Shown in pieces: positions 1 through 64,000 of a stretch of 64,000 nucleotides of DNA. The stretch's first letter is position 1, and every line of letters begins with the position of its first letter. The translations under genes and the position numbers were made by a program. Source of the stretch: an uncultured Pelagibacteraceae bacterium (GTDB lineage: Bacteria; Pseudomonadota; Alphaproteobacteria; Pelagibacterales; Pelagibacteraceae); NCBI GenBank assembly GCA_902611845.1, contig CACMAX010000002.1:124001-188000 (forward strand), written 5' to 3'. The notes under the pieces are model-generated. The model was not told where the DNA came from and searched no databases. It saw only the letters and a program-made list of their open reading frames with translations.

Positions 1-510
1 AGTTTTGCTATCGCCAATATGAATCAAACCATTCAAAAATGTTCCAGTAGTTAAAATTATCTTAGATGATTTTATTTCTTTACCAGATTGGGTAATAAAT
101 CCACTTATATTATTATTTAAAAAAATAAATTTAATTACAGGATCTGAAAAAATGCTTAAATTACAGTAGTTTGCAAGTTTTTCTTGCATAAATTTTTTAT
201 ATAATGACCTATCACTTTGAGTTCTAGGCCCTCTAACGGCTGGTCCTCTGCTTCTATTTAATAGTCTAAATTGAATACCTGATTTATCTGCTACCTCACC
301 CATAACTCCATCAAGGGCATCTATTTCTCTTACCAAATGTCCTTTGCCCAATCCTCCAATTGCAGGATTACATGACATCTCACCAATTGTATCAAAACTA
401 TGAGTAAATAATGCGGTATTAACACCTAATCTTGCTGATGCTGCAGCAGCTTCACATCCAGCGTGGCCCCCACCTATTACAACAACATCGAAGCATAACT
501 CATTTTTCAT
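1..510 (-). CDS. mnmG: MnmG (GidA), tRNA uridine-5-carboxymethylaminomethyl modification FAD enzyme, N-terminal part
   Basis: The gene is cut by the left edge of the window, and only the first 170 of roughly 620 residues are present. The start is ATG at 510. The N-terminus carries a dinucleotide-binding motif of the form [10 protein letters not shown] at about residues 13-22, then [23 protein letters not shown] and RGPAVRGPR-type segments (here about residues 46-95) that are hallmarks of MnmG. With MnmE it installs the cmnm5 group on U34 of certain tRNAs in the cytoplasm, using FAD, NADH and a folate one-carbon donor. It lies 76 bases downstream of mnmE on the same strand, so the two partner subunits are probably co-transcribed. 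The identification is firm and only completeness is unknown. Confidence 0.95.
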
Positions 511-586
511 AGTTGTAATTTATTATTGATCTTAAAATTTACAAGAAAACACTCAAAATTATTAAAAAAATAAGCATTATCAACGA

Positions 587-1918
587 TTATTTGCCTATGC
601 AAAAATCATTGAAAATTGATCCTAATACCTCTTCAACATCAACTTTACCAACTATCATTCCAAGATATCTTACAGCCAATCTTAAATCTTCTGCTCCTTT
701 ATCGAAATCTTGAAGAGATTTTTTTTTTTGAAAATTTTTTAAATGCTCAACACAATTTTTAAGATTAGATCTATGTCTTTCTCTTGTAATGTAAATATCT
801 TCGGATGAGATAAATTTATTTTTTAAATTTGCTTTAATCAGATTAATCAGTTGATCTAAATTTTTTTCTTTCTTTACGGATATAAATAATGGGTTATATT
901 TTTCGATTTCATTGCTAATTTCACTAACACCTAAATCTGATTTATTTACCACTAAAATTGACTTCTTTATTGCAGATTCATCAAAAAAGTCTTTAAAATC
1001 AATACTTTTAGGCTCTAGTACAATTATATTTAAATCAGCATTTTCGGCCTTGTTTAAAGCTAATTTAATTCCTTTTTTTTCTATTTCATTTTTTGAAACT
1101 CTTATTCCAGCAGTGTCTGATAAAATAACTGGGAAGCCGTCTAAATTTAGATGAGCCTCGATCACATCTCTTGTAGTTCCAGCAATTTCTGAAACAATTG
1201 CAATATCTCTTCTTGATAAATAATTTAAGAGTGAAGACTTGCCAGCATTAGTTGGACCAATAATTGCAATTTTAAAACCTTCTCTAATTCTTTCTCCTAC
1301 TCTTTGGTCATTTAATATTTTTTCAATTTCATTTCTAATACTAAAAGTTTCAGTATGAATATTTTTTAAAATGTCATTAGGTAAATCATCTTCAGGAAAA
1401 TCAATTTTTGCTTCAACATTAGATAAAATTTTTATCAATCTTGATCTTAAAGAATTAAATTTTTCTGAACTTTTTCCAGACATGATTTTGATAGCTTGCT
1501 GTCTTTGAATTTCTGTTTCAGATGATATTAAGTCAGAAACACTCTCCGCTTTCAAAAGATTTATTTTGCCGTTTTGAAAAGCTATCTTTGTAAATTCGCC
1601 TGGATCTGCTAATCTACAGCCATCTATTTTTGAGATTGTAGCTTGGATAGAATCTACAACTGCTTTACTGCCGTGAACATGAAATTCAGCCATATCCTCA
1701 CCAGTGTAACTGTTTGGGCCAGGAAACCATATTAATATTCCCTCATCAATAAGCTCATTATTGTTGATTTTGTTGAATTTTCTTAGTGTTGCAACCCTTG
1801 GCTCTGGTGCTTCTTTTTGGGTTAAATTAATAATAACATCCCTTGTTTTTGAGCCAGAAACTCTTATCACAGAAATTCCAGCAATACCTGGTCCAGAGGA
1901 TAGAGCATATATTGTCAT
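587..1918 (-). CDS. mnmE: MnmE (TrmE), tRNA modification GTPase
   Basis: This is a 443-residue protein, the usual length for MnmE. The N-terminal folate-binding domain (about 1-115) is followed by a helical domain and an inserted G domain. The G domain has Walker A GPTNAGKS (221-228), TTRD (248-251), DTAG (268-271) and an NKSD specificity motif near 326. The protein ends in CIGK (440-443), the invariant C-terminal cysteine motif of the family. It acts with MnmG in the next gene downstream to modify U34 of tRNA. It sits in the mnmE-mnmG order that often flanks the origin in alphaproteobacteria. Forty-six bases separate its start from the divergent sulfotransferase. Confidence 0.97.
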   Translation of the reverse strand: MTIYALSSGPGIAGISVIRVSGSKTRDVIINLTQKEAPEPRVATLRKFNKINNNELIDEGILIWFPGPNSYTGEDMAEFHVHGSKAVVDSIQATISKIDGCRLADPGEFTKIAFQNGKINLLKAESVSDLISSETEIQRQQAIKIMSGKSSEKFNSLRSRLIKILSNVEAKIDFPEDDLPNDILKNIHTETFSIRNEIEKILNDQRVGERIREGFKIAIIGPTNAGKSSLLNYLSRRDIAIVSEIAGTTRDVIEAHLNLDGFPVILSDTAGIRVSKNEIEKKGIKLALNKAENADLNIIVLEPKSIDFKDFFDESAIKKSILVVNKSDLGVSEISNEIEKYNPLFISVKKEKNLDQLINLIKANLKNKFISSEDIYITRERHRSNLKNCVEHLKNFQKKKSLQDFDKGAEDLRLAVRYLGMIVGKVDVEEVLGSIFNDFCIGK

Positions 1919-1964
1919 TACACTAATTATAGCTAGTATTCACTTTAAATATATAAATTTTTCA

Positions 1965-2804
1965 ATGATTATTTGGATTGCATCATATCCTAAATGTGGA
2001 AATACCTGGGTCAGATCTTTGTTATCAGCATATTATTTTACGCAAGGTGGAGAGTTTAATTTTAGTCTACTTAAAAATATTAAACAGTTTCCAAGTAAAG
2101 AATTTTTTGAAAGAAAAATCACTAGTGTTGAAGAAGCTTCAGAAATGTGGGTTCCAATCCAAAAAAAAATTAAAGACAGTAAGAAAATATTTTTTTTAAA
2201 AACTCATAATGTATATGGCGCATATAAAGGAAATAATTTTACAACCCCTGAATTCACTTTAGGAGCAATAAATATTGTTAGAGATCCAAGGAATGTGATT
2301 ACTTCACTAATGAATCACTACTCAATAAATGAAGAAGAGGCACTAAAAATGTTATTTAGTGTCCACAGAAATCTAAGAGATAAAAACGATATAAACGACT
2401 ACACAAATTATTCTTTTATTAGTTCTTGGTCTAATAACTACAATTCTTGGAAAATATCAAAAAATATTAACAAAATTTTAATTAAATATGAGGATTTAGA
2501 GAGTAAAAGGCTAGAAACATTTTTAAAAATATTAAAATTTGTAAATAAACTGATGGGCAAGGGAGATGAAATAGATAACAGAAAGCTAAAAAAATCCATT
2601 TCAAGTACTGATTTTGAAATTTTAAAAAAAAAAGAAAAAGATGAAGGTTTTGAAGAAGCTGTATATTCAAATGATCCAGGGATAAAAAAACCTTTTTTTA
2701 ATCTTGGAAGTAAAAATGACTATAGAAAACTTCTTAAAATTGATACTGTAAAATTGATAGAGAAAAAATTTGAAAAGGAGATGATCGAACTAGGCTATCT
2801 TTAA
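1965..2804 (+). CDS. Sulfotransferase domain protein
   Basis: The 279-residue protein starts at ATG 1965; the open frame runs further upstream but only into the opposite-strand mnmE. Its N-terminus has the PAPS 5'-phosphosulfate loop YPKCGNTW (residues 8-15), and the 3'-phosphate motif RDPRNVITS lies at 106-114. Both are typical of the P-loop cytosolic-type sulfotransferase superfamily, which moves a sulfuryl group from PAPS to a hydroxyl or amine. The acceptor cannot be read from sequence; surface polysaccharide or lipid is possible. It is the only plus-strand gene inside an otherwise minus-strand, origin-proximal core cluster, which suggests a later insertion. It ends one base from the rho stop. 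Confidence 0.85.
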   Translation: MIIWIASYPKCGNTWVRSLLSAYYFTQGGEFNFSLLKNIKQFPSKEFFERKITSVEEASEMWVPIQKKIKDSKKIFFLKTHNVYGAYKGNNFTTPEFTLGAINIVRDPRNVITSLMNHYSINEEEALKMLFSVHRNLRDKNDINDYTNYSFISSWSNNYNSWKISKNINKILIKYEDLESKRLETFLKILKFVNKLMGKGDEIDNRKLKKSISSTDFEILKKKEKDEGFEEAVYSNDPGIKKPFFNLGSKNDYRKLLKIDTVKLIEKKFEKEMIELGYL

Positions 2805-2805
2805 A

Positions 2806-4077
2806 TTAAGATGGTTTATTCATAGAATTAAAAAAATCAGAATTATTTTTTGTTTCTTTTAATTTGGAATTTATAAACTCAATTGCATCCATAGATCCCA
2901 TTGGCGCAATAATTCTTCTTAGCACATTCATTTTTTGAAGATCATTTTTCTCAAAAATTAATTCTTCTCTTCTTGTTCCTGATTTAGTTATATCGATAGC
3001 TGGAAATATTCTTTTTTCTGAAATTTTTCTATCTAATATAGTTTCACTGTTACCTGTTCCTTTAAATTCTTCAAATATTACTTCATCCATTCTACTACCC
3101 GTATCTATAAGAGCGGTCGCTATAATAGTTAATGATCCTCCTTCCTCAATATTTCTTGCTGCACCAAAAAATCGCTTTGGTCTTTGTAATGCGTTTGCGT
3201 CAACACCACCTGTTAATACTTTTCCTGAACTAGGAACAACTGCGTTGTAAGCTCTACCTAATCTTGTTATTGAGTCTAGAAGAATTACCACATCTTTTTT
3301 ATGCTCTGTTAATCGTTTAGCTTTCTCTATAACCATTTCAGCAACTGCAACGTGTCGCTGTGCAGGTTCGTCAAATGTTGAACTTATAACCTCTCCTTTA
3401 ACAGTTCTTTGCATATCTGTTACTTCCTCAGGCCTTTCATCAATTAATAAAACCATCAAATAACACTCCGGGTGATTTGCTGTTATTGAATTTGCTATAC
3501 TTTGTAGAATCATTGTTTTCCCTGCTTTAGGCGGTGAAATGATTAGTGACCTTTGTCCCTTTCCTATTGGGCTGACTAAATCAATCAATCTCGGGGTTAA
3601 GTCTACCTTTTTGTCTATCTTAACAGCTTCAACTTCCATCACTAACTGTTTGTTGGGGTAAAGGGGAGTTAGGTTATCGAAAGCGATCTTGTGTTTAAAT
3701 TTTTCGGTTTCTTCAAAATTAATTTTACTAACCTGCAGTAATGCAAAATATCTTTCTCCCTCTTTAGGTGCTCTTATTGGTCCCTCAACGGTATCGCCAG
3801 TTCTTAATCCAAATCGTCTTATTTGGTTTGGGCTTACATATATATCATCTGCTCCGGGCAAGTAATTAGATTCCATTGCTCTTAAAAAACCAAAACCATC
3901 TTGAAGTAATTGAAGAACCCCACCACCAGTAATCTCTTCTCCTTTTTCTGCAAGTTTTTTTAAAATAGCAAAGTAGATCTCTTGTCTTCTGAGAGTGCTA
4001 GCATTTTCTATTCCTAAATCTTCAGCTTCTTTGATTAACTGCTCTGAGCTTTTTTCTTTTAATTCTTGAATATTCAT
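2806..4077 (-). CDS. rho: Transcription termination factor Rho
   Basis: The 423-residue protein has the standard Rho architecture. An N-terminal helical domain starts with the Rho_N-like [10 protein letters not shown] cold-shock RNA-binding domain carries GFGFLR (61-66). The RecA-type ATPase core has Walker A SPPKAGKT (181-188), a conserved RPEEVTDM segment and Walker B VVILLDS (263-269). It is the hexameric ATP-dependent helicase that releases nascent RNA. It follows hemE-hemH-hemJ on the same strand, with a 58-base gap that could hold its own promoter. Because convergent genes in this window leave almost no room for hairpin terminators, Rho is likely important for ending transcripts here (inference). 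Confidence 0.98.
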
Positions 4078-4135
4078 ATTGGGAGATTTTAATTAGATTA
4101 ACATAATATAGTTATGTGTTAAGAAGATTTCAACC

Positions 4136-4570
4136 CTATAAAGGCTTAAAAACAACAACAAAAACTATCAAAATAAGTAATAATGTCGGTATTTCATTAA
4201 TGAGTCTGTAGAATTTGTGACTATGAACATTTTGATCTATTTTAAATTTGTCAAGAATTCTACCGAGATATAGATGATAAAGTGTTAATATAGTGACAAA
4301 AATCATTTTTAGTATCATCCAAGTTTGTCCTATATTTTGAAATCCTATACTATGAATTAATATTACACCAAAAATCCAAGACAAAATCATAGCCGGGGTC
4401 ATAATGTAAAAAAATAATTTTCTTTCCATTGTCTTAAATATTTCTGAGGTTTTTTTTTCGGAACTGTTTTCAGCATGGTAAACAAAAATTCTAGGCAAAT
4501 ATAAAAGTCCGACCATCCAAGATATAACAGAAATTAAATGTAATGACTTAAATAATAAGTAAAAATTCAT
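4136..4570 (-). CDS. hemJ: HemJ-type protoporphyrinogen IX oxidase
   Basis: This 144-residue integral membrane protein has four predicted hydrophobic segments. The first holds the conserved His11 and Arg27 in the context KSLHLISVISW...LYLPRIFVYH. These residues are characteristic of the HemJ (UPF0093) family, which replaces HemG or HemY in most alphaproteobacteria and oxidises protoporphyrinogen IX to protoporphyrin IX. The context agrees: hemH and hemE lie immediately upstream on the same strand, with only 2 bases between hemH and this gene. It therefore supplies the penultimate haem step to the ferrochelatase encoded next to it. Confidence 0.92.
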   Translation of the reverse strand: MNFYLLFKSLHLISVISWMVGLLYLPRIFVYHAENSSEKKTSEIFKTMERKLFFYIMTPAMILSWIFGVILIHSIGFQNIGQTWMILKMIFVTILTLYHLYLGRILDKFKIDQNVHSHKFYRLINEIPTLLLILIVFVVVFKPL

Positions 4571-4572
4571 TA

Positions 4573-5565
4573 TTATATATTTTTTTCAATCAAATTTTTT
4601 AACAAAAGTATATGATCGTCGCTGTCATTTAAGCAAGGCACCATATCAAAATTTTCTCCACCAGACTCTATAAAGCTCTCTTTGCCTTGTATAAGTATTT
4701 CTTCTAACGTTTCTACACAATCAGAAGAAAACCCAGGACATATAGTCAGCACATTTTTTTTTCCTAATTTTGGGAGCTCTTCTAAAGTTTTATCTGTGTA
4801 GGGTTGTAACCATTCCTGTGGTCCAAACCTTGACTGGAATGTTGTTTTGATTTCAATTGAGTTTAGTTTCTCTGTAATTAGCCTTGTCGTTTTGTGACAA
4901 TAACAATGGTATGGATCACCTTTATCAAAATATTTTTTTGGAATTCCATGATATGAGGCCAATATTAAATCTGGTTTCCAATCAATCTCACTAATTTTTT
5001 TATTTATAGATTTTACCAATGCCTCTATGTACAAAGGATTGGATTCATAGTGTGGTATTATTTGTAAGGAAGGTTGCCACCTCATGTTCATGAGTGTTCT
5101 ATAAACCTCATCACAAACTGTGGCTGTAGTGGCCGCAGCATATTGAGGGTATAGAGGTAAGATTACTAAATTCTCACATCCTTCCGAATGTAGTTTTTTT
5201 ATTTTACTTTTAATACTTGGATTTCCATATCTCATCGCAAAATCTATAATTAAATTCTCATTTTTTAGATAGTTAGAAGTCTTTTCCATTTGTTTTTGTG
5301 TATAATAAAGTAACGGAGACATATTTTTATCTTTCATCCAAATTTCTTTATATGCTTTAGCTGTTTTAGAAGGTCTAAACGTAAGAATGAAGAGATTAAG
5401 AATTATTTGCCAAATAATTGGGTTTACTTCGATTACTCTCCTGTCAGATAAAAATTCTTTTAAATATTTTCTTATATCTAACCAATTGGTAGAATCGGGA
5501 GTTCCTAGGTTGATCAATAACACTCCAGTTTTTCCAAATTTTATTGGTGGGTGTTCTTGTTTCAT
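4573..5565 (-). CDS. hemH: Ferrochelatase
   Basis: The 330-residue protein matches ferrochelatase in length and motifs: GVLLINLGTP near residues 14-23, the catalytic histidine in LASYHGIPKKY, and the acidic metal-site segment FSSDCVETLEEI near the C-terminus. It inserts Fe2+ into protoporphyrin IX as the last step of protohaem synthesis. Its start overlaps the hemE stop by 4 bases, so the two are translationally coupled, and hemJ follows. A short Cys/His-rich stretch (HCYCHKT) lies in the middle; whether it binds iron or a cluster cannot be judged here. Confidence 0.97.
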   Translation of the reverse strand: MKQEHPPIKFGKTGVLLINLGTPDSTNWLDIRKYLKEFLSDRRVIEVNPIIWQIILNLFILTFRPSKTAKAYKEIWMKDKNMSPLLYYTQKQMEKTSNYLKNENLIIDFAMRYGNPSIKSKIKKLHSEGCENLVILPLYPQYAAATTATVCDEVYRTLMNMRWQPSLQIIPHYESNPLYIEALVKSINKKISEIDWKPDLILASYHGIPKKYFDKGDPYHCYCHKTTRLITEKLNSIEIKTTFQSRFGPQEWLQPYTDKTLEELPKLGKKNVLTICPGFSSDCVETLEEILIQGKESFIESGGENFDMVPCLNDSDDHILLLKNLIEKNI

Positions 5566-6563
5566 TTGTAATTTCTCACTGTTTCTACAAGTTCATATAC
5601 CATCTCTACTTCGGTTTCAGGCAGAATGCCATGACCCAAGTTGAAAACATAAGGATGGTCTTTAAATATATTCAGATACCTCCTAATTTGTTTTTTTAAG
5701 TTTTCTTTATCAGACAAGAGGATTTTGGGATCCAAACCTCCCTGAACTGGCACATCTAAAGATTTAATTAAAATTTCAGGATCTACGTTATAATCAATAT
5801 TTATCATACTAGGGTTAACAATTTTAGTGAATTTAACATAATCAGTGATGCCTCTTGGAAAACATATAACGGGTACACCTAAATTTTTTACATGGTTTAC
5901 TAGAGATAAAGTTGGATTGTATAAAAACTTATCAAAGTCATTTTGTATTAAACCAGCCCAGCTATCAAATATTTGAATTATTGTAGCGCCAGCTTTTATT
6001 TGGTTTTCAATATGTATCTTAATAAATTTATCCAACAAATTTAAAATTTCATTAATTATAACTTCGTCCTTAAAAAATTTTTTAGATAGGCCGTTCTTAG
6101 GAGAAACTTTGTTAACCATGTATACTAAAAGCGTCCATGGGGCACCTACAAAACCAATTAAATCCTTGTTTTTGAGGTCATTAGTATTTTTAAGATTAGA
6201 CAACAATTTGTATACAGGGGATAATCTTTCTGTCAGATCTTTCTTACTTACACTCGCGAGTTTATTTAATTCAAGAGCTCCTAAACTTGGACCAAAATTT
6301 TTTTTAAACTCGACTGTCTGACCCATACCATGTGGTATCATTAATATATCTGAGAATATTATTGCAGCATCGAAGCCAAATCTTTTTATTGGCTGTAATG
6401 TTATCTCTTCAGCTAAAGTATGATTTAAACATAACTTTATAAAGTCTGGATTCGCTTTTCTAATTTGTTTGAATTCTGGCAAATATCTACCAGCTTGTCT
6501 CATTAGCCATACTGGATTAGTTTTAGTACTTTTGTTAATTAAACATTCTCTTATTGGTGTCAT
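5562..6563 (-). CDS. hemE: Uroporphyrinogen decarboxylase
   Basis: The 333-residue protein shows the UroD signature WLMRQAGRYLPEF at about residues 19-31, the FSDIL segment near residue 70, and GLDPKILL and NLGHGILPETEVE near the C-terminus. It decarboxylates uroporphyrinogen III to coproporphyrinogen III in the cytoplasm. It is the first gene of the leftward hemE-hemH-hemJ-rho group. Its upstream side faces the non-coding gap at 6564-6844, as hemE does at the Caulobacter origin. No coproporphyrinogen oxidase gene is seen in the window, so that step must be encoded elsewhere. Confidence 0.97.
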   Translation of the reverse strand: MTPIRECLINKSTKTNPVWLMRQAGRYLPEFKQIRKANPDFIKLCLNHTLAEEITLQPIKRFGFDAAIIFSDILMIPHGMGQTVEFKKNFGPSLGALELNKLASVSKKDLTERLSPVYKLLSNLKNTNDLKNKDLIGFVGAPWTLLVYMVNKVSPKNGLSKKFFKDEVIINEILNLLDKFIKIHIENQIKAGATIIQIFDSWAGLIQNDFDKFLYNPTLSLVNHVKNLGVPVICFPRGITDYVKFTKIVNPSMINIDYNVDPEILIKSLDVPVQGGLDPKILLSDKENLKKQIRRYLNIFKDHPYVFNLGHGILPETEVEMVYELVETVRNYK

Positions 6564-6844
6564 TTATATTAAGATAATTATATTTAGTTTTATTATTAGT
6601 ATGTATTGTTGATAACGTAAATTACTCAATTTCAACACTTTATTAACTTTTTTTACATTCTATTGCTTAAAAAACCCTTTAAAAAGCTGTCTATTTAGTT
6701 ATTTTACAAAATTTTAAAATTGTTAATAAGTTATTCACACTAATTTTAAATGTTAATTAAATGAGTAAAAAAAATGTTTCTTTTAGAATTTAACCAAATG
6801 AAAGTTATTTCTTAATTTTAAGTTAATTTATAAACAATTTATAC
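6564..6844. other. oriC: Probable chromosomal replication origin (oriC) between hemE and ppsR
   Basis: This 281-base gap holds no credible gene. It is the largest intergenic region in the window and is extremely AT-rich. It contains one exact match to the DnaA-box form TTATNCACA (TTATTCACA, 6731-6739). It also has one-mismatch 9-mers at 6607-6615 and 6721-6729 (both read on the minus strand) and at 6828-6836 (plus strand). Genes diverge from it, leftward on one side and rightward on the other. The flanking order hemE | DUF299-maf-aroE-coaE-dnaQ-secB is that of the Caulobacter origin, and Rickettsia shares part of it. The divergent promoters of hemE and ppsR must also lie here. Origin function is inferred. 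Confidence 0.75.
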
Positions 6845-7666
6845 ATGAAAAATACACACCAAATATTCTTAATCTCCGATTCAACGGGTGAAACATTAGA
6901 CAGAATTTTTATGGCTTTAAAAGCACAATTTAACAACTTTAATTACGAACTTAATCAATTTTCTTTTACAAGAACGGAGAGCCAAATATCAACCATTCTT
7001 AAAAAAGCAAAAGAACAAGACAGCCCTATCATACTATATACCGTTGTTAACAGTAAGCTTGCAAAGTTTTTAGCTGAAGAAGCAAACAGAATTAATATAC
7101 CATGTTTTGGCGTCTTAGGAGATTTAATTTTAAATTTTTCAAAAATTTTAAATCAAAAAGCAACTCATAAACCTAGTGGTCAACATGTTCTAGACGAAGA
7201 ATACTATAAAAGAATTGAAGCAATTCAATTTACAATGAACCATGATGATGGCAATCAAACAGGAAATATACTTGAGTCAGATATTATATTAATTGGTGTT
7301 AGTAGAACTAGTAAAACACCAACATCTATTTATTTGGCTAATAAAGGTCTAAAAACTGCTAATATTCCGTTAGTAAATGAAATGCAAATACCCAAAGATG
7401 TGACTGAGTCAAATAATCTGTGTGTTGTTGGTTTAGTAACGGAAGCGGAGAGACTATTTGATATTCGACGTAATAGATTAAATTCTTTAAAAGAACAAGA
7501 TGCATCTGATTACACAGACTTAGAAAAAATTAAAATCGAAGTAGAACAATCGAAAAAAATCTTTAAAAAAAATAAATGGCCCACGATAGATGTAACAAGA
7601 AAATCAGTTGAAGAAACCGCTGCTTCGATTATCAAGATATATGAAATAAAAAATAAAAATGCATAA
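6845..7666 (+). CDS. ppsR: PpsR-type kinase/pyrophosphorylase (DUF299), regulator of PEP synthase or pyruvate,phosphate dikinase
   Basis: The 273-residue protein begins with the family motif ISDSTGET (10-17) and has a P-loop GVSRTSKT (151-158). Both are diagnostic of the bifunctional ADP-dependent kinase/Pi-dependent pyrophosphorylase family formerly called DUF299. Known members switch PEP synthase or pyruvate,phosphate dikinase off and on by phosphorylating an active-site threonine. Which target exists here cannot be seen in the window. In many alphaproteobacteria this is the first gene to the right of the origin. It overlaps maf by 8 bases and heads a rightward run of core genes. Confidence 0.9.
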   Translation: MKNTHQIFLISDSTGETLDRIFMALKAQFNNFNYELNQFSFTRTESQISTILKKAKEQDSPIILYTVVNSKLAKFLAEEANRINIPCFGVLGDLILNFSKILNQKATHKPSGQHVLDEEYYKRIEAIQFTMNHDDGNQTGNILESDIILIGVSRTSKTPTSIYLANKGLKTANIPLVNEMQIPKDVTESNNLCVVGLVTEAERLFDIRRNRLNSLKEQDASDYTDLEKIKIEVEQSKKIFKKNKWPTIDVTRKSVEETAASIIKIYEIKNKNA

Positions 7667-8240
7667 ATTGATTTTGGCGTCAAAAAGTAATGTAAGATAT
7701 GAAATTTTGGTAAAATATAATATTGACTGTAAGGTAGAACATTCAAATGTTGATGAAGAACCAGTAAAACAAAGTTTATTAAATGAAGGTGCAACCCCGG
7801 AAAGTATATCAAAAAATTTAGCTGAATTGAAAGCAAACAAAGTAAGCCAAAGATTACTAGATCAATTAGTTTTGGGAGCTGACAGTGTAATAGACTTAAA
7901 TGGTGAATTAATTTCTAAACCAGAAGATAGAAAGCAAGCATTCAATATTTTGAAAAAATTAAATGGAAAAATACATCATTTAATAAGTTCTGTATGCATT
8001 TCTAAAAATGGTTCAATGATATGGAATTATACTGACAAAGCAACTTTAACGATGAAAGAATTTAGTGATGGTGATTTAAAAGAATATTTAAACAAAATAT
8101 CAGATGAAGCTTTGTACTCTTATAATGTCTATCAAATAGAAGGTGAAGGAAGACATCTATTTTCTAAAATCGATGGAGATCAAAATACTATTATGGGCCT
8201 TCCTGTTGATCAAATTAAACAATATATCGAAAGTTTATAA
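7659..8240 (+). CDS. maf: Maf/YceF-family nucleotide pyrophosphatase
   Basis: The 193-residue protein has the Maf N-terminal motif LILASKSNVRYEIL (residues 4-17). The conserved GADSVIDLNGELISKPED segment in its middle supplies catalytic acids, and a late NIMGLPVDQI-like segment (here NTIMGLPV) lies near the C-terminus. Maf proteins hydrolyse non-canonical or modified nucleoside triphosphates to monophosphates in the cytoplasm. It is tightly packed, overlapping ppsR by 8 bases and sharing its last base with the aroE start. It sits in the conserved origin-proximal order ppsR-maf-aroE. Confidence 0.92.
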   Translation: MHKLILASKSNVRYEILVKYNIDCKVEHSNVDEEPVKQSLLNEGATPESISKNLAELKANKVSQRLLDQLVLGADSVIDLNGELISKPEDRKQAFNILKKLNGKIHHLISSVCISKNGSMIWNYTDKATLTMKEFSDGDLKEYLNKISDEALYSYNVYQIEGEGRHLFSKIDGDQNTIMGLPVDQIKQYIESL

Positions 8241-9034
8241 TGAAAAAATATTTGGTTGTTGGAAATCCTGTTGAACATTCATTATCACCAAAACTACATA
8301 ATTATTGGTTGAGCACTAATAAAATTGAAGCAATTTATGGGAAATTACAGGCATATGATAGTGATTTGAAAGAGTTGTGCAGCAATATTAAAAATGGTCA
8401 GATAAACGGGCTTAATATTACAGTTCCTTTCAAAAAAAAAATTATCCCTCATTTAGATGTACTAAGCGGTCATGCATTAAGGACTCAATCTGTGAATACG
8501 GTTTGTCTAAAAAATGGAAATGTTACTGGTTATAATACCGATATAGATGGATTTGAGCTTAGTCTCGAGAAGTTGGCTTATGATGTTAGTAATAAGAACG
8601 TAATGATTTTGGGAGCAGGGGGAGTCGTGCCTTCAATTATATATGCCTTAAAAAAATTGAATGTTAAACAAATTTATTTAAGTAATAGAACTAAAGAGAA
8701 GGCACAGATTTTAAAAAAATTATTTGATGGAATAGAAGTTATAGATTGGGGAATGCTTCCTGATTTTGATTTGATTATTAATGCTACTAGTCTTGGATTA
8801 AAGGAAAACGATAAATTTGAAATTGATTTTTTAAAAGCTGGGAATAATAAACTGTTTTTTGATGTTATATATAATCCATTTAACACTGATTTTTCTAAAG
8901 CTGGAAATAAACCAGGAAATACAATTGAAAATGGTTTAAATATGTTTCTATTTCAAGCCCAAAAAGCATTTAGTATATGGCATAATATTGAACCAAAGAT
9001 TGATCAAAAAGTGATAAAATTTTTAGAAAGTTAA
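8240..9034 (+). CDS. aroE: Shikimate dehydrogenase
   Basis: The 264-residue protein shows the substrate-binding motif GNPVEHSLSPKLHN (8-21), the catalytic lysine K65 in NITVPFKKK, Asp101 in YNTDIDG, and the NADP-binding loop GAGGVV (125-130). It reduces 3-dehydroshikimate to shikimate with NADPH in the common aromatic amino acid pathway. The start codon overlaps the maf stop by one base (TAATG). In other alphaproteobacteria coaE follows directly; here an SDR gene is placed between them. Confidence 0.96.
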   Translation: MKKYLVVGNPVEHSLSPKLHNYWLSTNKIEAIYGKLQAYDSDLKELCSNIKNGQINGLNITVPFKKKIIPHLDVLSGHALRTQSVNTVCLKNGNVTGYNTDIDGFELSLEKLAYDVSNKNVMILGAGGVVPSIIYALKKLNVKQIYLSNRTKEKAQILKKLFDGIEVIDWGMLPDFDLIINATSLGLKENDKFEIDFLKAGNNKLFFDVIYNPFNTDFSKAGNKPGNTIENGLNMFLFQAQKAFSIWHNIEPKIDQKVIKFLES

Positions 9035-9039
9035 TTTTT

Positions 9040-9780
9040 GTGAGACTTAATAATAAAATTGCAATAATAACAGGGTCAGCATCTGGTTTTGGTAAAGGAA
9101 TAGCAAAAAAGTTTACTGAAGAAGGTGCTAATTTAATATTAGTTGATATAAATTTAAAATTATTAAAGGAAGTTTCTAAGAATTTATCTCAAGACTACTT
9201 TGTTGCTGATGTATCTAAAGCATCAAATTTTAATTCTCTACTAAAATATGCTTATAAGAAGTACAATTCCGTGGATATATTTGTGAATAATGCCGGCATT
9301 ACACATAAACCAAAACCCATGGAAACTGTAACGGAAAAAGAATTTGATAAGGTATTTAATGTAAATGCAAAGTCAGTCTACTACTGCGGAAAATATTTTG
9401 TGCCAAAAATGAAAAAAATAAAAAGAGGAGTTATCCTAAATGTTGCATCAACTGCAGGACTATCCCCTCGACCAAAACTTAATTGGTATAATGCAAGCAA
9501 AGGATGGATGATAACTGCTACCAAAGCCATGGCCATTGAACTTGCTCCATACAAAGTAAGGGTAAATGCTATCGCACCAGTTGCAGGACAAACACCTTTA
9601 TTGAAATCATTTATGGGAGGGTATACTTTAAAAAAAAAACAAGCGTTTTTGTCCACCATTCCATTTGGACGTTTTTCTACTCCAGAAGATATGGGAAATG
9701 CAGCATGTTTCTTATGTTCAGATGAGGCCAGCATGATTACCGGGTCGATATTAGAAGTTGATGGAGGAAGGTGTATTTAA
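9040..9780 (+). CDS. Short-chain dehydrogenase/reductase
   Basis: The 246-residue classical SDR starts at GTG 9040, five bases after the aroE stop. It carries TGSASGFGKG (11-20) for the cofactor, NNAG in strand 4, and the catalytic serine and YNASK tetrad (YxxxK) in the second half. It ends with the VDGG sequence usual for 3-oxoacyl-reductase-like SDRs. An Asp at the end of strand 2 (LILVDIN) suggests NAD rather than NADP preference. Substrate is unknown. Its place between aroE and coaE interrupts an order that is contiguous in related bacteria. Confidence 0.88.
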   Translation: MRLNNKIAIITGSASGFGKGIAKKFTEEGANLILVDINLKLLKEVSKNLSQDYFVADVSKASNFNSLLKYAYKKYNSVDIFVNNAGITHKPKPMETVTEKEFDKVFNVNAKSVYYCGKYFVPKMKKIKRGVILNVASTAGLSPRPKLNWYNASKGWMITATKAMAIELAPYKVRVNAIAPVAGQTPLLKSFMGGYTLKKKQAFLSTIPFGRFSTPEDMGNAACFLCSDEASMITGSILEVDGGRCI

Positions 9781-9796
9781 ACAAGTAAAAATTTTT

Positions 9797-10384
9797 ATGA
9801 TCAGAGTCTGCATGTTAGGAAGTATTGGTTCAGGAAAAACTTTCATATCTAAGTTATTCAAATATCCAGTTTTTAATGCCGATAAAGAAGTAAATAGTGT
9901 TTATAAAAATAATAGAGTTTGTTTTAAAAGATTAAAAAAAAAATTACCGAAATATATTAAATCGTTTCCAATATTAAAATCGGAGCTGATTTTAGCGATT
10001 AACGAAAATAAAAAAAACTTAAAAGTTATTACTTCTATAGTGCATCCAATAATAAGAAAAAAAATGAAAAAATTTGTTAATGATAATAAAAATTTTAGAA
10101 TGGTAGTCTTAGATGTACCATTACTAATTGAAAATAAATTGAATTTGAAAAGCGATATTTTAATTTTTATAAATTCAAAAAGAAATAAAATCTACAGTAG
10201 GTTGAAAAAAAGAAGAAATTTTGACCATAATCTTATTAAAAGCTTAAGCACAAAACAGACAATGCTGTCTAAAAAAAAGAAAATAGCGGATTACATAATC
10301 GATAATAATTTTTCTCCTAATATAATGAAAAAAAAAGTAAAACTATTAAAGAAAAAAATATTAAATGAAAGAAGTAGTACTTGA
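9797..10384 (+). CDS. coaE: Dephospho-CoA kinase
   Basis: I start this gene at ATG 9797 (195 residues), because the protein motifs begin there; the frame is open further upstream but only inside the preceding SDR. The N-terminus has a P-loop of the form GSIGSGKT, followed by FNADKEV, the DAD-like CoA-binding motif, and later VLDVPLLIE. It phosphorylates the 3'-hydroxyl of dephospho-CoA, the last step of coenzyme A synthesis. It is markedly lysine-rich. It overlaps dnaQ by 20 bases, and the coaE-dnaQ pairing is standard next to alphaproteobacterial origins. Confidence 0.92.
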   Translation: MIRVCMLGSIGSGKTFISKLFKYPVFNADKEVNSVYKNNRVCFKRLKKKLPKYIKSFPILKSELILAINENKKNLKVITSIVHPIIRKKMKKFVNDNKNFRMVVLDVPLLIENKLNLKSDILIFINSKRNKIYSRLKKRRNFDHNLIKSLSTKQTMLSKKKKIADYIIDNNFSPNIMKKKVKLLKKKILNERSST

Positions 10385-11033
10385 TACGGAAACGACTGGA
10401 TTATCTGTTAGTGATGGTCATCGAATTGTTGAAATCGGTTGCATAGAACTTGATAATTTAATTCCAACTAACAATTTTTTTCATTGTTATTTAAATCCCC
10501 AGAGAAAGGTTTCAGAAACCGCTCTTAAAGTACATGGTTATACAGATAAATTTTTATCAGACAAAAAAAAATTTAAAGATGTTGTGGATGATTTCTTAAG
10601 TTTTATTGATGGAAAAAAAATAGTAATTCATAATGCAGAGTTCGATATCGGCCATTTAAACAATGAATTGTCTTTAATTAATAAAAATAAAATATCAAAA
10701 GATAACGTTATTGATACTCTGGAAATTGCAAGAAATAAGTTTCCAGGATCTGGTATTAGTTTAGATGCATTATGTAAAAGATTTAGAATTGATAATTCAA
10801 AAAGACAAAATCATACAGCGCTATTAGATTGTGAGTTACTTTCTAAAGTTTATATAAATTTATTAGATCAAAAAGAACCTATATTTCAATTTAACAACAC
10901 TAAAGATGAAAAAGAACAAAGTAAAACTGAGATATTAAGCTATTCAAAAAAAATTATAAATATTACAAAAGAAGAGATGGCAAAACATAAGGAATTTTTA
11001 AAAAAAGAATTTAAAAGAAATTTTTTTAATTAA
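10365..11033 (+). CDS. dnaQ: DNA polymerase III epsilon subunit (3'-5' exonuclease)
   Basis: The 222-residue protein is a DEDDh exonuclease. VLDTETTGLS at residues 5-14 holds D7 and E9, IVEIGCIELDN follows, VIHNAEFDIGHLN supplies the third acid, and HTALLDCELL gives the catalytic His and last Asp. It is the proofreading subunit of the replicative polymerase. The start lies inside the 3' end of coaE. It converges on secB with an 8-base overlap, so the two transcripts share their ends. Confidence 0.94.
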   Translation: MKEVVLDTETTGLSVSDGHRIVEIGCIELDNLIPTNNFFHCYLNPQRKVSETALKVHGYTDKFLSDKKKFKDVVDDFLSFIDGKKIVIHNAEFDIGHLNNELSLINKNKISKDNVIDTLEIARNKFPGSGISLDALCKRFRIDNSKRQNHTALLDCELLSKVYINLLDQKEPIFQFNNTKDEKEQSKTEILSYSKKIINITKEEMAKHKEFLKKEFKRNFFN

Positions 11034-11448
11034 GCCTTTGCTGATATAATTTTTCAAAATCTACATTTTTTTCTAACTTTAATTCAGGAAAACCTGATGC
11101 TTTTATAACATTTAAAAATATTTTTTCTATACCAGGATAAACTTCATTTTGAACGTCGCATAAGATCATTTTTTCTAAATCTTTTTTCTCTAAATTTTTG
11201 TCAATAATTTTTATTACAGTCCCATATGATAGTTCAAAGTAAGACTTTTTTTGATTGTCTTTTGGATCTTTATAGTTAACCTTAGTTATTACCTCAACCA
11301 TCTCATTTTTTATTTGATTTGAAGTAATGTTAATTCCTAGAGAGTAATTTGTTATATTTTCTCTGCTAAATATAAATGTTTCAGCATCTGGTATTTCAAC
11401 TGAAAGATCTTTTATATATTTTAATACTATTTCATATTTTTTTGTCAT
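11026..11448 (-). CDS. secB: Protein-export chaperone SecB
   Basis: The 140-residue protein has the SecB length and core features. The first strand carries LKYIKDLSVEIPDAETF near residues 9-25, and the central antiparallel sheet contains a YFELSYGTVIKI region. SecB tetramers keep preproteins unfolded and pass them to SecA. It lies opposite dnaQ as in the Caulobacter origin region, where secB follows dnaQ. It overlaps the upstream fxsA-like gene by 17 bases, so the two are co-transcribed leftward. Confidence 0.88.
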   Translation of the reverse strand: MTKKYEIVLKYIKDLSVEIPDAETFIFSRENITNYSLGINITSNQIKNEMVEVITKVNYKDPKDNQKKSYFELSYGTVIKIIDKNLEKKDLEKMILCDVQNEVYPGIEKIFLNVIKASGFPELKLEKNVDFEKLYQQRLN

Positions 11449-11863
11449 TATCCTCGCTTATATCTTCATAATCTCCTTCGATATAATCTTTTGAATTTTC
11501 TTTTTTATTCTTAAAATTATTTTTTTTAACAAATCTACTAAGTATAATTCTCCTAGTAAAAGGAATTACAAGAAGTATGCCAATCAAGTCTGTCGCGAAA
11601 CCAGGTAAAATTAACAAAAATGCTGCAAAGGCTAGTGTAGCTCCAGATATTATTTCATATACAGGTACTTGATTCTTTACAATTTGGTTCAGACCAGATT
11701 TTAATGTATTGAAACCCTCATATCTTACATAGACAACCCCTATTATCGCTGTAGTTAAAATTAAAAATACAGTGTTTAAAGCACCTATTTGTGATCCAAT
11801 TTTAATAAATAAGTAGATTTCAATAAGTGGAATACCGATAGTTAAAATTAGTGCTGTGTTCAT
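11432..11863 (-). CDS. fxsA: FxsA family cytoplasmic-membrane protein
   Basis: The 143-residue protein has an N-terminal membrane segment beginning NTALILTIGIPLIEIYLFIKIG and further hydrophobic segments up to about residue 105. A charged tail rich in Lys, Asp and Glu follows. The pattern of a conserved Glu in the first helix, the RYEGF loop and the LPGFATDLIGI segment is that of FxsA, a membrane protein first known from phage T7 exclusion when overproduced in E. coli. Its normal role is not well defined. It overlaps secB by 17 bases. Confidence 0.85.
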   Translation of the reverse strand: MNTALILTIGIPLIEIYLFIKIGSQIGALNTVFLILTTAIIGVVYVRYEGFNTLKSGLNQIVKNQVPVYEIISGATLAFAAFLLILPGFATDLIGILLVIPFTRRIILSRFVKKNNFKNKKENSKDYIEGDYEDISEDNDKKI

Positions 11864-11921
11864 TTGTCTATACTTTAAATAGCAGGTTGAAATTTATCAA
11901 CATAGTAAATATTATACATAT

Positions 11922-12509
11922 ATGAGTAATAGCTTTGAATACATTGATATTATCTTACTTGCAATGATTGCGGGTTTTATTTTCTTAAGATTAAGAGGAA
12001 TTTTAGGAAAAAAAACTGGGTTTGAAGAGGATATAGAGTCAAGTTTTGCCCATGAAGCGCCACCAACCAAACCCACTGTCGATTTAAATGCTACCACATT
12101 CGATGAAAATGCAAAAAAAGAATTCGTTAAGGGTGCAAAGATTGCTTATGAGACAATAATAACCAATTTTGCAAAGGGAAAAATAAAGGACATAAAAACT
12201 TTATTAGATAAAAATGTATATTTGCAGTTTGAAGAAGCAATAAAAGATAGAAATGCGAAAAAATATTCTTCAGAAACAACATTTATTGGTATTAATTCTG
12301 CAGAAGTTAAAGAGCATCAGCAAAACAAGAACATGTTGGAAGTAACTGTCGAATTTGTGAGTGAAATTATTTCATGTGTAAAAGATAAAGACAACAAAGT
12401 AGTTTCAGGTGATCCTGAAAAAATTAAAAAAGTTCTAGATACATGGAAATTTTCTAAAGATAGTAAGTCAACTAATCCAAATTGGTTATTAATTGATACT
12501 CAAGCTTGA
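11922..12509 (+). CDS. Tim44-like domain membrane-anchored protein (TimA type)
   Basis: The 195-residue protein has one N-terminal membrane anchor (about residues 9-26, IDIILLAMIAGFIFLRL). An acidic linker follows, then a Tim44-like domain of about 130 residues containing the EFVKGAKIAYETIITNFAKG helix pair. Related alphaproteobacterial proteins share the fold of mitochondrial Tim44, and in this genome region they sit between secB/fxsA and an Smr gene. The bacterial function is not settled; a role in membrane protein handling is often suggested. The downstream gene starts inside its stop codon. Confidence 0.85.
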   Translation: MSNSFEYIDIILLAMIAGFIFLRLRGILGKKTGFEEDIESSFAHEAPPTKPTVDLNATTFDENAKKEFVKGAKIAYETIITNFAKGKIKDIKTLLDKNVYLQFEEAIKDRNAKKYSSETTFIGINSAEVKEHQQNKNMLEVTVEFVSEIISCVKDKDNKVVSGDPEKIKKVLDTWKFSKDSKSTNPNWLLIDTQA

Positions 12510-12925
12510 CCAAAAAGCTTTCAGATAAAGACAAAAGGGATTGGTTAAATTTCTTAAATAGTTCTGAAAAACTTCATAGTAAAGATAAAGATATTGAAAT
12601 CTCAAATAAAACAAAAATTTTAGAGAGAACGATTGATCTTCATGGATTTACATTAGAAGAGGCAAACAAAGAAATATCAAAATTTATTGAAAACTGTTAT
12701 TTAAATAAAGTAAAAAAAATCAATGTGATTACTGGTAAAGGCATGAGATCAAAAAATTTAAATGATCCTTATCAATCAAGTGACTTAAGTATCTTAAAAC
12801 ACTCTGTTCCAGAATTTGTTAAAAATAATTCCGAATTGATGAAAAAAATTATCAAAATTGATTTCGATTCTGTTGAAAGTCCATCTAAAGGAAGTTTTGA
12901 TATATTTCTTAAAACTACAAAATAA
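12506..12925 (+). CDS. Smr domain protein
   Basis: The 139-residue protein starts at TTG 12506, which overlaps the preceding TGA stop as TTGA. The Smr core begins with [12 protein letters not shown] (about 43-54) and continues with [13 protein letters not shown], containing the conserved DLHG and TGKG motifs. Smr domains are nickase or endonuclease modules found alone or at the end of MutS2. Stand-alone copies of this type are common next to the Tim44-like gene in alphaproteobacteria. It converges on hslU with an 11-base overlap. Confidence 0.85.
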
Positions 12926-14282
12926 ATTTTGATAAATCGGTATCTTTTACTAACTCACCAATATTGTCTTTAATATATTTACCGTCAATAGTTATTTTTT
13001 CCCCAGCCCTATCTGTTGCAGTAAAACTTATTTCATCCAATACTCTTTCAATAATTGTGTGTAGTCTCCTTGCCCCGATATTTTCAACAGAAGAGTTGAC
13101 TTCACTGGCTATATGAGCAATTGTATTAATACCGTCTTCTGTAAACTCTAAATCAACATTCTCTGTCTTCAAAAGAGCTTTGTACTGCTTTATTAAGCTG
13201 TTATCTGGTTCTTTTAATATTCTTATGAAATCATCACTATTTAAAGCATCCAGCTCAACTCTTATTGGTAGTCTTCCCTGTAATTCAGGCAAAAGATCAG
13301 ACGGTTTTGCTAATTGAAATGCACCCGATGCAATAAATAAAATATGGTCAGTCTTTACAGGACCATATTTAGTGCTAACAGTTGTTCCTTCTATTAATGG
13401 AAGTAAATCTCTTTGAACACCTTCTCTAGAAACGTCACCACCAACTCTGTCTGTTCTTGCTGAAATTTTGTCTATCTCATCTAAGAAAACAATTCCGTTA
13501 TTTTCAGTTGAATCCTTCGCTGATTTAATAATTTTGTCTTGTTCAATTAGTTTATCGGACTCTTCATTAATCAAAATTTCATGTGATTCTTTAACTGACA
13601 TCTTCTTCTTTTTTGGTTTTTGACCCATGGATTTCCCAAGCATATCAGAAATATTTATCATACCAACGTTGGCTCCAGGCATTCCAGGGATCTCAAAAGA
13701 CGGCATTTGATTGGATTCGCTTACAGCTATTTCAATCTCGTTATCATCTAAATCTCCATCTCTTAGTCTTTTTCTAAAACTTTCTCTTGTTGCAACACTT
13801 GCTTTATTGCCAACTAGCGCATCTAAAACTCTATCTTCAGCTAATTTTTGAGCTTGAGCGTGAACTTCTTTTCTTTTCTTCACTTTTTCCATAGCAATTG
13901 CGATTTCTAACAAATCTCTAACAATTTGTTCTACATCACGTCCAACGTATCCAACTTCAGTAAATCTAGTAGCCTCAACTTTTACAAACGGTGCTTCGGC
14001 CAATTTTGATAATCTTCTTGAAATTTCTGTTTTACCAACACCAGTTGGACCTATCATTAGTATATTTTTTGGAAGAACTTCATCTTTCATATCATCTTCT
14101 AATGCCTGTCTTCTCCATCTATTTCTTAAAGCGATCGCAACAGCTCTTTTGGCATTATTTTGTCCAACAACAAATCTATCTAATTCTGAGACGATTTCTC
14201 TTGGAGATAACGAATTTGTAATTGTTGTCTTTTCTTTGGTAGTTTTACCCTTAGGAAATGATGTAACATTTGATTTTTCCAT
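12915..14282 (-). CDS. hslU: ATP-dependent protease ATPase subunit HslU (ClpY)
   Basis: The 455-residue AAA+ unfoldase has [20 protein letters not shown] near residue 25, Walker A GPTGVGKT near 74-81, a [18 protein letters not shown] pore region, an inserted I domain (about 110-240), and Walker B VFLDEIDK. The C-terminus ends DLSKFIL, which docks on HslV. With HslV it forms a two-component proteasome-like protease. The start overlaps the hslV stop by one base. It is notably rich in Lys and Met in the I domain compared with enterobacterial HslU. Confidence 0.98.
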
Positions 14283-14797
14283 TATATTTTTTCCATACTT
14301 AAATTATCATTAGTGAATACACAAATATCAGAAGCAACTTTAATTGATTTTTTGGCAATTTCTTCTGCAGATAAATTAGTATCCATTAATACTTTTGCAG
14401 CTGCTAGAGCGTAATTTCCCCCAGAGCCAATCCCTATAACGTCACCCTCAGGTTCAAGAACATCACCTGTCCCAGAAATTATAAAACTTTTTTCTTTATC
14501 ACCTATTGCCATTAAGGCTTCTAATCTTCTTAAATACTTATCGGTTCTCCAATCTTTAGCTAATTCTACAGCAGCTCTTGTTAGGTTACCTGCATGCTTT
14601 TCAAGCTTTGACTCTAGTCTCTCAAATAAAGTAAGTGCGTCTGCAGTAGATCCTGCGAATCCCGCGATCACATTTCTTTTCTCAATTTTACGAACTTTGT
14701 TAGCAGTTTTCTTAATTACAGTATTACCCATACTAACTTGACCGTCACTTGCCACAACTACGTCATTATTTTTTCTTACAAGTACAATTGTTGTCAT
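14282..14797 (-). CDS. hslV: ATP-dependent protease peptidase subunit HslV (ClpQ)
   Basis: The 171-residue protein begins [12 protein letters not shown]. Removal of Met1 exposes the catalytic N-terminal Thr2 typical of proteasome beta-type subunits. [25 protein letters not shown] and [13 protein letters not shown] are conserved HslV segments. It forms the proteolytic dodecamer closed by HslU hexamers. It is the first gene of the leftward hslVU operon and faces hisB across a 90-base divergent spacer. Confidence 0.97.
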
Positions 14798-14852
14798 GGA
14801 CTATAAATGGATATGAATTTAAATAGTTCAAGCCCAGTTTTAGTATTATTGA

Positions 14853-14858
14853 TATAAT
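14853..14858 (+). promoter_or_regulatory. Candidate -10 element for the his operon
   Basis: TATAAT, an exact sigma-70 type -10 hexamer, lies 29 bases before the hisB start in the divergent hslV/hisB spacer. No clear -35 sits at 16-18 bases upstream, so this is a weak prediction in AT-rich DNA. Confidence 0.35.
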
Positions 14859-14887
14859 CAAAAATACCTATATACCTAATTTAAATT

Positions 14888-15478
14888 ATGAAAAGAAAAG
14901 CAAAAATAGCTAGAAAAACAAAAGAAACTAATATCAGTGTTGACCTTAATATTGATGGTAAAGGTAAATACAAAGTTGACACAGGAATAGGATTCTTAGA
15001 TCATATGCTCGAGCAGTTATCTAAACACTCGTCAATGGATTTAACTGTTAAGGCTAAAGGCGACACACACATAGATCTTCATCACACAACTGAAGACACA
15101 GGGATAGCTATTGGAGAATGCTTAAAAAAAGCATCAAAGAAATTTGTAGGCATAAAAAGATATGCTCATATTTTATTACCAATGGATGAAACATTAACTA
15201 GAGTTGCTATAGATGTTTCTAACAGACCTTATTTAATTTGGAATGTGAAATTAAAAGTTGAGAAACTTGGCGAGATGGACACAGAATTATTTAAAGAGTG
15301 GTTCCAAGCATTTTCACAAGCTGCTGGAATAACTTTGCATGTTGAAAATATATATGGTGATAATAGTCACCACATTATAGAATCTTGCTATAAAGGATTA
15401 GCAAGGACTTTAAGAACCGCATTAGAACTGGATCCAAGAAATAAAAGTACAGTCCCCTCAACAAAAGGCTCATTATAA
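14888..15478 (+). CDS. hisB: Imidazoleglycerol-phosphate dehydratase
   Basis: The 196-residue protein is the monofunctional alphaproteobacterial HisB, without the phosphatase domain found in E. coli. It shows the metal-binding segments [29 protein letters not shown] and [18 protein letters not shown], whose His and Glu residues hold two Mn ions. It converts IGP to imidazole-acetol phosphate. It leads a rightward his cluster, B-H-(two other genes)-A-F-E, six bases before hisH. Confidence 0.97.
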
Positions 15479-15483
15479 AATTA

Positions 15484-16110
15484 ATGGACGTCACAATAGT
15501 TGACTATAAATCGGGTAATATTAGTTCTGTAATAAATTCTTTTAGTGAAGTTGCTAAAAATAAAGTCAATATCGAAGTAACTTCAAATTTAAATAAAATC
15601 AAGTTAAGCGATAAGATTGTTTTACCAGGACAAGGATCTTTTAAGAGCTGTATAGAAAGCTTAAATAGTATAAATGGTTTAATTGATACTCTAAGTGAAT
15701 TTGTATTAAATAATAAAAAGCCTCTTCTTGGAATTTGTGTTGGCCTTCAAATGTTTGCTGACATTGGATATGAAGAAGTTGAAACAAAAGGACTAGGTTG
15801 GATTTCAGGTAAAGTATCTAAAATTGACAATCATAAAGGAAAATACAAGCTACCACATATAGGCTGGAACCAGATTAATATTGTTAAGGAAAGTAAAATT
15901 TTTAAAGATATAGAAAATAACTCTCACATGTATTTTGTTCATAGTTATGAGTTTATTCCAAATGATAAGTCAGTCACGGTTGCAACAACTGATTATTCAA
16001 CAAATATTGTTTGTGCCGTAGAAAAAGAAAATTTATTTGGAACACAATTTCATCCAGAAAAAAGTGATAAGATTGGTCTAAAAATAATAGATAATTTTAT
16101 AAAGTTATAA
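15484..16110 (+). CDS. hisH: Imidazole glycerol phosphate synthase, glutaminase subunit HisH
   Basis: The 208-residue class I glutamine amidotransferase has the nucleophile in GICVGLQMF (Cys near residue 81) and the His-Glu pair in GTQFHPEKS near residue 190. It delivers ammonia to HisF to make IGP and AICAR. In most close relatives hisA follows directly. Here two unrelated genes come first, the next one only 2 bases downstream, so they are likely on the same message. Confidence 0.96.
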   Translation: MDVTIVDYKSGNISSVINSFSEVAKNKVNIEVTSNLNKIKLSDKIVLPGQGSFKSCIESLNSINGLIDTLSEFVLNNKKPLLGICVGLQMFADIGYEEVETKGLGWISGKVSKIDNHKGKYKLPHIGWNQINIVKESKIFKDIENNSHMYFVHSYEFIPNDKSVTVATTDYSTNIVCAVEKENLFGTQFHPEKSDKIGLKIIDNFIKL

Positions 16111-16112
16111 AT

Positions 16113-16967
16113 ATGAAAAATATAGATTTAAAAGAATTTGCAGGTAAAGACATTTCTGTATTATTAAAAAAAGCTGACGAATTATTTGGAAGTGATTTAG
16201 AAGGTAAAATTCATGCTCATAAAATTTACAATATCTTGTTAGACGATATTCCAAATATCTATGACGAGAAAAAACTTTATGTACTAAGAGGATTGATAAG
16301 ACAAAAGATTTGGAGTTGTGAAAAATTTTTTTTCTGGAATGAAAATTTTTTCTCTCAATTTGGTCAAGATAAAATAATTAAGAATTATTTTTTTCAGAAT
16401 AAAAAAAATGGTTTTTTTGTAGAAATTGGTGCATTTAATGGAATTTCTGGAAGCAATTGTTTTCATTTTGAGAAATTTTTAAATTGGGATGGTATAGCTT
16501 TCGAGCCATCCAGTATTCAATTTGAAAAATTAAAACTGAATAGAAAATGTCATTTAATAAACAAAGCTATTGCAACAGAAGAAAAAGAAGTAGAATTCCT
16601 CGAAGTGGAAGAGGGATATACCCAAATGAGCGGTATACTTAATGAAAAATTTATTAGCGAGGAGACAATTAAAAAGGATCCAAGAAGCAAAACAAAAACA
16701 ATATCAATCACAACAACAACATTTGATAAAAATGTACCTGCTGAAAAAGAAATTGATTATTTATCCATCGATATCGAAGGTGGTGAAATGGAATTATTAG
16801 ACTCAATTGATTTTAAAAAATACAGTATAAAAGTTATTTCAGTAGAAAATAACTCTCCAGAAAAGTTAAATTTTAAAAAGTTTTTTGTTACCAAAAACTT
16901 TAATTATTTTGATAGAGTTGGACAAGATGAAATATTTTATAACAAAAATTATTTTAAATTAAGTTAA
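16113..16967 (+). CDS. FkbM family methyltransferase
   Basis: The 284-residue protein has an N-terminal helical extension of about 95 residues, then the FkbM-type SAM-binding core. Its motif I is FVEIGAFNGISGSN (about 104-117). Later come WDGIAFEPS, where the acid binds the ribose, and LSIDIEGGEMELL, the family signature. FkbM enzymes methylate hydroxyls, often on sugars of surface polysaccharides, lipids or secondary products. The substrate here is unknown. It is inserted between hisH and hisA, 2 bases from hisH and 25 from the next gene. Confidence 0.85.
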   Translation: MKNIDLKEFAGKDISVLLKKADELFGSDLEGKIHAHKIYNILLDDIPNIYDEKKLYVLRGLIRQKIWSCEKFFFWNENFFSQFGQDKIIKNYFFQNKKNGFFVEIGAFNGISGSNCFHFEKFLNWDGIAFEPSSIQFEKLKLNRKCHLINKAIATEEKEVEFLEVEEGYTQMSGILNEKFISEETIKKDPRSKTKTISITTTTFDKNVPAEKEIDYLSIDIEGGEMELLDSIDFKKYSIKVISVENNSPEKLNFKKFFVTKNFNYFDRVGQDEIFYNKNYFKLS

Positions 16968-16992
16968 ATAGTGAGTTTATAATTCATATATT

Positions 16993-18132
16993 GTGAGAAA
17001 TCTTTTAATAATTTTAGTATTTGCATTTTTTACTACTATTAACTCTCATGCAGAAGTTAAATCGGAACATATATCTTTTCCAAAACATTTTTATACAGAG
17101 CAAATAAATGCTTGTTCTGCAGTAGGAAATAAGAGTTTTAAATCCGATTACACCAAAAGTAGAATTGAAAGCTTAATTAATTTGGATTGGATGAGTGAGT
17201 GGGCAAAAGGAAACTCAAGAAGTGTAAATCACGAAAATTTGACAGGTCCAATGACGTTATTTGCGGTTACCACGCATACAGCAGTTGGAAATAATGATAA
17301 AGATGAAATTAATTTAGCTAAAAATGTTCTAATTCAAATGGCGAAGGCAAATATCCTGTACAACACAATAGGAAAAGAAGAATTAAAAGAAAAGCCCAGA
17401 TGTTGGAAAGACGGAAATCCAGAAGCACCTTGTTGGTATCATGCTTATGAATTTGCACGAGATGCATTCGCAAATTACATGATTATTGCGACTTATTTAA
17501 AAGAACATTTAGGCAAAGAAGAACTAAAAATAGTAAATAAATATATAAAAAAAATGCATAAAAAATTTATAAAACCAGAGGAATTTGCAAATAAAAAAAA
17601 GGGTTTTTATGCAATGGGAAATGGAGGAATTCCAAATTTAGTTTATGCGAGCTGGACAAATAATAAAAAATTAGCAGCTAAAGAAATAAATTTTAGATTA
17701 AAATATATTGATAAGGTATTTTATGATGATGGATATATTAATAATAATTCATTTAGAGGTTACAGAGGTTTATGGTATCACTCTTATGGATTAAATTCCG
17801 CATTAGGATATATTTATTTAGCTCATTTATGGGGTGCAAAAATTCCAAATAAAATTATTAAAAAGGTAACGAAAACAGCAGAGGTCCTAAATTTAGGAAT
17901 TACTGATTATGAGAAATTTGCCTCAAGAAAGTTTGATGGAGATCAAAATAATAACCAATACAAAAAGAAAAATGCAAGAATGCATACTCATCAAGATGCA
18001 TTGGCAATAGATACTTTAATGGAAATGATTACAGGTATAAAATTAGAAACAGACCCAACTTATTTACGTAAAAGACCCAAGTCAGGTATTGATGATTTGA
18101 TTGGTTTTAACGCAAACTGTATAAAAAAATGA
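16993..18132 (+). CDS. Secreted alginate-lyase-like protein of unknown function
   Basis: The 379-residue protein starts at GTG 16993 and has a signal peptide (RNLLIILVFAFFTTINSHA, cleavage near residue 20). The rest is helix-rich. It contains YHAYEFARDAF near residue 150 and a YRGLWYHSYGLNSAL segment near 255-270, which resembles the YHNY helix region of the alginate lyase (AlgL, alpha/alpha toroid) superfamily. I therefore suggest a periplasmic polysaccharide lyase or binding protein, without proof of activity. Its last 4 bases overlap the hisA start (ATGA), so it is translated with the his genes although no link to histidine is evident. Confidence 0.5.
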   Translation: MRNLLIILVFAFFTTINSHAEVKSEHISFPKHFYTEQINACSAVGNKSFKSDYTKSRIESLINLDWMSEWAKGNSRSVNHENLTGPMTLFAVTTHTAVGNNDKDEINLAKNVLIQMAKANILYNTIGKEELKEKPRCWKDGNPEAPCWYHAYEFARDAFANYMIIATYLKEHLGKEELKIVNKYIKKMHKKFIKPEEFANKKKGFYAMGNGGIPNLVYASWTNNKKLAAKEINFRLKYIDKVFYDDGYINNNSFRGYRGLWYHSYGLNSALGYIYLAHLWGAKIPNKIIKKVTKTAEVLNLGITDYEKFASRKFDGDQNNNQYKKKNARMHTHQDALAIDTLMEMITGIKLETDPTYLRKRPKSGIDDLIGFNANCIKK

Positions 18133-18848
18133 AAATATTCCCTGCAATAGATATTAAAGATAAAAAATGCGTTAGATTAATCAAAGGAGATTTTGAAAAT
18201 AAAACTGAATATGAAATGTCTCCTGTAGAGCAAGCTGGAAAATATAAAGAAAACGGTTTTAAATATTTACATATAGTAGATTTGGACGGAGCATTAACCG
18301 GGCTGCCAATTAATATTGATATTATTCAAGATATTGTTGGAAAATTTGATCTTAATATTGAAATAGGAGGTGGTGTTAGAAATTTTGAGACTATTCAAAA
18401 ATACATTGATGCTGGTGTTGAAAAAGTAATTCTAGGAAGCGCTGCTATAAAAGATAGAAGATTTTTAGAAGAGGCTTGTAAAAAATTTTCAAGTCAAATT
18501 GCATTAGGTTTAGATGCTAAAGATGGTCATCTTGCAATTTCAGGTTGGACAGAAGAGTCGGATAAACTGACAACAGAATATTTAAAAAAAGTAAATAATT
18601 ACGGAGTTAGTAGAATTATTTACACAGATATTAACAGAGATGGAACTAAGCAAAGCCCAAATTTTGAAGAAACACAAAAAGTGGCAGATATTTCAAATTG
18701 TCCAGTCGTGATATCTGGTGGAGTCTCATCGATTAATGATATTAAAAAAGCTAAAAATTTAAATAACATTGAAGGTGTTATAGTTGGAAAAGCTATATAC
18801 GATGGTGATATAAAGCTTAATGAGCTTGCAAAAGAAATAGATGCTTAA
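18129..18848 (+). CDS. hisA: ProFAR isomerase (HisA)
   Basis: The 239-residue (beta/alpha)8 barrel has [20 protein letters not shown] at the N-terminus with the catalytic Asp of strand 1. The phosphate-binding half-barrel repeats are IEIGGGVRN near 76-84 and VISGGVSS near 200. It isomerises ProFAR to PRFAR in histidine synthesis. It overlaps the upstream secreted-protein gene by 4 bases and hisF by 8 bases. It is the classic HisA/HisF paralogue pair. Confidence 0.96.
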
Positions 18849-19593
18849 AAATAGAATTATTCCTTGTTTAGACGTTAAAAATGGTCGTGTTGTAAAAGGT
18901 ATTAACTTTGTTGATCTTAAAGATGCAGGAGATCCTGTAGAACAAGCAAAAATTTACAGTGATGGTGGAGCAGATGAAATTTGCTTTTTAGATATCACCG
19001 CTTCAAATGAAAATAGAGATACTATTTATGAAGTGGTAGATAAAACTTCTAAGAAATGTTTCGTACCACTAACCGTAGGTGGTGGTGTTAGAAGTATTGA
19101 TGATATTAACAAGTTACTTAACTGTGGAGCTGATAAAGTATCAATCAATACAGCAGCTGTTCAAAATTCAAAAGTCGTTGAAGATAGTTCTAGAAAATTT
19201 GGATCACAATGCATTGTTGTTGCAATCGATGCAAAGAGAAAAGATGATGGATGGGAAATCTTTACTCATGGTGGCAGAAATCCAACAGGCATAAACGCTT
19301 TAGAATTTGCATCTAAAATGGAGAAATGTGGTGCTGGAGAGCTTTTAGTTACCTCTATGGATAAAGATGGAACCCAGTCAGGATATGATATTGAATTGAT
19401 GCAAAAGATATCATCCATGGTCAATATTCCAGTTATTGCATCAGGTGGAGTTGGTACATTAGATCATTTAGTAGATGGAATAAAATCAGGTGCTAGCGCT
19501 GTTTTAGCTGCATCTATATTCCATTATGGCACTTATTCAGTAAATGAAGCTAAACAATATTTGGCTTCAAAAAATATACCTGTTAGGATTTAG
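18841..19593 (+). CDS. hisF: Imidazole glycerol phosphate synthase, cyclase subunit HisF
   Basis: The 250-residue barrel begins [20 protein letters not shown], with catalytic Asp11, and has the second acid in [12 protein letters not shown] near 130. Phosphate loops are LTVGGGVRS and VIASGGVG. It condenses PRFAR with ammonia from HisH. The start overlaps hisA by 8 bases, and hisE starts one base after its stop. Confidence 0.97.
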
Positions 19594-19594
19594 A

Positions 19595-19867
19595 ATGCTA
19601 AAGATTTTAGAAGATCTCGTAAACCTTGCAAGAGAGCGAAAAAGTAATCCTGTTGAAGGTTCATACACTAATAAGCTTTTAGAAGATAAATCTTTAGCAA
19701 AAGAAAAGGTTTTAGAAGAGATAAATGAGCTAATTGAAGCTGTAGAGCAAGACTCAAATAAAATCCATGAAGCAGCAGATGTTTTATATCACTTAATCAT
19801 GTATCTTGAAAAAAGCGGAATAAAAATCGAAGAAGTGATGGAAGAACTGAAGAGTAGAAAAAAATAA
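19595..19867 (+). CDS. hisE: Phosphoribosyl-ATP pyrophosphatase HisE
   Basis: I take ATG 19595, one base after the hisF stop (90 residues); the frame stays open upstream but only within hisF. The sequence LKILEDLVNLARERK...GSYTNKLLE, followed by KEKVLEEINELIEAVEQ and HEAADVLYHLIMYL, is the all-alpha MazG-like fold of HisE with its EExxE and ExxD metal residues. It hydrolyses PR-ATP to PR-AMP. No hisI cyclohydrolase lies beside it, so that step is encoded elsewhere. Confidence 0.92.
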   Translation: MLKILEDLVNLARERKSNPVEGSYTNKLLEDKSLAKEKVLEEINELIEAVEQDSNKIHEAADVLYHLIMYLEKSGIKIEEVMEELKSRKK

Positions 19868-19868
19868 C

Positions 19869-21134
19869 TTACAATTTACCAGGTAACCAGGTTGAGAATA
19901 TTGGAAACAGTATCATTAGTATTCCATAAATTATCCCAACAATTGTAAATAAAGGAACTTCTTTGAAAGCCTTGGCTGGATTTTCTTTGATCACTCCTGC
20001 AGCTGTATAAATACCAACACATACGGGGGGTGTTATCATTCCTATTCCAGCAAAAGCTACAAATACTACGTAAAGATGAAGTAGGCTTTGATTAAATGAT
20101 AATGTGATTGCTGCAAAAATTGGAACAGTTAAATAAAATACAGGAACTATCTCGATAAACGTTCCAAGAATTAAACAAATTGCACCAAGCATTATCCAGA
20201 ATAGATTTACGCTAACTCCTTTATCCGTGAAGAATGTAATAATTTTTTGAGGAGCCTGAGTGTAAGTTAAAACTACACTTAAGAAAGTTGCAGTTGCTAT
20301 AATTGCAAAAATTACAGCTGTTATGATTGCAGTTTCTCTTAAACAGCTCATCAAAGACGAAAAAGTTAGCTCTCTATAAATTAAAAATCCAATTAAAACT
20401 GCATATACTCCCGCAACAGCGGCTGACTCAGATGGGGTCAGTATCCCTGCATAAATTCCACCTAAAATTATAACTGGAGTGATCAATGCTGGTAACGCAG
20501 CGATGAAAGAACTTAATCTTTCTTTCAATGATGCCTTCTCATCTGTTCTAATATGCCTGCATTTAAACAAAACTAGAAGGACCATCAAAACTAAGAGAAC
20601 TAATCCTGGAATAACCCCTGCTGCAAAAGTTTTTGAGACCGGAACGTTAGTTAGAGCACTAAATAATATTGCTGCATTGGAAGGAGGTATCAATGCCTCT
20701 AAAAGAGCAGCAGAAGCTGCAAGAACTACAACAAAAGGAGTTGGGTAACCTTGTTCAATCATCTTTGGCATCATGATTGTCCCAACGGCAGTAATTGCTG
20801 CAAGTATGGATCCACAAAAAGCTGCGAAGAAACCCATCGCAATAACCATTGCAACACCTAATCCACCTGGCCAGTGGCCAACTAGCGTTGTTGTAAACTT
20901 TACTAATCTTGATGCAGCGCCTCCTTTTAACATAGCCATTCCAGTAAATATGAATAATGGAACAGCGATTAGGACGTGTTTAGTTAATGCACCGAATGAA
21001 ACTTGAATAAGAACTGACCAAGGTAAATTTAATCCAGCAATTGCAGCTAACGAACTTCCTAAACCAAATACTAAAAAAATTGGAACTGAGATAACTAATG
21101 TTACAAGAGAAATAATAAAAGCTAGTCCAAACAT
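19869..21134 (-). CDS. dctM: TRAP transporter large permease (DctM)
   Basis: The 421-residue protein is made almost wholly of hydrophobic helices, about 12, as in DctM subunits. Conserved segments include PWSVLIQVSFGALTKHVLIAVPLFIF and FCGSILAAITAVGTIMMPKMIEQGY, and IPPSNAAILFSAL marks one of the two Na+-dependent half sites. It is the Na+-coupled translocating subunit for a substrate delivered by DctP. It starts directly at the end of dctQ, and hisE converges on it with 1 base between. Confidence 0.93.
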   Translation of the reverse strand: MFGLAFIISLVTLVISVPIFLVFGLGSSLAAIAGLNLPWSVLIQVSFGALTKHVLIAVPLFIFTGMAMLKGGAASRLVKFTTTLVGHWPGGLGVAMVIAMGFFAAFCGSILAAITAVGTIMMPKMIEQGYPTPFVVVLAASAALLEALIPPSNAAILFSALTNVPVSKTFAAGVIPGLVLLVLMVLLVLFKCRHIRTDEKASLKERLSSFIAALPALITPVIILGGIYAGILTPSESAAVAGVYAVLIGFLIYRELTFSSLMSCLRETAIITAVIFAIIATATFLSVVLTYTQAPQKIITFFTDKGVSVNLFWIMLGAICLILGTFIEIVPVFYLTVPIFAAITLSFNQSLLHLYVVFVAFAGIGMITPPVCVGIYTAAGVIKENPAKAFKEVPLFTIVGIIYGILMILFPIFSTWLPGKL

Positions 21135-21629
21135 TTACTCTTTCCCTAAAAGTTTTTTTAAATTATCTAAAATAAGCTCTAAAGAAGTTAATGCTAAAAT
21201 CAAAAAACCAACTGGAAATGCTAAAAACATCCACCAGATAGGAATATTAATTTCTAATTCCATCATCTGTCCTAAATTGTAATACATTGTTGTTGCATCA
21301 ACTCCTGCTTTAAAGAAGACACATGCAGAAATTAAGGCTATTAAATTTACGATTGTTCCAATTATGTTTTTTGATTTTTCTGATAAATAGTGACTTAAAA
21401 AATCTACTTTAATATGTTGTCCTTGCTTTAATAAAGGACCAAGTAATGGAAAAACCAACCAACTTACCATTACAGGTGGTAATTCAATAAACCAAGCAAA
21501 TCCTGTACCTGTGATAAATCTTGTTGTGGCGCTTAATGCTAAAGCTGCCACCATTAAAAAGACGATGAACATCGCGAGCGAAATTGCAGCTTTTGCTAGC
21601 AAATTATTAATAGCTCGCAATGCCCTCAT
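21135..21629 (-). CDS. dctQ: TRAP transporter small permease (DctQ)
   Basis: The 164-residue protein has four hydrophobic helices and the DctQ hallmarks: an N-terminal LRAINNLLAKAAISLAMFIV, the tryptophan-bearing segment FAWFIELPPVMVSWLVFPLLG, and a basic KQGQHIKVDFLSHYLS loop. It forms the membrane complex with DctM. It lies 28 bases after dctP and abuts dctM, forming a standard dctPQM operon read leftward. Confidence 0.92.
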   Translation of the reverse strand: MRALRAINNLLAKAAISLAMFIVFLMVAALALSATTRFITGTGFAWFIELPPVMVSWLVFPLLGPLLKQGQHIKVDFLSHYLSEKSKNIIGTIVNLIALISACVFFKAGVDATTMYYNLGQMMELEINIPIWWMFLAFPVGFLILALTSLELILDNLKKLLGKE

Positions 21630-21657
21630 AATCTTTTTAGAAAAAGTTTAACTTATT

Positions 21658-22674
21658 CTAATTACTCTTAGCATATGCTTGTGCTGCCTCTAAAGCATCA
21701 GCATCAATCATTTTAGCCATTGCTGGCATTACTTCATCTTTCATAAGTTTATCAAACTTAGCTTTTTCAGCCCCTGAAAGTGTAGTAACAACCCCACCTC
21801 TTTCTTGGAATTTTTTAAGAGTACTTTCTCCAGTATCCATAATTAAGTCAGTTGATCTTTTTCCAATTTCTTTTCCAACATCCATTATGATTTTTTGTAA
21901 GTCTGGAGATAAACTATTAAACCAAGTTGAGTTAGCCATAATATATGCATCAGCATAGTATTGATATGGCTTTTGAGCGTATTTTAAAAATTCCCACCAG
22001 CTATATGCTTCAATACTTCCTGGAGGACTGTTTATTGTATCAATCATTCCAGTTTGTAATGAAGTATAAACTTCACCAGTAGGCAAAGATACTCTATTTG
22101 CACCTAAAGCATCCCACATAGGCTCTTCACTTTTTAAAAGTCTTCTAGCTTTTAGACCTTTCATAGCATCAATACCCGTTAACTCTTTTGCACTTGAAAA
22201 AGTCATTACAGGTCCAACTGGGTTATACATAACTAATGTTGAATTAGTCTTTTTTGTTAACTCACCCCAAATCTCTTTTCCTTTTGGTGAGTTTTGGAAA
22301 AAACCTCTTTGTTGTTCCCATGAGTTAAATAATCCTGGGAATGAAGCAACATTAAAGTTTTTGTTTATTGGTGGAAAACTTACTACTCCAACAATTCCTC
22401 CAAGTTCAACTGCACCAGACGTTACCGCTCCCATTACTTCTCTAATTCCAAATAATTGTTTAGATGGATAAACTTCGATTTTTAATTTTCCTTTTGCTCT
22501 TTTATTTACTTCATCTGCAAATATTTGTGCATGTTTTGCACTGTGGTGTTTCGGACTCCAGTGAACAGATAATCGTCCAACTATCTCTGAAAAAGCAGCT
22601 GTTGAAGTAAGAACAAATGAAAAAATAAATGTTAAGCTAATAATAGTTTTATAAATTGATTTAAATTTATTCAT
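21658..22674 (-). CDS. dctP: TRAP transporter substrate-binding protein (DctP)
   Basis: The 338-residue protein has a signal peptide (cleavage near residue 29, after the hydrophobic TIISLTFIFSFVLTSTAAF). The TRAP periplasmic receptor fold follows, with HSAKHAQIFADEVNKR, the ligand-contacting LKARRLLKSEE region, and YTSLQTGMIDTINSPPG. It captures an organic acid or related solute in the periplasm. Substrate class cannot be fixed from sequence. A good ribosome binding site (AGAGAGG) lies 4 bases before its ATG, fitting strong expression as is usual for SAR11 binding proteins. Confidence 0.93.
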   Translation of the reverse strand: MNKFKSIYKTIISLTFIFSFVLTSTAAFSEIVGRLSVHWSPKHHSAKHAQIFADEVNKRAKGKLKIEVYPSKQLFGIREVMGAVTSGAVELGGIVGVVSFPPINKNFNVASFPGLFNSWEQQRGFFQNSPKGKEIWGELTKKTNSTLVMYNPVGPVMTFSSAKELTGIDAMKGLKARRLLKSEEPMWDALGANRVSLPTGEVYTSLQTGMIDTINSPPGSIEAYSWWEFLKYAQKPYQYYADAYIMANSTWFNSLSPDLQKIIMDVGKEIGKRSTDLIMDTGESTLKKFQERGGVVTTLSGAEKAKFDKLMKDEVMPAMAKMIDADALEAAQAYAKSN

Positions 22675-22709
22675 TTTTCCTCTCTTTTTTTAAAAATTTA
22701 TCTTATTAG

Positions 22710-22732
22710 TTGCATATATTTTAACAATGCAA
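22710..22732. promoter_or_regulatory. Inverted repeat in the dctP/pilin divergent spacer
   Basis: TTGCAT at 22710-22715 and ATGCAA at 22727-22732 form a perfect 6-base inverted repeat with an 11-base spacer, in the 90-base gap between the divergent TRAP operon and pilin gene. The half-site spacing suits a dimeric repressor, but a chance match in AT-rich DNA is possible. Confidence 0.35.
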
Positions 22733-22764
22733 AATTTTAAAAAATTTAATAGAATATTTTTAAA

Positions 22765-23247
22765 ATGAAGCGCAATGGTTTCACATTGATAGAATTGCTT
22801 GTTGTAGTAGCAATTATAGGTATTTTAGCTGCGGTAGGGGTAGTTGCATACAGTGGTTATACAAGTGGAGCAAAAAAATCAGCGGCTATTTCAAATCATC
22901 AAGCAGTGGTTAAATATATAACTACAGAAGCATTAAAGTGTTCAATAGGTGAGAGCAAAGCTATGGATGGAGAATTAGATTGCTCAAAAAGTGGCACATC
23001 TAACTGGAAAAATGATGTAGCACAAGAAGCTGTTAAAGTTTTGAATAGAAATTTTAAGAATCCTTACACTTCATTACCTCCAGTTTCTCATGGTGGAAAT
23101 ATTACGAATGATAGTGACGTCGGATATCATAGATTGAGATCTCCTGGAACAACAATTAAAGTTTGGACTTGTGTTAAAACTCCTTGTGCTGGAACTGAAT
23201 GTAATATTCCAAATCATGTTTGTAGTAAAGATATAACAATTGAATAA
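22765..23247 (+). CDS. Type IV pilin-like prepilin
   Basis: The 160-residue protein has a five-residue basic leader (MKRNG), then the cleavage and methylation site G/FTLIE with Glu at +5. A hydrophobic helix (LLVVVAIIGILAAVGVVAYSGY) completes the class III signal. The soluble domain has six cysteines, several near the C-terminus (TCVKTPCAGTEC), likely disulfide-linked. It would be a major or minor pilin for DNA uptake or attachment. No prepilin peptidase, PilB, PilC or PilQ gene is in the window, so assembly parts lie elsewhere. Confidence 0.88.
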   Translation: MKRNGFTLIELLVVVAIIGILAAVGVVAYSGYTSGAKKSAAISNHQAVVKYITTEALKCSIGESKAMDGELDCSKSGTSNWKNDVAQEAVKVLNRNFKNPYTSLPPVSHGGNITNDSDVGYHRLRSPGTTIKVWTCVKTPCAGTECNIPNHVCSKDITIE

Positions 23248-23271
23248 TGAAACAAACGGTAATGATAATTT

Positions 23272-23637
23272 ATGAAATATGATGAAAATAATATATTTGC
23301 TAAAATACTAAGAGGTGAAATTCCATGTAAAAAAATATATGAAGATGATTTTGTGTTATCTTTTTATGATATCAATCCTCAAAAAAAAATTCATGCACTA
23401 GTTATACCAAAAGGAAAATATATTGATTTAGATCACTTCAATTCAAATGCTTCAAATAATGAAATAGTAGGTTTGATGAAAGGAATAACTATTGTTTCAA
23501 AAAAATTGGGGATATCATCGATTGATGGCAAGGGGTATCGTGCTCTCGCTAATATTAGTGACTATGGTGGTCAAGAAGTGCCCCACTTACATTTTCATTT
23601 ATTTGGTGGTGAAAAAGTAGGAAAAATGGTTTTGTGA
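23272..23637 (+). CDS. HIT family nucleotide hydrolase (HinT-like)
   Basis: The 121-residue protein has the start NIFAKILRGEIPCKKIYEDD, the middle strand region FYDINPQKKIHALVIPK, and the catalytic histidine triad in VPHLHFHLFGG near 108-118. HinT-type proteins hydrolyse adenosine phosphoramidates and act as purine nucleotide-binding housekeeping enzymes. Its stop overlaps the GTG start of the following acetyltransferase gene (GTGA). Confidence 0.93.
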   Translation: MKYDENNIFAKILRGEIPCKKIYEDDFVLSFYDINPQKKIHALVIPKGKYIDLDHFNSNASNNEIVGLMKGITIVSKKLGISSIDGKGYRALANISDYGGQEVPHLHFHLFGGEKVGKMVL

Positions 23638-24143
23638 TAACTAGGGTTGATAGAAAGTATTTGGAAATTAATTCTCCAGATGAAATTAATTCATCTGAGC
23701 CAAAGGTAAATTGTAAAATAGAATTTAAAAATCCTCCAGATTTTCAAATAAATAAATTTTTTTATAAGCAAATTGGCAAAAGCTATCGTTGGATAGATCG
23801 ACTTGTTTGGGACGATACGAAATGGATGGCTTATACAAGTAATTCAAATTTAGAAACTTATATATTGAGAGAAAATGATGATTTGATTGGTTTTTTTGAG
23901 CTCTTATTCCATCCTGAAACCAATAAATGTGAAGTCGCATACTTTGGTATTTTAGATCAATATATTGGAAAAAATTATGGAAAATATCTTTTAACAGAAG
24001 CTTTAAAGTTAGGGTTTAGAAAAAATACAAAAAAAGTATGGCTTCACACATGTTCTTTAGATCACAAACACGCATTAAAAAATTACTTAGGACGAGGGAT
24101 GAAAATTTTTAAATCTGAAACTATTAATTTGGATATTAGTTAA
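23634..24143 (+). CDS. GNAT-family N-acetyltransferase
   Basis: The 169-residue protein starts at GTG 23634, overlapping the HIT stop by 4 bases. Its second half has the GNAT fold: IGFFELLFHPETNKCEVAYFGILDQYIGKNYGKYLLTEAL, containing the Q/RxxGxG/A-like acetyl-CoA loop (IGKNYGK), then WLHTCSLDHKHALKNYLGRGM. The acceptor is unknown. It converges on lolA with an 8-base overlap. Confidence 0.8.
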   Translation: MITRVDRKYLEINSPDEINSSEPKVNCKIEFKNPPDFQINKFFYKQIGKSYRWIDRLVWDDTKWMAYTSNSNLETYILRENDDLIGFFELLFHPETNKCEVAYFGILDQYIGKNYGKYLLTEALKLGFRKNTKKVWLHTCSLDHKHALKNYLGRGMKIFKSETINLDIS

Positions 24144-24690
24144 TATAATTTTGAACTCTAAATATTCTTTCATCAATCATTATATTTGTTTTTACATTAG
24201 ACAACTTGGTTTCAACTTTATTAAGATAAATGTCAGTTGTAGTCCAACCTTTAATTTTATAATTAATTTTATCAAAAAAAATATTTAATAAATTATTGTT
24301 ATGTGTAATTTTAAAAGAGAATGTTTCATCATTCTCTTTAATTGTTTCAACTTGATCTAGTTTATCTAATAGAAATTTTTTATCTAAGATTAAATTAAGT
24401 GGAGTATCTTTGAGTTGGTATCTTAAATAATTATTAATTTTTTTACTATTTATCACGAGTGATCTTCCGTTAGAGACTAAAATTTTATTATAAATATCAT
24501 CATACTTGCATAAAATTTTTTTTGAATAGGAAATTATACAATCGCCTTTCTCAGTTTTTTTTCCAATCTTTTGTATGAATTTAAAAGATATATTATCAGT
24601 TTCATTTAATTTATTTTTTATTAGCTCCTTTGATGATGCAAAAATACTAATTGGATAAAAAAATATTAAAATAAAAAATATATATCTCAC
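24136..24690 (-). CDS. lolA: LolA-like outer-membrane lipoprotein carrier
   Basis: The 184-residue protein has a signal peptide (RYIFFILIFFYPISIFA, cleavage near residue 18). A LolA-type unclosed beta-barrel sequence follows, with ISFKFIQKIGKKTEKGDCIISYSKKILCKYDD and NPLNLIL-like (DTPLNLILD) segments. LolA ferries lipoproteins across the periplasm from LolCDE to LolB. The gene follows ftsK immediately, a common arrangement in alphaproteobacteria and beyond. Sequence divergence is high, so the family call rests partly on context. Confidence 0.78.
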   Translation of the reverse strand: MRYIFFILIFFYPISIFASSKELIKNKLNETDNISFKFIQKIGKKTEKGDCIISYSKKILCKYDDIYNKILVSNGRSLVINSKKINNYLRYQLKDTPLNLILDKKFLLDKLDQVETIKENDETFSFKITHNNNLLNIFFDKINYKIKGWTTTDIYLNKVETKLSNVKTNIMIDERIFRVQNYIN

Positions 24691-26768
24691 TATTTTAATA
24701 CTTCTCTTTTACCAACACGATTTGCTTTACTAACTTCGCCATTAGCTTCCATTTGATCAATAATTCTTGCAGCTCTATTGTATCCAATTTGTAATTTTCT
24801 TTGCAAAAATGAAGTAGATGCTTTTCTTTCTGATTTAATTATTTCTAATGCTTCGTTATACAATTCATCTGTATCAGAATTATCCTTATTTTTTTCACCA
24901 ATTTCTTTTTCGTCAGCAAAATTCAAAATTTCATCAACATAATCTGGCTCTGCTTGATTTCTAAGAAAGTTATTTACTTTATCAATCTCTATTTCAGATA
25001 CATAAGGGGCATGTATTCTAGTAATTCTGTTTGCTGAAGACATATATAACATGTCCCCTTTACCTAAAAGTTGTTCAGCTCCTTGCTCACCTAAAATTGT
25101 TCTGCTATCAATTTTAGAGGTTACTTGAAATGAAATACGAGTAGGAAAATTAGCTTTTATTGTTCCAGTTATTACGTCTACGCTTGGTCTTTGAGTAGCC
25201 ATTATTATATGAATTCCGGCCGCTCTAGCCATTTGTGATAATTTTTGAATATAGTTTTCAATTTCTTTTCCAGCTACTAACATGAGATCTGACATTTCAT
25301 CAACTATTACAACAATATAAGGCATCTTAACTTTATGCTTCTCGTTATACCCATCAATGTTCCTCACACCCACTTTTGTCATTAATCTGTATCTACTTTC
25401 CATTTCTTTAACTACCCAACCCAAAACAGATGCTGCTTTTTTTGCTTCAGTAATAACAGGACATAATAAATGCGGTATCCCCTCATAAGTTGAAAGCTCT
25501 AACATTTTTGGATCAATTAAGATGAACTTACAGATGTCAGGTGTATGTTTATAAATTAGTGATAGGATAATTGTATTTATACATACTGATTTTCCGGAAC
25601 CAGTAGTTCCTGCTATTAATAAATGAGGCATTGAACTTAAATCACTAGTTATCGGTTCTCCAGATATACTTTTACCAAGAGCAATAGGTAATTTAATTTC
25701 TCTTTTTTTAAAATTCTTATCTGAAATTATTTCTCTCAAAAAAACATTTTCTCTGGATATCTTAGGTAGTTCAATACCAACAGTATTACTCCCAGGTATT
25801 GTGGCTATTCTTGCAGACTCTGAACTTGTATTCCTAGCAATATCTTCTGCTAAATTTATTATTTTGGAAACTTTAACCCCTGCTGCAGGCTCAAATTCAT
25901 TGAGAGAAACAACAGGTCCATGACTTATTTTTTTTATTTTTCCTTCAACTCCAAAATCAAGAAGTATTTTTTCTAAACCTTCTGCATCTATTTTAATATC
26001 ATCTTTTTTATTAAAGCTTTTCTCTGGTTTTTTTAAAAAATCAATCAAAGGTAATTTAATTTTTACATCACTTAAAATTGTTTTGTTATTTGAAAATAAA
26101 TCTTCTTGAACAGGAGGTTCCTTAGATCTTTCAATTATAGTATTTTCCTTAAAAGTATTTTCTTGAGAAATTAAATTGTCTTTTTTTGATGAAAACAGTT
26201 TTTTTATAATAGTGAAAGAATTTAAAATATGAGAAATTTTAAAATTACTGCTTAGCAAAAAAAATAATAAAATAAAAAATATTAATAAATAGTAACTCAC
26301 TGTTTGATTAATTTTCAAAAAATCTGCAATTACAGTTTCTGACATTAAATCGCCAACAAAACCATTGTTCCCATTTATTATTAACCAATAGGTTTCTTTA
26401 TGAAAAATACTAAAGAAAAAAGTTGCAACAATAATGTAAAGAATTATGAAAAAAATGTTTTCTATAATAATAAAAAATTTTTTGTTAATTGTTATTGATA
26501 CTCCAGTAAATAAAAGAGAAAAAGGAATTAAAAGTGATATTAAACCAATTGATTGAAAAAATATATCAGCGATGAAACTTCCCCTAAATCCAAGTAAATT
26601 TCTTATCTCCTGATTTTCTGAAAATATAAAATTTGGATCTTCTGGTGAATAACTAACTAAAGATATAAAAAGTAATATAGAGGCAACCACCAGAAAAATA
26701 CCAACTAATTCGGCCAATCTCCTTATGATAAAATCGTTTATTTTATTGATATAATTTTTAAATATCAT
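24690..26768 (-). CDS. ftsK: DNA translocase FtsK
   Basis: The 692-residue protein has an N-terminal membrane domain with several helices (to about residue 175), a short linker, the alpha/beta motor and a gamma winged-helix. The motor has Walker A GTTGSGKS at about 385-395, Walker B IVVIVDEMSDLM, and ATQRPSVDVITG. The gamma domain contains GYNRAARIIDQME. It pumps chromosomal DNA at the septum to bring dif sites together. It is shorter than E. coli FtsK because the linker is short. The end overlaps lolA by one base. Confidence 0.97.
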   Translation of the reverse strand: MIFKNYINKINDFIIRRLAELVGIFLVVASILLFISLVSYSPEDPNFIFSENQEIRNLLGFRGSFIADIFFQSIGLISLLIPFSLLFTGVSITINKKFFIIIENIFFIILYIIVATFFFSIFHKETYWLIINGNNGFVGDLMSETVIADFLKINQTVSYYLLIFFILLFFLLSSNFKISHILNSFTIIKKLFSSKKDNLISQENTFKENTIIERSKEPPVQEDLFSNNKTILSDVKIKLPLIDFLKKPEKSFNKKDDIKIDAEGLEKILLDFGVEGKIKKISHGPVVSLNEFEPAAGVKVSKIINLAEDIARNTSSESARIATIPGSNTVGIELPKISRENVFLREIISDKNFKKREIKLPIALGKSISGEPITSDLSSMPHLLIAGTTGSGKSVCINTIILSLIYKHTPDICKFILIDPKMLELSTYEGIPHLLCPVITEAKKAASVLGWVVKEMESRYRLMTKVGVRNIDGYNEKHKVKMPYIVVIVDEMSDLMLVAGKEIENYIQKLSQMARAAGIHIIMATQRPSVDVITGTIKANFPTRISFQVTSKIDSRTILGEQGAEQLLGKGDMLYMSSANRITRIHAPYVSEIEIDKVNNFLRNQAEPDYVDEILNFADEKEIGEKNKDNSDTDELYNEALEIIKSERKASTSFLQRKLQIGYNRAARIIDQMEANGEVSKANRVGKREVLK

Positions 26769-26829
26769 GAATCAAAACTGCTTTTGTCACTTTGTATCAT
26801 TTAATTTTTATTGTTAAAATTATTTTGTT

Positions 26830-27912
26830 ATGAAAATTTGTCTTATAGGCCAAAATTTAACAAATTTGATTCTCGCTAGTGTTTTTGAGGAAAAAAAACT
26901 TAATGTTGACATATATTCAAATAAAAAGTTTCAAAACATAAAAACAGATAGAACAATAGCTTTATCAAGAGAAAATTTTGATTATTTAAAATTTGTTACA
27001 AAATCGAGCATTACAACTTGGAAAAGTAAAGAAATTAAAATTTTTACAGAAAATTCACATTCTAAAGAGATAATTAATTTTATTAAAAAAAACAAAGAGG
27101 TTTTTAACTTAGTATCATATTCGAAATTAAATGAAATTTTTTTAAAAAAAATAAAAAAATCAAAGTTTATAAAATTATATCATTTAGATACGTCTAGTTC
27201 ATTTATTTTAAATAAAATTAAAAAATATGATTTAGTTATTAATAGTGAAAATAAAAATTTCATTTCGAATAAATTTTTTTCAAATAAAATAAAAAAAAAT
27301 TACAAAAGCAGAGCGTATACATTTATAATAGATCATATTCGTAAAGATAATGATATAGCTATTCAAGTTTTTACAAAATTTGGACCCTTAGCTTTTCTGC
27401 CATTATCTAATACCAAAACTTCAATAGTTTTTTCTTATAAGGGAGTGAAAATAGATGATGAGAAAATCGTAGATATATTTAAAAAATATAATTCTTTCTA
27501 TTCATATTCTAAAATAAATAAAATTGAAAATTTTAGTCTTAGTTTTGAAATGCTAAGAAATTATACTTATAATAATATCCTCGCTTTTGGCGATTTAATA
27601 CATCGCATACATCCCCTTGCAGGCCAAGGATTCAACATGACAATTAGAGATATTAAAATAATTTCAAGAATAGTAAATGACAGGATATCTCTAGGTCTTC
27701 CAATAGATATCTCTGTTGCAGAAGACTTTCAGAATTCTACAAAACACCTTAATTATCTTTATGGAAAAGCTATCGATGGTATATATGAATTTTTTAGATT
27801 AGATAGCAATATTAATAATTCAATTTCAAAGCCAGTTTTTAGTATTCTAAATAAAAATTCTATTTTTAAAAAGTATTCTAATATTTTATCGGATAAAGGA
27901 TTTAATTTATAA
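26830..27912 (+). CDS. UbiH/UbiF-like FAD-dependent monooxygenase, divergent
   Basis: The 360-residue protein is recognised by its C-terminal half: FGDLIHRIHPLAGQGFNMTIRDI (about 252-274) is the GD and P-L-x-G-Q-G-x-N signature of ubiquinone-synthesis hydroxylases of the PHBH class. The N-terminal dinucleotide loop, normally GxGxxG, is here IGQNLTN, keeping only one glycine, and the DG motif is also unclear. It may be a fast-evolving UbiH-type hydroxylase or one with altered cofactor binding. It diverges from ftsK and converges on a Lon-domain gene with one base between. Confidence 0.75.
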   Translation: MKICLIGQNLTNLILASVFEEKKLNVDIYSNKKFQNIKTDRTIALSRENFDYLKFVTKSSITTWKSKEIKIFTENSHSKEIINFIKKNKEVFNLVSYSKLNEIFLKKIKKSKFIKLYHLDTSSSFILNKIKKYDLVINSENKNFISNKFFSNKIKKNYKSRAYTFIIDHIRKDNDIAIQVFTKFGPLAFLPLSNTKTSIVFSYKGVKIDDEKIVDIFKKYNSFYSYSKINKIENFSLSFEMLRNYTYNNILAFGDLIHRIHPLAGQGFNMTIRDIKIISRIVNDRISLGLPIDISVAEDFQNSTKHLNYLYGKAIDGIYEFFRLDSNINNSISKPVFSILNKNSIFKKYSNILSDKGFNL

Positions 27913-27913
27913 A

Positions 27914-28555
27914 TTACTGAAGAGTAGTATTTTCGAATTCGTCTTTAATATAATTATTTAGAATTTGTTCCATTTTTTCTTTTCTTACATTTATATCAAG
28001 ACTTTCTAATAATATTTGTTTTTCCTCTAATGAAAAGGGTGATGCCATTGATAGATCATTAAGAGTTTGGCTAAGATCCTTTTTTTCTAAGTCTTTTAAG
28101 TTCACAATATACCCTTGTTTTTTGAAAAATGTTCTCATGTTCTTCATAATTAGGCTTAAGTCTGAAAAGTTAACTTCGTTACTTTTTTGCATTATATCTT
28201 TTGAAAAATTATCATATTGAACATTGCACTCCCGGTACATTTTGTCGGTATTTAACTCTGAGTTAATTTTGTATCTGCAAATCCCGTTTAAAATAATAAG
28301 TATTCTACCGTCTTCTGTTTCATTGAAACTTGTGATTTTTCCAATACATCCTATTTCGTATAAATCAGGTTTTTTCAAAGACCCTGTTTTTTTTGGCTGT
28401 ATCATTCCAATCATTCTATGCTTTTTCATACTATCATTTACCATTTGTAAATATCGAGGCTCAAAAATGTTCAGTGGAACAGTTGTTCCAGGAAACATTA
28501 TAAAATTTGATAAAGGGAAAATTGGTATTGTTTTTGGTAATTCATCGAGTTTCAT
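27914..28555 (-). CDS. Lon N-terminal (LON substrate-binding) domain protein
   Basis: The 213-residue protein begins TIPIFPLSNFIMFPGTTVPLNIFEPRYLQM (about 9-38), the standard start of the LON domain. It continues with IGMIQP and IGCIGKITSFNETEDGRILIILNGICRY. It lacks the AAA+ and protease domains of Lon, as do many stand-alone alphaproteobacterial copies. The function is not known; binding of unfolded protein is plausible. The preceding spacer to the tRNA is 122 bases. Confidence 0.9.
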   Translation of the reverse strand: MKLDELPKTIPIFPLSNFIMFPGTTVPLNIFEPRYLQMVNDSMKKHRMIGMIQPKKTGSLKKPDLYEIGCIGKITSFNETEDGRILIILNGICRYKINSELNTDKMYRECNVQYDNFSKDIMQKSNEVNFSDLSLIMKNMRTFFKKQGYIVNLKDLEKKDLSQTLNDLSMASPFSLEEKQILLESLDINVRKEKMEQILNNYIKDEFENTTLQ

Positions 28556-28677
28556 AGCTTAATTATAATAATTCTTTTCAAGGTTACAACTATACAGAAA
28601 TGATTCGTAGTCGCATTTAACGATTTAATCACTTGCTTAATTCAAAAAAAGCTTTTAGTTTTGCTATGTAACAATAA

Positions 28678-28752
28678 GCGGGCATAGCTCAGTGGTAGAG
28701 CGTCTCGTTGCCAACGAGAAGGTCGTGGGTTCAAGTCCCATTGCCCGCTCCA
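28678..28752 (+). tRNA. tRNA-Gly (GCC)
   Basis: The cloverleaf folds cleanly. The acceptor stem is GCGGGCA with TGCCCGC, the D arm is GCTC...GAGC, the anticodon stem is TCTCG with CGAGA around the loop TTGCCAA (anticodon GCC), and the T arm is GTGGG with CCCAT-side pairing around TTCAAGT. The 3' CCA is encoded (28750-28752). It reads GGC/GGT glycine codons. It is followed 16 bases later by the pterin dehydratase gene. A TATGTA hexamer at 28665-28670 could be its -10, without a clear -35. Confidence 0.97.
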
Positions 28753-28768
28753 TTAAAGGAATTATATT

Positions 28769-29107
28769 ATGAGTGATTTAGCAAGTAAAAAATGTGTCCC
28801 GTGCGAAGGCAATATCCTGCCATTTAACACAGAAGAAATTCATAAATATTTAAAACAAGTTGATGGATGGGAAGTTATAGAGGATAAAATCGATGGATTT
28901 CATTTAATAAAAAATTTTAAATTTGATGATTTCTTACAAAGTCAAGAATTTGTGAATAAAGTTGGAGAAATTGCTGAAACAGAGGGACATCATCCTGATC
29001 TGTGGTTTGGATGGGGCTATGCAAGAATTAAAATATTTACTCATGCAATTAAAGGTCTTGCTGAGAGTGATTTTATATTAGCTGCTAAAATAGATAAGAT
29101 AAATTAA
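28769..29107 (+). CDS. phhB: Pterin-4a-carbinolamine dehydratase
   Basis: The 112-residue protein matches the PCD/DCoH family: GWEVIEDKIDGFHLIKNFKF near residues 33-52, then ETEGHHPDLWFGWGYARIKIFTHAIKGL, which contains the active-site HHP and the later His. It dehydrates 4a-hydroxytetrahydropterin to recycle pterin cofactors. The partner hydroxylase is not in the window, and in many marine bacteria this gene occurs without phenylalanine hydroxylase. It lies directly after tRNA-Gly and its stop touches the end of purH. Confidence 0.92.
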   Translation: MSDLASKKCVPCEGNILPFNTEEIHKYLKQVDGWEVIEDKIDGFHLIKNFKFDDFLQSQEFVNKVGEIAETEGHHPDLWFGWGYARIKIFTHAIKGLAESDFILAAKIDKIN

Positions 29108-30667
29108 TTAGTGATTAAAGTGTCTTGTTTTGGAAAACACCAAAATAGTATTTGTTTGGTTAGCAAATCTGATAATTTCTTTATCATTTTTTGAACCTGA
29201 CGGTTGAATAACTGCTGAAATTCCTGCTTGCACCAATTTTTCTATACCATCCACAAACGGGAAAAACGCGTCAGATGCTGCTAAAATTTCATCACTATCG
29301 CTTATCTTCTGAAACTTTTTCATTTTATTAATTGCTATTTTGCAACTATCCAATCTACTTGGTTGACCAGAACCTATGCCTATTGTCTTGTAATCTTTAG
29401 TAATGACTATCGCATTCGACTTTACACTTCTGCAAATATTAAATGCAAAAATAAGTTTGTTTAAAGTTTTATTCGTAGGTTTTAATTTTGATACAATTTT
29501 AAAATCATTCTTAGAAAAATGTTGATTATCTGGATCTTGCACTAAAATAGAATTAAATTTATTCATAAAATTAAATTTAAAATTCTTTTCTACTTTACTA
29601 GAGTCAATTAGCCTTAGGTTTTTTTTCTTTTTTAAAAGTTTGACTGATTTTTTATCAAATCCATTTGCAACTATTACCTCAAAAAATATTTTATTAATTT
29701 CTTTAGCTAAACTAATATTTAATTTAAAATTACATGATACAATACCACCGTAGGCACTTATTGGGTCACTTTCTAAAGCCTCTTTAAAAGATTTGACTTT
29801 GTTTGGATTAATGGATACTCCACAGGGATTAGTATGCTTAATTATTGCTACACCTTTATTTCTTGGCAAAGTTTTGGATATACTTAGAGCAGAATAAAGA
29901 TCGTTATAATTGTTGTAACTTAGTTGTTTCCCACTGATTTGAATAATTTCCTGTTTGTTATTTTGTGAATATATTGCTGCTTTTTGATGAGGATTTTCCC
30001 CATACCTTGTCTCCTCAACTAATATTCCAGAAAAAATTTTCTTAATTGGTAAAACGTTATTAGACTTTTGATTGAAATAATTAAAAATTTTTGATTCATA
30101 ATATGCGGTCTCCATAAATGCTTCCTCGGCCAATTTTTCTCTGAATTTTAAACTAGTAGACCCTCTATTTCTATCTAATTCAATAGCTAAATCTTCATAT
30201 TGTTTTGTGTTACTTAGGACAACTACATCATTATAATTTTTTGCAGCTGATCTAACCATTGTTGGTCCTCCAATATCTATATTTTCAATTATATTTTTGT
30301 GGCCAGAATTACTTAACAAAACTTTTTCAAAAGGATAAAAATTTATAATAACTAAATCTATATTTTCATAATTGTTAATTTTCATTTCTTTTTGATGTTT
30401 TTTATTCTGTCTAACATTTAAAATTCCAGAATGAATTTTTGGATGTAGGGTTTTAACTCTTCCATCCAGCAGCTCTTTTGAATTTGTAAATTTAGATACT
30501 TCTAAGCATTTAAAACCCATACTTTTAATTTTTTCATATGTGCCACCTGAGCTTATTATTTTGATTTTATATTTTTTTAGTAAATTTAATAATGGCCTTA
30601 AACTAGATTTATCTGATAATGAAATTAAAGCAGTCTTGATTTTTATTGTATTTTTTCGAATACCCAT
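29108..30667 (-). CDS. purH: Bifunctional AICAR transformylase/IMP cyclohydrolase
   Basis: The 519-residue protein starts within the 3' end of the heparinase-like gene (25-base overlap). The N-terminal IMP cyclohydrolase domain (about 1-200) shows ALISLSDKSSLRPLLNLL and IISSGGTYEKI. The AICAR transformylase part has ISGKQLSYNNYNDL and IKHTNPCGVSI with the catalytic Lys-His pair. It performs the last two steps of de novo IMP synthesis using 10-formyl-THF. The folate enzyme FolD is encoded elsewhere in this window. Confidence 0.97.
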   Translation of the reverse strand: MGIRKNTIKIKTALISLSDKSSLRPLLNLLKKYKIKIISSGGTYEKIKSMGFKCLEVSKFTNSKELLDGRVKTLHPKIHSGILNVRQNKKHQKEMKINNYENIDLVIINFYPFEKVLLSNSGHKNIIENIDIGGPTMVRSAAKNYNDVVVLSNTKQYEDLAIELDRNRGSTSLKFREKLAEEAFMETAYYESKIFNYFNQKSNNVLPIKKIFSGILVEETRYGENPHQKAAIYSQNNKQEIIQISGKQLSYNNYNDLYSALSISKTLPRNKGVAIIKHTNPCGVSINPNKVKSFKEALESDPISAYGGIVSCNFKLNISLAKEINKIFFEVIVANGFDKKSVKLLKKKKNLRLIDSSKVEKNFKFNFMNKFNSILVQDPDNQHFSKNDFKIVSKLKPTNKTLNKLIFAFNICRSVKSNAIVITKDYKTIGIGSGQPSRLDSCKIAINKMKKFQKISDSDEILAASDAFFPFVDGIEKLVQAGISAVIQPSGSKNDKEIIRFANQTNTILVFSKTRHFNH

Positions 30668-32268
30668 TTAATTTCCTGAGTTATATCCTTTATTTTGCCT
30701 GATAAACATATATTTTGATTTTCACTAGTTAAATTTTTATTACCGAAATATATACCCGATTCAATATTTATAATCTCGCAGTTAGTTGAAAATTTCCATC
30801 CAGAGTTTTCAATTTCAATTAGTATAGTTTTGTTATCTAGTGTTTTTGTTAATTTAACTCCTGGTTCCATATGAAATCTGATATCATATTTTTTTGGTTC
30901 CAACTTGTTTTTTGAAATTATTCTATCTGTTCCTACCAATTTATTTTTTTCAACGAAATATTCTAAAGATCTTTCATATAAAATACCAAATTTTTTTAAA
31001 AATCCATTATGAGATGCTTTGATTAACCAATAGTTTTTTTCATTAACAATATTTTTATCACTAACTTTTAAACCATTTTCTAATATTTTATAGTTTCTAT
31101 TGTCTCTAAATGAACAACTTGAATGATTATCAATTGTAACTGCCGAATGAGCAGCAGTAGATTTTGAAATTAGATTTAATTTATTTTTATAATCCTGAAA
31201 ATAACCAGAATTCGAAATAAGTTTTTTATCTTTATAAAAGAATTCAAATGAAAGAGCTCCACTTTGATAGTTATAGGAAAATATTTTTTGGGGTGAACTT
31301 CCAACATCCATTGCAAGAATGCAATTTTTGTTCTTCAAAATAGCATATCCTCCTACCTCATTATTTGAATTTTCGAACTTATATTTATGAAGTGAAAGAT
31401 ATTTATTAAATTCCTTTAAATCATTTTGATGATTCCCATTGAATAGTAAACTTTGTTTGATTTCAGAAAAAACGGAATAAGATTTTCCTAGATAGAAAAT
31501 TATTTCATCGAGATACTCAGGTATATCATTAAAAGATTCCTTTAATATTTCTCTAACAAGAACAAAATATTTTAAAAAAAAATTTAATTGCCTTATACTT
31601 CTTGTTTTTGGAAAATACTCATCGTCAAAAGAATTGATAATAATTTTTCTTAGTAATTCTAATCCATAATTTAAAAATTTTTCATTTTCGTATGATAGTC
31701 CCGTGATTATTATTGCAGTACACCCTAATAATTTATCATTAACAGATTGAGATTTACTTATTTCATTTATTAAATGATTAATTTGTTTGTTAACAGAAAA
31801 ATTAAATTTATTCTTATATTTGGTGTCACTTTCATCGTAAGATAATTTAGAGTTTGCAATCCAAGATATTATTCGCTTTGATAAAATATCGATTTGCCAT
31901 GATGATGAATTGTAATTTCGATTTTTCTCAATCCATTTAGCTATTATTGATTGTGTAATATTTTGTGAAGATTTTAAATCGATACTAAACAACCAATAAA
32001 AATTATTAAGTTTATATAAGTTATGCCCACTTAATAATTTATTCTCCCAAATATTATCTTTATCTAATTCCTCAATTTTAATTTTTTTTTTATCATATTT
32101 AACTAAGCAACTTAAAATGCTTAGACTTGGTCTATATGTAATATTACTTATTTCAATTTTTGAAATTTTATTATTATAAAAATTTGATTTTAGGTATAAT
32201 TTTCTTATTTGATTTTTGGATGTGTTAAAAAATTCATTTATTAAAATTAAAGAATTTTTTAAATACAT
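30643..32268 (-). CDS. Heparinase II/III family protein
   Basis: The 541-residue protein has an N-terminal helical toroid-like part and a C-terminal beta-rich part. The latter begins around GGYAILKNKNCILAMDVGSSPQ and contains GALSFEFFYKDKKLISNSGYF and HSAVTIDNHSS, which match the heparinase II/III-like domain. Such proteins in alphaproteobacteria often sit beside purH and carry no clear signal peptide, as here. The true substrate is unproven; cell-envelope or cytoplasmic polysaccharide is possible. It overlaps purH by 25 bases and follows rpe by 1 base. Confidence 0.82.
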   Translation of the reverse strand: MYLKNSLILINEFFNTSKNQIRKLYLKSNFYNNKISKIEISNITYRPSLSILSCLVKYDKKKIKIEELDKDNIWENKLLSGHNLYKLNNFYWLFSIDLKSSQNITQSIIAKWIEKNRNYNSSSWQIDILSKRIISWIANSKLSYDESDTKYKNKFNFSVNKQINHLINEISKSQSVNDKLLGCTAIIITGLSYENEKFLNYGLELLRKIIINSFDDEYFPKTRSIRQLNFFLKYFVLVREILKESFNDIPEYLDEIIFYLGKSYSVFSEIKQSLLFNGNHQNDLKEFNKYLSLHKYKFENSNNEVGGYAILKNKNCILAMDVGSSPQKIFSYNYQSGALSFEFFYKDKKLISNSGYFQDYKNKLNLISKSTAAHSAVTIDNHSSCSFRDNRNYKILENGLKVSDKNIVNEKNYWLIKASHNGFLKKFGILYERSLEYFVEKNKLVGTDRIISKNKLEPKKYDIRFHMEPGVKLTKTLDNKTILIEIENSGWKFSTNCEIINIESGIYFGNKNLTSENQNICLSGKIKDITQEIKWVFEKIQ

Positions 32269-32269
32269 C

Positions 32270-32929
32270 TTACATTGATTTTAGAGTTTCTATATTTTTT
32301 TTAATATCACCATTGTTTTCTTTGAATATTGTTGTTCCAGAAACTAATATATTTGCTCCCGCTGATATAACATCTTTTGAATTAGAGAAATTTATTCCAC
32401 CATCAACCTCAATATCAAATTTTAAGTTATTATCTTCTTTTACTTGATAAAGTTTTTTAATTTTTTCAATTACTTCTGGTATAAATTTTTGACCACCAAA
32501 ACCGGGATATACACTCATAATTAAAACTAAATCTATTTCTTTTAATAATTTTTCAATGACACTTATTTCCGTATTTGGATTTAAAGATATACCTACTTTT
32601 TTCTTTAATTGTTTTATAAGTTTAATCGACTCAATCAAATTGTCGGTTGCTTCAGGGTGAATTGTTATTATATCAGATCCTGCTTCAGCAAAATTTTTTA
32701 TATATTTATGAACTGGTGAGATCATTAAATGTACATCAAAAGGTAATTTTGTATAATTTCTAAGTGTTTTTATCACTGGGGGACCAATTGTAATATTGGG
32801 AACAAAATGTCCATCCATTACATCGACATGAATTAAGTCAGCGCCACCATCTTCTAATCTTTTAATTTCCTCGCCTAATTGGCTAAAATCTGCAGAAAGT
32901 ATTGAAGGCGAAATTTGTATATTTTTCAT
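32270..32929 (-). CDS. rpe: Ribulose-phosphate 3-epimerase
   Basis: The 219-residue TIM barrel has SPSILSADFSQLGEEI at the N-terminus, ADLIHVDVMDGHFVPNITIGP (metal-binding His and Asp), FDVHLMI, MSVYPGFGGQKFIPE and the phosphate loop VDGGI. It interconverts ribulose-5-phosphate and xylulose-5-phosphate in the pentose phosphate pathway. It leads the leftward run rpe-heparinase-purH. Confidence 0.97.
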   Translation of the reverse strand: MKNIQISPSILSADFSQLGEEIKRLEDGGADLIHVDVMDGHFVPNITIGPPVIKTLRNYTKLPFDVHLMISPVHKYIKNFAEAGSDIITIHPEATDNLIESIKLIKQLKKKVGISLNPNTEISVIEKLLKEIDLVLIMSVYPGFGGQKFIPEVIEKIKKLYQVKEDNNLKFDIEVDGGINFSNSKDVISAGANILVSGTTIFKENNGDIKKNIETLKSM

Positions 32930-32976
32930 TAATAACTAAAAACTAGTACTATCAATTTTTGAATATATTTGAATTA

Positions 32977-33312
32977 CTATTTACCAAATATTTTATAAAT
33001 TTCTGCAGCTATTTCACTTTCTAATGGAAACGATAACATCCCCATAACAGAATAACCCATTAAATAAGGCATTAAATAAAATCTAAATATATAAAAAAAC
33101 CAAGCTACATAAAGTGGAACTAATGGTCCTATAATGAAACTAGGAGTTATGAATTTAAAAATTTTAATAATTGGATTTGTGTATTTCACAAATACTTTCA
33201 TAAAAAAGAATTCAGAATCTTCTTTTTGAAAAATATTCATTGCAGATCTTCCAATTAAAGTCCACATAATGATACCTAAAATGTAGTCTATTACTAAAAT
33301 ATATAACGGCAT
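32977..33312 (-). CDS. Small membrane protein, YggT-like character, function unknown
   Basis: The 111-residue protein has an N-terminal hydrophobic helix (PLYILVIDYILGIIMWTLIGR) and a second hydrophobic region (about 57-90). An amphipathic stretch FVKYTNPIIKIFKFITPSFI lies between them, recalling the YggT arrangement of a helix, then a TxPxxxxxRxxxP-like loop, then a helix. The match is loose, so I give no gene name. It lies downstream of the symporter terminator and 47 bases upstream of rpe. Confidence 0.6.
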   Translation of the reverse strand: MPLYILVIDYILGIIMWTLIGRSAMNIFQKEDSEFFFMKVFVKYTNPIIKIFKFITPSFIIGPLVPLYVAWFFYIFRFYLMPYLMGYSVMGMLSFPLESEIAAEIYKIFGK

Positions 33313-33327
33313 TTATCTGAAAATAAT

Positions 33328-33346
33328 GGGGGCGGTATCCGCCCCC
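33328..33346 (-). terminator. Rho-independent terminator of the DUF4212-symporter operon
   Basis: An 8-bp perfect GC-only stem (GGGGGCGG with CCGCCCCC) closes a 3-base loop, 12 bases after the symporter stop. On the minus strand it is preceded by an A/T tract and followed by ATTATTTTC. It is by far the most GC-rich structure in the non-coding DNA of the window and the only strong hairpin terminator I see. Confidence 0.85.
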
Positions 33347-33358
33347 AAAAAGTTTAAT

Positions 33359-35197
33359 TTAGTGTTGTTTACCAAGTATTGTCTTACCTGATGGAACACG
33401 AACTTCGTCTACCATTTGCTGTGTAGCTTTATCTGGTTCTTCAGTCATTAAACTTACTACAACCATTACAACTAAACAGACCGACGCTCCGATTATACCG
33501 AAACGTAAATGGTCAATGCCTAACCAAGGTGCATTACCCATAAACTTAGGATACACATAAATTAGATAAGCCGTTCCTGATGCAAGACCTGCTATCATAC
33601 CTGCTATTGCTCCTTGTCTTGTTGCTCTCTTCCACCATACACCAAGTATTAATGGGAAGAACAATCCTGACATTGCAAAGTCAAATGCCCAAGCAACTGC
33701 ACCAAGGATACTAGTGATCCTCATCGATGCAATGTATGCTCCAGCGGCACCAATAACTATTAGAAGTGCTCTAGCAACTAACAATCTTTTTCTTACATCC
33801 GCTTTTGGATCAATGATTTTGTAATAGATATCATGTGATAAAGCGTTTGCGATAGCAAGAATTAGACCATCAGCAGTTGACATCGCAGCAGCCATTCCTC
33901 CTGCAGCAACTAGTCCAGAGATTACGTATGGTAATCCAGCAACTTCTGGAGTTGCTAGTACAACTACGTCACCTCTCATAAACCATTCATTTAACTGAAG
34001 AATACCATCTCCGTTAAAGTCTGCTATAAAGGCTTGTTTTACATTAATCCAAGCATTTACCCACTCAATTTGCATAATTTCAGCAATTGGTTTTCCAATA
34101 ATACCTGTTGGTAAGTTTGGATCAATTAGTGAGATCTTGGATAATGTTGCAAGCATTGGCGCTGAAGTATAAAGCAATGCAATAAAGAATAGTGACCATG
34201 CCACTGATTTTCTTGCAGCTTTAACACTTGGCGTCGTGAAGTATCTCATAAGAATGTGTGGTAAAGAAGCTGTTCCTACCATCATACAAAGTGCTAATGA
34301 AATAAACTTCCATGCAGCCATCCCACCTTCTGGCACACCTGCGTGTGATACAGCGATAGATTTTAGACCACCTGGTACACCTGCAGCTTTGACGTCTGCA
34401 GCAGCATTTTTAACTAATCCAAATTGAGCTTCAAGATCACCTAATCTAGCTACTTCCTCACCCAACATAAAGTGTGGAAAGAAACCAAATCCAGATTTGT
34501 TACTAATCCAGAATACTGGAATTAGGTAAGCAATAATCAATACTATGTATTGTGCAACCTGTGTCCAAGTTACCGCTCTCATTCCGCCTAGCATTGAACA
34601 AAGTAAAATACTTACTAGTCCAACCCAAACTCCTAATTCAAATGGAATACTTAGTGCTCTAGATGCAATTGTTCCTGTTGCGTTAATTTGAGCTGTTACA
34701 TAAGTGAAAGATGCCAATGTTAAAACAACTACAGCACAGAACCTTGCAAAGTTTCCGCCGTATCTTGTTCCAATGAAATCTGGCACAGTATAACATCCAA
34801 ATTTTCTTAAGTATGGTGCTAAAAGTGACGATACTAAAACGTATCCCCCAGTCCATCCGACTAAGAAAGCCATATAAGTATAACCACCAAAGTAAATACC
34901 ACCAGCCATTGCAACGAATGATGCACCTGACATCCAGTCAGCTGCAGTTGCCATTCCGTTAAATACTGTTGGCACCTGTCTTCCAGCAACATAATAAGCA
35001 TCGACCTGAACAGTTCTAGATAAATACCCAATCAAGGCATAAATACAAACTGTAAAGGCGACAAACAAAATACCAATTGTTTTAGCGGTCATACCTGCTT
35101 GCTCCGCTATAGCCATCAATATGATGAATACAATGAAGCCACCAGTATATGTTCCGTAAATTTTTGGTAGGTTGTCGATAAAATTGCCTTTAAACAT
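33359..35197 (-). CDS. Sodium:solute symporter, acetate-permease type, with EF-hand-like loop
   Basis: The 612-residue SSS-family transporter has about 13 membrane helices. Conserved segments include DAYYVAGRQVPTVFNGMATAADWMSGASFVAMAGGIYFGGY near the N-terminus. It resembles ActP and the larger VC_2705-like subgroup that pairs with DUF4212. Two soluble inserts occur. The second contains DFNGDGILQLNE (393-404), a full EF-hand calcium-loop pattern. Its partner gene overlaps by one base upstream, and acetyl-CoA synthetase is encoded nearby, so short-chain carboxylate (acetate) uptake is the likely role. A strong ribosome site (AAAGGAGGA) precedes the ATG. Confidence 0.9.
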   Translation of the reverse strand: MFKGNFIDNLPKIYGTYTGGFIVFIILMAIAEQAGMTAKTIGILFVAFTVCIYALIGYLSRTVQVDAYYVAGRQVPTVFNGMATAADWMSGASFVAMAGGIYFGGYTYMAFLVGWTGGYVLVSSLLAPYLRKFGCYTVPDFIGTRYGGNFARFCAVVVLTLASFTYVTAQINATGTIASRALSIPFELGVWVGLVSILLCSMLGGMRAVTWTQVAQYIVLIIAYLIPVFWISNKSGFGFFPHFMLGEEVARLGDLEAQFGLVKNAAADVKAAGVPGGLKSIAVSHAGVPEGGMAAWKFISLALCMMVGTASLPHILMRYFTTPSVKAARKSVAWSLFFIALLYTSAPMLATLSKISLIDPNLPTGIIGKPIAEIMQIEWVNAWINVKQAFIADFNGDGILQLNEWFMRGDVVVLATPEVAGLPYVISGLVAAGGMAAAMSTADGLILAIANALSHDIYYKIIDPKADVRKRLLVARALLIVIGAAGAYIASMRITSILGAVAWAFDFAMSGLFFPLILGVWWKRATRQGAIAGMIAGLASGTAYLIYVYPKFMGNAPWLGIDHLRFGIIGASVCLVVMVVVSLMTEEPDKATQQMVDEVRVPSGKTILGKQH

Positions 35198-35454
35198 TAA
35201 TCATCCTCCTTTTCGGTAAAACCAAACTCTTCATCGATTTTTTCCTGTCTATTTGCAAACCAAAAAATTAGGACCACAAATGCAATGATGGAACCTTGCG
35301 CACACATGTAATACGCTAATGGATATCCCATAAAACTTGAAGTGTTTAGGTCAGAACCAAACATGAAGATCAGATAACCGAAAACAAACCATATGATTAA
35401 TGTAATAATCATTAACCCTTTGGTTTTTTCCCAGTGCTTTTCTTTGTTTGACAT
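35197..35454 (-). CDS. DUF4212 small membrane subunit paired with the symporter
   Basis: The 85-residue protein has two membrane helices (about 15-35 and 47-65) with KHWEKTKGLMIITLIIWFVFGYLIFMFG and LAYYMCAQGSIIAFVVLIFWFANRQEKIDEEFGF. This matches the DUF4212/YjcH-like partner that nearly always precedes a large SSS symporter. It is thought to be an accessory subunit of the transporter. Its last base is the first of the symporter start. A strong AGGGAGGAT ribosome site stands before it. Confidence 0.9.
   Translation of the reverse strand: MSNKEKHWEKTKGLMIITLIIWFVFGYLIFMFGSDLNTSSFMGYPLAYYMCAQGSIIAFVVLIFWFANRQEKIDEEFGFTEKEDD
35204..35212 (-). promoter_or_regulatory. Strong Shine-Dalgarno of the symporter gene
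   Basis: AAAGGAGGA on the minus strand lies 6-7 bases before the symporter ATG, inside the 3' end of the DUF4212 gene. It fixes the start codon and implies high translation. Confidence 0.75.
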
Positions 35455-35461
35455 TATTTTA

Positions 35462-35470
35462 ATCCTCCCT
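35462..35470 (-). promoter_or_regulatory. Strong Shine-Dalgarno of the DUF4212 gene
   Basis: AGGGAGGAT on the minus strand, with GGAGG ending 9 bases before the ATG at 35454. Together with the strong site of the next gene it marks the operon as highly translated. Confidence 0.7.
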
Positions 35471-35565
35471 ATAGGTTAAAGATATAATTCATACTCATTT
35501 AAAGTAATAATTAAAGAGTAAAAAATGGCATATATTTATAGTAAAAGTGGTAATATCAGTTCTAA

Positions 35566-36195
35566 ATGGGCATTAAATACAAATTAAAGCTCAAAGATTT
35601 GAAATTTGAGTATTTAAAGGAATATTTCATTCCATTTTTAAAATATTTCAAAAAAACAAAAAAAATTGAAAACTATTCTGACTTAAAAGAATTTATCCAA
35701 AAAAAATCTGCATGGGTAAGTCAAGTAACTCTTTATGGATATCTTAAAACTAGAATGGGGGCAAAATATGTATTGATGTTTGAAGATGAAATATTTTTAG
35801 GATCGATTAACAAAGCTAAATGGAATATTTATTCAACTGCATTACAGGATTTAACTTTTTATACAATCTCTTTTTTAAAAAATATAAGAAATCAACATGA
35901 TACTGAGAAAGCAAATGAAATTTATTTTGAAATTTTGGATAATGAACTTCAGAAAAATGAAATGCCAAAGGAAATATATGAAAATGCAAAAAAAAATTTT
36001 ATTGAAAGATATGAAAAGATTAATTGGATTGAATATCACGAGTCATTACCATTTAATACCAGCGCGCTATCATTATATGAATGGTCTCCAATAGCTGAAG
36101 AATTAAAATCTTTAGACAAAAAAATAGTTTTGAATTCTATGATCTTAAAATGGGATAATGTTAAAAAGGAATTTATTGAATTAATAAATTTTTAA
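35566..36195 (+). CDS. Hypothetical protein in the acetate locus
   Basis: I do not recognise this 209-residue protein. It is soluble by appearance, with no signal peptide or membrane helix, and is rich in Lys, Glu, Phe and Tyr. Notable parts are [24 protein letters not shown] (about 55-78) and a terminal [15 protein letters not shown] region. It is divergent from the DUF4212-symporter operon and its end overlaps acs by 4 bases. A conserved place between symporter and acs would suggest a role tied to acetate use, but this is inference from position alone. Confidence 0.75.
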
Positions 36196-38213
36196 GTATT
36201 TTTTCTATTCTCAACTAAGCTTTTTACTACACTTGGATCTGCCAAAGTTGTTGTGTCACCTAATTGGTCATGTTCATTTGCTGCAATTTTTCTGAGAATT
36301 CTTCTCATAATCTTGCCTGATCTAGTTTTTGGAAGTCCAGGTGAAAATTGAATTAGATCTGGTGTAGCTATCGGACCAATTTGTTTTCTTACCCATAGCT
36401 TTAAATCTCTTTCTAAATCTAAAGTTGATTTTTCTCCCACATTTAAAGTAACGTAACAATATAAACCATTACCTTTAATATCATGTGGATATCCAACTAC
36501 TGCAGCTTCTGCTACTTTTGGATGAGCAACAAATGCACTTTCTATTTCGGCAGTTCCAAGATTGTGACCTGAAACAATAATTACATCATCAACTCGTCCT
36601 GTGATCCAGTAATATCCATCCTTATCTCTTCTGCATCCATCTCCTGTAAAATATTTACCATCAAATTGAGAAAAATATGTGTCAATAAATCTTTGATGAT
36701 CACCATAAACTGTACGCATTTGACCAGGCCAAGATTGTGCAATACACAAACGTCCTTCTGCCTCTCCTTTTAAAACTTTTCCATCTTTATTAACTATTAC
36801 TGGTTTAATTCCGTAAAATGGTTTTGTTGCTGAACCTGGTTTTAAATTTATAGCACCTGTTTGTGGACTAATTAATATTCCACCAGTTTCAGTCTGCCAC
36901 CAAGTATCAACAATCGGACAATTGGAATCTCCAACAGTTTTATAGTACCACTCCCATGCTTCTGGATTGATTGGCTCACCAACGGTTCCTAACAATTTCA
37001 GTGATTTTCTTGATGTTTTCTTAACAGGTTTATCACCTTCTCTCATTAAAGCTCTTATCGCTGTCGGAGCAGTATAAAAAATATTCACTTTATATTTATC
37101 AACGATCTGCCACCATCTTGAACTATCGGGATAGGTTGGAATTCCCTCAAACATTATTGTTGTTGCCCCATTTGATAATGGTCCATAAATAATATAGCTA
37201 TGACCAGTCACCCACCCAATGTCAGCTGTACACCAATAAATATCTTTAGGTTTGTAATTAAAAATATATTGATGTGTCATTGATGCGTAAACCATATACC
37301 CACCAGTTGTATGCATCACCCCTTTTGGTTTACCTGTTGAACCTGATGTATATAAAATAAATAAAGGATCTTCTGCATTCATTTCTTCGGGTTCACATTT
37401 ATTTGAAACTTTTTTTGTTAACTCGTGGTACCAAACATCTCTTCGCTCATCCCAATTTATTCTATTGCCCGTTCTTTTAACAACAACACATTTTTTTACA
37501 TTTGGGCAATTTACTAAAGCCTCATCAGCTATTGACTTTAATGGAATTATCTTTCCACCTCTTACACCTTCGTCAGCTGTAATTAGATAATCAGACTCGC
37601 AATCGTTTATTCGTCCAGAAATACTATCGGGAGAAAAGCCTCCAAAAATTATTGAATGAATTGCTCCTATTCTTGCACAAGCTAACATAGTATATGCAAG
37701 TTCTGGTATCATAGTTAAATAAATTGTAACTCTATCGCCTTTTTTAACCCCTAATTCTTTAAGACCATTTGCAGCTTTAGAAACTTCTTTGTGTAATTCT
37801 TTGTAGGAAATTTTCTTTTGAACTTTTGGATCATCTCCAACCCATATAATTGCAGTTTTGTCTTTATTTTTTTTTAAGTGTCTATCAATACAATTTGCTG
37901 ATGCATTAAGAGTACCGTCGTAAAACCATTTTATCTTAACATCCGATTTACTATATTTAACATCTTTAATTTTTGTATATGGTTTTATCCAATTAATTCT
38001 TTTTCCTTCTTTTTTCCAAAATCCATCATTATCTTTTATAGAAGCTTTATATTTTTTTTCGTACTGAGATTTATTTACTAGAGCTTTGCTAATCCAGTCT
38101 TTCTTTGTTCTATATATAAGTTCTTTTTCTTGCTGTGGAGCTAAAGACTTTGCCTTAGTTTTTTTTTTTGTGATTATTTTTTTTTTTCTTTTTTTTACTT
38201 TTTTTTTAGGCAT
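36192..38213 (-). CDS. acs: Acetyl-CoA synthetase
   Basis: The 673-residue ANL-family enzyme has the AMP-binding loop [19 protein letters not shown] near residues 290-308, WWQTETGG, and the A8/A10 regions with [17 protein letters not shown], whose lysine is the regulatory acetylation site. It converts acetate, ATP and CoA to acetyl-CoA. The N-terminus carries an extra lysine-rich run (residues 2-23) not usual in Acs. No later Met offers an alternative start before the core. With the symporter it completes an acetate uptake and activation set. Confidence 0.96.
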
Positions 38214-38227
38214 GTATTATAAATTTT

Positions 38228-38641
38228 CTAGATACTACTCATCTTCAAAATAATTTTCCAGCATTTAGTGTCTATTGGCATGACAGACAGTCTGCTTTGT
38301 TTTATTAATGCAATATCTTTTAAATCTTTATTTTTTTTAATATTTTCAAGAGAAACTGGTGTTTTTAGTTTGCTTTTATACCTAACTTTTACTGCTACAA
38401 ATCGCTTCTCTTTATCTGTTGGGTCGATAAAAGCTGTTTTAATTACTTCAACAATTCCAACGATTTCTTTACCAATATTTGAATGGTAAAAAAAACAAAG
38501 ATCACCCTTCTTCATTTTTTTCAAATTATTTGCTGCTTGATAATTTCTTACTCCATCCCAGTCGGCACCTTTTGCACCAACCTTTAATTGTTGTTCTATC
38601 GACCAAACATTTGGCTCTGATTTTAACAACCAATAATTCAT
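38228..38641 (-). CDS. EVE domain protein
   Basis: The 137-residue protein begins MNYWLLKSEPNVWSIEQQ and contains WDGVRNYQAANNLKKMKKGDLCFFYHSN, the characteristic start of EVE (PUA-like) domains related to human thymocyte nuclear protein 1. EVE domains bind modified bases in DNA or RNA. The start overlaps the tsaD stop by one base, linking it with tRNA-modification enzyme TsaD, so an RNA-related role is reasonable but unproven. Confidence 0.92.
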   Translation of the reverse strand: MNYWLLKSEPNVWSIEQQLKVGAKGADWDGVRNYQAANNLKKMKKGDLCFFYHSNIGKEIVGIVEVIKTAFIDPTDKEKRFVAVKVRYKSKLKTPVSLENIKKNKDLKDIALIKQSRLSVMPIDTKCWKIILKMSSI

Positions 38642-39711
38642 TACAAAACTACGCCAGCTCCTTTTAAAAATTTAGCACTAGCATCTAGGGCTAATCTTGG
38701 ACTGGCTTCTAAATCCATATTATCAAATTTCTTTATTTTATATTTTTCTAGACCTACAAATGCGATCATAGCTGCGTTGTCTCCACATAGTTTAATGTCT
38801 GGAAAAATTGCCTTAAAGCCATTCTCATTACTCACTTCGATTAGTTTTTTTCTTATACCTTTATTTGCTGCAACTCCTCCCGCAACAGCAAAAGATTTTT
38901 CTTTAAATGAGTTTTTTAAAAATTCCTCAAAAGCAATATTAGATTTATTATATAATATATCTTCTATAGTTTTTTGAAAAGAAGCTGCTAAATCATATTT
39001 TTCTTGTTCTGAATTTATATATTTAGTTATTCTTAGTATTGCAGTTTTAAGTCCTGCAAAAGATAAATTGCATCCACCTTTATTTATTATTGGTTTAGGT
39101 AATCTAAATTTATTTGGATCACCTTTTTCTGCAAATTTTTCTAACTTTGGACCACCTGGAAATTCTATTCCTAAAAGTTTTGCAGTTTTGTCAAATGCTT
39201 CTCCTAAAGCATCATCAATTGTAGTTCCTAATCTTTTATAACTGCCTAATCCATTCACACTTAAAAATTGACTGTGTCCACCTGAAATCAACAGAAGTAA
39301 ATAAGGATAGTTAATATTAGTTTGAAGTTTTGGACTTAAAGCATGACCCTCTAGATGATTAACACCAATAAATGGAACCTTTAAAGATGATGCGAGTGAT
39401 TTTGCAAAATTTAAACCAACACTAAGACAAATTATTAAACCAGGTCCAGATGTTGCGGCAACAGCTGATACTTTATCAAGAGTTATACCGCTTTCATCCA
39501 AAGCTTTTTTTGCAATTAAATTAATTTTTTCAACATGTGACCTTGCGGCTAATTCTGGAACAACTCCCCCAAATTCTTTATGAATGTCAAATTGACTTGA
39601 AACTATATTTGATAAAATTTTTGGTGTACCACTTTCGTTATCTTGAATAATTGAAACCGCTGTTTCATCACAACTCGTCTCAATTCCTAATATTATTGGG
39701 CTTTTATTCAT
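38641..39711 (-). CDS. tsaD: tRNA threonylcarbamoyl transferase TsaD
   Basis: The 356-residue ASKHA-fold protein has ILGIETSCDETAVSI at the N-terminus, the metal-binding HLEGHALSPKL (HxxxH), LLISGGHSQ, and LCGDNAAMIAFVG near the C-terminus. With TsaB, TsaC/E it makes t6A37 on ANN-decoding tRNAs. In many alphaproteobacteria it is divergent from hemC, as seen here across a 58-base spacer. TsaB, TsaC and TsaE are not in the window. Confidence 0.97.
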   Translation of the reverse strand: MNKSPIILGIETSCDETAVSIIQDNESGTPKILSNIVSSQFDIHKEFGGVVPELAARSHVEKINLIAKKALDESGITLDKVSAVAATSGPGLIICLSVGLNFAKSLASSLKVPFIGVNHLEGHALSPKLQTNINYPYLLLLISGGHSQFLSVNGLGSYKRLGTTIDDALGEAFDKTAKLLGIEFPGGPKLEKFAEKGDPNKFRLPKPIINKGGCNLSFAGLKTAILRITKYINSEQEKYDLAASFQKTIEDILYNKSNIAFEEFLKNSFKEKSFAVAGGVAANKGIRKKLIEVSNENGFKAIFPDIKLCGDNAAMIAFVGLEKYKIKKFDNMDLEASPRLALDASAKFLKGAGVVL

Positions 39712-39769
39712 AAATTATTTTTTATAATTAATACAATTAATCTATAAGAATGTAATAAAAATAACTTTT

Positions 39770-40681
39770 ATGAAAAGAGCTAATCTTGTAATTGGGACAC
39801 GTGGAAGTAAGTTAGCAATGATTTACGCAGAAAATGTGAAAAAAGAACTAAAAAAATATTTCTCTAAAGAGATTGAATTAAAAAAAATAGTAACAACAGG
39901 AGATCAAAAGCAAGATGAGAGATTATCTGAAATAGGAGGCAAAGGATTATTTTCAAAACAAATTGAAAAAAATTTATTGAATAAAAATATAGATATAGCA
40001 GTACATGCCTTCAAAGATATGCCTACTGAAGAAACTAAAAATCTTTTAACTAATAATTTTTTAAAAAGAAATTCTCCTAATGAAATATTAATAAGTAAAA
40101 ATAATATAAAATTTGAAGATTTAGAGTCAAACTCAATTGTTGGCACATCATCATATAGACGAGAATATCAACTTAAAAAAAAAAGACCCAACTTAAAATA
40201 TAAACTTATCAGAGGAAATGTTGATACTAGAGTTCAAAAGTTAGAAAAAGGCGAATACGATGCAATAATTCTCTCAAAAGCAGGAGTAGATGCTTTAAAT
40301 CTACAACATAAAATTTCACAGGAATTCAGTGTTGATGAACTTATACCTTGTGCAGGCCAAGGAATTATAGCAATTCAATGCAGAGAAGATGATAATGAAA
40401 TCAAAAAATTACTTGAAAACATTAATGATCAAGAAACAAGAATTGTCGCAAAAGCAGAAAGAGAGGTCTTAAAAGTTCTTGAGGGAGATTGTGACACTGC
40501 AGTCGGTGTATTTGCAAAATCAAATGGTAAAAAAGTAGACCTATTGACCGAATTGTTTTCTGTCGATGGAAAAAATAGATATTTCATAAAAAAAAGTCTT
40601 CAAAAAGATAATATTGAGTCTACTAGTAGAATGGTGGGAGAAGAGCTTAAATTAAAATCAAAAGGTTCTTATAAAAATTAA
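39770..40681 (+). CDS. hemC: Porphobilinogen deaminase
   Basis: The 303-residue protein has GTRGSKLAMIYAE at the N-terminus, IDIAVHAFKDMPTE, IVGTSSYRRE, and the dipyrromethane-cofactor cysteine in EGDCDTAVGVFA near residue 242. It polymerises four porphobilinogens to hydroxymethylbilane. It is followed 1 base later by hemD, forming a hemC-hemD pair that feeds HemE at the other end of the window. Confidence 0.97.
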   Translation: MKRANLVIGTRGSKLAMIYAENVKKELKKYFSKEIELKKIVTTGDQKQDERLSEIGGKGLFSKQIEKNLLNKNIDIAVHAFKDMPTEETKNLLTNNFLKRNSPNEILISKNNIKFEDLESNSIVGTSSYRREYQLKKKRPNLKYKLIRGNVDTRVQKLEKGEYDAIILSKAGVDALNLQHKISQEFSVDELIPCAGQGIIAIQCREDDNEIKKLLENINDQETRIVAKAEREVLKVLEGDCDTAVGVFAKSNGKKVDLLTELFSVDGKNRYFIKKSLQKDNIESTSRMVGEELKLKSKGSYKN

Positions 40682-40682
40682 A

Positions 40683-41381
40683 ATGCATATTTTATTAACC
40701 AGACCATTAGATGATAGCAAAGAATTAATTTTAAAATTTACTTCTATGAAACATAAAGTTTCTCATTTACCTTTATTACAAATAAAAAAAATAGAAACAC
40801 AAGAAATAGATTTTAGCCAATTCAAAGGCGTCATTTTCACGAGCGCTAATTCTTTAAAAAATCTAAATATTTCAAAAATAGATAAAAAAATAATTTGTTT
40901 TTGTGTTGGTCTTGCAACAGAAAGAAAGGCAAAAGAATTAGGCTTCCAAAATATTTTCTGCGCTGAAGGTAACGTAAATAATCTTAAAGAATTAATTTTA
41001 CAAAATTTTGACCCAAAGATTGGTCCAATGGCCTATGTAAGTGGACAAATTGTTTCTTATAATCTTGATCAAGACTTAATTTCAGAAAACTATGTCATCA
41101 ATAGAATTATAAATTATACTGCAATACCCAATGAAAATTTAAGTGACGATTTTTTAAAAGATATTAAATCTTCTGCGCCAGAAATTGTTTACATATATTC
41201 TGAAAATAGTGCGAAGGCATTTTTTTCATTAATAAAAAAATATAATTTAGATAATATTTGGATGGAAACTAACCTAATGTGTATGGGCGAAAAAGCATCA
41301 TCGATATTGAATGACATAAAATGGAAAAAAATTTTTCTTTTTAACCCTGGTGAAGAGGAGTTTTTGCTATATAAAATTTAA
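40683..41381 (+). CDS. hemD: Uroporphyrinogen-III synthase
   Basis: The 232-residue protein begins ILLTRPLDDSKEL and has VIFTSANSLKNL, CFCVGLATERKAKELGF and YIYSENSAKAFFSLIKKY, fitting the weakly conserved two-domain HemD fold. It closes hydroxymethylbilane with inversion of ring D. Sequence similarity in this family is always low, and the position directly after hemC is decisive. The next gene begins 2 bases later. Confidence 0.9.
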   Translation: MHILLTRPLDDSKELILKFTSMKHKVSHLPLLQIKKIETQEIDFSQFKGVIFTSANSLKNLNISKIDKKIICFCVGLATERKAKELGFQNIFCAEGNVNNLKELILQNFDPKIGPMAYVSGQIVSYNLDQDLISENYVINRIINYTAIPNENLSDDFLKDIKSSAPEIVYIYSENSAKAFFSLIKKYNLDNIWMETNLMCMGEKASSILNDIKWKKIFLFNPGEEEFLLYKI

Positions 41382-41383
41382 AA

Positions 41384-42469
41384 ATGGACGTTTTAAATAA
41401 ACTAAATGAGTTATTTTTATCTGTTTGGAAGCAGGGAATTCTTGGGGTAGATTTCTTTCAGATAATAGTAGGTCTTGGAATATTTGTATTATTTTTAATA
41501 TTTAGAGGTCTAATCAGTAAACTTGTAATAAAAAAATTGGAATTAATTTCAAAAAGAACAACTAATAAATTAGATGATACTTTTGTAAAATCTATGGAAG
41601 GTCCTGCAAGGTTTCTTCCAATTGTTCTTGGTGTCTTTTTTGCCAGTTACTATATGTCATTTGATAATGAGACTAGAGGCTTCATAGATAACGTGAACAG
41701 AACTTTAATAACAATTTTAATATTTTGGATAATACATCAGATAATTGAGCCTATATCATATATTTTAAGTGGATTAGATAAAGTTCTTACAAAAGAATTA
41801 ATAGGCTGGATTATAAAGTCTCTTAAAATTTTAATTTTTATTTTAGGCGCAGCTGCTGTTCTTGAGTTATGGGGAATTAAAATAGGACCAATAATTGCAG
41901 GGTTAGGTTTATTTGGAGTAGCAGTAGCATTAGGCGCTCAGGATTTATTTAAAAATTTAATCTCCGGAATTTTAGTTTTAGTTGAAAAAAGATTTAGAAT
42001 TGGTGATTGGATAAAAGTTGAAGGAGTTATCGAAGGGATTGTTGAGAACATTGGATTCAGATCAACTGTTATAAGAAAATTTGACAAATCACTGGCAATT
42101 ATTCCTAATTTTCAATTTGCGGAAAATGCAGTGATTAATAACACAAGAAAGACTAATTGGGCTATTAGTTGGATAATAACTCTTCAATATGACACCACTA
42201 TTGATCAATTAAAAACAATAAGAGACGAAATTGAAGATCACATAAATAAAGGTGACGATTATGACCAATCTGTAGGAGTCGCCGTAAGAATAGATAAGTT
42301 TTCAGATAGCTCTATTGATATGTATGTTAGATGTTTCACAAAAACAAATAGTTGGACTAATTATTTGCAAGTAAAAGAAAATTTGGCACTTGAAATAAAA
42401 AAAATTGTTGAAGGTAAGGGGGCTGCTTTTGCATTTCCAAGTCAGTCTATTTATGTTGAAAAAAAATGA
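41384..42469 (+). CDS. MscS family mechanosensitive channel
   Basis: The 361-residue membrane protein has several N-terminal helices. The MscS pore and beta domain carry IAGLGLFGVAVALGAQDLFKNLISGILVLVEKRFRIGDWIKVEG (about 165-210), including the glycine/alanine-rich TM3 and the Q-D-xx-K-N turn. VVRKFDKSLAIIPN-type sequence and a C-terminal domain follow. It would release solutes on hypo-osmotic shock. It overlaps the YggT gene by 4 bases. Confidence 0.93.
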   Translation: MDVLNKLNELFLSVWKQGILGVDFFQIIVGLGIFVLFLIFRGLISKLVIKKLELISKRTTNKLDDTFVKSMEGPARFLPIVLGVFFASYYMSFDNETRGFIDNVNRTLITILIFWIIHQIIEPISYILSGLDKVLTKELIGWIIKSLKILIFILGAAAVLELWGIKIGPIIAGLGLFGVAVALGAQDLFKNLISGILVLVEKRFRIGDWIKVEGVIEGIVENIGFRSTVIRKFDKSLAIIPNFQFAENAVINNTRKTNWAISWIITLQYDTTIDQLKTIRDEIEDHINKGDDYDQSVGVAVRIDKFSDSSIDMYVRCFTKTNSWTNYLQVKENLALEIKKIVEGKGAAFAFPSQSIYVEKK

Positions 42470-42756
42470 TTGCTATATTTTATTTAGCTCTTCAAATTTT
42501 AAAACTTTATTCATATGTCGTAATTGCCAATGTTGTTATAAGTTGGTTGGTCGCTTTTAATGTACTAAATACAAGCAATCGGTTTGTATATTTAATATTA
42601 GATTTCACTTATAAAATGACAGAACCGATTTTAATGAGAATTAGAAGATTTTTACCTAACCTTGGTGCTTTTGATATTTCTCCTATCGTACTTCTTTTGT
42701 TGATATGGTTCATAGAAATGTGTATGAAACTCTACATTGCACCACTAATATTTTAA
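42466..42756 (+). CDS. yggT: YggT family membrane protein
   Basis: The 96-residue protein has two hydrophobic parts joined by TEPILMRIRRFLPNLGAFDISPIVLLLLIWF, the highly conserved YggT loop (TEPILxxIRRxLPxxGxxDxSP). Members of this family are small inner-membrane proteins linked to osmotic tolerance, and the plant homologues organise thylakoid proteins. The preceding MscS-type gene overlaps it by 4 bases, a setting that fits an osmotic-stress role. Confidence 0.93.
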   Translation: MIAIFYLALQILKLYSYVVIANVVISWLVAFNVLNTSNRFVYLILDFTYKMTEPILMRIRRFLPNLGAFDISPIVLLLLIWFIEMCMKLYIAPLIF

Positions 42757-42759
42757 TAA

Positions 42760-43605
42760 ATGATTTTAATAGATGGAAAAAAAGCTGCTGCTGATTTAAG
42801 AGAAGAGCTCAAGAAAGAAGTCTTATCTTTAAAAGATAAGCATAATAAAGTACCAGGTTTAGCAGTTATATTGATTGGTGATTTAGCACCTAGTCAAATT
42901 TATGTTAGAAATAAAGAGAAATCTGCCAACGAAGTAGGCCTTAAATCAGAGGTGATTAGATATCCTGACAGTGTTGAAGAAAGTGAAGTTTTAAAAAAAA
43001 TTGATGAACTTAACAATGATGATTCTGTTTCAGGAATTTTAGTTCAGCTACCACTTCCAAAGCATATTGATAAACAAAAAGTTATAGAGGCAATTATGCC
43101 AGAGAAAGATGTAGATGGATTTCATCCCATGAATGTTGGTAATTTGTCTTCAGGTTATGAAAGTTCTATTCCATGCACTCCTTTAGGTTGTTATTTATTA
43201 ATAAAAAAAATTGAACCAAATCTTAATGGAAAAAAGGCTGTAATTGTTGGAAGATCAAATTTAAATGGTAAGCCAATGACACAGTTGTTATTAAAAGAAA
43301 ATTGCACAGTTACAATTACTCATTCAAAAACAAATGATCTTAAAGGTGAATGTTTAAAAGGAGACATTATAGTTGCTGCTGTTGGGATCCCTGAGCTTGT
43401 AAAAGGTGATTGGGTTAAAAAAGATGCAATTGTGATTGACGTTGGTATTAATAAAACTGAAAACGGCCTAGTTGGTGATGTTGCATTTGATGAGGTATCA
43501 AAAGTTGCAAAAGCTTTAACTCCAGTTCCAGGTGGAGTTGGACCTATGACAATTGCTTGTTTACTTAAAAATACAATTGAGTGTTTTAAGAGAGCGAATA
43601 AATAA
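42760..43605 (+). CDS. folD: Methylenetetrahydrofolate dehydrogenase/cyclohydrolase
   Basis: The 281-residue protein has IYVRNKEKSANEVG with the catalytic Tyr and Lys near 50-56, VQLPLPKHID, PEKDVDGFHPMNVG, the NADP-binding VGRSNLNGKPMTQLL, and PGGVGPMTIACLL near the C-terminus. It interconverts 5,10-methylene-THF and 10-formyl-THF, supplying the one-carbon donor used by PurH. It follows yggT by 3 bases and ends 6 bases from the convergent ABC permease gene. Confidence 0.97.
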   Translation: MILIDGKKAAADLREELKKEVLSLKDKHNKVPGLAVILIGDLAPSQIYVRNKEKSANEVGLKSEVIRYPDSVEESEVLKKIDELNNDDSVSGILVQLPLPKHIDKQKVIEAIMPEKDVDGFHPMNVGNLSSGYESSIPCTPLGCYLLIKKIEPNLNGKKAVIVGRSNLNGKPMTQLLLKENCTVTITHSKTNDLKGECLKGDIIVAAVGIPELVKGDWVKKDAIVIDVGINKTENGLVGDVAFDEVSKVAKALTPVPGGVGPMTIACLLKNTIECFKRANK

Positions 43606-43611
43606 AAATTA

Positions 43612-46149
43612 CTATTGATTTCTTATTAATGGATACACTTTAGGACTTAAGTATTTAAGATTAGTTAGCATAATTAAAATCAAGGTCACAATTCCTATAG
43701 AGGCACCAAGGTAAATTAAAACTTTAAAATCAAATTGCCAGACTAATTCAAAAATATTCTCCATAATAAATTTTGAACCAATTACTGCAAAAAAAATTGC
43801 AATTAATATTACTGACATAAAAATAATTACAAATTCTATTAAAGACGAAAATATAATTTTTTTTTTTGAAAAACCTAAAATTTTAAATACAAGATTTTGG
43901 TACTCTTTTACTTTTCCTTGGACCATTATAGCACTTGAGATAACAATCAATCCAATAACAATTGTTACACCAGAAATTAGGGTTACAGCTATGAAAACTT
44001 TATTTAAAACTGATGTTACTTTGTTTAAGTAATCAGCAATTTTTATCATAGATAAACTCGGTAATACTTCTAACATTTTGGTTTCATCAAAATTATCTGG
44101 ATTTTTAAACTTAGCAGTTGCTAAATATTCATGAGGAATTTTTTTTGCAAATTGTGGATTAAATAACATGGCAAAATTAATACTTAGATCACGATAATCA
44201 ACTTCTCTAAAATTAACTATTTCTCCATCAATTTCTCGACCATAAATGTTTAAAGTAAAAATATCTCCCAACTCAATGTTAAAATCTTTAGCCACTTTTG
44301 CATCAAGTGATATCTGAAGCTGGTTAGGTTTAGATAAATCCCACCATTCTCCTTTTAAAATTGGGTTATCTTTAGGTATATTTTCAACCCAAGAAGATCT
44401 TCTTTCACTTCCAATTACCCAATAACTATCATTATCTGGTTTAATATAGCTATTTGGATTCACACCATTAATTTTTACAATTCCGGAAGAAACCATAGGT
44501 ACTATTTCAATGTTCGCATCTGGGTTCATTTTGTAAACACCTTGTTCAAATTTTTTCTTTTCACCTTTTTGAATTCCAACAAAAAAATAATCAGGTGCAA
44601 TATCTGGAATAGATCTTGCAATTTCTCTTTTAAAATTTGTTCCAACTAAAGCTAAAGTTAATAATAAAGTTACACCTAGGCCTAAAGACATAATTGTGAT
44701 AGGAGTGATACTTTTTGTTTGAGTTATATTTTTTATCGATACTTTTAAAGAGATATTTGAAATAAAATTAAACTTTTTCAGTAAATAAATTATAATCTTC
44801 GAAAGTAAAAAAAATACAATTAGACATACAAAAAAAGCCAGAAAATAACCCAAGCTATAAGAAGGCCTTTCAGATCCCAGTGTAAACAATAAAACTAAAA
44901 ATGATAACAAGATAAAACTCAAAATAACCGACTTTTTTGAGTAATAAAATTGTAGGTTTTGGAATACATTTCTAAATAGGTTTGATGCTTTAACTTGATC
45001 AATTGAACTTATTGTTGGTATTGAAAAAATTATAAGAACTAACAAACCTACAATAAATATTTTTATAAAATTAATTAAAGAGAATTTTGGACAAACATTT
45101 AATCCCAACCCATCAGATAAATATTTATCAGCAATTGGTACAATTAAAAAACTTGAGCCATAAGAAATTACAGTAATAATAAATAATAATATTAATAATT
45201 GAAGATAATAAAGTGTTTTTATATCCCCTGAATAAAATCCCAAAGCTTTTCTTACAGCTATAGACATATTATTCTGGTTTATAAATGACAACAATGTATT
45301 AGCTATACCTATTCCAGCAATTAACATTGCACTAATTGAAACTAAAGAGAGAAATTGGGAAAAATTATTAATTATCCTTTTTAAGCCACTTGCTGAATTT
45401 TCTGGAAATCTAAGTTTTACTTTTTGGTCATCTTTAAAAATATCTTTGATCTTACTTTCTATTTTTTCTGGATCATCACTTGGTTTAAATTTTACTTTAT
45501 ATTCATAATTTAAAAAACTACCTATTCCATTTAGTTTTAGTATCTCCAAAGTTTGTTTTCCTGCTAATGCCCAATCTCCAAAAGCTACAAACCCACTGAC
45601 ATCAGGTACAGATTTTATAATTCCAACAACTATGAAACTTTGATCTTGAACCTTAACTTTGTCATTTATTTTTATCTTTAAAGTTTTTGATAAACTTTCA
45701 TTAATCAAAATTGTCTTTGGTTCCTTTTGCATTCTTTCATAAGCATCTTCTGGCTCATAAACAACTTCACCATAAAGTGGATATTTTTCATCAACTGTTT
45801 TAATTCTTGTAAATAATGATTTATTTTTTTCTCTGCCTGTCGTAGAAAGCATTGTGCTGAACTCTATCATTTGTGAGACAGTTGAAAATTCCTTTACTTT
45901 ATTGACTAAATTAAGATCCCCCTGATTACGGTTATAATCGATTTCGAGATCTCCACCCAAAAGAACTTTTGCATTATCATTGAGCTCTTTTTTTAAACTA
46001 TCTTCGATTGTAAAGATGGCACTTAAAATAAAAAGACTGATAAACAGCGTTACAATAATGCTTGAAATTTTTTTATAATTTCTGCTTAAATCCTTTAAAG
46101 CATACTTGAATATTAAACTTAACTCCGAAGAATTATTTAATTTTTCCAT
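43612..46149 (-). CDS. ybbP: YbbP-type ABC transporter permease (FtsX domain)
   Basis: The 845-residue protein has ten or so membrane helices with two FtsX-like permease domains and large periplasmic regions between helices. This is the layout of YbbP/MacB-related (type VII) permeases rather than LolC. The N-terminus has IFKYALKDLSRNYKKISSIIVTLFISLFIL. It overlaps the ATPase gene by 17 bases. In E. coli the ybbA-ybbP pair is divergent from tesA exactly as here, and known YbbAP works with the periplasmic esterase TesA to extract hydrophobic molecules. The same function is inferred here. Confidence 0.88.
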   Translation of the reverse strand: MEKLNNSSELSLIFKYALKDLSRNYKKISSIIVTLFISLFILSAIFTIEDSLKKELNDNAKVLLGGDLEIDYNRNQGDLNLVNKVKEFSTVSQMIEFSTMLSTTGREKNKSLFTRIKTVDEKYPLYGEVVYEPEDAYERMQKEPKTILINESLSKTLKIKINDKVKVQDQSFIVVGIIKSVPDVSGFVAFGDWALAGKQTLEILKLNGIGSFLNYEYKVKFKPSDDPEKIESKIKDIFKDDQKVKLRFPENSASGLKRIINNFSQFLSLVSISAMLIAGIGIANTLLSFINQNNMSIAVRKALGFYSGDIKTLYYLQLLILLFIITVISYGSSFLIVPIADKYLSDGLGLNVCPKFSLINFIKIFIVGLLVLIIFSIPTISSIDQVKASNLFRNVFQNLQFYYSKKSVILSFILLSFLVLLFTLGSERPSYSLGYFLAFFVCLIVFFLLSKIIIYLLKKFNFISNISLKVSIKNITQTKSITPITIMSLGLGVTLLLTLALVGTNFKREIARSIPDIAPDYFFVGIQKGEKKKFEQGVYKMNPDANIEIVPMVSSGIVKINGVNPNSYIKPDNDSYWVIGSERRSSWVENIPKDNPILKGEWWDLSKPNQLQISLDAKVAKDFNIELGDIFTLNIYGREIDGEIVNFREVDYRDLSINFAMLFNPQFAKKIPHEYLATAKFKNPDNFDETKMLEVLPSLSMIKIADYLNKVTSVLNKVFIAVTLISGVTIVIGLIVISSAIMVQGKVKEYQNLVFKILGFSKKKIIFSSLIEFVIIFMSVILIAIFFAVIGSKFIMENIFELVWQFDFKVLIYLGASIGIVTLILIMLTNLKYLSPKVYPLIRNQ

Positions 46150-46798
46150 CTTTGATTTTAATTTTTCGTTTTGCTTTGTCTGCTAATTTTGGATCATGTG
46201 TGACCATTATTAAAGAAGACCCTTCTTCTTTGACGTATTTAAATAAAATTTCAGAGATCATTATTGAGTTTTCGGTATCTAGATTACCAGTTGGTTCATC
46301 AGCTAAAATCAAATCTGGTTTCATTGCAATAGCTCTTGCAATCGCCACACGTTGTTGCTCTCCGCCAGATAATTGACTTGGAAGATTATTGAATCTATGT
46401 TTTAGACCAAATCGATCTAATAAACTTTTTGCTTTTTTCTCTGGATTTTTAAATTCATTAAGTTCAAGTGTTAAAGCTACATTTTCAACAGCTGTATAAT
46501 TTGGAATTAAATAGAAAGATTGAAATATAATTCCTATATTTTGCTTTCTAATTTCAGATACTTCGTCTTCATTAAGATTTGTTATTTCCCTGTCTTGAAA
46601 TATAATTTTCCCTGAGGTTGGACGTTCTAGTCCACCAATAAGCATAATCAAGCTTGTTTTTCCTGACCCACTTTCTCCAACCACAGATACTGTTTCTTTT
46701 TTTTTTATAGTTAAATCAATATTTTTTAAAACATTGATATTGTCCTTCCCAGTTTGGTATTTGAGATTTATTTTTTTTAATTTAAGAAGTGTGTTCAT
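46133..46798 (-). CDS. ybbA: YbbA-type ABC transporter ATPase
   Basis: I choose ATG 46798 (221 residues), because an upstream in-frame Met at 46846 would add 16 residues with no family match. Motifs are Walker A GESGSGKT near 40, the Q-loop FQSFYLIPNYTAVENV, signature LSGGEQQRVAIARA and Walker B DLILADEPTGNLD. It is of the LolD/MacB class and pairs with the 845-residue permease that overlaps it. Its start codon shares bases with the start of the divergent esterase gene. Confidence 0.92.
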   Translation of the reverse strand: MNTLLKLKKINLKYQTGKDNINVLKNIDLTIKKKETVSVVGESGSGKTSLIMLIGGLERPTSGKIIFQDREITNLNEDEVSEIRKQNIGIIFQSFYLIPNYTAVENVALTLELNEFKNPEKKAKSLLDRFGLKHRFNNLPSQLSGGEQQRVAIARAIAMKPDLILADEPTGNLDTENSIMISEILFKYVKEEGSSLIMVTHDPKLADKAKRKIKIKDGKIK

Positions 46799-47405
46799 GA
46801 ATAAAAGTTTATTTATAAAAATATTGTTATTCTTTCTAGTGCACATAAATGCAAGTGCAATAGAAAAGGTTATACTATTCGGCGATAGTTTAATGGCGGG
46901 TTATGGTCTACCTAAAGAACAACACTTATCTTTGGTTTTAGAAAGTAATCTCGTAAGGAGTGGTTTAAATATTAAGGTAATAAACGGAAGTGTGTCAGGA
47001 AGTACTTCTTCTGGTGGATTGAATAGAGCAGAGTGGAGTTTATCAGAACCCGGTATTGATCTAATCATCCTTGGTCTTGGAGCAAATGATATGCTTAGAG
47101 GAATTCAACCAGATGAAACTGAGAGAAATTTAGAAGAAATAATTAAAATCGCTAACAGTAAAAAAATTAAAATTATAATAGCTGGGATGGTTGCGCCAAC
47201 AACTCATGGAACTAAATATAAAAAAAATTTTGATGCTATTTATCCTAAATTGTCAAAAAAATATAATTTACCTTTAATTCCATTTTTGCTAGAGGGTGTT
47301 GCTCTTGATCCAAATCTAAATCAACAAGATGGCATACATCCTAACAAAGCTGGAACAATAGTTATAAGTAATACAATTCAAGATATTATTTCAAAAAATT
47401 ATTAA
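46797..47405 (+). CDS. tesA: TesA-like periplasmic SGNH esterase/thioesterase
   Basis: I start at ATG 46797 (202 residues). A signal peptide (NKSLFIKILLFFLVHINASA) precedes the SGNH blocks: block I FGDSLMAGYGLP, block II NGSVSGSTSSGG, block III LGLGANDMLRG and block V DGIHPNKAG, giving the Ser, Gly, Asn and Asp-His set. It is a periplasmic lysophospholipase or acyl esterase. It sits head to head with ybbA, its first two bases lying inside the ybbA start codon, as in the conserved tesA-ybbAP pairing. Confidence 0.92.
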   Translation: MNKSLFIKILLFFLVHINASAIEKVILFGDSLMAGYGLPKEQHLSLVLESNLVRSGLNIKVINGSVSGSTSSGGLNRAEWSLSEPGIDLIILGLGANDMLRGIQPDETERNLEEIIKIANSKKIKIIIAGMVAPTTHGTKYKKNFDAIYPKLSKKYNLPLIPFLLEGVALDPNLNQQDGIHPNKAGTIVISNTIQDIISKNY

Positions 47406-47411
47406 TCGGAT

Positions 47412-48413
47412 ATGAAAAAAAAATATCATCATTTAGCAAATGGCACATTTCGTAATCCTGAAGGATCAAAGGTGATTGATATGAATTTCAATTGGTCGTT
47501 TAAGGTCTTTAACCAAGAAAAAAAAAAATTAGATATGACTTTTCCTGAAAGTAATATCATTAAAAAAGAAAAAGTTTTATTGGATTTAAATAATTTCCAA
47601 AAAGAAGATTATGTAGCGTGGATAGGTCATGCAACATTTTTATTAAAATTAGGGGAAATAACAATAATAACAGATCCAGTTTTTTCAAAAAATGCAGGAC
47701 CTTTATTTTTTGGGCCAAAGAGATTTACCGAACCAGCATTAAAACTAAATGAAATACCAAAAACAGATATTTTTCTACTAACTCACAATCACTACGATCA
47801 TCAAGACATGAAAACAATAATGAGATTTCCATATAAAGATTCTAAAGTTTTGGTACCTTTAGGACTAAAAAAATATTTTAAAATTAATAGATTTAAAGAT
47901 GTAAATGAAATGGATTGGTATGATCAAATAAGAATAAATCAGAATTTAAATATTACTTTTTTGCCATCAGTCCACTGGTCAAAAAGGAGTTTAACGGATA
48001 CTAATAAAACTTTATGGGGTAGCTATTTGATTGAATACAAAGGAAAAAAAATATTATTTTCATGTGATACTGGTGTTGGAAAAATATATAAAGAATTGGG
48101 AGATAAGTATGGTCCAATTGATTTAACATTTATTAACATTGGCGCATACAATTTTTATCCTATGGCTTCAATTAAAGATTCTTCTGCTTACCACACTAAC
48201 CCTGAAGAAGCCCTTGGACTTGCTAAAGATTTAAAAAGTAAAAAAGTAATTGGAATGCATTGGGGAACTTTTGTCTTATCACTTGAACCAATATTAGAGC
48301 CTCCTTTAAGGTTTAAGCAAAATGCAGAAAAATTTGGATTTAAAAAAGATGATGCAATTATTTTTAAAATTGGTGAATTTAAATTATTTAAAGAGCTTTT
48401 TGATACTAACTAG
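47412..48413 (+). CDS. Metallo-beta-lactamase fold hydrolase, NAPE-PLD-like
   Basis: The 333-residue protein has AWIGHATFLLKLGEITIITDPVFSK, the metal motif LLTHNHYDHQDM (HxHxDH), and later SCDTGVGKIY and GMHWGTFVLSLEPILEPPLR. The sequence order is that of NAPE-hydrolysing phospholipase D and its bacterial homologues rather than of true beta-lactamases. It likely cleaves a phosphodiester in a lipid or related metabolite; the substrate is not certain. It follows the esterase gene by 6 bases, so a lipid-related role is coherent. Confidence 0.85.
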   Translation: MKKKYHHLANGTFRNPEGSKVIDMNFNWSFKVFNQEKKKLDMTFPESNIIKKEKVLLDLNNFQKEDYVAWIGHATFLLKLGEITIITDPVFSKNAGPLFFGPKRFTEPALKLNEIPKTDIFLLTHNHYDHQDMKTIMRFPYKDSKVLVPLGLKKYFKINRFKDVNEMDWYDQIRINQNLNITFLPSVHWSKRSLTDTNKTLWGSYLIEYKGKKILFSCDTGVGKIYKELGDKYGPIDLTFINIGAYNFYPMASIKDSSAYHTNPEEALGLAKDLKSKKVIGMHWGTFVLSLEPILEPPLRFKQNAEKFGFKKDDAIIFKIGEFKLFKELFDTN

Positions 48414-49470
48414 AATTTTCCATCAACCACAATCCATCTTGATTTAAAAAATATAGTTTACCATTTATAGGATGAATTTGTATGTCTCTGATTCTTCCAA
48501 TTTTATCTTTAAATATTATTTCCTCTTTTACGTTTGATAAATCATTAAACTCTAATTTTCTTAAAGACTTATCTTTAAGAGAAGTAATTAATGCATGACC
48601 ATTCCATTCTTTAAATTCATTACCTCTATAAATTGTGATTGCACTTGTAGCTATAGATGGAACCCAATATTGAATGGCTTTTGTAAAACCAGGTTTCCAT
48701 TTTGGTCCTATTGGTATACCTGAATAATTTGTGCCACCCCATCCAAGAATTTTCCAACCATAATTTTCACCTTTCTTTGCTTCACCAAACCAATCGCCTC
48801 CTTTTGCACCATGATTACTCATATAAATTTTTCCATCGAAAGGTGATAAAGCTAAACCTTGAGGATTTCTTACACCAATTTGATATATTTCAGGCAGCCA
48901 GTCTGATTTCCCCTCAAAACGAGGATTGTCTTTTGGAATGCCACCATCTAGATAAATTCTAATTATACTCCCTGGATGTTTATTTCCATCTTGAGCAATC
49001 ATTCCCCCGCCTCTTTCACCTGCAGAAGCAAATAAATAATTGTCTTTAATTACCAGTCTTGAACCAAAGTGATAAGGCGAGTCAATTGGTGGATTGGCTT
49101 GAAAAATATTTTTAAAATTTAATTTGTTTTTATTAAATTTTGCACGTGCAATTGAAGTACTAGTCTTCCAATTATTTCTATTTTCTGTGTATGAGATGTA
49201 AATGTAATCTTCATTATACAGAATATCCAATAATCCTCCCTGTCCATATTCTACAAAATTTAAGTTATGACCAATTTCACTCGTCTCTCTTGTCGAAATA
49301 TTAACAAGTTTTATTTTGCCACCTTTCTCGGTAACAATCATTTCATTATCATTAACGAACGATGAACCCCAAGGTGCTTCTAATTCAATAATTTTATTAA
49401 AATTAAAATTTTTACTAAATGAATTAGTTGATAATAGTATTAATGATAAAAGAAATAATAATTTCTTCAC
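48406..49470 (-). CDS. PQQ-dependent aldose sugar dehydrogenase-like protein
   Basis: The 354-residue protein starts at GTG 49470, one base after the SDR stop; a longer start would run back into the SDR gene. A signal peptide (KKLLFLLSLILLSTNSFS) precedes a six-bladed propeller. Family segments are GGLLDILYN, YHFGSRLVIKDNYLFASAGERGG, HPGSIIRIYLDGGIPKDNPRF, IGVRNPQGLALSP and NHGAKGGDWFGEAKKGENYGW. It resembles soluble aldose sugar dehydrogenase YliI, which oxidises sugars with PQQ in the periplasm. No PQQ synthesis genes are in the window. Confidence 0.88.
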   Translation of the reverse strand: MKKLLFLLSLILLSTNSFSKNFNFNKIIELEAPWGSSFVNDNEMIVTEKGGKIKLVNISTRETSEIGHNLNFVEYGQGGLLDILYNEDYIYISYTENRNNWKTSTSIARAKFNKNKLNFKNIFQANPPIDSPYHFGSRLVIKDNYLFASAGERGGGMIAQDGNKHPGSIIRIYLDGGIPKDNPRFEGKSDWLPEIYQIGVRNPQGLALSPFDGKIYMSNHGAKGGDWFGEAKKGENYGWKILGWGGTNYSGIPIGPKWKPGFTKAIQYWVPSIATSAITIYRGNEFKEWNGHALITSLKDKSLRKLEFNDLSNVKEEIIFKDKIGRIRDIQIHPINGKLYFLNQDGLWLMENSS

Positions 49471-49471
49471 T

Positions 49472-50182
49472 CTATGAAAGTTTTGATCTACCACCATCGA
49501 CAGCAATAATTTGTCCTGTAACCCAAGAACTTTCTTCAGTTATTAGAAATTTTGCAAGCGAAGCTGAGTCTTTACCTTCTCCAAGTCTTTTTAATGGATG
49601 GGCTTTTGCTATACCATCAGCTAAAACTTTATTTTTAAGCATTGGCTCTGCAATTTTTGAATTAGTTAAACTTGGAGCAATGCAATTTACTCTTATATTA
49701 GGAGCAAATTCTGCTGCTAAAGAAACAGTTAATCCTTCAACAGCTGCTTTAGTTGAAGCTATAATTGCATGATTTGTAAAACCCCTTTGAGCAGCAACAG
49801 TTGAAAACAAAACAATCGATCCTTTATTTTTTTTTAAACTTTCTTGATAACCTTTAATTAAATCTACTGCAGAATATAAATTTAGTTTCATACATTTTGT
49901 AAAATCTTGTTCTGAAACCATTCTCAAAGGTTTTAAATCAATTGAACCAACACAATAAGCTATACCTTTGATATCATCTATTTCGGACTTAATCTTTTCA
50001 ACAAAACCATTTTCTAAAACATCAGAGATTGTATATTTACAATTTAGTTTTTCAGACAAAGATTTTGTTCTTTCTTCATCTCTACCAATTAAATGTACTT
50101 CTTTACCGGCCGCATGTAACTGTTCGGCTAAATTAGATCCGATAGATCCTGTCGCACCTACTACTAAATATTTTTCTGACAT
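49472..50182 (-). CDS. Short-chain dehydrogenase/reductase
   Basis: The 236-residue SDR has VGATGSIGSNLAEQLHAAGKEVHLIGRDEER at the N-terminus. The glycine motif is the GxxGxxG variety typical of extended or divergent SDRs, and the Arg at the end of strand 2 favours NADP. IAYCVGSID replaces the usual NNAG. The catalytic Tyr of the classical YxxxK is replaced by an ISTK-like context (HAIIASTKAAV), so Tyr is missing at its usual place. It may be inactive or use another residue. It ends VDGGR. The next gene begins 1 base downstream. Confidence 0.85.
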   Translation of the reverse strand: MSEKYLVVGATGSIGSNLAEQLHAAGKEVHLIGRDEERTKSLSEKLNCKYTISDVLENGFVEKIKSEIDDIKGIAYCVGSIDLKPLRMVSEQDFTKCMKLNLYSAVDLIKGYQESLKKNKGSIVLFSTVAAQRGFTNHAIIASTKAAVEGLTVSLAAEFAPNIRVNCIAPSLTNSKIAEPMLKNKVLADGIAKAHPLKRLGEGKDSASLAKFLITEESSWVTGQIIAVDGGRSKLS

Positions 50183-50209
50183 AAATTTTTAAAGAGTTAT
50201 ATATAGTTA

Positions 50210-51700
50210 ATGAAATTATTTTTTCTACTTGGAAATCAGCTTTTCTCAGAGAAATATCTAGAAAAGTACAAAAAAGACCACTTTTTCTTTATGGCTGAAG
50301 ATTATCAGCTTTGTACGTACGAAAAGCATCATAAACAAAAGATATTATTGTTCTTATCTTGCATGCGATCTCACGCAGACAGACTAAAAAAAAATAAATT
50401 TAAATTAGAATATTCTTCGATCGAGGATAAACCTTTCAAGCTGGATTACACAGAAAAATTAAAAAAAATAATTAAAGCAAAAAAAATTAAAGAAATTTCA
50501 AGTTTCGAAATTGAGGATAAGTTTTTTGAAAATAAAATTGCCAATTTTTTAAAAAAGGAAAAAATTAAATGGAATATTATTCAAACACCAATGTTTTTAA
50601 ATTCTAGAGAAAAATTTAAAAACTATTTATCGAAATCAAAAAAACCTTTTATGGCAGTTTTTTATAAAGAGACTAGAAGAGATTTGGATATACTCATGAA
50701 AAAAGATGGTAATCCAGAAGGAGGCAAATGGAGTTTTGACGAAGAAAATCGAAATAAACTTCCAAAAAATATATCTATACCCAAATTTCCTAAAATTACT
50801 GAGACTGTTCATACGAAAAAACTAAAAATTTTAATTGATAAAAATTTTAAAAGTCACCCAGGTAATACGAAAGACTTTTGGTTTGCTACGGAATATGATG
50901 ATGTAATTAAATTATTAAATTTTTTTATTAAAGAGAAATCAAATTTATTTGGGGATTATGAAGATGCAGTTGATCAGAAAGACAATATATTATTTCATAG
51001 TGCTTTAAGTCCTTACATCAATTTAGGTCTTATCACTCCAGAATTTATAATTAAAAAAGTTTTAGATTTTCACAACAAAAATAAAATAAGATTAAATTCC
51101 TTAGAAGGTTATATTCGTCAAGTAATCGGGTGGAGAGAATTTATGAGGGGAATATATCAAAGCTATTCAAAAGAAATGGAAACTAGAAATTTTTTTAAAC
51201 AAAATAGAAAAATGAAAAACTCATGGTACGAAGGAACAACAGGATTACCACCCCTAGATTATGCTATTAAAAATGCAGTGAATTATGGTTGGTCACATCA
51301 TATTGAAAGGTTAATGATCTTATCAAACATAATGAATTTATGTGAAGTTAAGCCAACGTATGTTTACAAATGGTTTATGGAAATGTTTGTGGATTCCTCT
51401 GACTGGGTAATGGTCCCGAATGTTTATGGAATGGGGCTTTTCAGTGATGGAGGAATATTTGCAACAAAACCATATATTTGCGGCTCCGCTTATTTCATGA
51501 AAATGATGGATTTTAAAAAAGGAGAATGGTGCAATACCATGGATGGTCTCTATTGGAGATTCATAAATAGGAATAGAGCCTTCTTTTTAAAAAATCCTAG
51601 ACTTTCTATGATGGTTAGAATTTTTGATAAAATGAAACCTGATAGAAAAAAATTAATTTTAGCTGAGGCAGAAAAATTTATTAAACAAAATACTGCATAG
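50210..51700 (+). CDS. Photolyase/cryptochrome of the PhrB (CryPro) type, probably without the iron-sulfur cluster
   Basis: The 496-residue protein starts KLFFLLGNQLF and has MAEDYQLCTYEKHHKQKILLFLSCMR, then a FAD domain with VIGWREFMRGIYQ, YGWSHHIERLMILSNIMNLCEV and SSDWVMVPNVYGMGLFSDGG. These are the marks of the bacterial (6-4) photolyase/cryptochrome group. In that group a segment of the form MSxYCxxCxY...CPF holds cluster ligands. Here the corresponding stretch is MMDFKKGEWCNTMDGLYW, with two of those cysteines replaced. It is followed directly by a DUF2256 gene. Light-driven repair of UV damage is the likely role. Confidence 0.88.
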   Translation: MKLFFLLGNQLFSEKYLEKYKKDHFFFMAEDYQLCTYEKHHKQKILLFLSCMRSHADRLKKNKFKLEYSSIEDKPFKLDYTEKLKKIIKAKKIKEISSFEIEDKFFENKIANFLKKEKIKWNIIQTPMFLNSREKFKNYLSKSKKPFMAVFYKETRRDLDILMKKDGNPEGGKWSFDEENRNKLPKNISIPKFPKITETVHTKKLKILIDKNFKSHPGNTKDFWFATEYDDVIKLLNFFIKEKSNLFGDYEDAVDQKDNILFHSALSPYINLGLITPEFIIKKVLDFHNKNKIRLNSLEGYIRQVIGWREFMRGIYQSYSKEMETRNFFKQNRKMKNSWYEGTTGLPPLDYAIKNAVNYGWSHHIERLMILSNIMNLCEVKPTYVYKWFMEMFVDSSDWVMVPNVYGMGLFSDGGIFATKPYICGSAYFMKMMDFKKGEWCNTMDGLYWRFINRNRAFFLKNPRLSMMVRIFDKMKPDRKKLILAEAEKFIKQNTA

Positions 51701-51828
51701 TGAGAAAAGAAAATTTACCCACAAAAATTTGCCCTGTATGTAAGAGACCTTTTACTTGGAGAAAAAAATGGAAATTAAACTGGGATAAAGTGAAATATTG
51801 CTCTAAGAAATGTTCAAAAAATAACTAA
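51700..51828 (+). CDS. DUF2256 small zinc-ribbon protein
   Basis: This 42-residue gene starts at GTG 51700, using the last base of the photolyase stop codon. It encodes two cysteine pairs, CPVC at residues 11-14 and CSKKC at 34-38, around the family sequence KRPFTWRKKWKLNWDKVKYCS. This agrees with DUF2256, a short protein often found beside cryptochrome or photolyase genes. Zinc binding is likely and function unknown. Its stop abuts the end of the opposite-strand gene at 51829. The short length makes it easily missed in annotation. Confidence 0.85.
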   Translation: MRKENLPTKICPVCKRPFTWRKKWKLNWDKVKYCSKKCSKNN

Positions 51829-52059
51829 TTAACAACAAGAGCAGCTTTTCTTTTTCTCTGGTTTTTTTTCTTCAATCACTTCTTCTTTAGGGGCTGATTG
51901 TTCAAGAATTTTCGCTGCTTCAGCTTCTTTCTCTTTTAATATTTTATTTTCAATGTATGCGTAAAGAGAGTTGAAACCTAATTTTGAAGCTTTCTTTTCT
52001 TCGTAATTCCTTCTGCCTTTAAGATTTTCAATAATTTCAAGAACTTGCGGGTTATTCAT
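51829..52059 (-). CDS. Small hypothetical protein with a C-terminal CSCC tail
   Basis: The 76-residue protein is not recognised. It is highly charged, with a predicted helix NPQVLEIIENLKGRRNYEEKKASKLGFNSLYAYIENK, a Glu/Ala/Lys region and the ending KKSCSCC. The terminal cysteines could bind metal or be oxidised. It lies between two photolyase-like genes, convergent with DUF2256 with no gap, and 41 bases after the start of the next leftward gene's stop. A normal AT-rich composition and in-frame ATG support it being real. Confidence 0.65.
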   Translation of the reverse strand: MNNPQVLEIIENLKGRRNYEEKKASKLGFNSLYAYIENKILKEKEAEAAKILEQSAPKEEVIEEKKPEKKKSCSCC

Positions 52060-52100
52060 ACTATTGTTATCTCATAATTTTGATAATTTACAATAGTTCT

Positions 52101-53243
52101 TTAAAAAAATTCTTTAATTATAGTTGGTATATACTTTTTGAAATTAAAAAAACCTTTATTGCAATATTTCCAAGAACTTCGGTCTAAATTACGATAAAGA
52201 AATTTTATATTATTTATTCCTTGAGAAGTTAAAAAATCTAAGTTTTCTCCAACACAAGGATATAAAAAATAACTATTCTCAATTGTTTTAAGGTTACCAA
52301 TATCAATAATTTCACAATCCAAAGATTTTTCATCCAACCTTCTTTTTTGATCCTGAATTAAATTAGTCTTAAATTTCACTGTTTTTTCACTAAGTGTAAT
52401 ATTTCTACTGTCGTTATTATTATTAACTAAATAAATCATTTTAAATTTATGGTCTTTGAAATCAGTCAACTCAAAGGAAAGATTATTATCAAAAATAATT
52501 AAATTTTGCTCATCCAAACTTACTGGATTACTAAAATCTTTTAAGACAGCCTTGTATATTTTCTCGCTAACTTCAGGTGGTGCATTTTCATTTAAATTAA
52601 TGTTATTAAATCTGTTATTAGTAAATTTTTTTATATTCCATTCACTTGCCAAATAATGCTTACCTTGAGTTTGTATCCCAGCAACCCATCTCCATCCCAA
52701 TGTATTAGATGCTGCATCTCCATCATAGAGATGCTTCATAAAAAATTCAGCTCCTAATTGCCAAGGTAAATTTAAAGTAAAAATCCAGATACTGGCAAAC
52801 CACATTCTTGTATGATTATGAAGGTAATTAAATTCTTTTAATTCTTTAACCCATTCATTAAAACATTCTATATTTGTATTTCCATCAATGGCATTTAAAT
52901 AATCTTTATTATCTTTGTATTTTTCTCTTATAATTTTTAGTTCTATTATGTAATCTGTCCATACATTAGGTCTTAATTCTAACCATCCTTTCCAATAAGT
53001 ACGCCACAAAACCTCCTGAATAAATTTTTCATTTTTAGAAAATGAAAATTTCTTTAAGGCTTTATCTATAACTTCTAACTCATTTAATATTCCATGAGAT
53101 ATATATGGAGAAATACAAGATATATTTGATCTTTTATCTGGACCAAAATCAAAATTTCTCAATCTTGAATATTCAGAAAGATTATTTTCAACAAAATTAT
53201 CTAGTTTATTAGTGGCTTGCGCCCGACTTGGTTCAAAATTCAT
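52101..53243 (-). CDS. Photolyase-like FAD-binding domain protein with the alpha/beta domain apparently at the C-terminus
   Basis: The 380-residue protein begins directly with the photolyase FAD domain: PSRAQATNKLDNFV, SCISPYISHGILNE, EVLWRTYWKGWLELRP, NYLHNHTRMWFASIWIF, and GDAASNTLGWRWVAGIQTQGKHYLASEWNIKKFTNNRF. These carry the FAD contacts and repair-site residues. About 160 residues follow that read as an alpha/beta module (LIIFDNN, KMIYLVN, YFLYPCVGENL, WKYCNKGFFNFKKYIP). The order is the reverse of ordinary photolyases. It follows argG by 6 bases on the same strand. Confidence 0.82.
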   Translation of the reverse strand: MNFEPSRAQATNKLDNFVENNLSEYSRLRNFDFGPDKRSNISCISPYISHGILNELEVIDKALKKFSFSKNEKFIQEVLWRTYWKGWLELRPNVWTDYIIELKIIREKYKDNKDYLNAIDGNTNIECFNEWVKELKEFNYLHNHTRMWFASIWIFTLNLPWQLGAEFFMKHLYDGDAASNTLGWRWVAGIQTQGKHYLASEWNIKKFTNNRFNNINLNENAPPEVSEKIYKAVLKDFSNPVSLDEQNLIIFDNNLSFELTDFKDHKFKMIYLVNNNNDSRNITLSEKTVKFKTNLIQDQKRRLDEKSLDCEIIDIGNLKTIENSYFLYPCVGENLDFLTSQGINNIKFLYRNLDRSSWKYCNKGFFNFKKYIPTIIKEFF

Positions 53244-53249
53244 GATATT

Positions 53250-54434
53250 TTATTTTAATTTTTTCTTGTGAAAATTAATAAATCTTTCAACATTTGATTT
53301 ATTAAAAGTTTTATTTTCCTCAAATGAAACTTTTTTCATAGAATAAGCTGAACTTTTAGTTATTCTTGAATGAATAATAACATTCCCTTTATATAACCTC
53401 AATTTAACTGATCCATTAACTTTACTTCTCTTAAGATCTACAATTCTTTGTAATTTAAATCTCTCTTTAGAAAACCAATATCCATTGTAAATCAGTTCCG
53501 CATATCTAGGCATAATTTTTTCTTTCTTATGCATTGTATCTTTATCAAGTGTAATAGACTCTATAGCCCTATGAGCGTGCATTAATAAAGTTCCGCCTGG
53601 TGTTTCGTATACACCTCTTGATTTTATGCCGATAAATCTATTTTCTACTAGATCAACTCTTCCAACAGCATTTTTTCCAGCTATGTCGTTTAATTTTCCA
53701 AGCAATTTAGATGGAGATAATTTTTTCCCATTCACTGCAATCGGATCTCCACTTTTAAAGTCTATTTTTACAATTGAAGATTTATTAGGTGCTTTTTCTG
53801 GAGATACCGTTCTTTGAAAGATAAAGTCAGGTGCAGAGTTTTTTGGATTTTCTAACAACTTCCCTTCTGTTGATGTGTGAAAAATATTATCGTCTACTGA
53901 AAAAGGTGGCGCTCCTTTCTTGTCTTTAGGTATTTCAATTTTATTTTTTTTTGCATAATTAATTAGATCTGATCTAGATTTCAGCTTCCAAATTCTCCAA
54001 GGCGCAATAACTTTTATTTTAGGACCAAAATAATGATAACCTAACTCAAATCTTACTTGATCATTTCCTTTTCCTGTTGATCCATGAGACACAGCATAGG
54101 CATTAAATTTTTTAGCAATTCTAATTTGATCTTTGGCTATTAAAGGTCTAGCAATTGAGGTTCCAAGCAAATAAACACCCTCATATATTGCATGGCCCCT
54201 AATCATTGGATAAACATAATCTTTTACAAAAATATCTTTTAAATCTTGAATAATAATATTTTTTACGCCAAGTTTTTTTGCGTTTCTGAAAATTTTATTT
54301 CTATCTATTTCTTGACCAATGTCTGCAGTATAACAAATTACTTCTGCATCATAATTTTCCTGTAACCATTTTAATATGATTGATGTGTCCAAACCTCCAG
54401 AATAGGCAAGAACTATCTTTTTCTTTGATTTCAT
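53250..54434 (-). CDS. argG: Argininosuccinate synthase
   Basis: The 394-residue protein starts with the ATP pyrophosphatase loop VLAYSGGLDTSIILKWL (7-23) and has HGSTGKGNDQVRFELGYH and GIKSRGVYETPGG. It joins citrulline and aspartate in arginine synthesis. Length and motifs are standard. The second photolyase-like gene is 6 bases downstream and the IalB-like gene 3 bases upstream, so these three probably share a message despite unrelated roles. Confidence 0.97.
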   Translation of the reverse strand: MKSKKKIVLAYSGGLDTSIILKWLQENYDAEVICYTADIGQEIDRNKIFRNAKKLGVKNIIIQDLKDIFVKDYVYPMIRGHAIYEGVYLLGTSIARPLIAKDQIRIAKKFNAYAVSHGSTGKGNDQVRFELGYHYFGPKIKVIAPWRIWKLKSRSDLINYAKKNKIEIPKDKKGAPPFSVDDNIFHTSTEGKLLENPKNSAPDFIFQRTVSPEKAPNKSSIVKIDFKSGDPIAVNGKKLSPSKLLGKLNDIAGKNAVGRVDLVENRFIGIKSRGVYETPGGTLLMHAHRAIESITLDKDTMHKKEKIMPRYAELIYNGYWFSKERFKLQRIVDLKRSKVNGSVKLRLYKGNVIIHSRITKSSAYSMKKVSFEENKTFNKSNVERFINFHKKKLK

Positions 54435-54437
54435 TAT

Positions 54438-54938
54438 TTAACTACAGCTTTTTTTAGCCGCGTTATATGCTTTAGTGAAGCCCATCAAAGAATAATGATC
54501 AATTGTTTGAGAACCAGATTTATTATATCCAGTAACCATTAATCTTGAGGCCTTTTTCATTCTGCTAACAACCTTTTTTTCAATTTTATTACTTGAAATC
54601 CATGCAAAATTATCCTGAGCTATATCAAATTTATATTTTGATTTGCCAGAGCTAGCTGTAATTGAATTTTGACTGTTGTACTCATAGCCTGAGGTTGTGC
54701 TTACTTCGTCTTTAATTTTTTCAGATGGTCTAAAAGTTACAAATAATCTTGCATCTCTATCATTTTTTTTAGGAGATTGAAGAACAGGTTTAGATTGAGC
54801 AAAACATACTTTACTATCCCCATTAGTAACAACAATTGCATCCCAGTCTTTAAATGTTCCTATTTTATTTAATTCTTCTGAATAAGAAGTTGATCCCAAA
54901 AAGAGAATAAAAAAAATTATTTTAAAAATTATGGGCAT
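54438..54938 (-). CDS. Invasion-associated locus B (IalB) family periplasmic protein
   Basis: The 166-residue protein has a signal peptide (IIFKIIFFILFLGSTSYS, cleavage near residue 20). Then comes GTFKDWDAIVVTNGDSKVCFAQSKP, the family start in which a DW pair precedes a conserved Cys, and a late MVTGYNKSGSQTIDHYSLMGFTKA. IalB proteins are widespread in alphaproteobacteria, including free-living ones, and their role is unclear. The start overlaps the aldo/keto reductase gene by 10 bases, and argG follows by 3. Confidence 0.85.
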   Translation of the reverse strand: MPIIFKIIFFILFLGSTSYSEELNKIGTFKDWDAIVVTNGDSKVCFAQSKPVLQSPKKNDRDARLFVTFRPSEKIKDEVSTTSGYEYNSQNSITASSGKSKYKFDIAQDNFAWISSNKIEKKVVSRMKKASRLMVTGYNKSGSQTIDHYSLMGFTKAYNAAKKSCS

Positions 54939-55963
54939 GGATTTGGATATTTTTTTTGAATTTCATTAATTTCATTAATTATTTCTTTATCAAGATTCAC
55001 TTTTACACTTTCTATATTTGTTTTCAACTGCTCCATTGTTGTTGCACCAATAATAACGCTAGACATGAAATCCTGTATCTCACAAAATTTAATACACATT
55101 TGACTCATATCAATGTTGTATTTTTCACTAATATTAAAATACTCATCAACAGCTTCGTTAGTATTTGGTTTTCGATATCTTGTCCAAAAATCCCAATCTC
55201 TTTCCATCCGAGATCCTTTTGGAAATTGCTTATTTCTATATTTACCACTTAAAAAACCACTGGCTAAAGGAGAATAAGATAAACAGCCAATATTTTCTCT
55301 TATAGACACCTCAGCTAATCCAACTTCATATGACCTATTTAATAAACTATAGGGATTTTGTATGGACATCATTCTTGGCAAACTCTTTTCTTTTGAGAGT
55401 TTGAGATAATTCATAACACCCCAAGGAGTTTCATTAGACAAACCTACATGTCTAATTTTACCTTGCTCAATATACTTTTGTAATTCAATCAACACGTCTT
55501 CGAATTTATTCCATTCATTTTCTTTATGCACATAACCAAGTCTCCCAAAATTGTTTACATTTCTTTCTGGCCAATGAAGCTGATATAAATCTATATAATC
55601 AGTTTTAAGTCTTTTAAGACTGTTATGAAGTGCAGTTTCGAGATTCTTCCCTACAAAACTATTTTCACCATTTCTAATATAATCTCTTGCAGGGCCACAA
55701 ACTTTAGTTGCAAGTATCACATCTTTTCTTTTTTTTGTTTTTTCAAACCAATTTCCAATGATCGTCTCTGTATGACCAAAAGTTTCAGCTTTAGGAGGTA
55801 CCGCATAAAGTTCCGCTGTATCCCAAAAATTAACCCCATTTTCTAGTGAGAAATCCATTTGTTCGAAGGCCTCTTCTTGGCTATTTTGTTCACCCCAAGT
55901 CATGGTGCCGAGACAAATTGTGCTAATATCTATATCAGTTGTTCCTAATTTTTTATAATTCAT
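54929..55963 (-). CDS. Aldo/keto reductase (Tas-like)
   Basis: The 344-residue barrel has NFWDTAELY with catalytic Asp and Tyr, ATKVCG with Lys, and YQLHWPER with His, then IRHVGLSNE and SYSPLASGFLSGKYR. The C-terminal IIGATTMEQLKTN binds NADPH. The length and the extra ERNVNNFGRLGY loop agree with the Tas/YghZ subgroup. The substrate is unknown. It is the first gene of a leftward run leading into the IalB-like gene and argG. Confidence 0.92.
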   Translation of the reverse strand: MNYKKLGTTDIDISTICLGTMTWGEQNSQEEAFEQMDFSLENGVNFWDTAELYAVPPKAETFGHTETIIGNWFEKTKKRKDVILATKVCGPARDYIRNGENSFVGKNLETALHNSLKRLKTDYIDLYQLHWPERNVNNFGRLGYVHKENEWNKFEDVLIELQKYIEQGKIRHVGLSNETPWGVMNYLKLSKEKSLPRMMSIQNPYSLLNRSYEVGLAEVSIRENIGCLSYSPLASGFLSGKYRNKQFPKGSRMERDWDFWTRYRKPNTNEAVDEYFNISEKYNIDMSQMCIKFCEIQDFMSSVIIGATTMEQLKTNIESVKVNLDKEIINEINEIQKKYPNPCP

Positions 55964-56035
55964 TAAATATCAAGTATTTGTTACCTATATTTTGACTGCT
56001 TGAAAAATTTAAAATTTATTACTATATATTTAATT

Positions 56036-56794
56036 ATGGAATTCAATAGAGACAATATTCTAAATAGATCAACGACAGCAAAAAAAGCTGTTGTGATGGA
56101 TGAAGGCCTTAGAGCCTACATGCTTAAAGTTTACAACTACATGGCAACTGGAGTTTTGCTAACGGGAATCATTGCATTGTTATCTTTTAAAATGTCAGTA
56201 GTTACAGATGCAAGTGGATCAATAGTTGCTTTAACTGAGTTCGGAAATGCAATTTATCTATCAGGATTGAAATGGGTGGTTATGTTAGCACCTCTCGGAA
56301 TTGTTTTTTATATGAGTTTCGGGATAAATAAAATGAGTTCTTCAAAAGCTCAAACTACTTTTTGGATTTTTGCAGCCTTGATGGGTTTATCACTATCATC
56401 AATTTTATTAGTTTACACAGGACTTAGTGTGACGAGAGTATTTTTCATATCTTCAGCAACATTTGGAGCTATGAGTATATATGGTTACACAACTAAAAGA
56501 GACCTCACAAAATTTGGATCATTCTTAATGATGGGTTTGATCGGTATTATAATCGCGTCTTTAGTAAATATTTTCTTAAAATCGTCAATGATGTACTTTG
56601 CTATTTCAATCATTGGGGTTCTTATATTTGTTGGATTAACTGCATACGATACACAAAAAATTAAGAACATGTACGCAGCATCAGATTCAGGTGAAGTAAT
56701 TGGCAAGAAAGCTGTTATGGGAGCTTTAACATTATACTTAGATTTTATAAATTTATTTATAATGCTTTTAAGATTGTTTGGTCAAAGAAGATAA
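56036..56794 (+). CDS. Bax inhibitor-1/YbhL family membrane protein
   Basis: I choose ATG 56036 (252 residues), as the stretch before it is hydrophobic-poor leader-like DNA. Seven membrane helices follow an N-terminal DEGLRAYMLKVYNYMATGVLLTGIIAL segment. The C-terminal VGLTAYDTQKIKNMYAA and ALTLYLDFINLFIMLLRLFG are the family signature, with the pH-sensing Asp pair in YDTQ and LDF. The protein is a calcium-leak type membrane protein in model systems. It converges on the DUF2794 gene with 7 bases between. Confidence 0.92.
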   Translation: MEFNRDNILNRSTTAKKAVVMDEGLRAYMLKVYNYMATGVLLTGIIALLSFKMSVVTDASGSIVALTEFGNAIYLSGLKWVVMLAPLGIVFYMSFGINKMSSSKAQTTFWIFAALMGLSLSSILLVYTGLSVTRVFFISSATFGAMSIYGYTTKRDLTKFGSFLMMGLIGIIIASLVNIFLKSSMMYFAISIIGVLIFVGLTAYDTQKIKNMYAASDSGEVIGKKAVMGALTLYLDFINLFIMLLRLFGQRR

Positions 56795-56801
56795 TCAAAA
56801 A

Positions 56802-57137
56802 CTATAGTTTTTTCCAATTTGTTTTTTTTAGAAGTATTTCTAAATCATAAGCATTATTTAAAATTTTACCATTTCTATCAGTTATTAAATATTTCAAATT
56901 CTTATTAGAAGGTTTAAAATTTTTACTAATGTTGTAGATAGCTTTTTCTGCTGCATTTTTAAAAATACTAAAACTCACTCTTTTACTTGATATTGAGAGG
57001 CCATAGTCTTTCCAAGATCCTTCAGAGACCATTTTAGCATATAGGTCTAATATAATTTTTAGTTCTTTTTTTTCAAAAAAATACCTTTGGTTTTGTTCTT
57101 TATTTGAATTATTTATTACTAATTTTAAATTACTCAT
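56802..57137 (-). CDS. DUF2794 family protein
   Basis: The 111-residue protein has FEKKELKIILDLYAKMVSEGSWKDYGLSISSKRVSFSIFKNAAEKAIYNISK (about 21-72), which matches the DUF2794 pattern restricted largely to alphaproteobacteria. The function is not known. The upstream yciB-like gene overlaps it by 8 bases, so they are co-transcribed. Confidence 0.88.
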   Translation of the reverse strand: MSNLKLVINNSNKEQNQRYFFEKKELKIILDLYAKMVSEGSWKDYGLSISSKRVSFSIFKNAAEKAIYNISKNFKPSNKNLKYLITDRNGKILNNAYDLEILLKKTNWKKL

Positions 57138-57681
57138 TTAATTTGTGTTTATTAATCAACCCAACTTGTGATGCTGTAAAGATGAATGTAATTGGTAGCA
57201 TTCCCCAAACTTTAAAGTTAACCCAAAATTCTTCTGTTTGAGTTCTCCAAACAATTTCATTTAATATAGCTAAAAAAATAAAAAAATAAGTCCATCTGTT
57301 ATTCAAAATTTTCCAACCTTCATCAGACATTGGCAGTGTTTTTCCAAGTATTAATTTTAAAACTGGTTCATTGGTGAAGTATTTTCCAAAGAATAAAGCT
57401 AAGGCAAATAAAATATTTATAATAGTGGGTTTCATATAAATAAAAATTGGATTATCAAAATAAATTGTTAAACCTCCAAATAGAGTAATTAAAATTCCTC
57501 CTAACAAAGGAACCATCGGAACTTTTTTTTCCAGTATCCAAACCAAGAGAACAGAAATTATTGTTGCGACAATTAGAGGTGGTATTGCAACTTTTAAATT
57601 TTTATCACTGTTATAATAAAAGAAGAAAAAAATAGCTAAAGGCCCAACGTCTGTAATGAATTTTAGAAGTGATTTATTCAC
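57130..57681 (-). CDS. yciB: YciB/IspZ family septation membrane protein
   Basis: The 183-residue protein has about five membrane helices. It begins LKFITDVGPLAIFFFFYYNSD and has VPMVPLLGGILITLFGGLTIYFDNPIFIYMKPTIINILFALALFFG and DEGWKILNNRWTYFFIFLAILNEIVWR, the core of the intracellular septation protein A family. In other bacteria YciB affects envelope integrity and cell division. It overlaps DUF2794 by 8 bases and diverges from hspQ. Confidence 0.93.
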   Translation of the reverse strand: MNKSLLKFITDVGPLAIFFFFYYNSDKNLKVAIPPLIVATIISVLLVWILEKKVPMVPLLGGILITLFGGLTIYFDNPIFIYMKPTIINILFALALFFGKYFTNEPVLKLILGKTLPMSDEGWKILNNRWTYFFIFLAILNEIVWRTQTEEFWVNFKVWGMLPITFIFTASQVGLINKHKLNE

Positions 57682-57759
57682 TGCTACATATTAACAGATT
57701 AATAAAACATTTATATTTTTTTTATTGATTTTTTTCATCAAATATCCATATTTAATATC

Positions 57760-58080
57760 GTGAGTACTCAAAAAGCTAAATTTTCAATTGGAGACGTTGT
57801 AAAGCATAGACACTTCGATTTTAGAGGTGTGATTTACGATGTCGACTTTGAATTTAATAACTCAGAGGAGTGGTATCAATCGATTCCAAAAAACGTGAGA
57901 CCTAGAAAGGATCAGCCATTTTATCATTTACTAGCAGAGAATGACGAAATTACTTACGAGGCTTATGTGTCTGAGCAAAATCTATTATTTGATGACTCTG
58001 AAGAGCCTATAAAACACCCTCTAATTAACGAAATTTTTTCAGGTAAGCGTGGATCAAGCTACTTCAAGCCTTCAAATTAA
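57760..58080 (+). CDS. hspQ: Heat shock protein HspQ
   Basis: The 106-residue protein starts at GTG 57760. KFSIGDVVKHRHFDFRGVIYDVDFEF followed by EEWYQSIP, KDQPFYHLLAE and YEAYVSEQNL is the HspQ/YccV pattern, a small beta-barrel that binds hemimethylated DNA in one report and acts as a Lon specificity enhancer in others. It is followed by a 167-base non-coding gap containing a long hairpin before the ccm operon. Confidence 0.93.
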   Translation: MSTQKAKFSIGDVVKHRHFDFRGVIYDVDFEFNNSEEWYQSIPKNVRPRKDQPFYHLLAENDEITYEAYVSEQNLLFDDSEEPIKHPLINEIFSGKRGSSYFKPSN

Positions 58081-58148
58081 CTAATAGCCAATATTTAAAC
58101 ACAATTGTCCCAAATCTCTGTCATATCTGTTTGTTATAAAATATTTAA

Positions 58149-58202
58149 TTCTGATCAAGAGTACTGTTTTTCCTCTATCTCCCTCTGTATTCTTGGTCAG
58201 AA
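58149..58202 (+). promoter_or_regulatory. 16-bp RNA hairpin with pyrimidine-rich loop, upstream of ccmC
   Basis: Bases 58149-58164 pair with 58187-58202 over 16 continuous positions. Two of these (58155-58196 and 58161-58190) are G-U pairs as plus-strand RNA and would be A-C mismatches on the minus strand. This favours a plus-strand RNA. The 22-base loop (58165-58186) is nearly all pyrimidine, including CTCCC. No strong U-run follows at once (AAAATTTT), so it is not an obvious terminator. It may be a leader element of ccmC, the 3' end of the hspQ message, or a small RNA. Confidence 0.6.
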
Positions 58203-58247
58203 AATTTTGAACAATTTTAATCTAAAATTTATGTGCTATAAAAAATT

Positions 58248-58955
58248 ATGATTAATTATTTCAATCCAAATAATACTTTAAAGATAATTAATAAAATACA
58301 AAAGTTTGTATTTGCGCTATTTATAATTGTATTGTTACTTGGATTAGTTGAAGCTTTAGTTCTTTCTCCTGAGGATTATAAGCAGAGTGACTCAGTTAGG
58401 ATTATGTATGTCCATGTTCCATCAGCTTGGATATCACTCGGAATATTTTCATTTATTTCCATTCTTTCTTTTGGAGTTTTTGTTTTTAAAAATAAAAATT
58501 TCTCTTTAATAACAAAAAGTTTAGCACCTTCTGGTTTTGTTTTTAGCATAATAGCTTTAGTTACAGGATCAATTTGGGGAAAACCAACCTGGGGAACTTG
58601 GTGGGCTTGGGATGCAAGAATAACTTCAATGCTTTTACTTTCAATTTTTTATTTATTGTTCATTACTTCTTGGAAGATTACGACAGACACTAGTAAAGCA
58701 GAAAAAATTAGCTCAATAATAGCAATTATTGGTCTTATAAATATTCCAGTTATAAAATTTTCAGTAGAATGGTGGAATACTTTACACCAACCTGCGTCAG
58801 TAAAAATTTTGGAAGAAACAACAATTCATTCTTCAATGTTGACACCATTAGCTATAATGACTGCGGCATTTGCTCTATTTTCACTTTTGATATTTTTAAT
58901 GAAATATAATACAGAACTGTTAAAGATTAAAAATAAAGGTCTTAATAGATTATGA
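58248..58955 (+). CDS. ccmC: Cytochrome c maturation protein CcmC (haem exporter)
   Basis: The 235-residue protein has six membrane helices and the tryptophan-rich haem-handling motif WGKPTWGTWWAWDARITSMLLL (about 118-139). His residues occur in YVHVPSAW and TLHQPAS, the two axial ligands. It hands haem to CcmE in the periplasm. It leads the ccmCDEFGH run. The ABC ATPase ccmA and permease ccmB that usually precede it are absent here. Confidence 0.95.
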   Translation: MINYFNPNNTLKIINKIQKFVFALFIIVLLLGLVEALVLSPEDYKQSDSVRIMYVHVPSAWISLGIFSFISILSFGVFVFKNKNFSLITKSLAPSGFVFSIIALVTGSIWGKPTWGTWWAWDARITSMLLLSIFYLLFITSWKITTDTSKAEKISSIIAIIGLINIPVIKFSVEWWNTLHQPASVKILEETTIHSSMLTPLAIMTAAFALFSLLIFLMKYNTELLKIKNKGLNRL

Positions 58956-59185
58956 TTAGTGAACTACTAAATATGAATGGATACGGTGTATACGTTTGGT
59001 CATCATTTATATTTACTCTATTTTCTTTTAGCTTCTTGTACGCGGTAGTAAAATTAAATTTAATTAAAGAGAAAAAGAAATTTGAGGAAAATTATAAATC
59101 ACTAGATGAAAAGAAACTTGCATCAGTAGCTAAGCAAAAAACGTACAGAGAGATATTAGCAAACACTTCCACATCTAAAGTTTAA
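58952..59185 (+). CDS. ccmD: CcmD, haem exporter small subunit
   Basis: The 77-residue protein has one membrane helix in [27 protein letters not shown] followed by a basic tail. This is the characteristic short CcmD with YxxYVWxS before the helix. It stabilises the CcmC-CcmE interaction. It overlaps ccmC by 4 bases. Confidence 0.88.
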
Positions 59186-59196
59186 CTAAAATTCAC

Positions 59197-59619
59197 ATGT
59201 ACGGAAAAAAAGTTAAATTTAGAGCCCTTTTTATTTTTTTAATTTTAATTTCATTAGTTCTTACAATTTTTTTGGTGGTTAAATCTCTTGAGGAAAACGT
59301 AGTATATTTTAAGTCTCCAACAGACATTAAAAACCTTAATGAAATCAAAAATGCTCAAAAAATTAGAGTTGGTGGAATGGTGAAAAAAAATTCTATTAAA
59401 ATAAACGATAAAGAAATTTTTTTCGTAATTACGGATTTCAAAAATGAATTATTAGTCAACTTTAATGGATCTGTACCTAATCTGTTTGAAGAGGGTAAGG
59501 GTGTAGTTGCCGAAGGTTTCTTAAAGGATAAAAGTTTTCTAAATGCTGACAAGATTTTAGCAAAACATGATGAAAATTATATGCCTCCTGAAGTCAACGA
59601 AGCTATGAAAAACAATTAA
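59197..59619 (+). CDS. ccmE: CcmE, periplasmic haem chaperone
   Basis: The 140-residue protein has an N-terminal anchor ([19 protein letters not shown]), an OB-fold with [39 protein letters not shown] and the haem-binding His in HDENY (HxxxY), which forms the covalent haem link. It carries haem from CcmC to CcmF. It starts 11 bases after ccmD. Confidence 0.95.
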
Positions 59620-59624
59620 TTTGT

Positions 59625-61505
59625 ATGTTTAATTATTTAGGAAATTATTCTTTATATATTGCTTTAATAGCATCTGTTTATTTAATTTTTAAGTCATACT
59701 TGGATGCAAATTCAGAAAATAAATATTTAGATAAAAACTTTATTTTAATTACTTCAATACAAACTATAATGATTATGGTAAGTTTTTTTAGTCTAGTTGC
59801 AGCTTTTGTAATTTCAGATTTTAGTAATGAAACTGTTTTCAACAATTCTCATACTTTAAAACCTTTATTTTATAAAGTATCAGGTACATGGGGAAATCAC
59901 GAGGGAAGTTTATTATTGTGGTTATTAGTTCTTTCAATTTTTCTATTTATTTTTTTATTAAATTCAAGATCACAAGATACTAAATACAAACTTTTAACGA
60001 TACTATTTCAACAAATTATTATTTCAGGTTTTCTAGTTTTTATTTTATTAACTTCCAACCCATTCAAAATACTATATCCAATTCCTAGTGAGGGATTAGG
60101 TTTGAACCCTATTTTACAAGACCCTGCTTTAGCTATTCATCCTCCAATTTTATATTTAGGTTATGTTGGAACATCTATTATCTTTTCAGCTTCACTTGCC
60201 TCAATGATTAGCGGAAATATTGGAGATAAGTGGGCAAGGCATATTAAAAAATGGGTTTTGGTATCTTGGGTATTTTTAACAATTGGTATTTTGCTTGGAT
60301 CTATATGGGCATATTATGAGCTGGGCTGGGGAGGTTTTTGGTTTTGGGATCCTGTAGAAAATGTTTCATTAATGCCATGGTTTTGCTTAACAGCGCTACT
60401 GCATACTGTAATTGTATTACAGAAAAGAAATTCGTTTAAAGAGTGGACTATTATTTTGTCAATTACAACTTTCTCACTGAGTATGAGTGGCACTTTTCTT
60501 GTTAGGTCTGGAATTTTAAATTCAATTCACACTTTTGCAAACGATCCATCAAGAGGGCTATATATATTAAGTTTTCTCTTTATCCTAATTTTAATGTCTA
60601 TATTAATTTTCTTTTTTAATCAGAATAAAATATCAAACACAGCCAAAGAGAATTTTATTTTAAGTAAAGAGACTGCAATATTAGTGAATAACTGGTTTAT
60701 GATGTTTTTTTTATCTGTTGTTCTTGTTGGTACAATTTATCCAATATTTCTTGAAGTTTTAAATGGTTCAAAAATTTCTGTTGGTCCACCTTTTTATCAT
60801 AATCTTTTAATGCCCTTCTTAATTCCTTTTTTAATATTCATGAGCTTTGGCCCAAGTTTGAAATGGATTAAAGATAAATTAAAAAAGTTTAACTATAATA
60901 TTTTAATTATTTTTTTAGTTTCACTACTTATTTCATATGTCATTTTAACAAAAACCGAAAATTCGTTTCTGTTATCTATTCCTCTGATAGTTTTGAGCAT
61001 CTATCTTTTGTTAGTAACAATTAAGGATTTTTTTTATAGTAAATCATCGATTAGCCAAAAAATTTCACATTTTGGTTTTAGTTTATTAATTACTAGTATC
61101 TTATTGAATGGCCTTTTTTCTAATGAATTCAATTCAAATATGAAAGTAGGAGATGAAAGAATATTCAATGAAAAAGTTTTAAAATTAAAAGAAGTTAATG
61201 TTACAGATGTGGACAATTATAAATCTCTTAAAGCTAGTTTTGAAGTTACAAATAAAAATTCCTCTTTTGCTTTATACCCAGAAGTTAGAATTTACCAACA
61301 GCCTTTAACTATTACGAGTGAAGCGGATATTAAGACAACATTATTTTCAGATAATTTTTTAGTATTTAATATTTTAAAAGACGATGGTTATTATAATGTA
61401 AGATATCAATATAAACCCTTAATGATTTGGATATGGATCTCAACTATATTTATTGGTTTTGGTGGTTTATTAAGTGTCATTAGAAAAAATGAGCAAAAAT
61501 ATTAA
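59625..61505 (+). CDS. ccmF: CcmF, cytochrome c-type haem lyase subunit
   Basis: The 626-residue protein has about 14 membrane helices. It carries GSLLLWLLVLSIF and the WWD-type motif WAYYELGWGGFWFWDPVENVSLMPWF (about 226-251), with His residues in DPALAIHPPILYLGY and LLHTVIVL. It joins haem to apocytochrome c with CcmH. It overlaps the ccmG start, as usual for this operon. Confidence 0.96.
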   Translation: MFNYLGNYSLYIALIASVYLIFKSYLDANSENKYLDKNFILITSIQTIMIMVSFFSLVAAFVISDFSNETVFNNSHTLKPLFYKVSGTWGNHEGSLLLWLLVLSIFLFIFLLNSRSQDTKYKLLTILFQQIIISGFLVFILLTSNPFKILYPIPSEGLGLNPILQDPALAIHPPILYLGYVGTSIIFSASLASMISGNIGDKWARHIKKWVLVSWVFLTIGILLGSIWAYYELGWGGFWFWDPVENVSLMPWFCLTALLHTVIVLQKRNSFKEWTIILSITTFSLSMSGTFLVRSGILNSIHTFANDPSRGLYILSFLFILILMSILIFFFNQNKISNTAKENFILSKETAILVNNWFMMFFLSVVLVGTIYPIFLEVLNGSKISVGPPFYHNLLMPFLIPFLIFMSFGPSLKWIKDKLKKFNYNILIIFLVSLLISYVILTKTENSFLLSIPLIVLSIYLLLVTIKDFFYSKSSISQKISHFGFSLLITSILLNGLFSNEFNSNMKVGDERIFNEKVLKLKEVNVTDVDNYKSLKASFEVTNKNSSFALYPEVRIYQQPLTITSEADIKTTLFSDNFLVFNILKDDGYYNVRYQYKPLMIWIWISTIFIGFGGLLSVIRKNEQKY

Positions 61506-62019
61506 ATTTTTAGGATTACTACTAACATTAATAATAATTTTTATAATCTTGCTCAAGGGATTGAACGTATCGAAAGATTACTCTAACGAGAAATTAAAAA
61601 GTAAAATAGATTTTTCACTTAATGCAAAAAAACTATTTTCTGATGAAATAATTAATATTTCAGACTTATTTGATAAAAATAGTCCTTCTGTAGTAAATAT
61701 TTGGGCATCTTGGTGTGCACCATGTAGAGAAGAGCATCAGTTTTTAATGAAATTAAAAGATATGAACATAAATATAATTGGAATTAATTATAAAGACAGT
61801 CCAAAAAATGCGAAAAATTTTTTAAGCTCACTTGGAAATCCTTATTCAGAAGTTATTACTGATAATGATGGAACAAAATCAATAGAATTTGGAGCTATTG
61901 GTGTTCCTGAAACTTTTATTATAAGTGGTAAAACAAATGAGATAATAAAAAAGTATATTGGTCCATTGACAAGCGAAAATTTAATAGAAATAAAAAATTT
62001 ATTAAAAAAAAATGCCTAA
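61489..62019 (+). CDS. ccmG: CcmG/DsbE thioredoxin-like reductase
   Basis: I choose ATG 61489 (176 residues), 17 bases inside ccmF, because the hydrophobic anchor KFLGLLLTLIIIFIILL then starts the protein. The active site is VVNIWASWCAPCREEHQF with WCxxC. GVPETFIIS is the cis-Pro segment. It keeps apocytochrome cysteines reduced. It overlaps ccmH by 8 bases. Confidence 0.94.
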   Translation: MSKNIKFLGLLLTLIIIFIILLKGLNVSKDYSNEKLKSKIDFSLNAKKLFSDEIINISDLFDKNSPSVVNIWASWCAPCREEHQFLMKLKDMNINIIGINYKDSPKNAKNFLSSLGNPYSEVITDNDGTKSIEFGAIGVPETFIISGKTNEIIKKYIGPLTSENLIEIKNLLKKNA

Positions 62020-62371
62020 ATTTATAAAGTTATTATTCTTACTGTATTTTTGTTTTAATTTTTCCTATGCTAATGAAATAAATACTAAAGTAGATCAAAT
62101 TACAAAAAATCTAAGGTGTTTGATATGCCAAGGTCAATCCGTTTACGACTCTCAGTCCGATTTTGCTATAAGCATGAAGCTTGTTGTAAAAAATAAGATT
62201 GATGAAGGTCAAGAAGAAGAAGAAATATATGATTATTTAAAAAATAAATATGGAGAATGGATTGTTTATGAACCAGAATTAAACCAAAATACATTTTTTT
62301 TATGGTCAATACCTTTGATTTTATTCGTTTTTGGTGGTCTTTTAATTATTAGAAAAGTATCTATAAAGTAA
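62012..62371 (+). CDS. ccmH: CcmH (CycL), haem ligation thioreductase
   Basis: The 119-residue protein has a signal peptide (PKFIKLLFLLYFCFNFSYA), then KNLRCLICQGQSVYDSQSDFA with the LRCxxC motif, EIYDYLKNKYGEWIVYEP, and a C-terminal anchor. It lacks the TPR part that CcmI provides. No ccmI is seen beside it. Confidence 0.95.
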   Translation: MPKFIKLLFLLYFCFNFSYANEINTKVDQITKNLRCLICQGQSVYDSQSDFAISMKLVVKNKIDEGQEEEEIYDYLKNKYGEWIVYEPELNQNTFFLWSIPLILFVFGGLLIIRKVSIK

Positions 62372-62385
62372 CAAGAATTTTTTAT

Positions 62386-62871
62386 ATGAAAATTTTAATT
62401 AAAACTTTAATAATTTCATTCATTGCTATCTCATTTTCTAATGCAGAAAATAAATGGAGTCTTTACACTGGTATGTTTGATTTCAGCGACGATGGTAAGA
62501 AATCAAATCTTTTCGGTGCTGAATATATAAATTTTAATGCTAGCAAAGATATTTTCTTAGGAAATATTCAGCCTGTGACAGGTGCAATGATAACTGCTGA
62601 TGATGCAGTATATATTTATACAGGTTATCAATTAAATCAAAAATCTAATTCAACAACTTTCTCCCCTAGTTTTGCAGTTGGATATTATGATGAAGGCGAT
62701 GGCAAGGACTTAGGTCACGAAATTGAATTTAAGACACAAATACAGATATTATTTGATATCTCATCCAATTTTGAATTAGGTATTTCTTATAATCATATTT
62801 CTAATGCAAGTTTAGGAAATAAAAATCCTGGGGCAAATAGTTATATGTTTAATTTTACTAAAAAATTTTAA
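62386..62871 (+). CDS. PagL-like lipid A deacylase (acyloxyacyl hydrolase family)
   Basis: The 161-residue protein has a signal peptide (KILIKTLIISFIAISFSNA) and alternating outer-membrane beta strands. It carries HISNASLGNKNPGAN (about 140-154), which matches the PagL active-site region HxSNA...NPG with its His-Ser pair, and ends in a strand FNFTKKF. PagL removes the 3-O acyl chain of lipid A at the outer membrane. It lies 14 bases after ccmH and 8 before the lactate dehydrogenase gene. Confidence 0.82.
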   Translation: MKILIKTLIISFIAISFSNAENKWSLYTGMFDFSDDGKKSNLFGAEYINFNASKDIFLGNIQPVTGAMITADDAVYIYTGYQLNQKSNSTTFSPSFAVGYYDEGDGKDLGHEIEFKTQIQILFDISSNFELGISYNHISNASLGNKNPGANSYMFNFTKKF

Positions 62872-62879
62872 CTTAAGAT

Positions 62880-64000
62880 ATGAGATTAAAAGACTGTCAT
62901 AACTTTTATGACTTTAGAAAACTGGCAAAACAAAAGCTTCCATCCCCAATATTTCATTATATTGATGGGGCTGCAGATGATGAAATAACTTATGCAAGAA
63001 ATAGTAGTGCATTTAATGACGTTGACTTAGTTCCAAATGTTTTAAGAGGTGTTGAAAATGTGGACTTATCGACAACTATTTTTGGAAAAAAACTAGATTT
63101 ACCTTTTTATTGTTCCCCAACAGCTTTGCAGAGACTATTTCACTACGAAGGAGAAAGAGCGGTTGGAAAAGCTGCAAAAAAGTTTAACACGATGTTTGGT
63201 GTTTCGGCATTAGCTACAGTAAGCGTTGAGGAAATTTCATCTTTAATAGACACTCCAAAAATGTTTCAATTTTATTTCCATAAAGACAGAGGATTAAATG
63301 ATTCTTGTTTAGAACGTGCAAAAGCAGCAAAATTTGATGTGATGGCTCTAACTGTTGATACGATAACAGGAGGAAATCGTGAAAGAGATTTAAGAACTGG
63401 ATTTACATCACCTCCAAAATTAACACTTTCGAGTTTGTTTAGTTTTGCCACTAAACCAATGTGGGGAATAAATTATTTAACCAAAGGAAAATTTGAACTA
63501 CCACATCTTCAAGATTTCGTTAAAGAAGGCACTGACACAAATACTTCAATTGGTAATTATTTTTCTACTATGTTGGATCAATCTATGAACTGGAACGATG
63601 CTGAAAAATTGTGCTCTCAGTGGGGCGGCCATTTTGCGCTTAAGGGCGTAATGAGTGTTGAAGATGCTAAAAGAGCAGTTGATATTGGATGCACCGGTAT
63701 AATGGTATCAAATCATGGAGGAAGACAGCTTGATGGATCTAGATCACCTTTCGATCAATTAGCTGAAATTGTTGATGCAGTTGGTGATAAGTTAGATGTT
63801 ATTTGTGAAGGTGGATTTCAAAGAGGTACTCATATGTTAAAAGCTTTATCTATGGGTGCAAAAGCATGTGCTGGTGGAAGATTATATCTTTATGCTTTGG
63901 CTGCAGCAGGTCAAGAAGGTGTTGAGAGAGCACTTAACTTATATAAAACTGAATTAGTAAGAGACATGAAATTAATGGGCTGCACAAAGATCAGTGATCT
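62880..64000 (+). CDS. lldD: FMN-dependent L-lactate dehydrogenase-type alpha-hydroxyacid oxidase, 3' end missing
   Basis: The gene runs off the right edge with 373 codons present, close to the usual length of about 380. The start is ATG 62880. It carries FHYIDGAADDE near residue 25, LPFYCSPTALQRLFHYEGE for FMN, VDTITGGNRERDLR and the substrate motif SNHGGRQLDGS, with His and Arg, near 281. It oxidises L-lactate or a related 2-hydroxy acid to the keto acid, passing electrons to the chain. The exact substrate (lactate, glycolate or another) is inferred only. Confidence 0.93.
   Translation, partial: MRLKDCHNFYDFRKLAKQKLPSPIFHYIDGAADDEITYARNSSAFNDVDLVPNVLRGVENVDLSTTIFGKKLDLPFYCSPTALQRLFHYEGERAVGKAAKKFNTMFGVSALATVSVEEISSLIDTPKMFQFYFHKDRGLNDSCLERAKAAKFDVMALTVDTITGGNRERDLRTGFTSPPKLTLSSLFSFATKPMWGINYLTKGKFELPHLQDFVKEGTDTNTSIGNYFSTMLDQSMNWNDAEKLCSQWGGHFALKGVMSVEDAKRAVDIGCTGIMVSNHGGRQLDGSRSPFDQLAEIVDAVGDKLDVICEGGFQRGTHMLKALSMGAKACAGGRLYLYALAAAGQEGVERALNLYKTELVRDMKLMGCTKISD

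Follow-up and report, generated by a model that had tools for sequence, protein, structure and literature searches.

The stretch of DNA considered here, called the window, is a 64-kb segment (G000:C2:124001-188000) of a Pelagibacteraceae assembly that comprises 1.258 Mb in 26 contigs and is 92% complete. The closest DUF299 among named records, from uncultured Pelagibacteraceae, is 97% identical to that of the window. Near its left end lies a gap of 281 bp between two genes that point away from each other. The initial annotation had singled out this gap as gene-free and AT-rich, with leftward genes on one side and rightward genes on the other, and so it is: hemE lies on the minus strand, DUF299 on the plus strand, Pfam agrees with both assignments, and the GC content of the gap is 16.4%. 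Each kilobase across the window has a GC fraction of 0.217-0.394, so the AT content of the gap exceeds that of its surroundings. The gap and the genes near it are as follows.

587..1918, minus strand: mnmE (NF003661 over cut-off), start of a run mnmE-gidA-gidB-parA-parB that extends left of the window, the left neighbours being named by eye from the ORF list
5562..6563, minus strand: hemE, uroporphyrinogen decarboxylase, flanking gene (PF01208, URO-D; TIGR01464 over cut-off)
6564..6844, no strand: proposed oriC, the AT-rich divergent intergenic gap hemE|DUF299 (281 bp, GC 0.164)
6845..7666, plus strand: DUF299, PPDK/PEP synthase regulator, flanking gene (PF03618, Kinase-PPPase; NF003742 over cut-off)
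7659..8240, plus strand: maf (PF02545)
8240..9034, plus strand: aroE (PF08501)
9758..10384, plus strand: coaE (PF01121)
10365..11033, plus strand: dnaQ (TIGR01406 over cut-off)
11026..11448, minus strand: secB (PF02556)

The initial annotation gave hemE | DUF299-maf-aroE-coaE-dnaQ-secB as the order at the Caulobacter origin, shared in part by Rickettsia. The plus-strand genes here do follow one another in that way, but secB is on the minus strand, and an additional ORF (9040-9780 of the window), by eye similar to short-chain dehydrogenases, interrupts the order between aroE and coaE.

The arrangement around the gap is widely shared. DUF299 was found in 34 of 41 genomes of the genus, and in all 30 genus loci that were fetched hemE is adjacent and divergent, across gaps of 261-285 bp with 13-20% GC. 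The pair recurs in 44 of 46 further loci, the two exceptions (G041 and G047) making up a second genus, g2. In all, 74 of 76 Pelagibacteraceae loci have the divergent pair, with gaps of 255-286 bp; the 76 loci represent 75 genomes, as G055 was entered twice (the identical L104 and L130). A separate collection of 80 loci from named Pelagibacteraceae records, which may overlap the main set, gave 77 full gaps of 254-288 bp once three cut or partial ones were dropped.

In some lineages, a neighbor of the gap has changed. In a second family of the order (f2), DUF299 had no match in 15 of 15 genomes among those listed; besides these, it went unmatched in five genomes of the window's own genus and in three more genomes beyond those listed. 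hemE is present in 14 of the 15 f2 genomes, where it faces maf (confirmed by tblastn in all 14 loci) across 271-281 bp in 13 of the 14, the remaining gap (L140) measuring 207 bp owing to an upstream start codon chosen by the script. In g2, it is hemE that has gone: DUF299 faces rho, 82% identical to the rho of the window by tblastn, across 353 bp containing three TTATNNACA boxes. The best hemE match in the two g2 genomes lies about half a chromosome away (G041:C1:718118-719050 and G047:C1:412399-413331) and is only 30-31% identical, which suggests loss and replacement. At one other locus (L226, G158:C1:358206-359185), hemE beside the origin gap is split between two matches that overlap, and one of them contains five in-frame stops; this is either a broken or frame-shifted gene or a sequencing error. 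A gap that outlasts either of its neighbors is not what one would expect of a mere promoter region of that neighbor.

Within the gap of the window, the pattern TTATNNACA and its degenerate forms mark the following elements, to which we add a run of trinucleotides discussed below.

6591..6602, plus strand: DnaA-trio-like run TAT TAT TAG TAT, proposed unwinding site, 4 bp 5' of the box at 6607-6615 (rule and geometry from PMC8287927)
6607..6615, minus strand: DnaA box TTATCAACA, which fits TTATNNACA and is better conserved than any other box, a full TTATNNACA lying no more than 4 bp from the aligned place in 22 of 30 genus gaps
6640..6648, plus strand: degenerate box-like sequence TTATTAACT; only 3 of 30 genus gaps have a full box close to this place in the alignment
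6721..6729, minus strand: DnaA box TTATTAACA, inverted neighbor of the box at 6731; aligned full box in 6 of 30
6731..6739, plus strand: DnaA box TTATTCACA, exact; aligned full box in 11 of 30
6751..6759, minus strand: degenerate box TAATTAACA; relatives have a full TTATNNACA there in 13 of 30
6828..6836, plus strand: DnaA box TTATAAACA, fits TTATNNACA, beside DUF299; aligned full box in 19 of 30

Pattern matching thus recovers the four boxes that had been named previously (beginning at 6607, 6721, 6731 and 6828). Their clustering in the gap is significantly beyond chance: four TTATNNACA matches compare with a mean of 0.27 expected, a number that none of 2000 dinucleotide shuffles reached. Of the 26 contigs, C2 (217 kb) was scanned for clusters over 208 kb of its length; the gap ranks first there in TTATNNACA matches, and no other cluster has more than two within 281 bp. 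In the complete genome G012, the corresponding gap ties for the top cluster in 880 kb sampled and stands alone at the top with the pattern TTATNMACA; two converging ORFs end at the tied site (1,324,394-1,324,465), which has one box within an ORF and two that overlap. A search for TTATTCACA with no more than one mismatch, by contrast with the cluster, shows no enrichment across the 64-kb window (34 matches against 46.6 expected), and two further exact copies lie at 9282 and 28951, so the window-wide count was dropped as proof of an origin. The evidence consists in the clustering and conservation of boxes rather than in the exact box.

Conservation was judged in two ways. By number, 30 genus gaps hold 97 TTATNNACA matches against 10.9 in shuffles (maximum 22 of 300), and 29 dereplicated gaps hold 78 against 9.9 ± 3.0 (maximum 20 of 1000). 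Decoy words caution against taking such comparisons at face value: three of six beat every shuffle (23 against a maximum of 21, 21 against 20, and 25 against 23), hence shared ancestry inflates the counts and, where rows are related, shuffling is too lenient a control. The decoys, however, reach 1.9 to 2.7 times the shuffle mean, the TTATNNACA box 8.9 times. By position, the columns of the box cores have a pairwise identity of 0.736 against 0.543 elsewhere in the gap, the rows being related and the p-value therefore indicative only; around the degenerate TTATTAACT site, local identity is 0.71 over 6636-6644 and 0.67 over 6645-6653 in the 30 aligned genus gaps. The expectation that the boxes would be conserved in relatives thus holds for the two outer ones, at 6607-6615 and 6828-6836, and fails for the pair that the initial annotation had highlighted: with aligned full boxes in 6 and 11 of 30 gaps, the boxes at 6721 and 6731 are mostly lineage-specific. 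Nor is the presence of boxes universal. One gap (L124) has no TTATNNACA box, and the box is missing from 9 of 14 f2 gaps (including the shortened L140) and present in 5, which counts against simple conservation of boxes.

The trinucleotide run, which the initial annotation did not mention, lies immediately 5' of the hemE-proximal box. The published rule for BUS (DnaA box plus DnaA-trios) calls for a DnaA box with three or more 3'-NAN-5' trios in the 5' extension of its strand, within 16 bp of it (PMC8287927). The window has this arrangement, with TAT TAT TAG TAT at 6591-6602, on the same strand as the box at 6607 and separated from it by a 4-bp spacer, although in AT-rich DNA the rule alone is permissive. 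It departs from the published design in that only one of the four trios has the TAG consensus, the one nearest the box being TAT; TAG-rich versions are found in relatives, with clean repeats (TAGTAGTAGTAG) in two f2 gaps (L136 and L145).

A stronger sign than the trio rule is the strand asymmetry of TAG. In the first 45 bp beside hemE, the 29 dereplicated gaps have 60 TAG and one CTA on the plus strand, a difference of 59 where shuffles of the whole gap give a mean of 4.7 and a maximum of 19; in the rest of the gap, the two are balanced. The same 45 bp hold 147 TAG and 6 CTA in 74 gaps, and 147 and 8 in the 77 gaps from named records, where TAG exceeds CTA in 76 (these genomes may overlap the other set). 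When shuffling is confined to those 45 bp, the excess is modest (60 TAG against 50.0 ± 4.1, maximum 63). Over 35 gaps (the 29 plus six from f2 and g2), the commonest TAG-TAG spacings are 3, 6, 9 and 12 (10, 8, 7 and 7 pairs), followed by 10 with six pairs. In 8 of the 14 f2 gaps, among them L140 with its shortened gap, the first 45 bp have one TAG or none, and in g2 they have none, a trio-like TTATTAGG there adjoining the box at 128. In sequence, the run fits the published DnaA-trio/BUS design for opening an origin.

A strict string, TTAGTAT N4-7 TGTNNATAA, was tried as a universal probe for trio plus box and dropped as unspecific: it has 64 matches, in 46 of 114 genus genomes, and its reversed control about 50, so only the place of a match is telling. 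By comparison of coordinates (one genome could not be placed), 35 of the 64 fall within the gap. The window's own genome has a single match, at the gap, and none for the reversed control; G051 has no match. Separately, TTAGTATTAGATGGTGTTGATAA recurs unchanged away from the origin in 14 of 114 genus genomes (e.g., G177:C10:21084-21106), possibly within genes.

The position of the gap in the chromosome was considered from GC skew, parS-like sites and dnaA. Cumulative skew, which had been proposed as a check, agrees with the gap to about 30-90 kb but does not pinpoint it, and with so broad a trough it was dropped as a means of doing so. On contig C2, the minimum is at C2:179971 (about 56 kb in the window), 49 kb from the gap. 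In G012, the trough (about 1.2225-1.3175 Mb) contains the gap (1.262 Mb), with the minimum at 1,290,841 in the 181 kb read through and a coarse symmetric fit favoring points 73-91 kb from the gap. Twenty samples each place the minimum at about 170 kb in G041 (gap at 141 kb) and about 290 kb in G051 (gap at 336 kb). Across three complete genomes, the minimum lies 28 to 50 kb from the gap and the maximum in the opposite half.

In three of four genomes, sites resembling the parS consensus lie 7-20 kb from the gap. In the window's genome, C2:122580 (one mismatch) and C2:122912 (two) are the sole sites with no more than two mismatches in 208 kb; they are 7.7-8.0 kb from the gap and adjoin ORFs that by eye resemble parA, parB, gidB and gidA. 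Sampling turned up a single site in each of the other genomes: 7.3 kb from the gap in G012; about 20 kb away in G041, an exact match lying towards DUF299 and not towards rho; and about 128 kb away in G051, with two mismatches. The gene dnaA is about 63 kb from the gap in both G000 and G012.

Could the gap be something else? Both hemE and DUF299 need promoters, and in Caulobacter, for which a DnaA regulon is named (PMC3973325), DnaA doubles as a transcription factor, so the boxes might serve only to regulate the divergent genes, with the origin lying elsewhere. Three weak promoter-like matches do occur in 6500-6900, but 3.4 are expected by chance. A region that served only these promoters would hardly stay close to its usual length in f2, where DUF299 is not found, or retain its boxes in g2, where hemE is no longer adjacent, and the strand-specific trio run and the parS-like sites near the gap in three of four genomes also speak against it. 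We regard it as very unlikely. Less probable still is an origin at some other intergenic site of the same 50-100 kb region, such as the contig's skew minimum at window position ~56 kb: the breadth of the trough in G012 gives it room, but the scan of C2 met no rival to the gap's cluster of boxes.

The explanation nearest to negligible is that composition alone yields box-like matches. The DNA is indeed very AT-rich and the boxes are AT-rich words, the single-box pattern shows no enrichment across the window, and half of the decoys exceed their shuffles. Yet dinucleotide-preserving shuffles yield 8- to 9-fold fewer boxes, decoys reach at most 2.7-fold, and the box cores are more conserved than the spacers. 

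By far the best reading is that of the initial annotation, in which replication of this SAR11 chromosome starts from the gap (oriC). It is supported by the synteny and length of the gap, the enrichment of boxes together with their conserved positions, the trio element, the persistence of the gap and the nearby parS-like sites, and we would put its probability at roughly 0.93.

As a candidate origin, the gap has the marks of the alphaproteobacterial hemE type: a place beside hemE and/or COG1806 (DUF299), a cluster of boxes above chance, and AT content. On these sequence features, its membership in that already known class is well supported. The origin of Caulobacter crescentus (Cori) is likewise AT-rich, with several DnaA boxes between hemE and COG1806/DUF299, and the predicted origins of Rickettsia and Wolbachia are small AT-rich gaps with DnaA boxes and hemE at the border; Rickettsia retains the hemE/COG1806 pair, as here, whereas in Wolbachia the other neighbor is COG1253 (PMC1914354). 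In SAR11, the changed neighbors are different ones, maf in f2 and the combination rho|DUF299 in g2. The origin of strain HTCC1062 was marked before, as oriC is said to have been "manually identified", its place given only in a figure (PMC4033161). In the literature listed on Pelagibacter/SAR11 origins, cell cycle and chromosome replication, no title or abstract opening reports an origin for SAR11. New here are the map of boxes, the trio run and the changes of neighbor.

At Cori, CtrA has five sites and IHF one, and the predicted Wolbachia origin has sites for both proteins as well (PMC1914354); in the window's genome, by contrast, no CtrA was recognized among the matches listed and the IHF pattern is not enriched. 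The protein classification for CtrA covers this genome alone of 14: at 92% completeness it has four OmpR-family proteins, one of them PhoB over cut-off, and the best CtrA score among the matches listed is 129 against a 350-bit cut-off, from a model named for Rhodobacterales. The CtrA-type pattern TTAA-N7-TTAA occurs twice in the window's gap and 16 times in 29 gaps, a marginal excess over 7.8 ± 2.9 (maximum 17 of 500). From this sequence evidence, control of the origin by CtrA looks unlikely. The IHF pattern applied here, WATCAN4TTR, differs from the published WATCAN5WTR (PMC1914354); it is absent from the window's gap and occurs 6 times in 29 gaps against 5.1 expected.

An origin marked by methylation sites (GANTC/CcrM) was ruled out, GANTC not being enriched in the 29 gaps (1 against 4.0 expected). 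SAR11 is reported to have a CcrM homolog (PMC3973325), an N6/N4 methylase (PF01555) is found in 14 of 14 genomes, and GcrA (PF07750) in 13 of 14, the G000 protein scoring 101.7, below the NCBIfam GcrA cut-off of 280. An RNA element was also rejected: the only two matches (E 0.49 and 0.65) fall within DUF299 and score far short of the gathering thresholds.

Two further observations concern regulatory proteins. An OmpR-type DNA-binding protein of 187 aa, in which Pfam finds no receiver domain, is encoded 18 kb from the proposed origin, left of the window (L008, G000:C2:112351-112932), and in 12 of 12 f1 genomes searched PF00486 has a match at a distance of 17-28 kb from DUF299, a likeness by position only. 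As for DnaA, PF00308 has one strong match in each of 14 genomes and a weak second match in 4 of them, in frames of 219-356 aa. By these PF00308 matches, a weak test, none of the 14 has a clear Hda homologue, so the inactivation of DnaA may differ.

With no recognizable CtrA in the window's genome and IHF sites unenriched, DnaA itself is probably the main controller of the proposed origin. Bound at 6607-6615 and at partner boxes, it would load onto the plus strand of the trios (about 6591-6602), pulling the duplex open on the hemE side. Helicase would then enter the opened DNA and two forks depart, one through hemE-rho-mnmE-par and the other through DUF299-maf-dnaQ, while the more distant boxes at 6721-6759 and 6828-6836 may concentrate DnaA or tune timing. 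Loss of either neighboring gene leaves the gap in place, and this suggests an origin anchored by its own sequence. We lean slightly towards the full proposal, that SAR11 has a compact hemE-type oriC of ~280 bp, probably CtrA-free, opened via a conserved DnaA-trio/BUS module on the hemE side and anchored in this way.

Few cell types in the sea are as abundant as SAR11, and origin-to-terminus read depth is used to estimate its replication in situ. An origin defined at the level of bases across the family would anchor such estimates. It would also provide a precise DNA target for asking how a streamlined bacterium, apparently without CtrA, times its replication.
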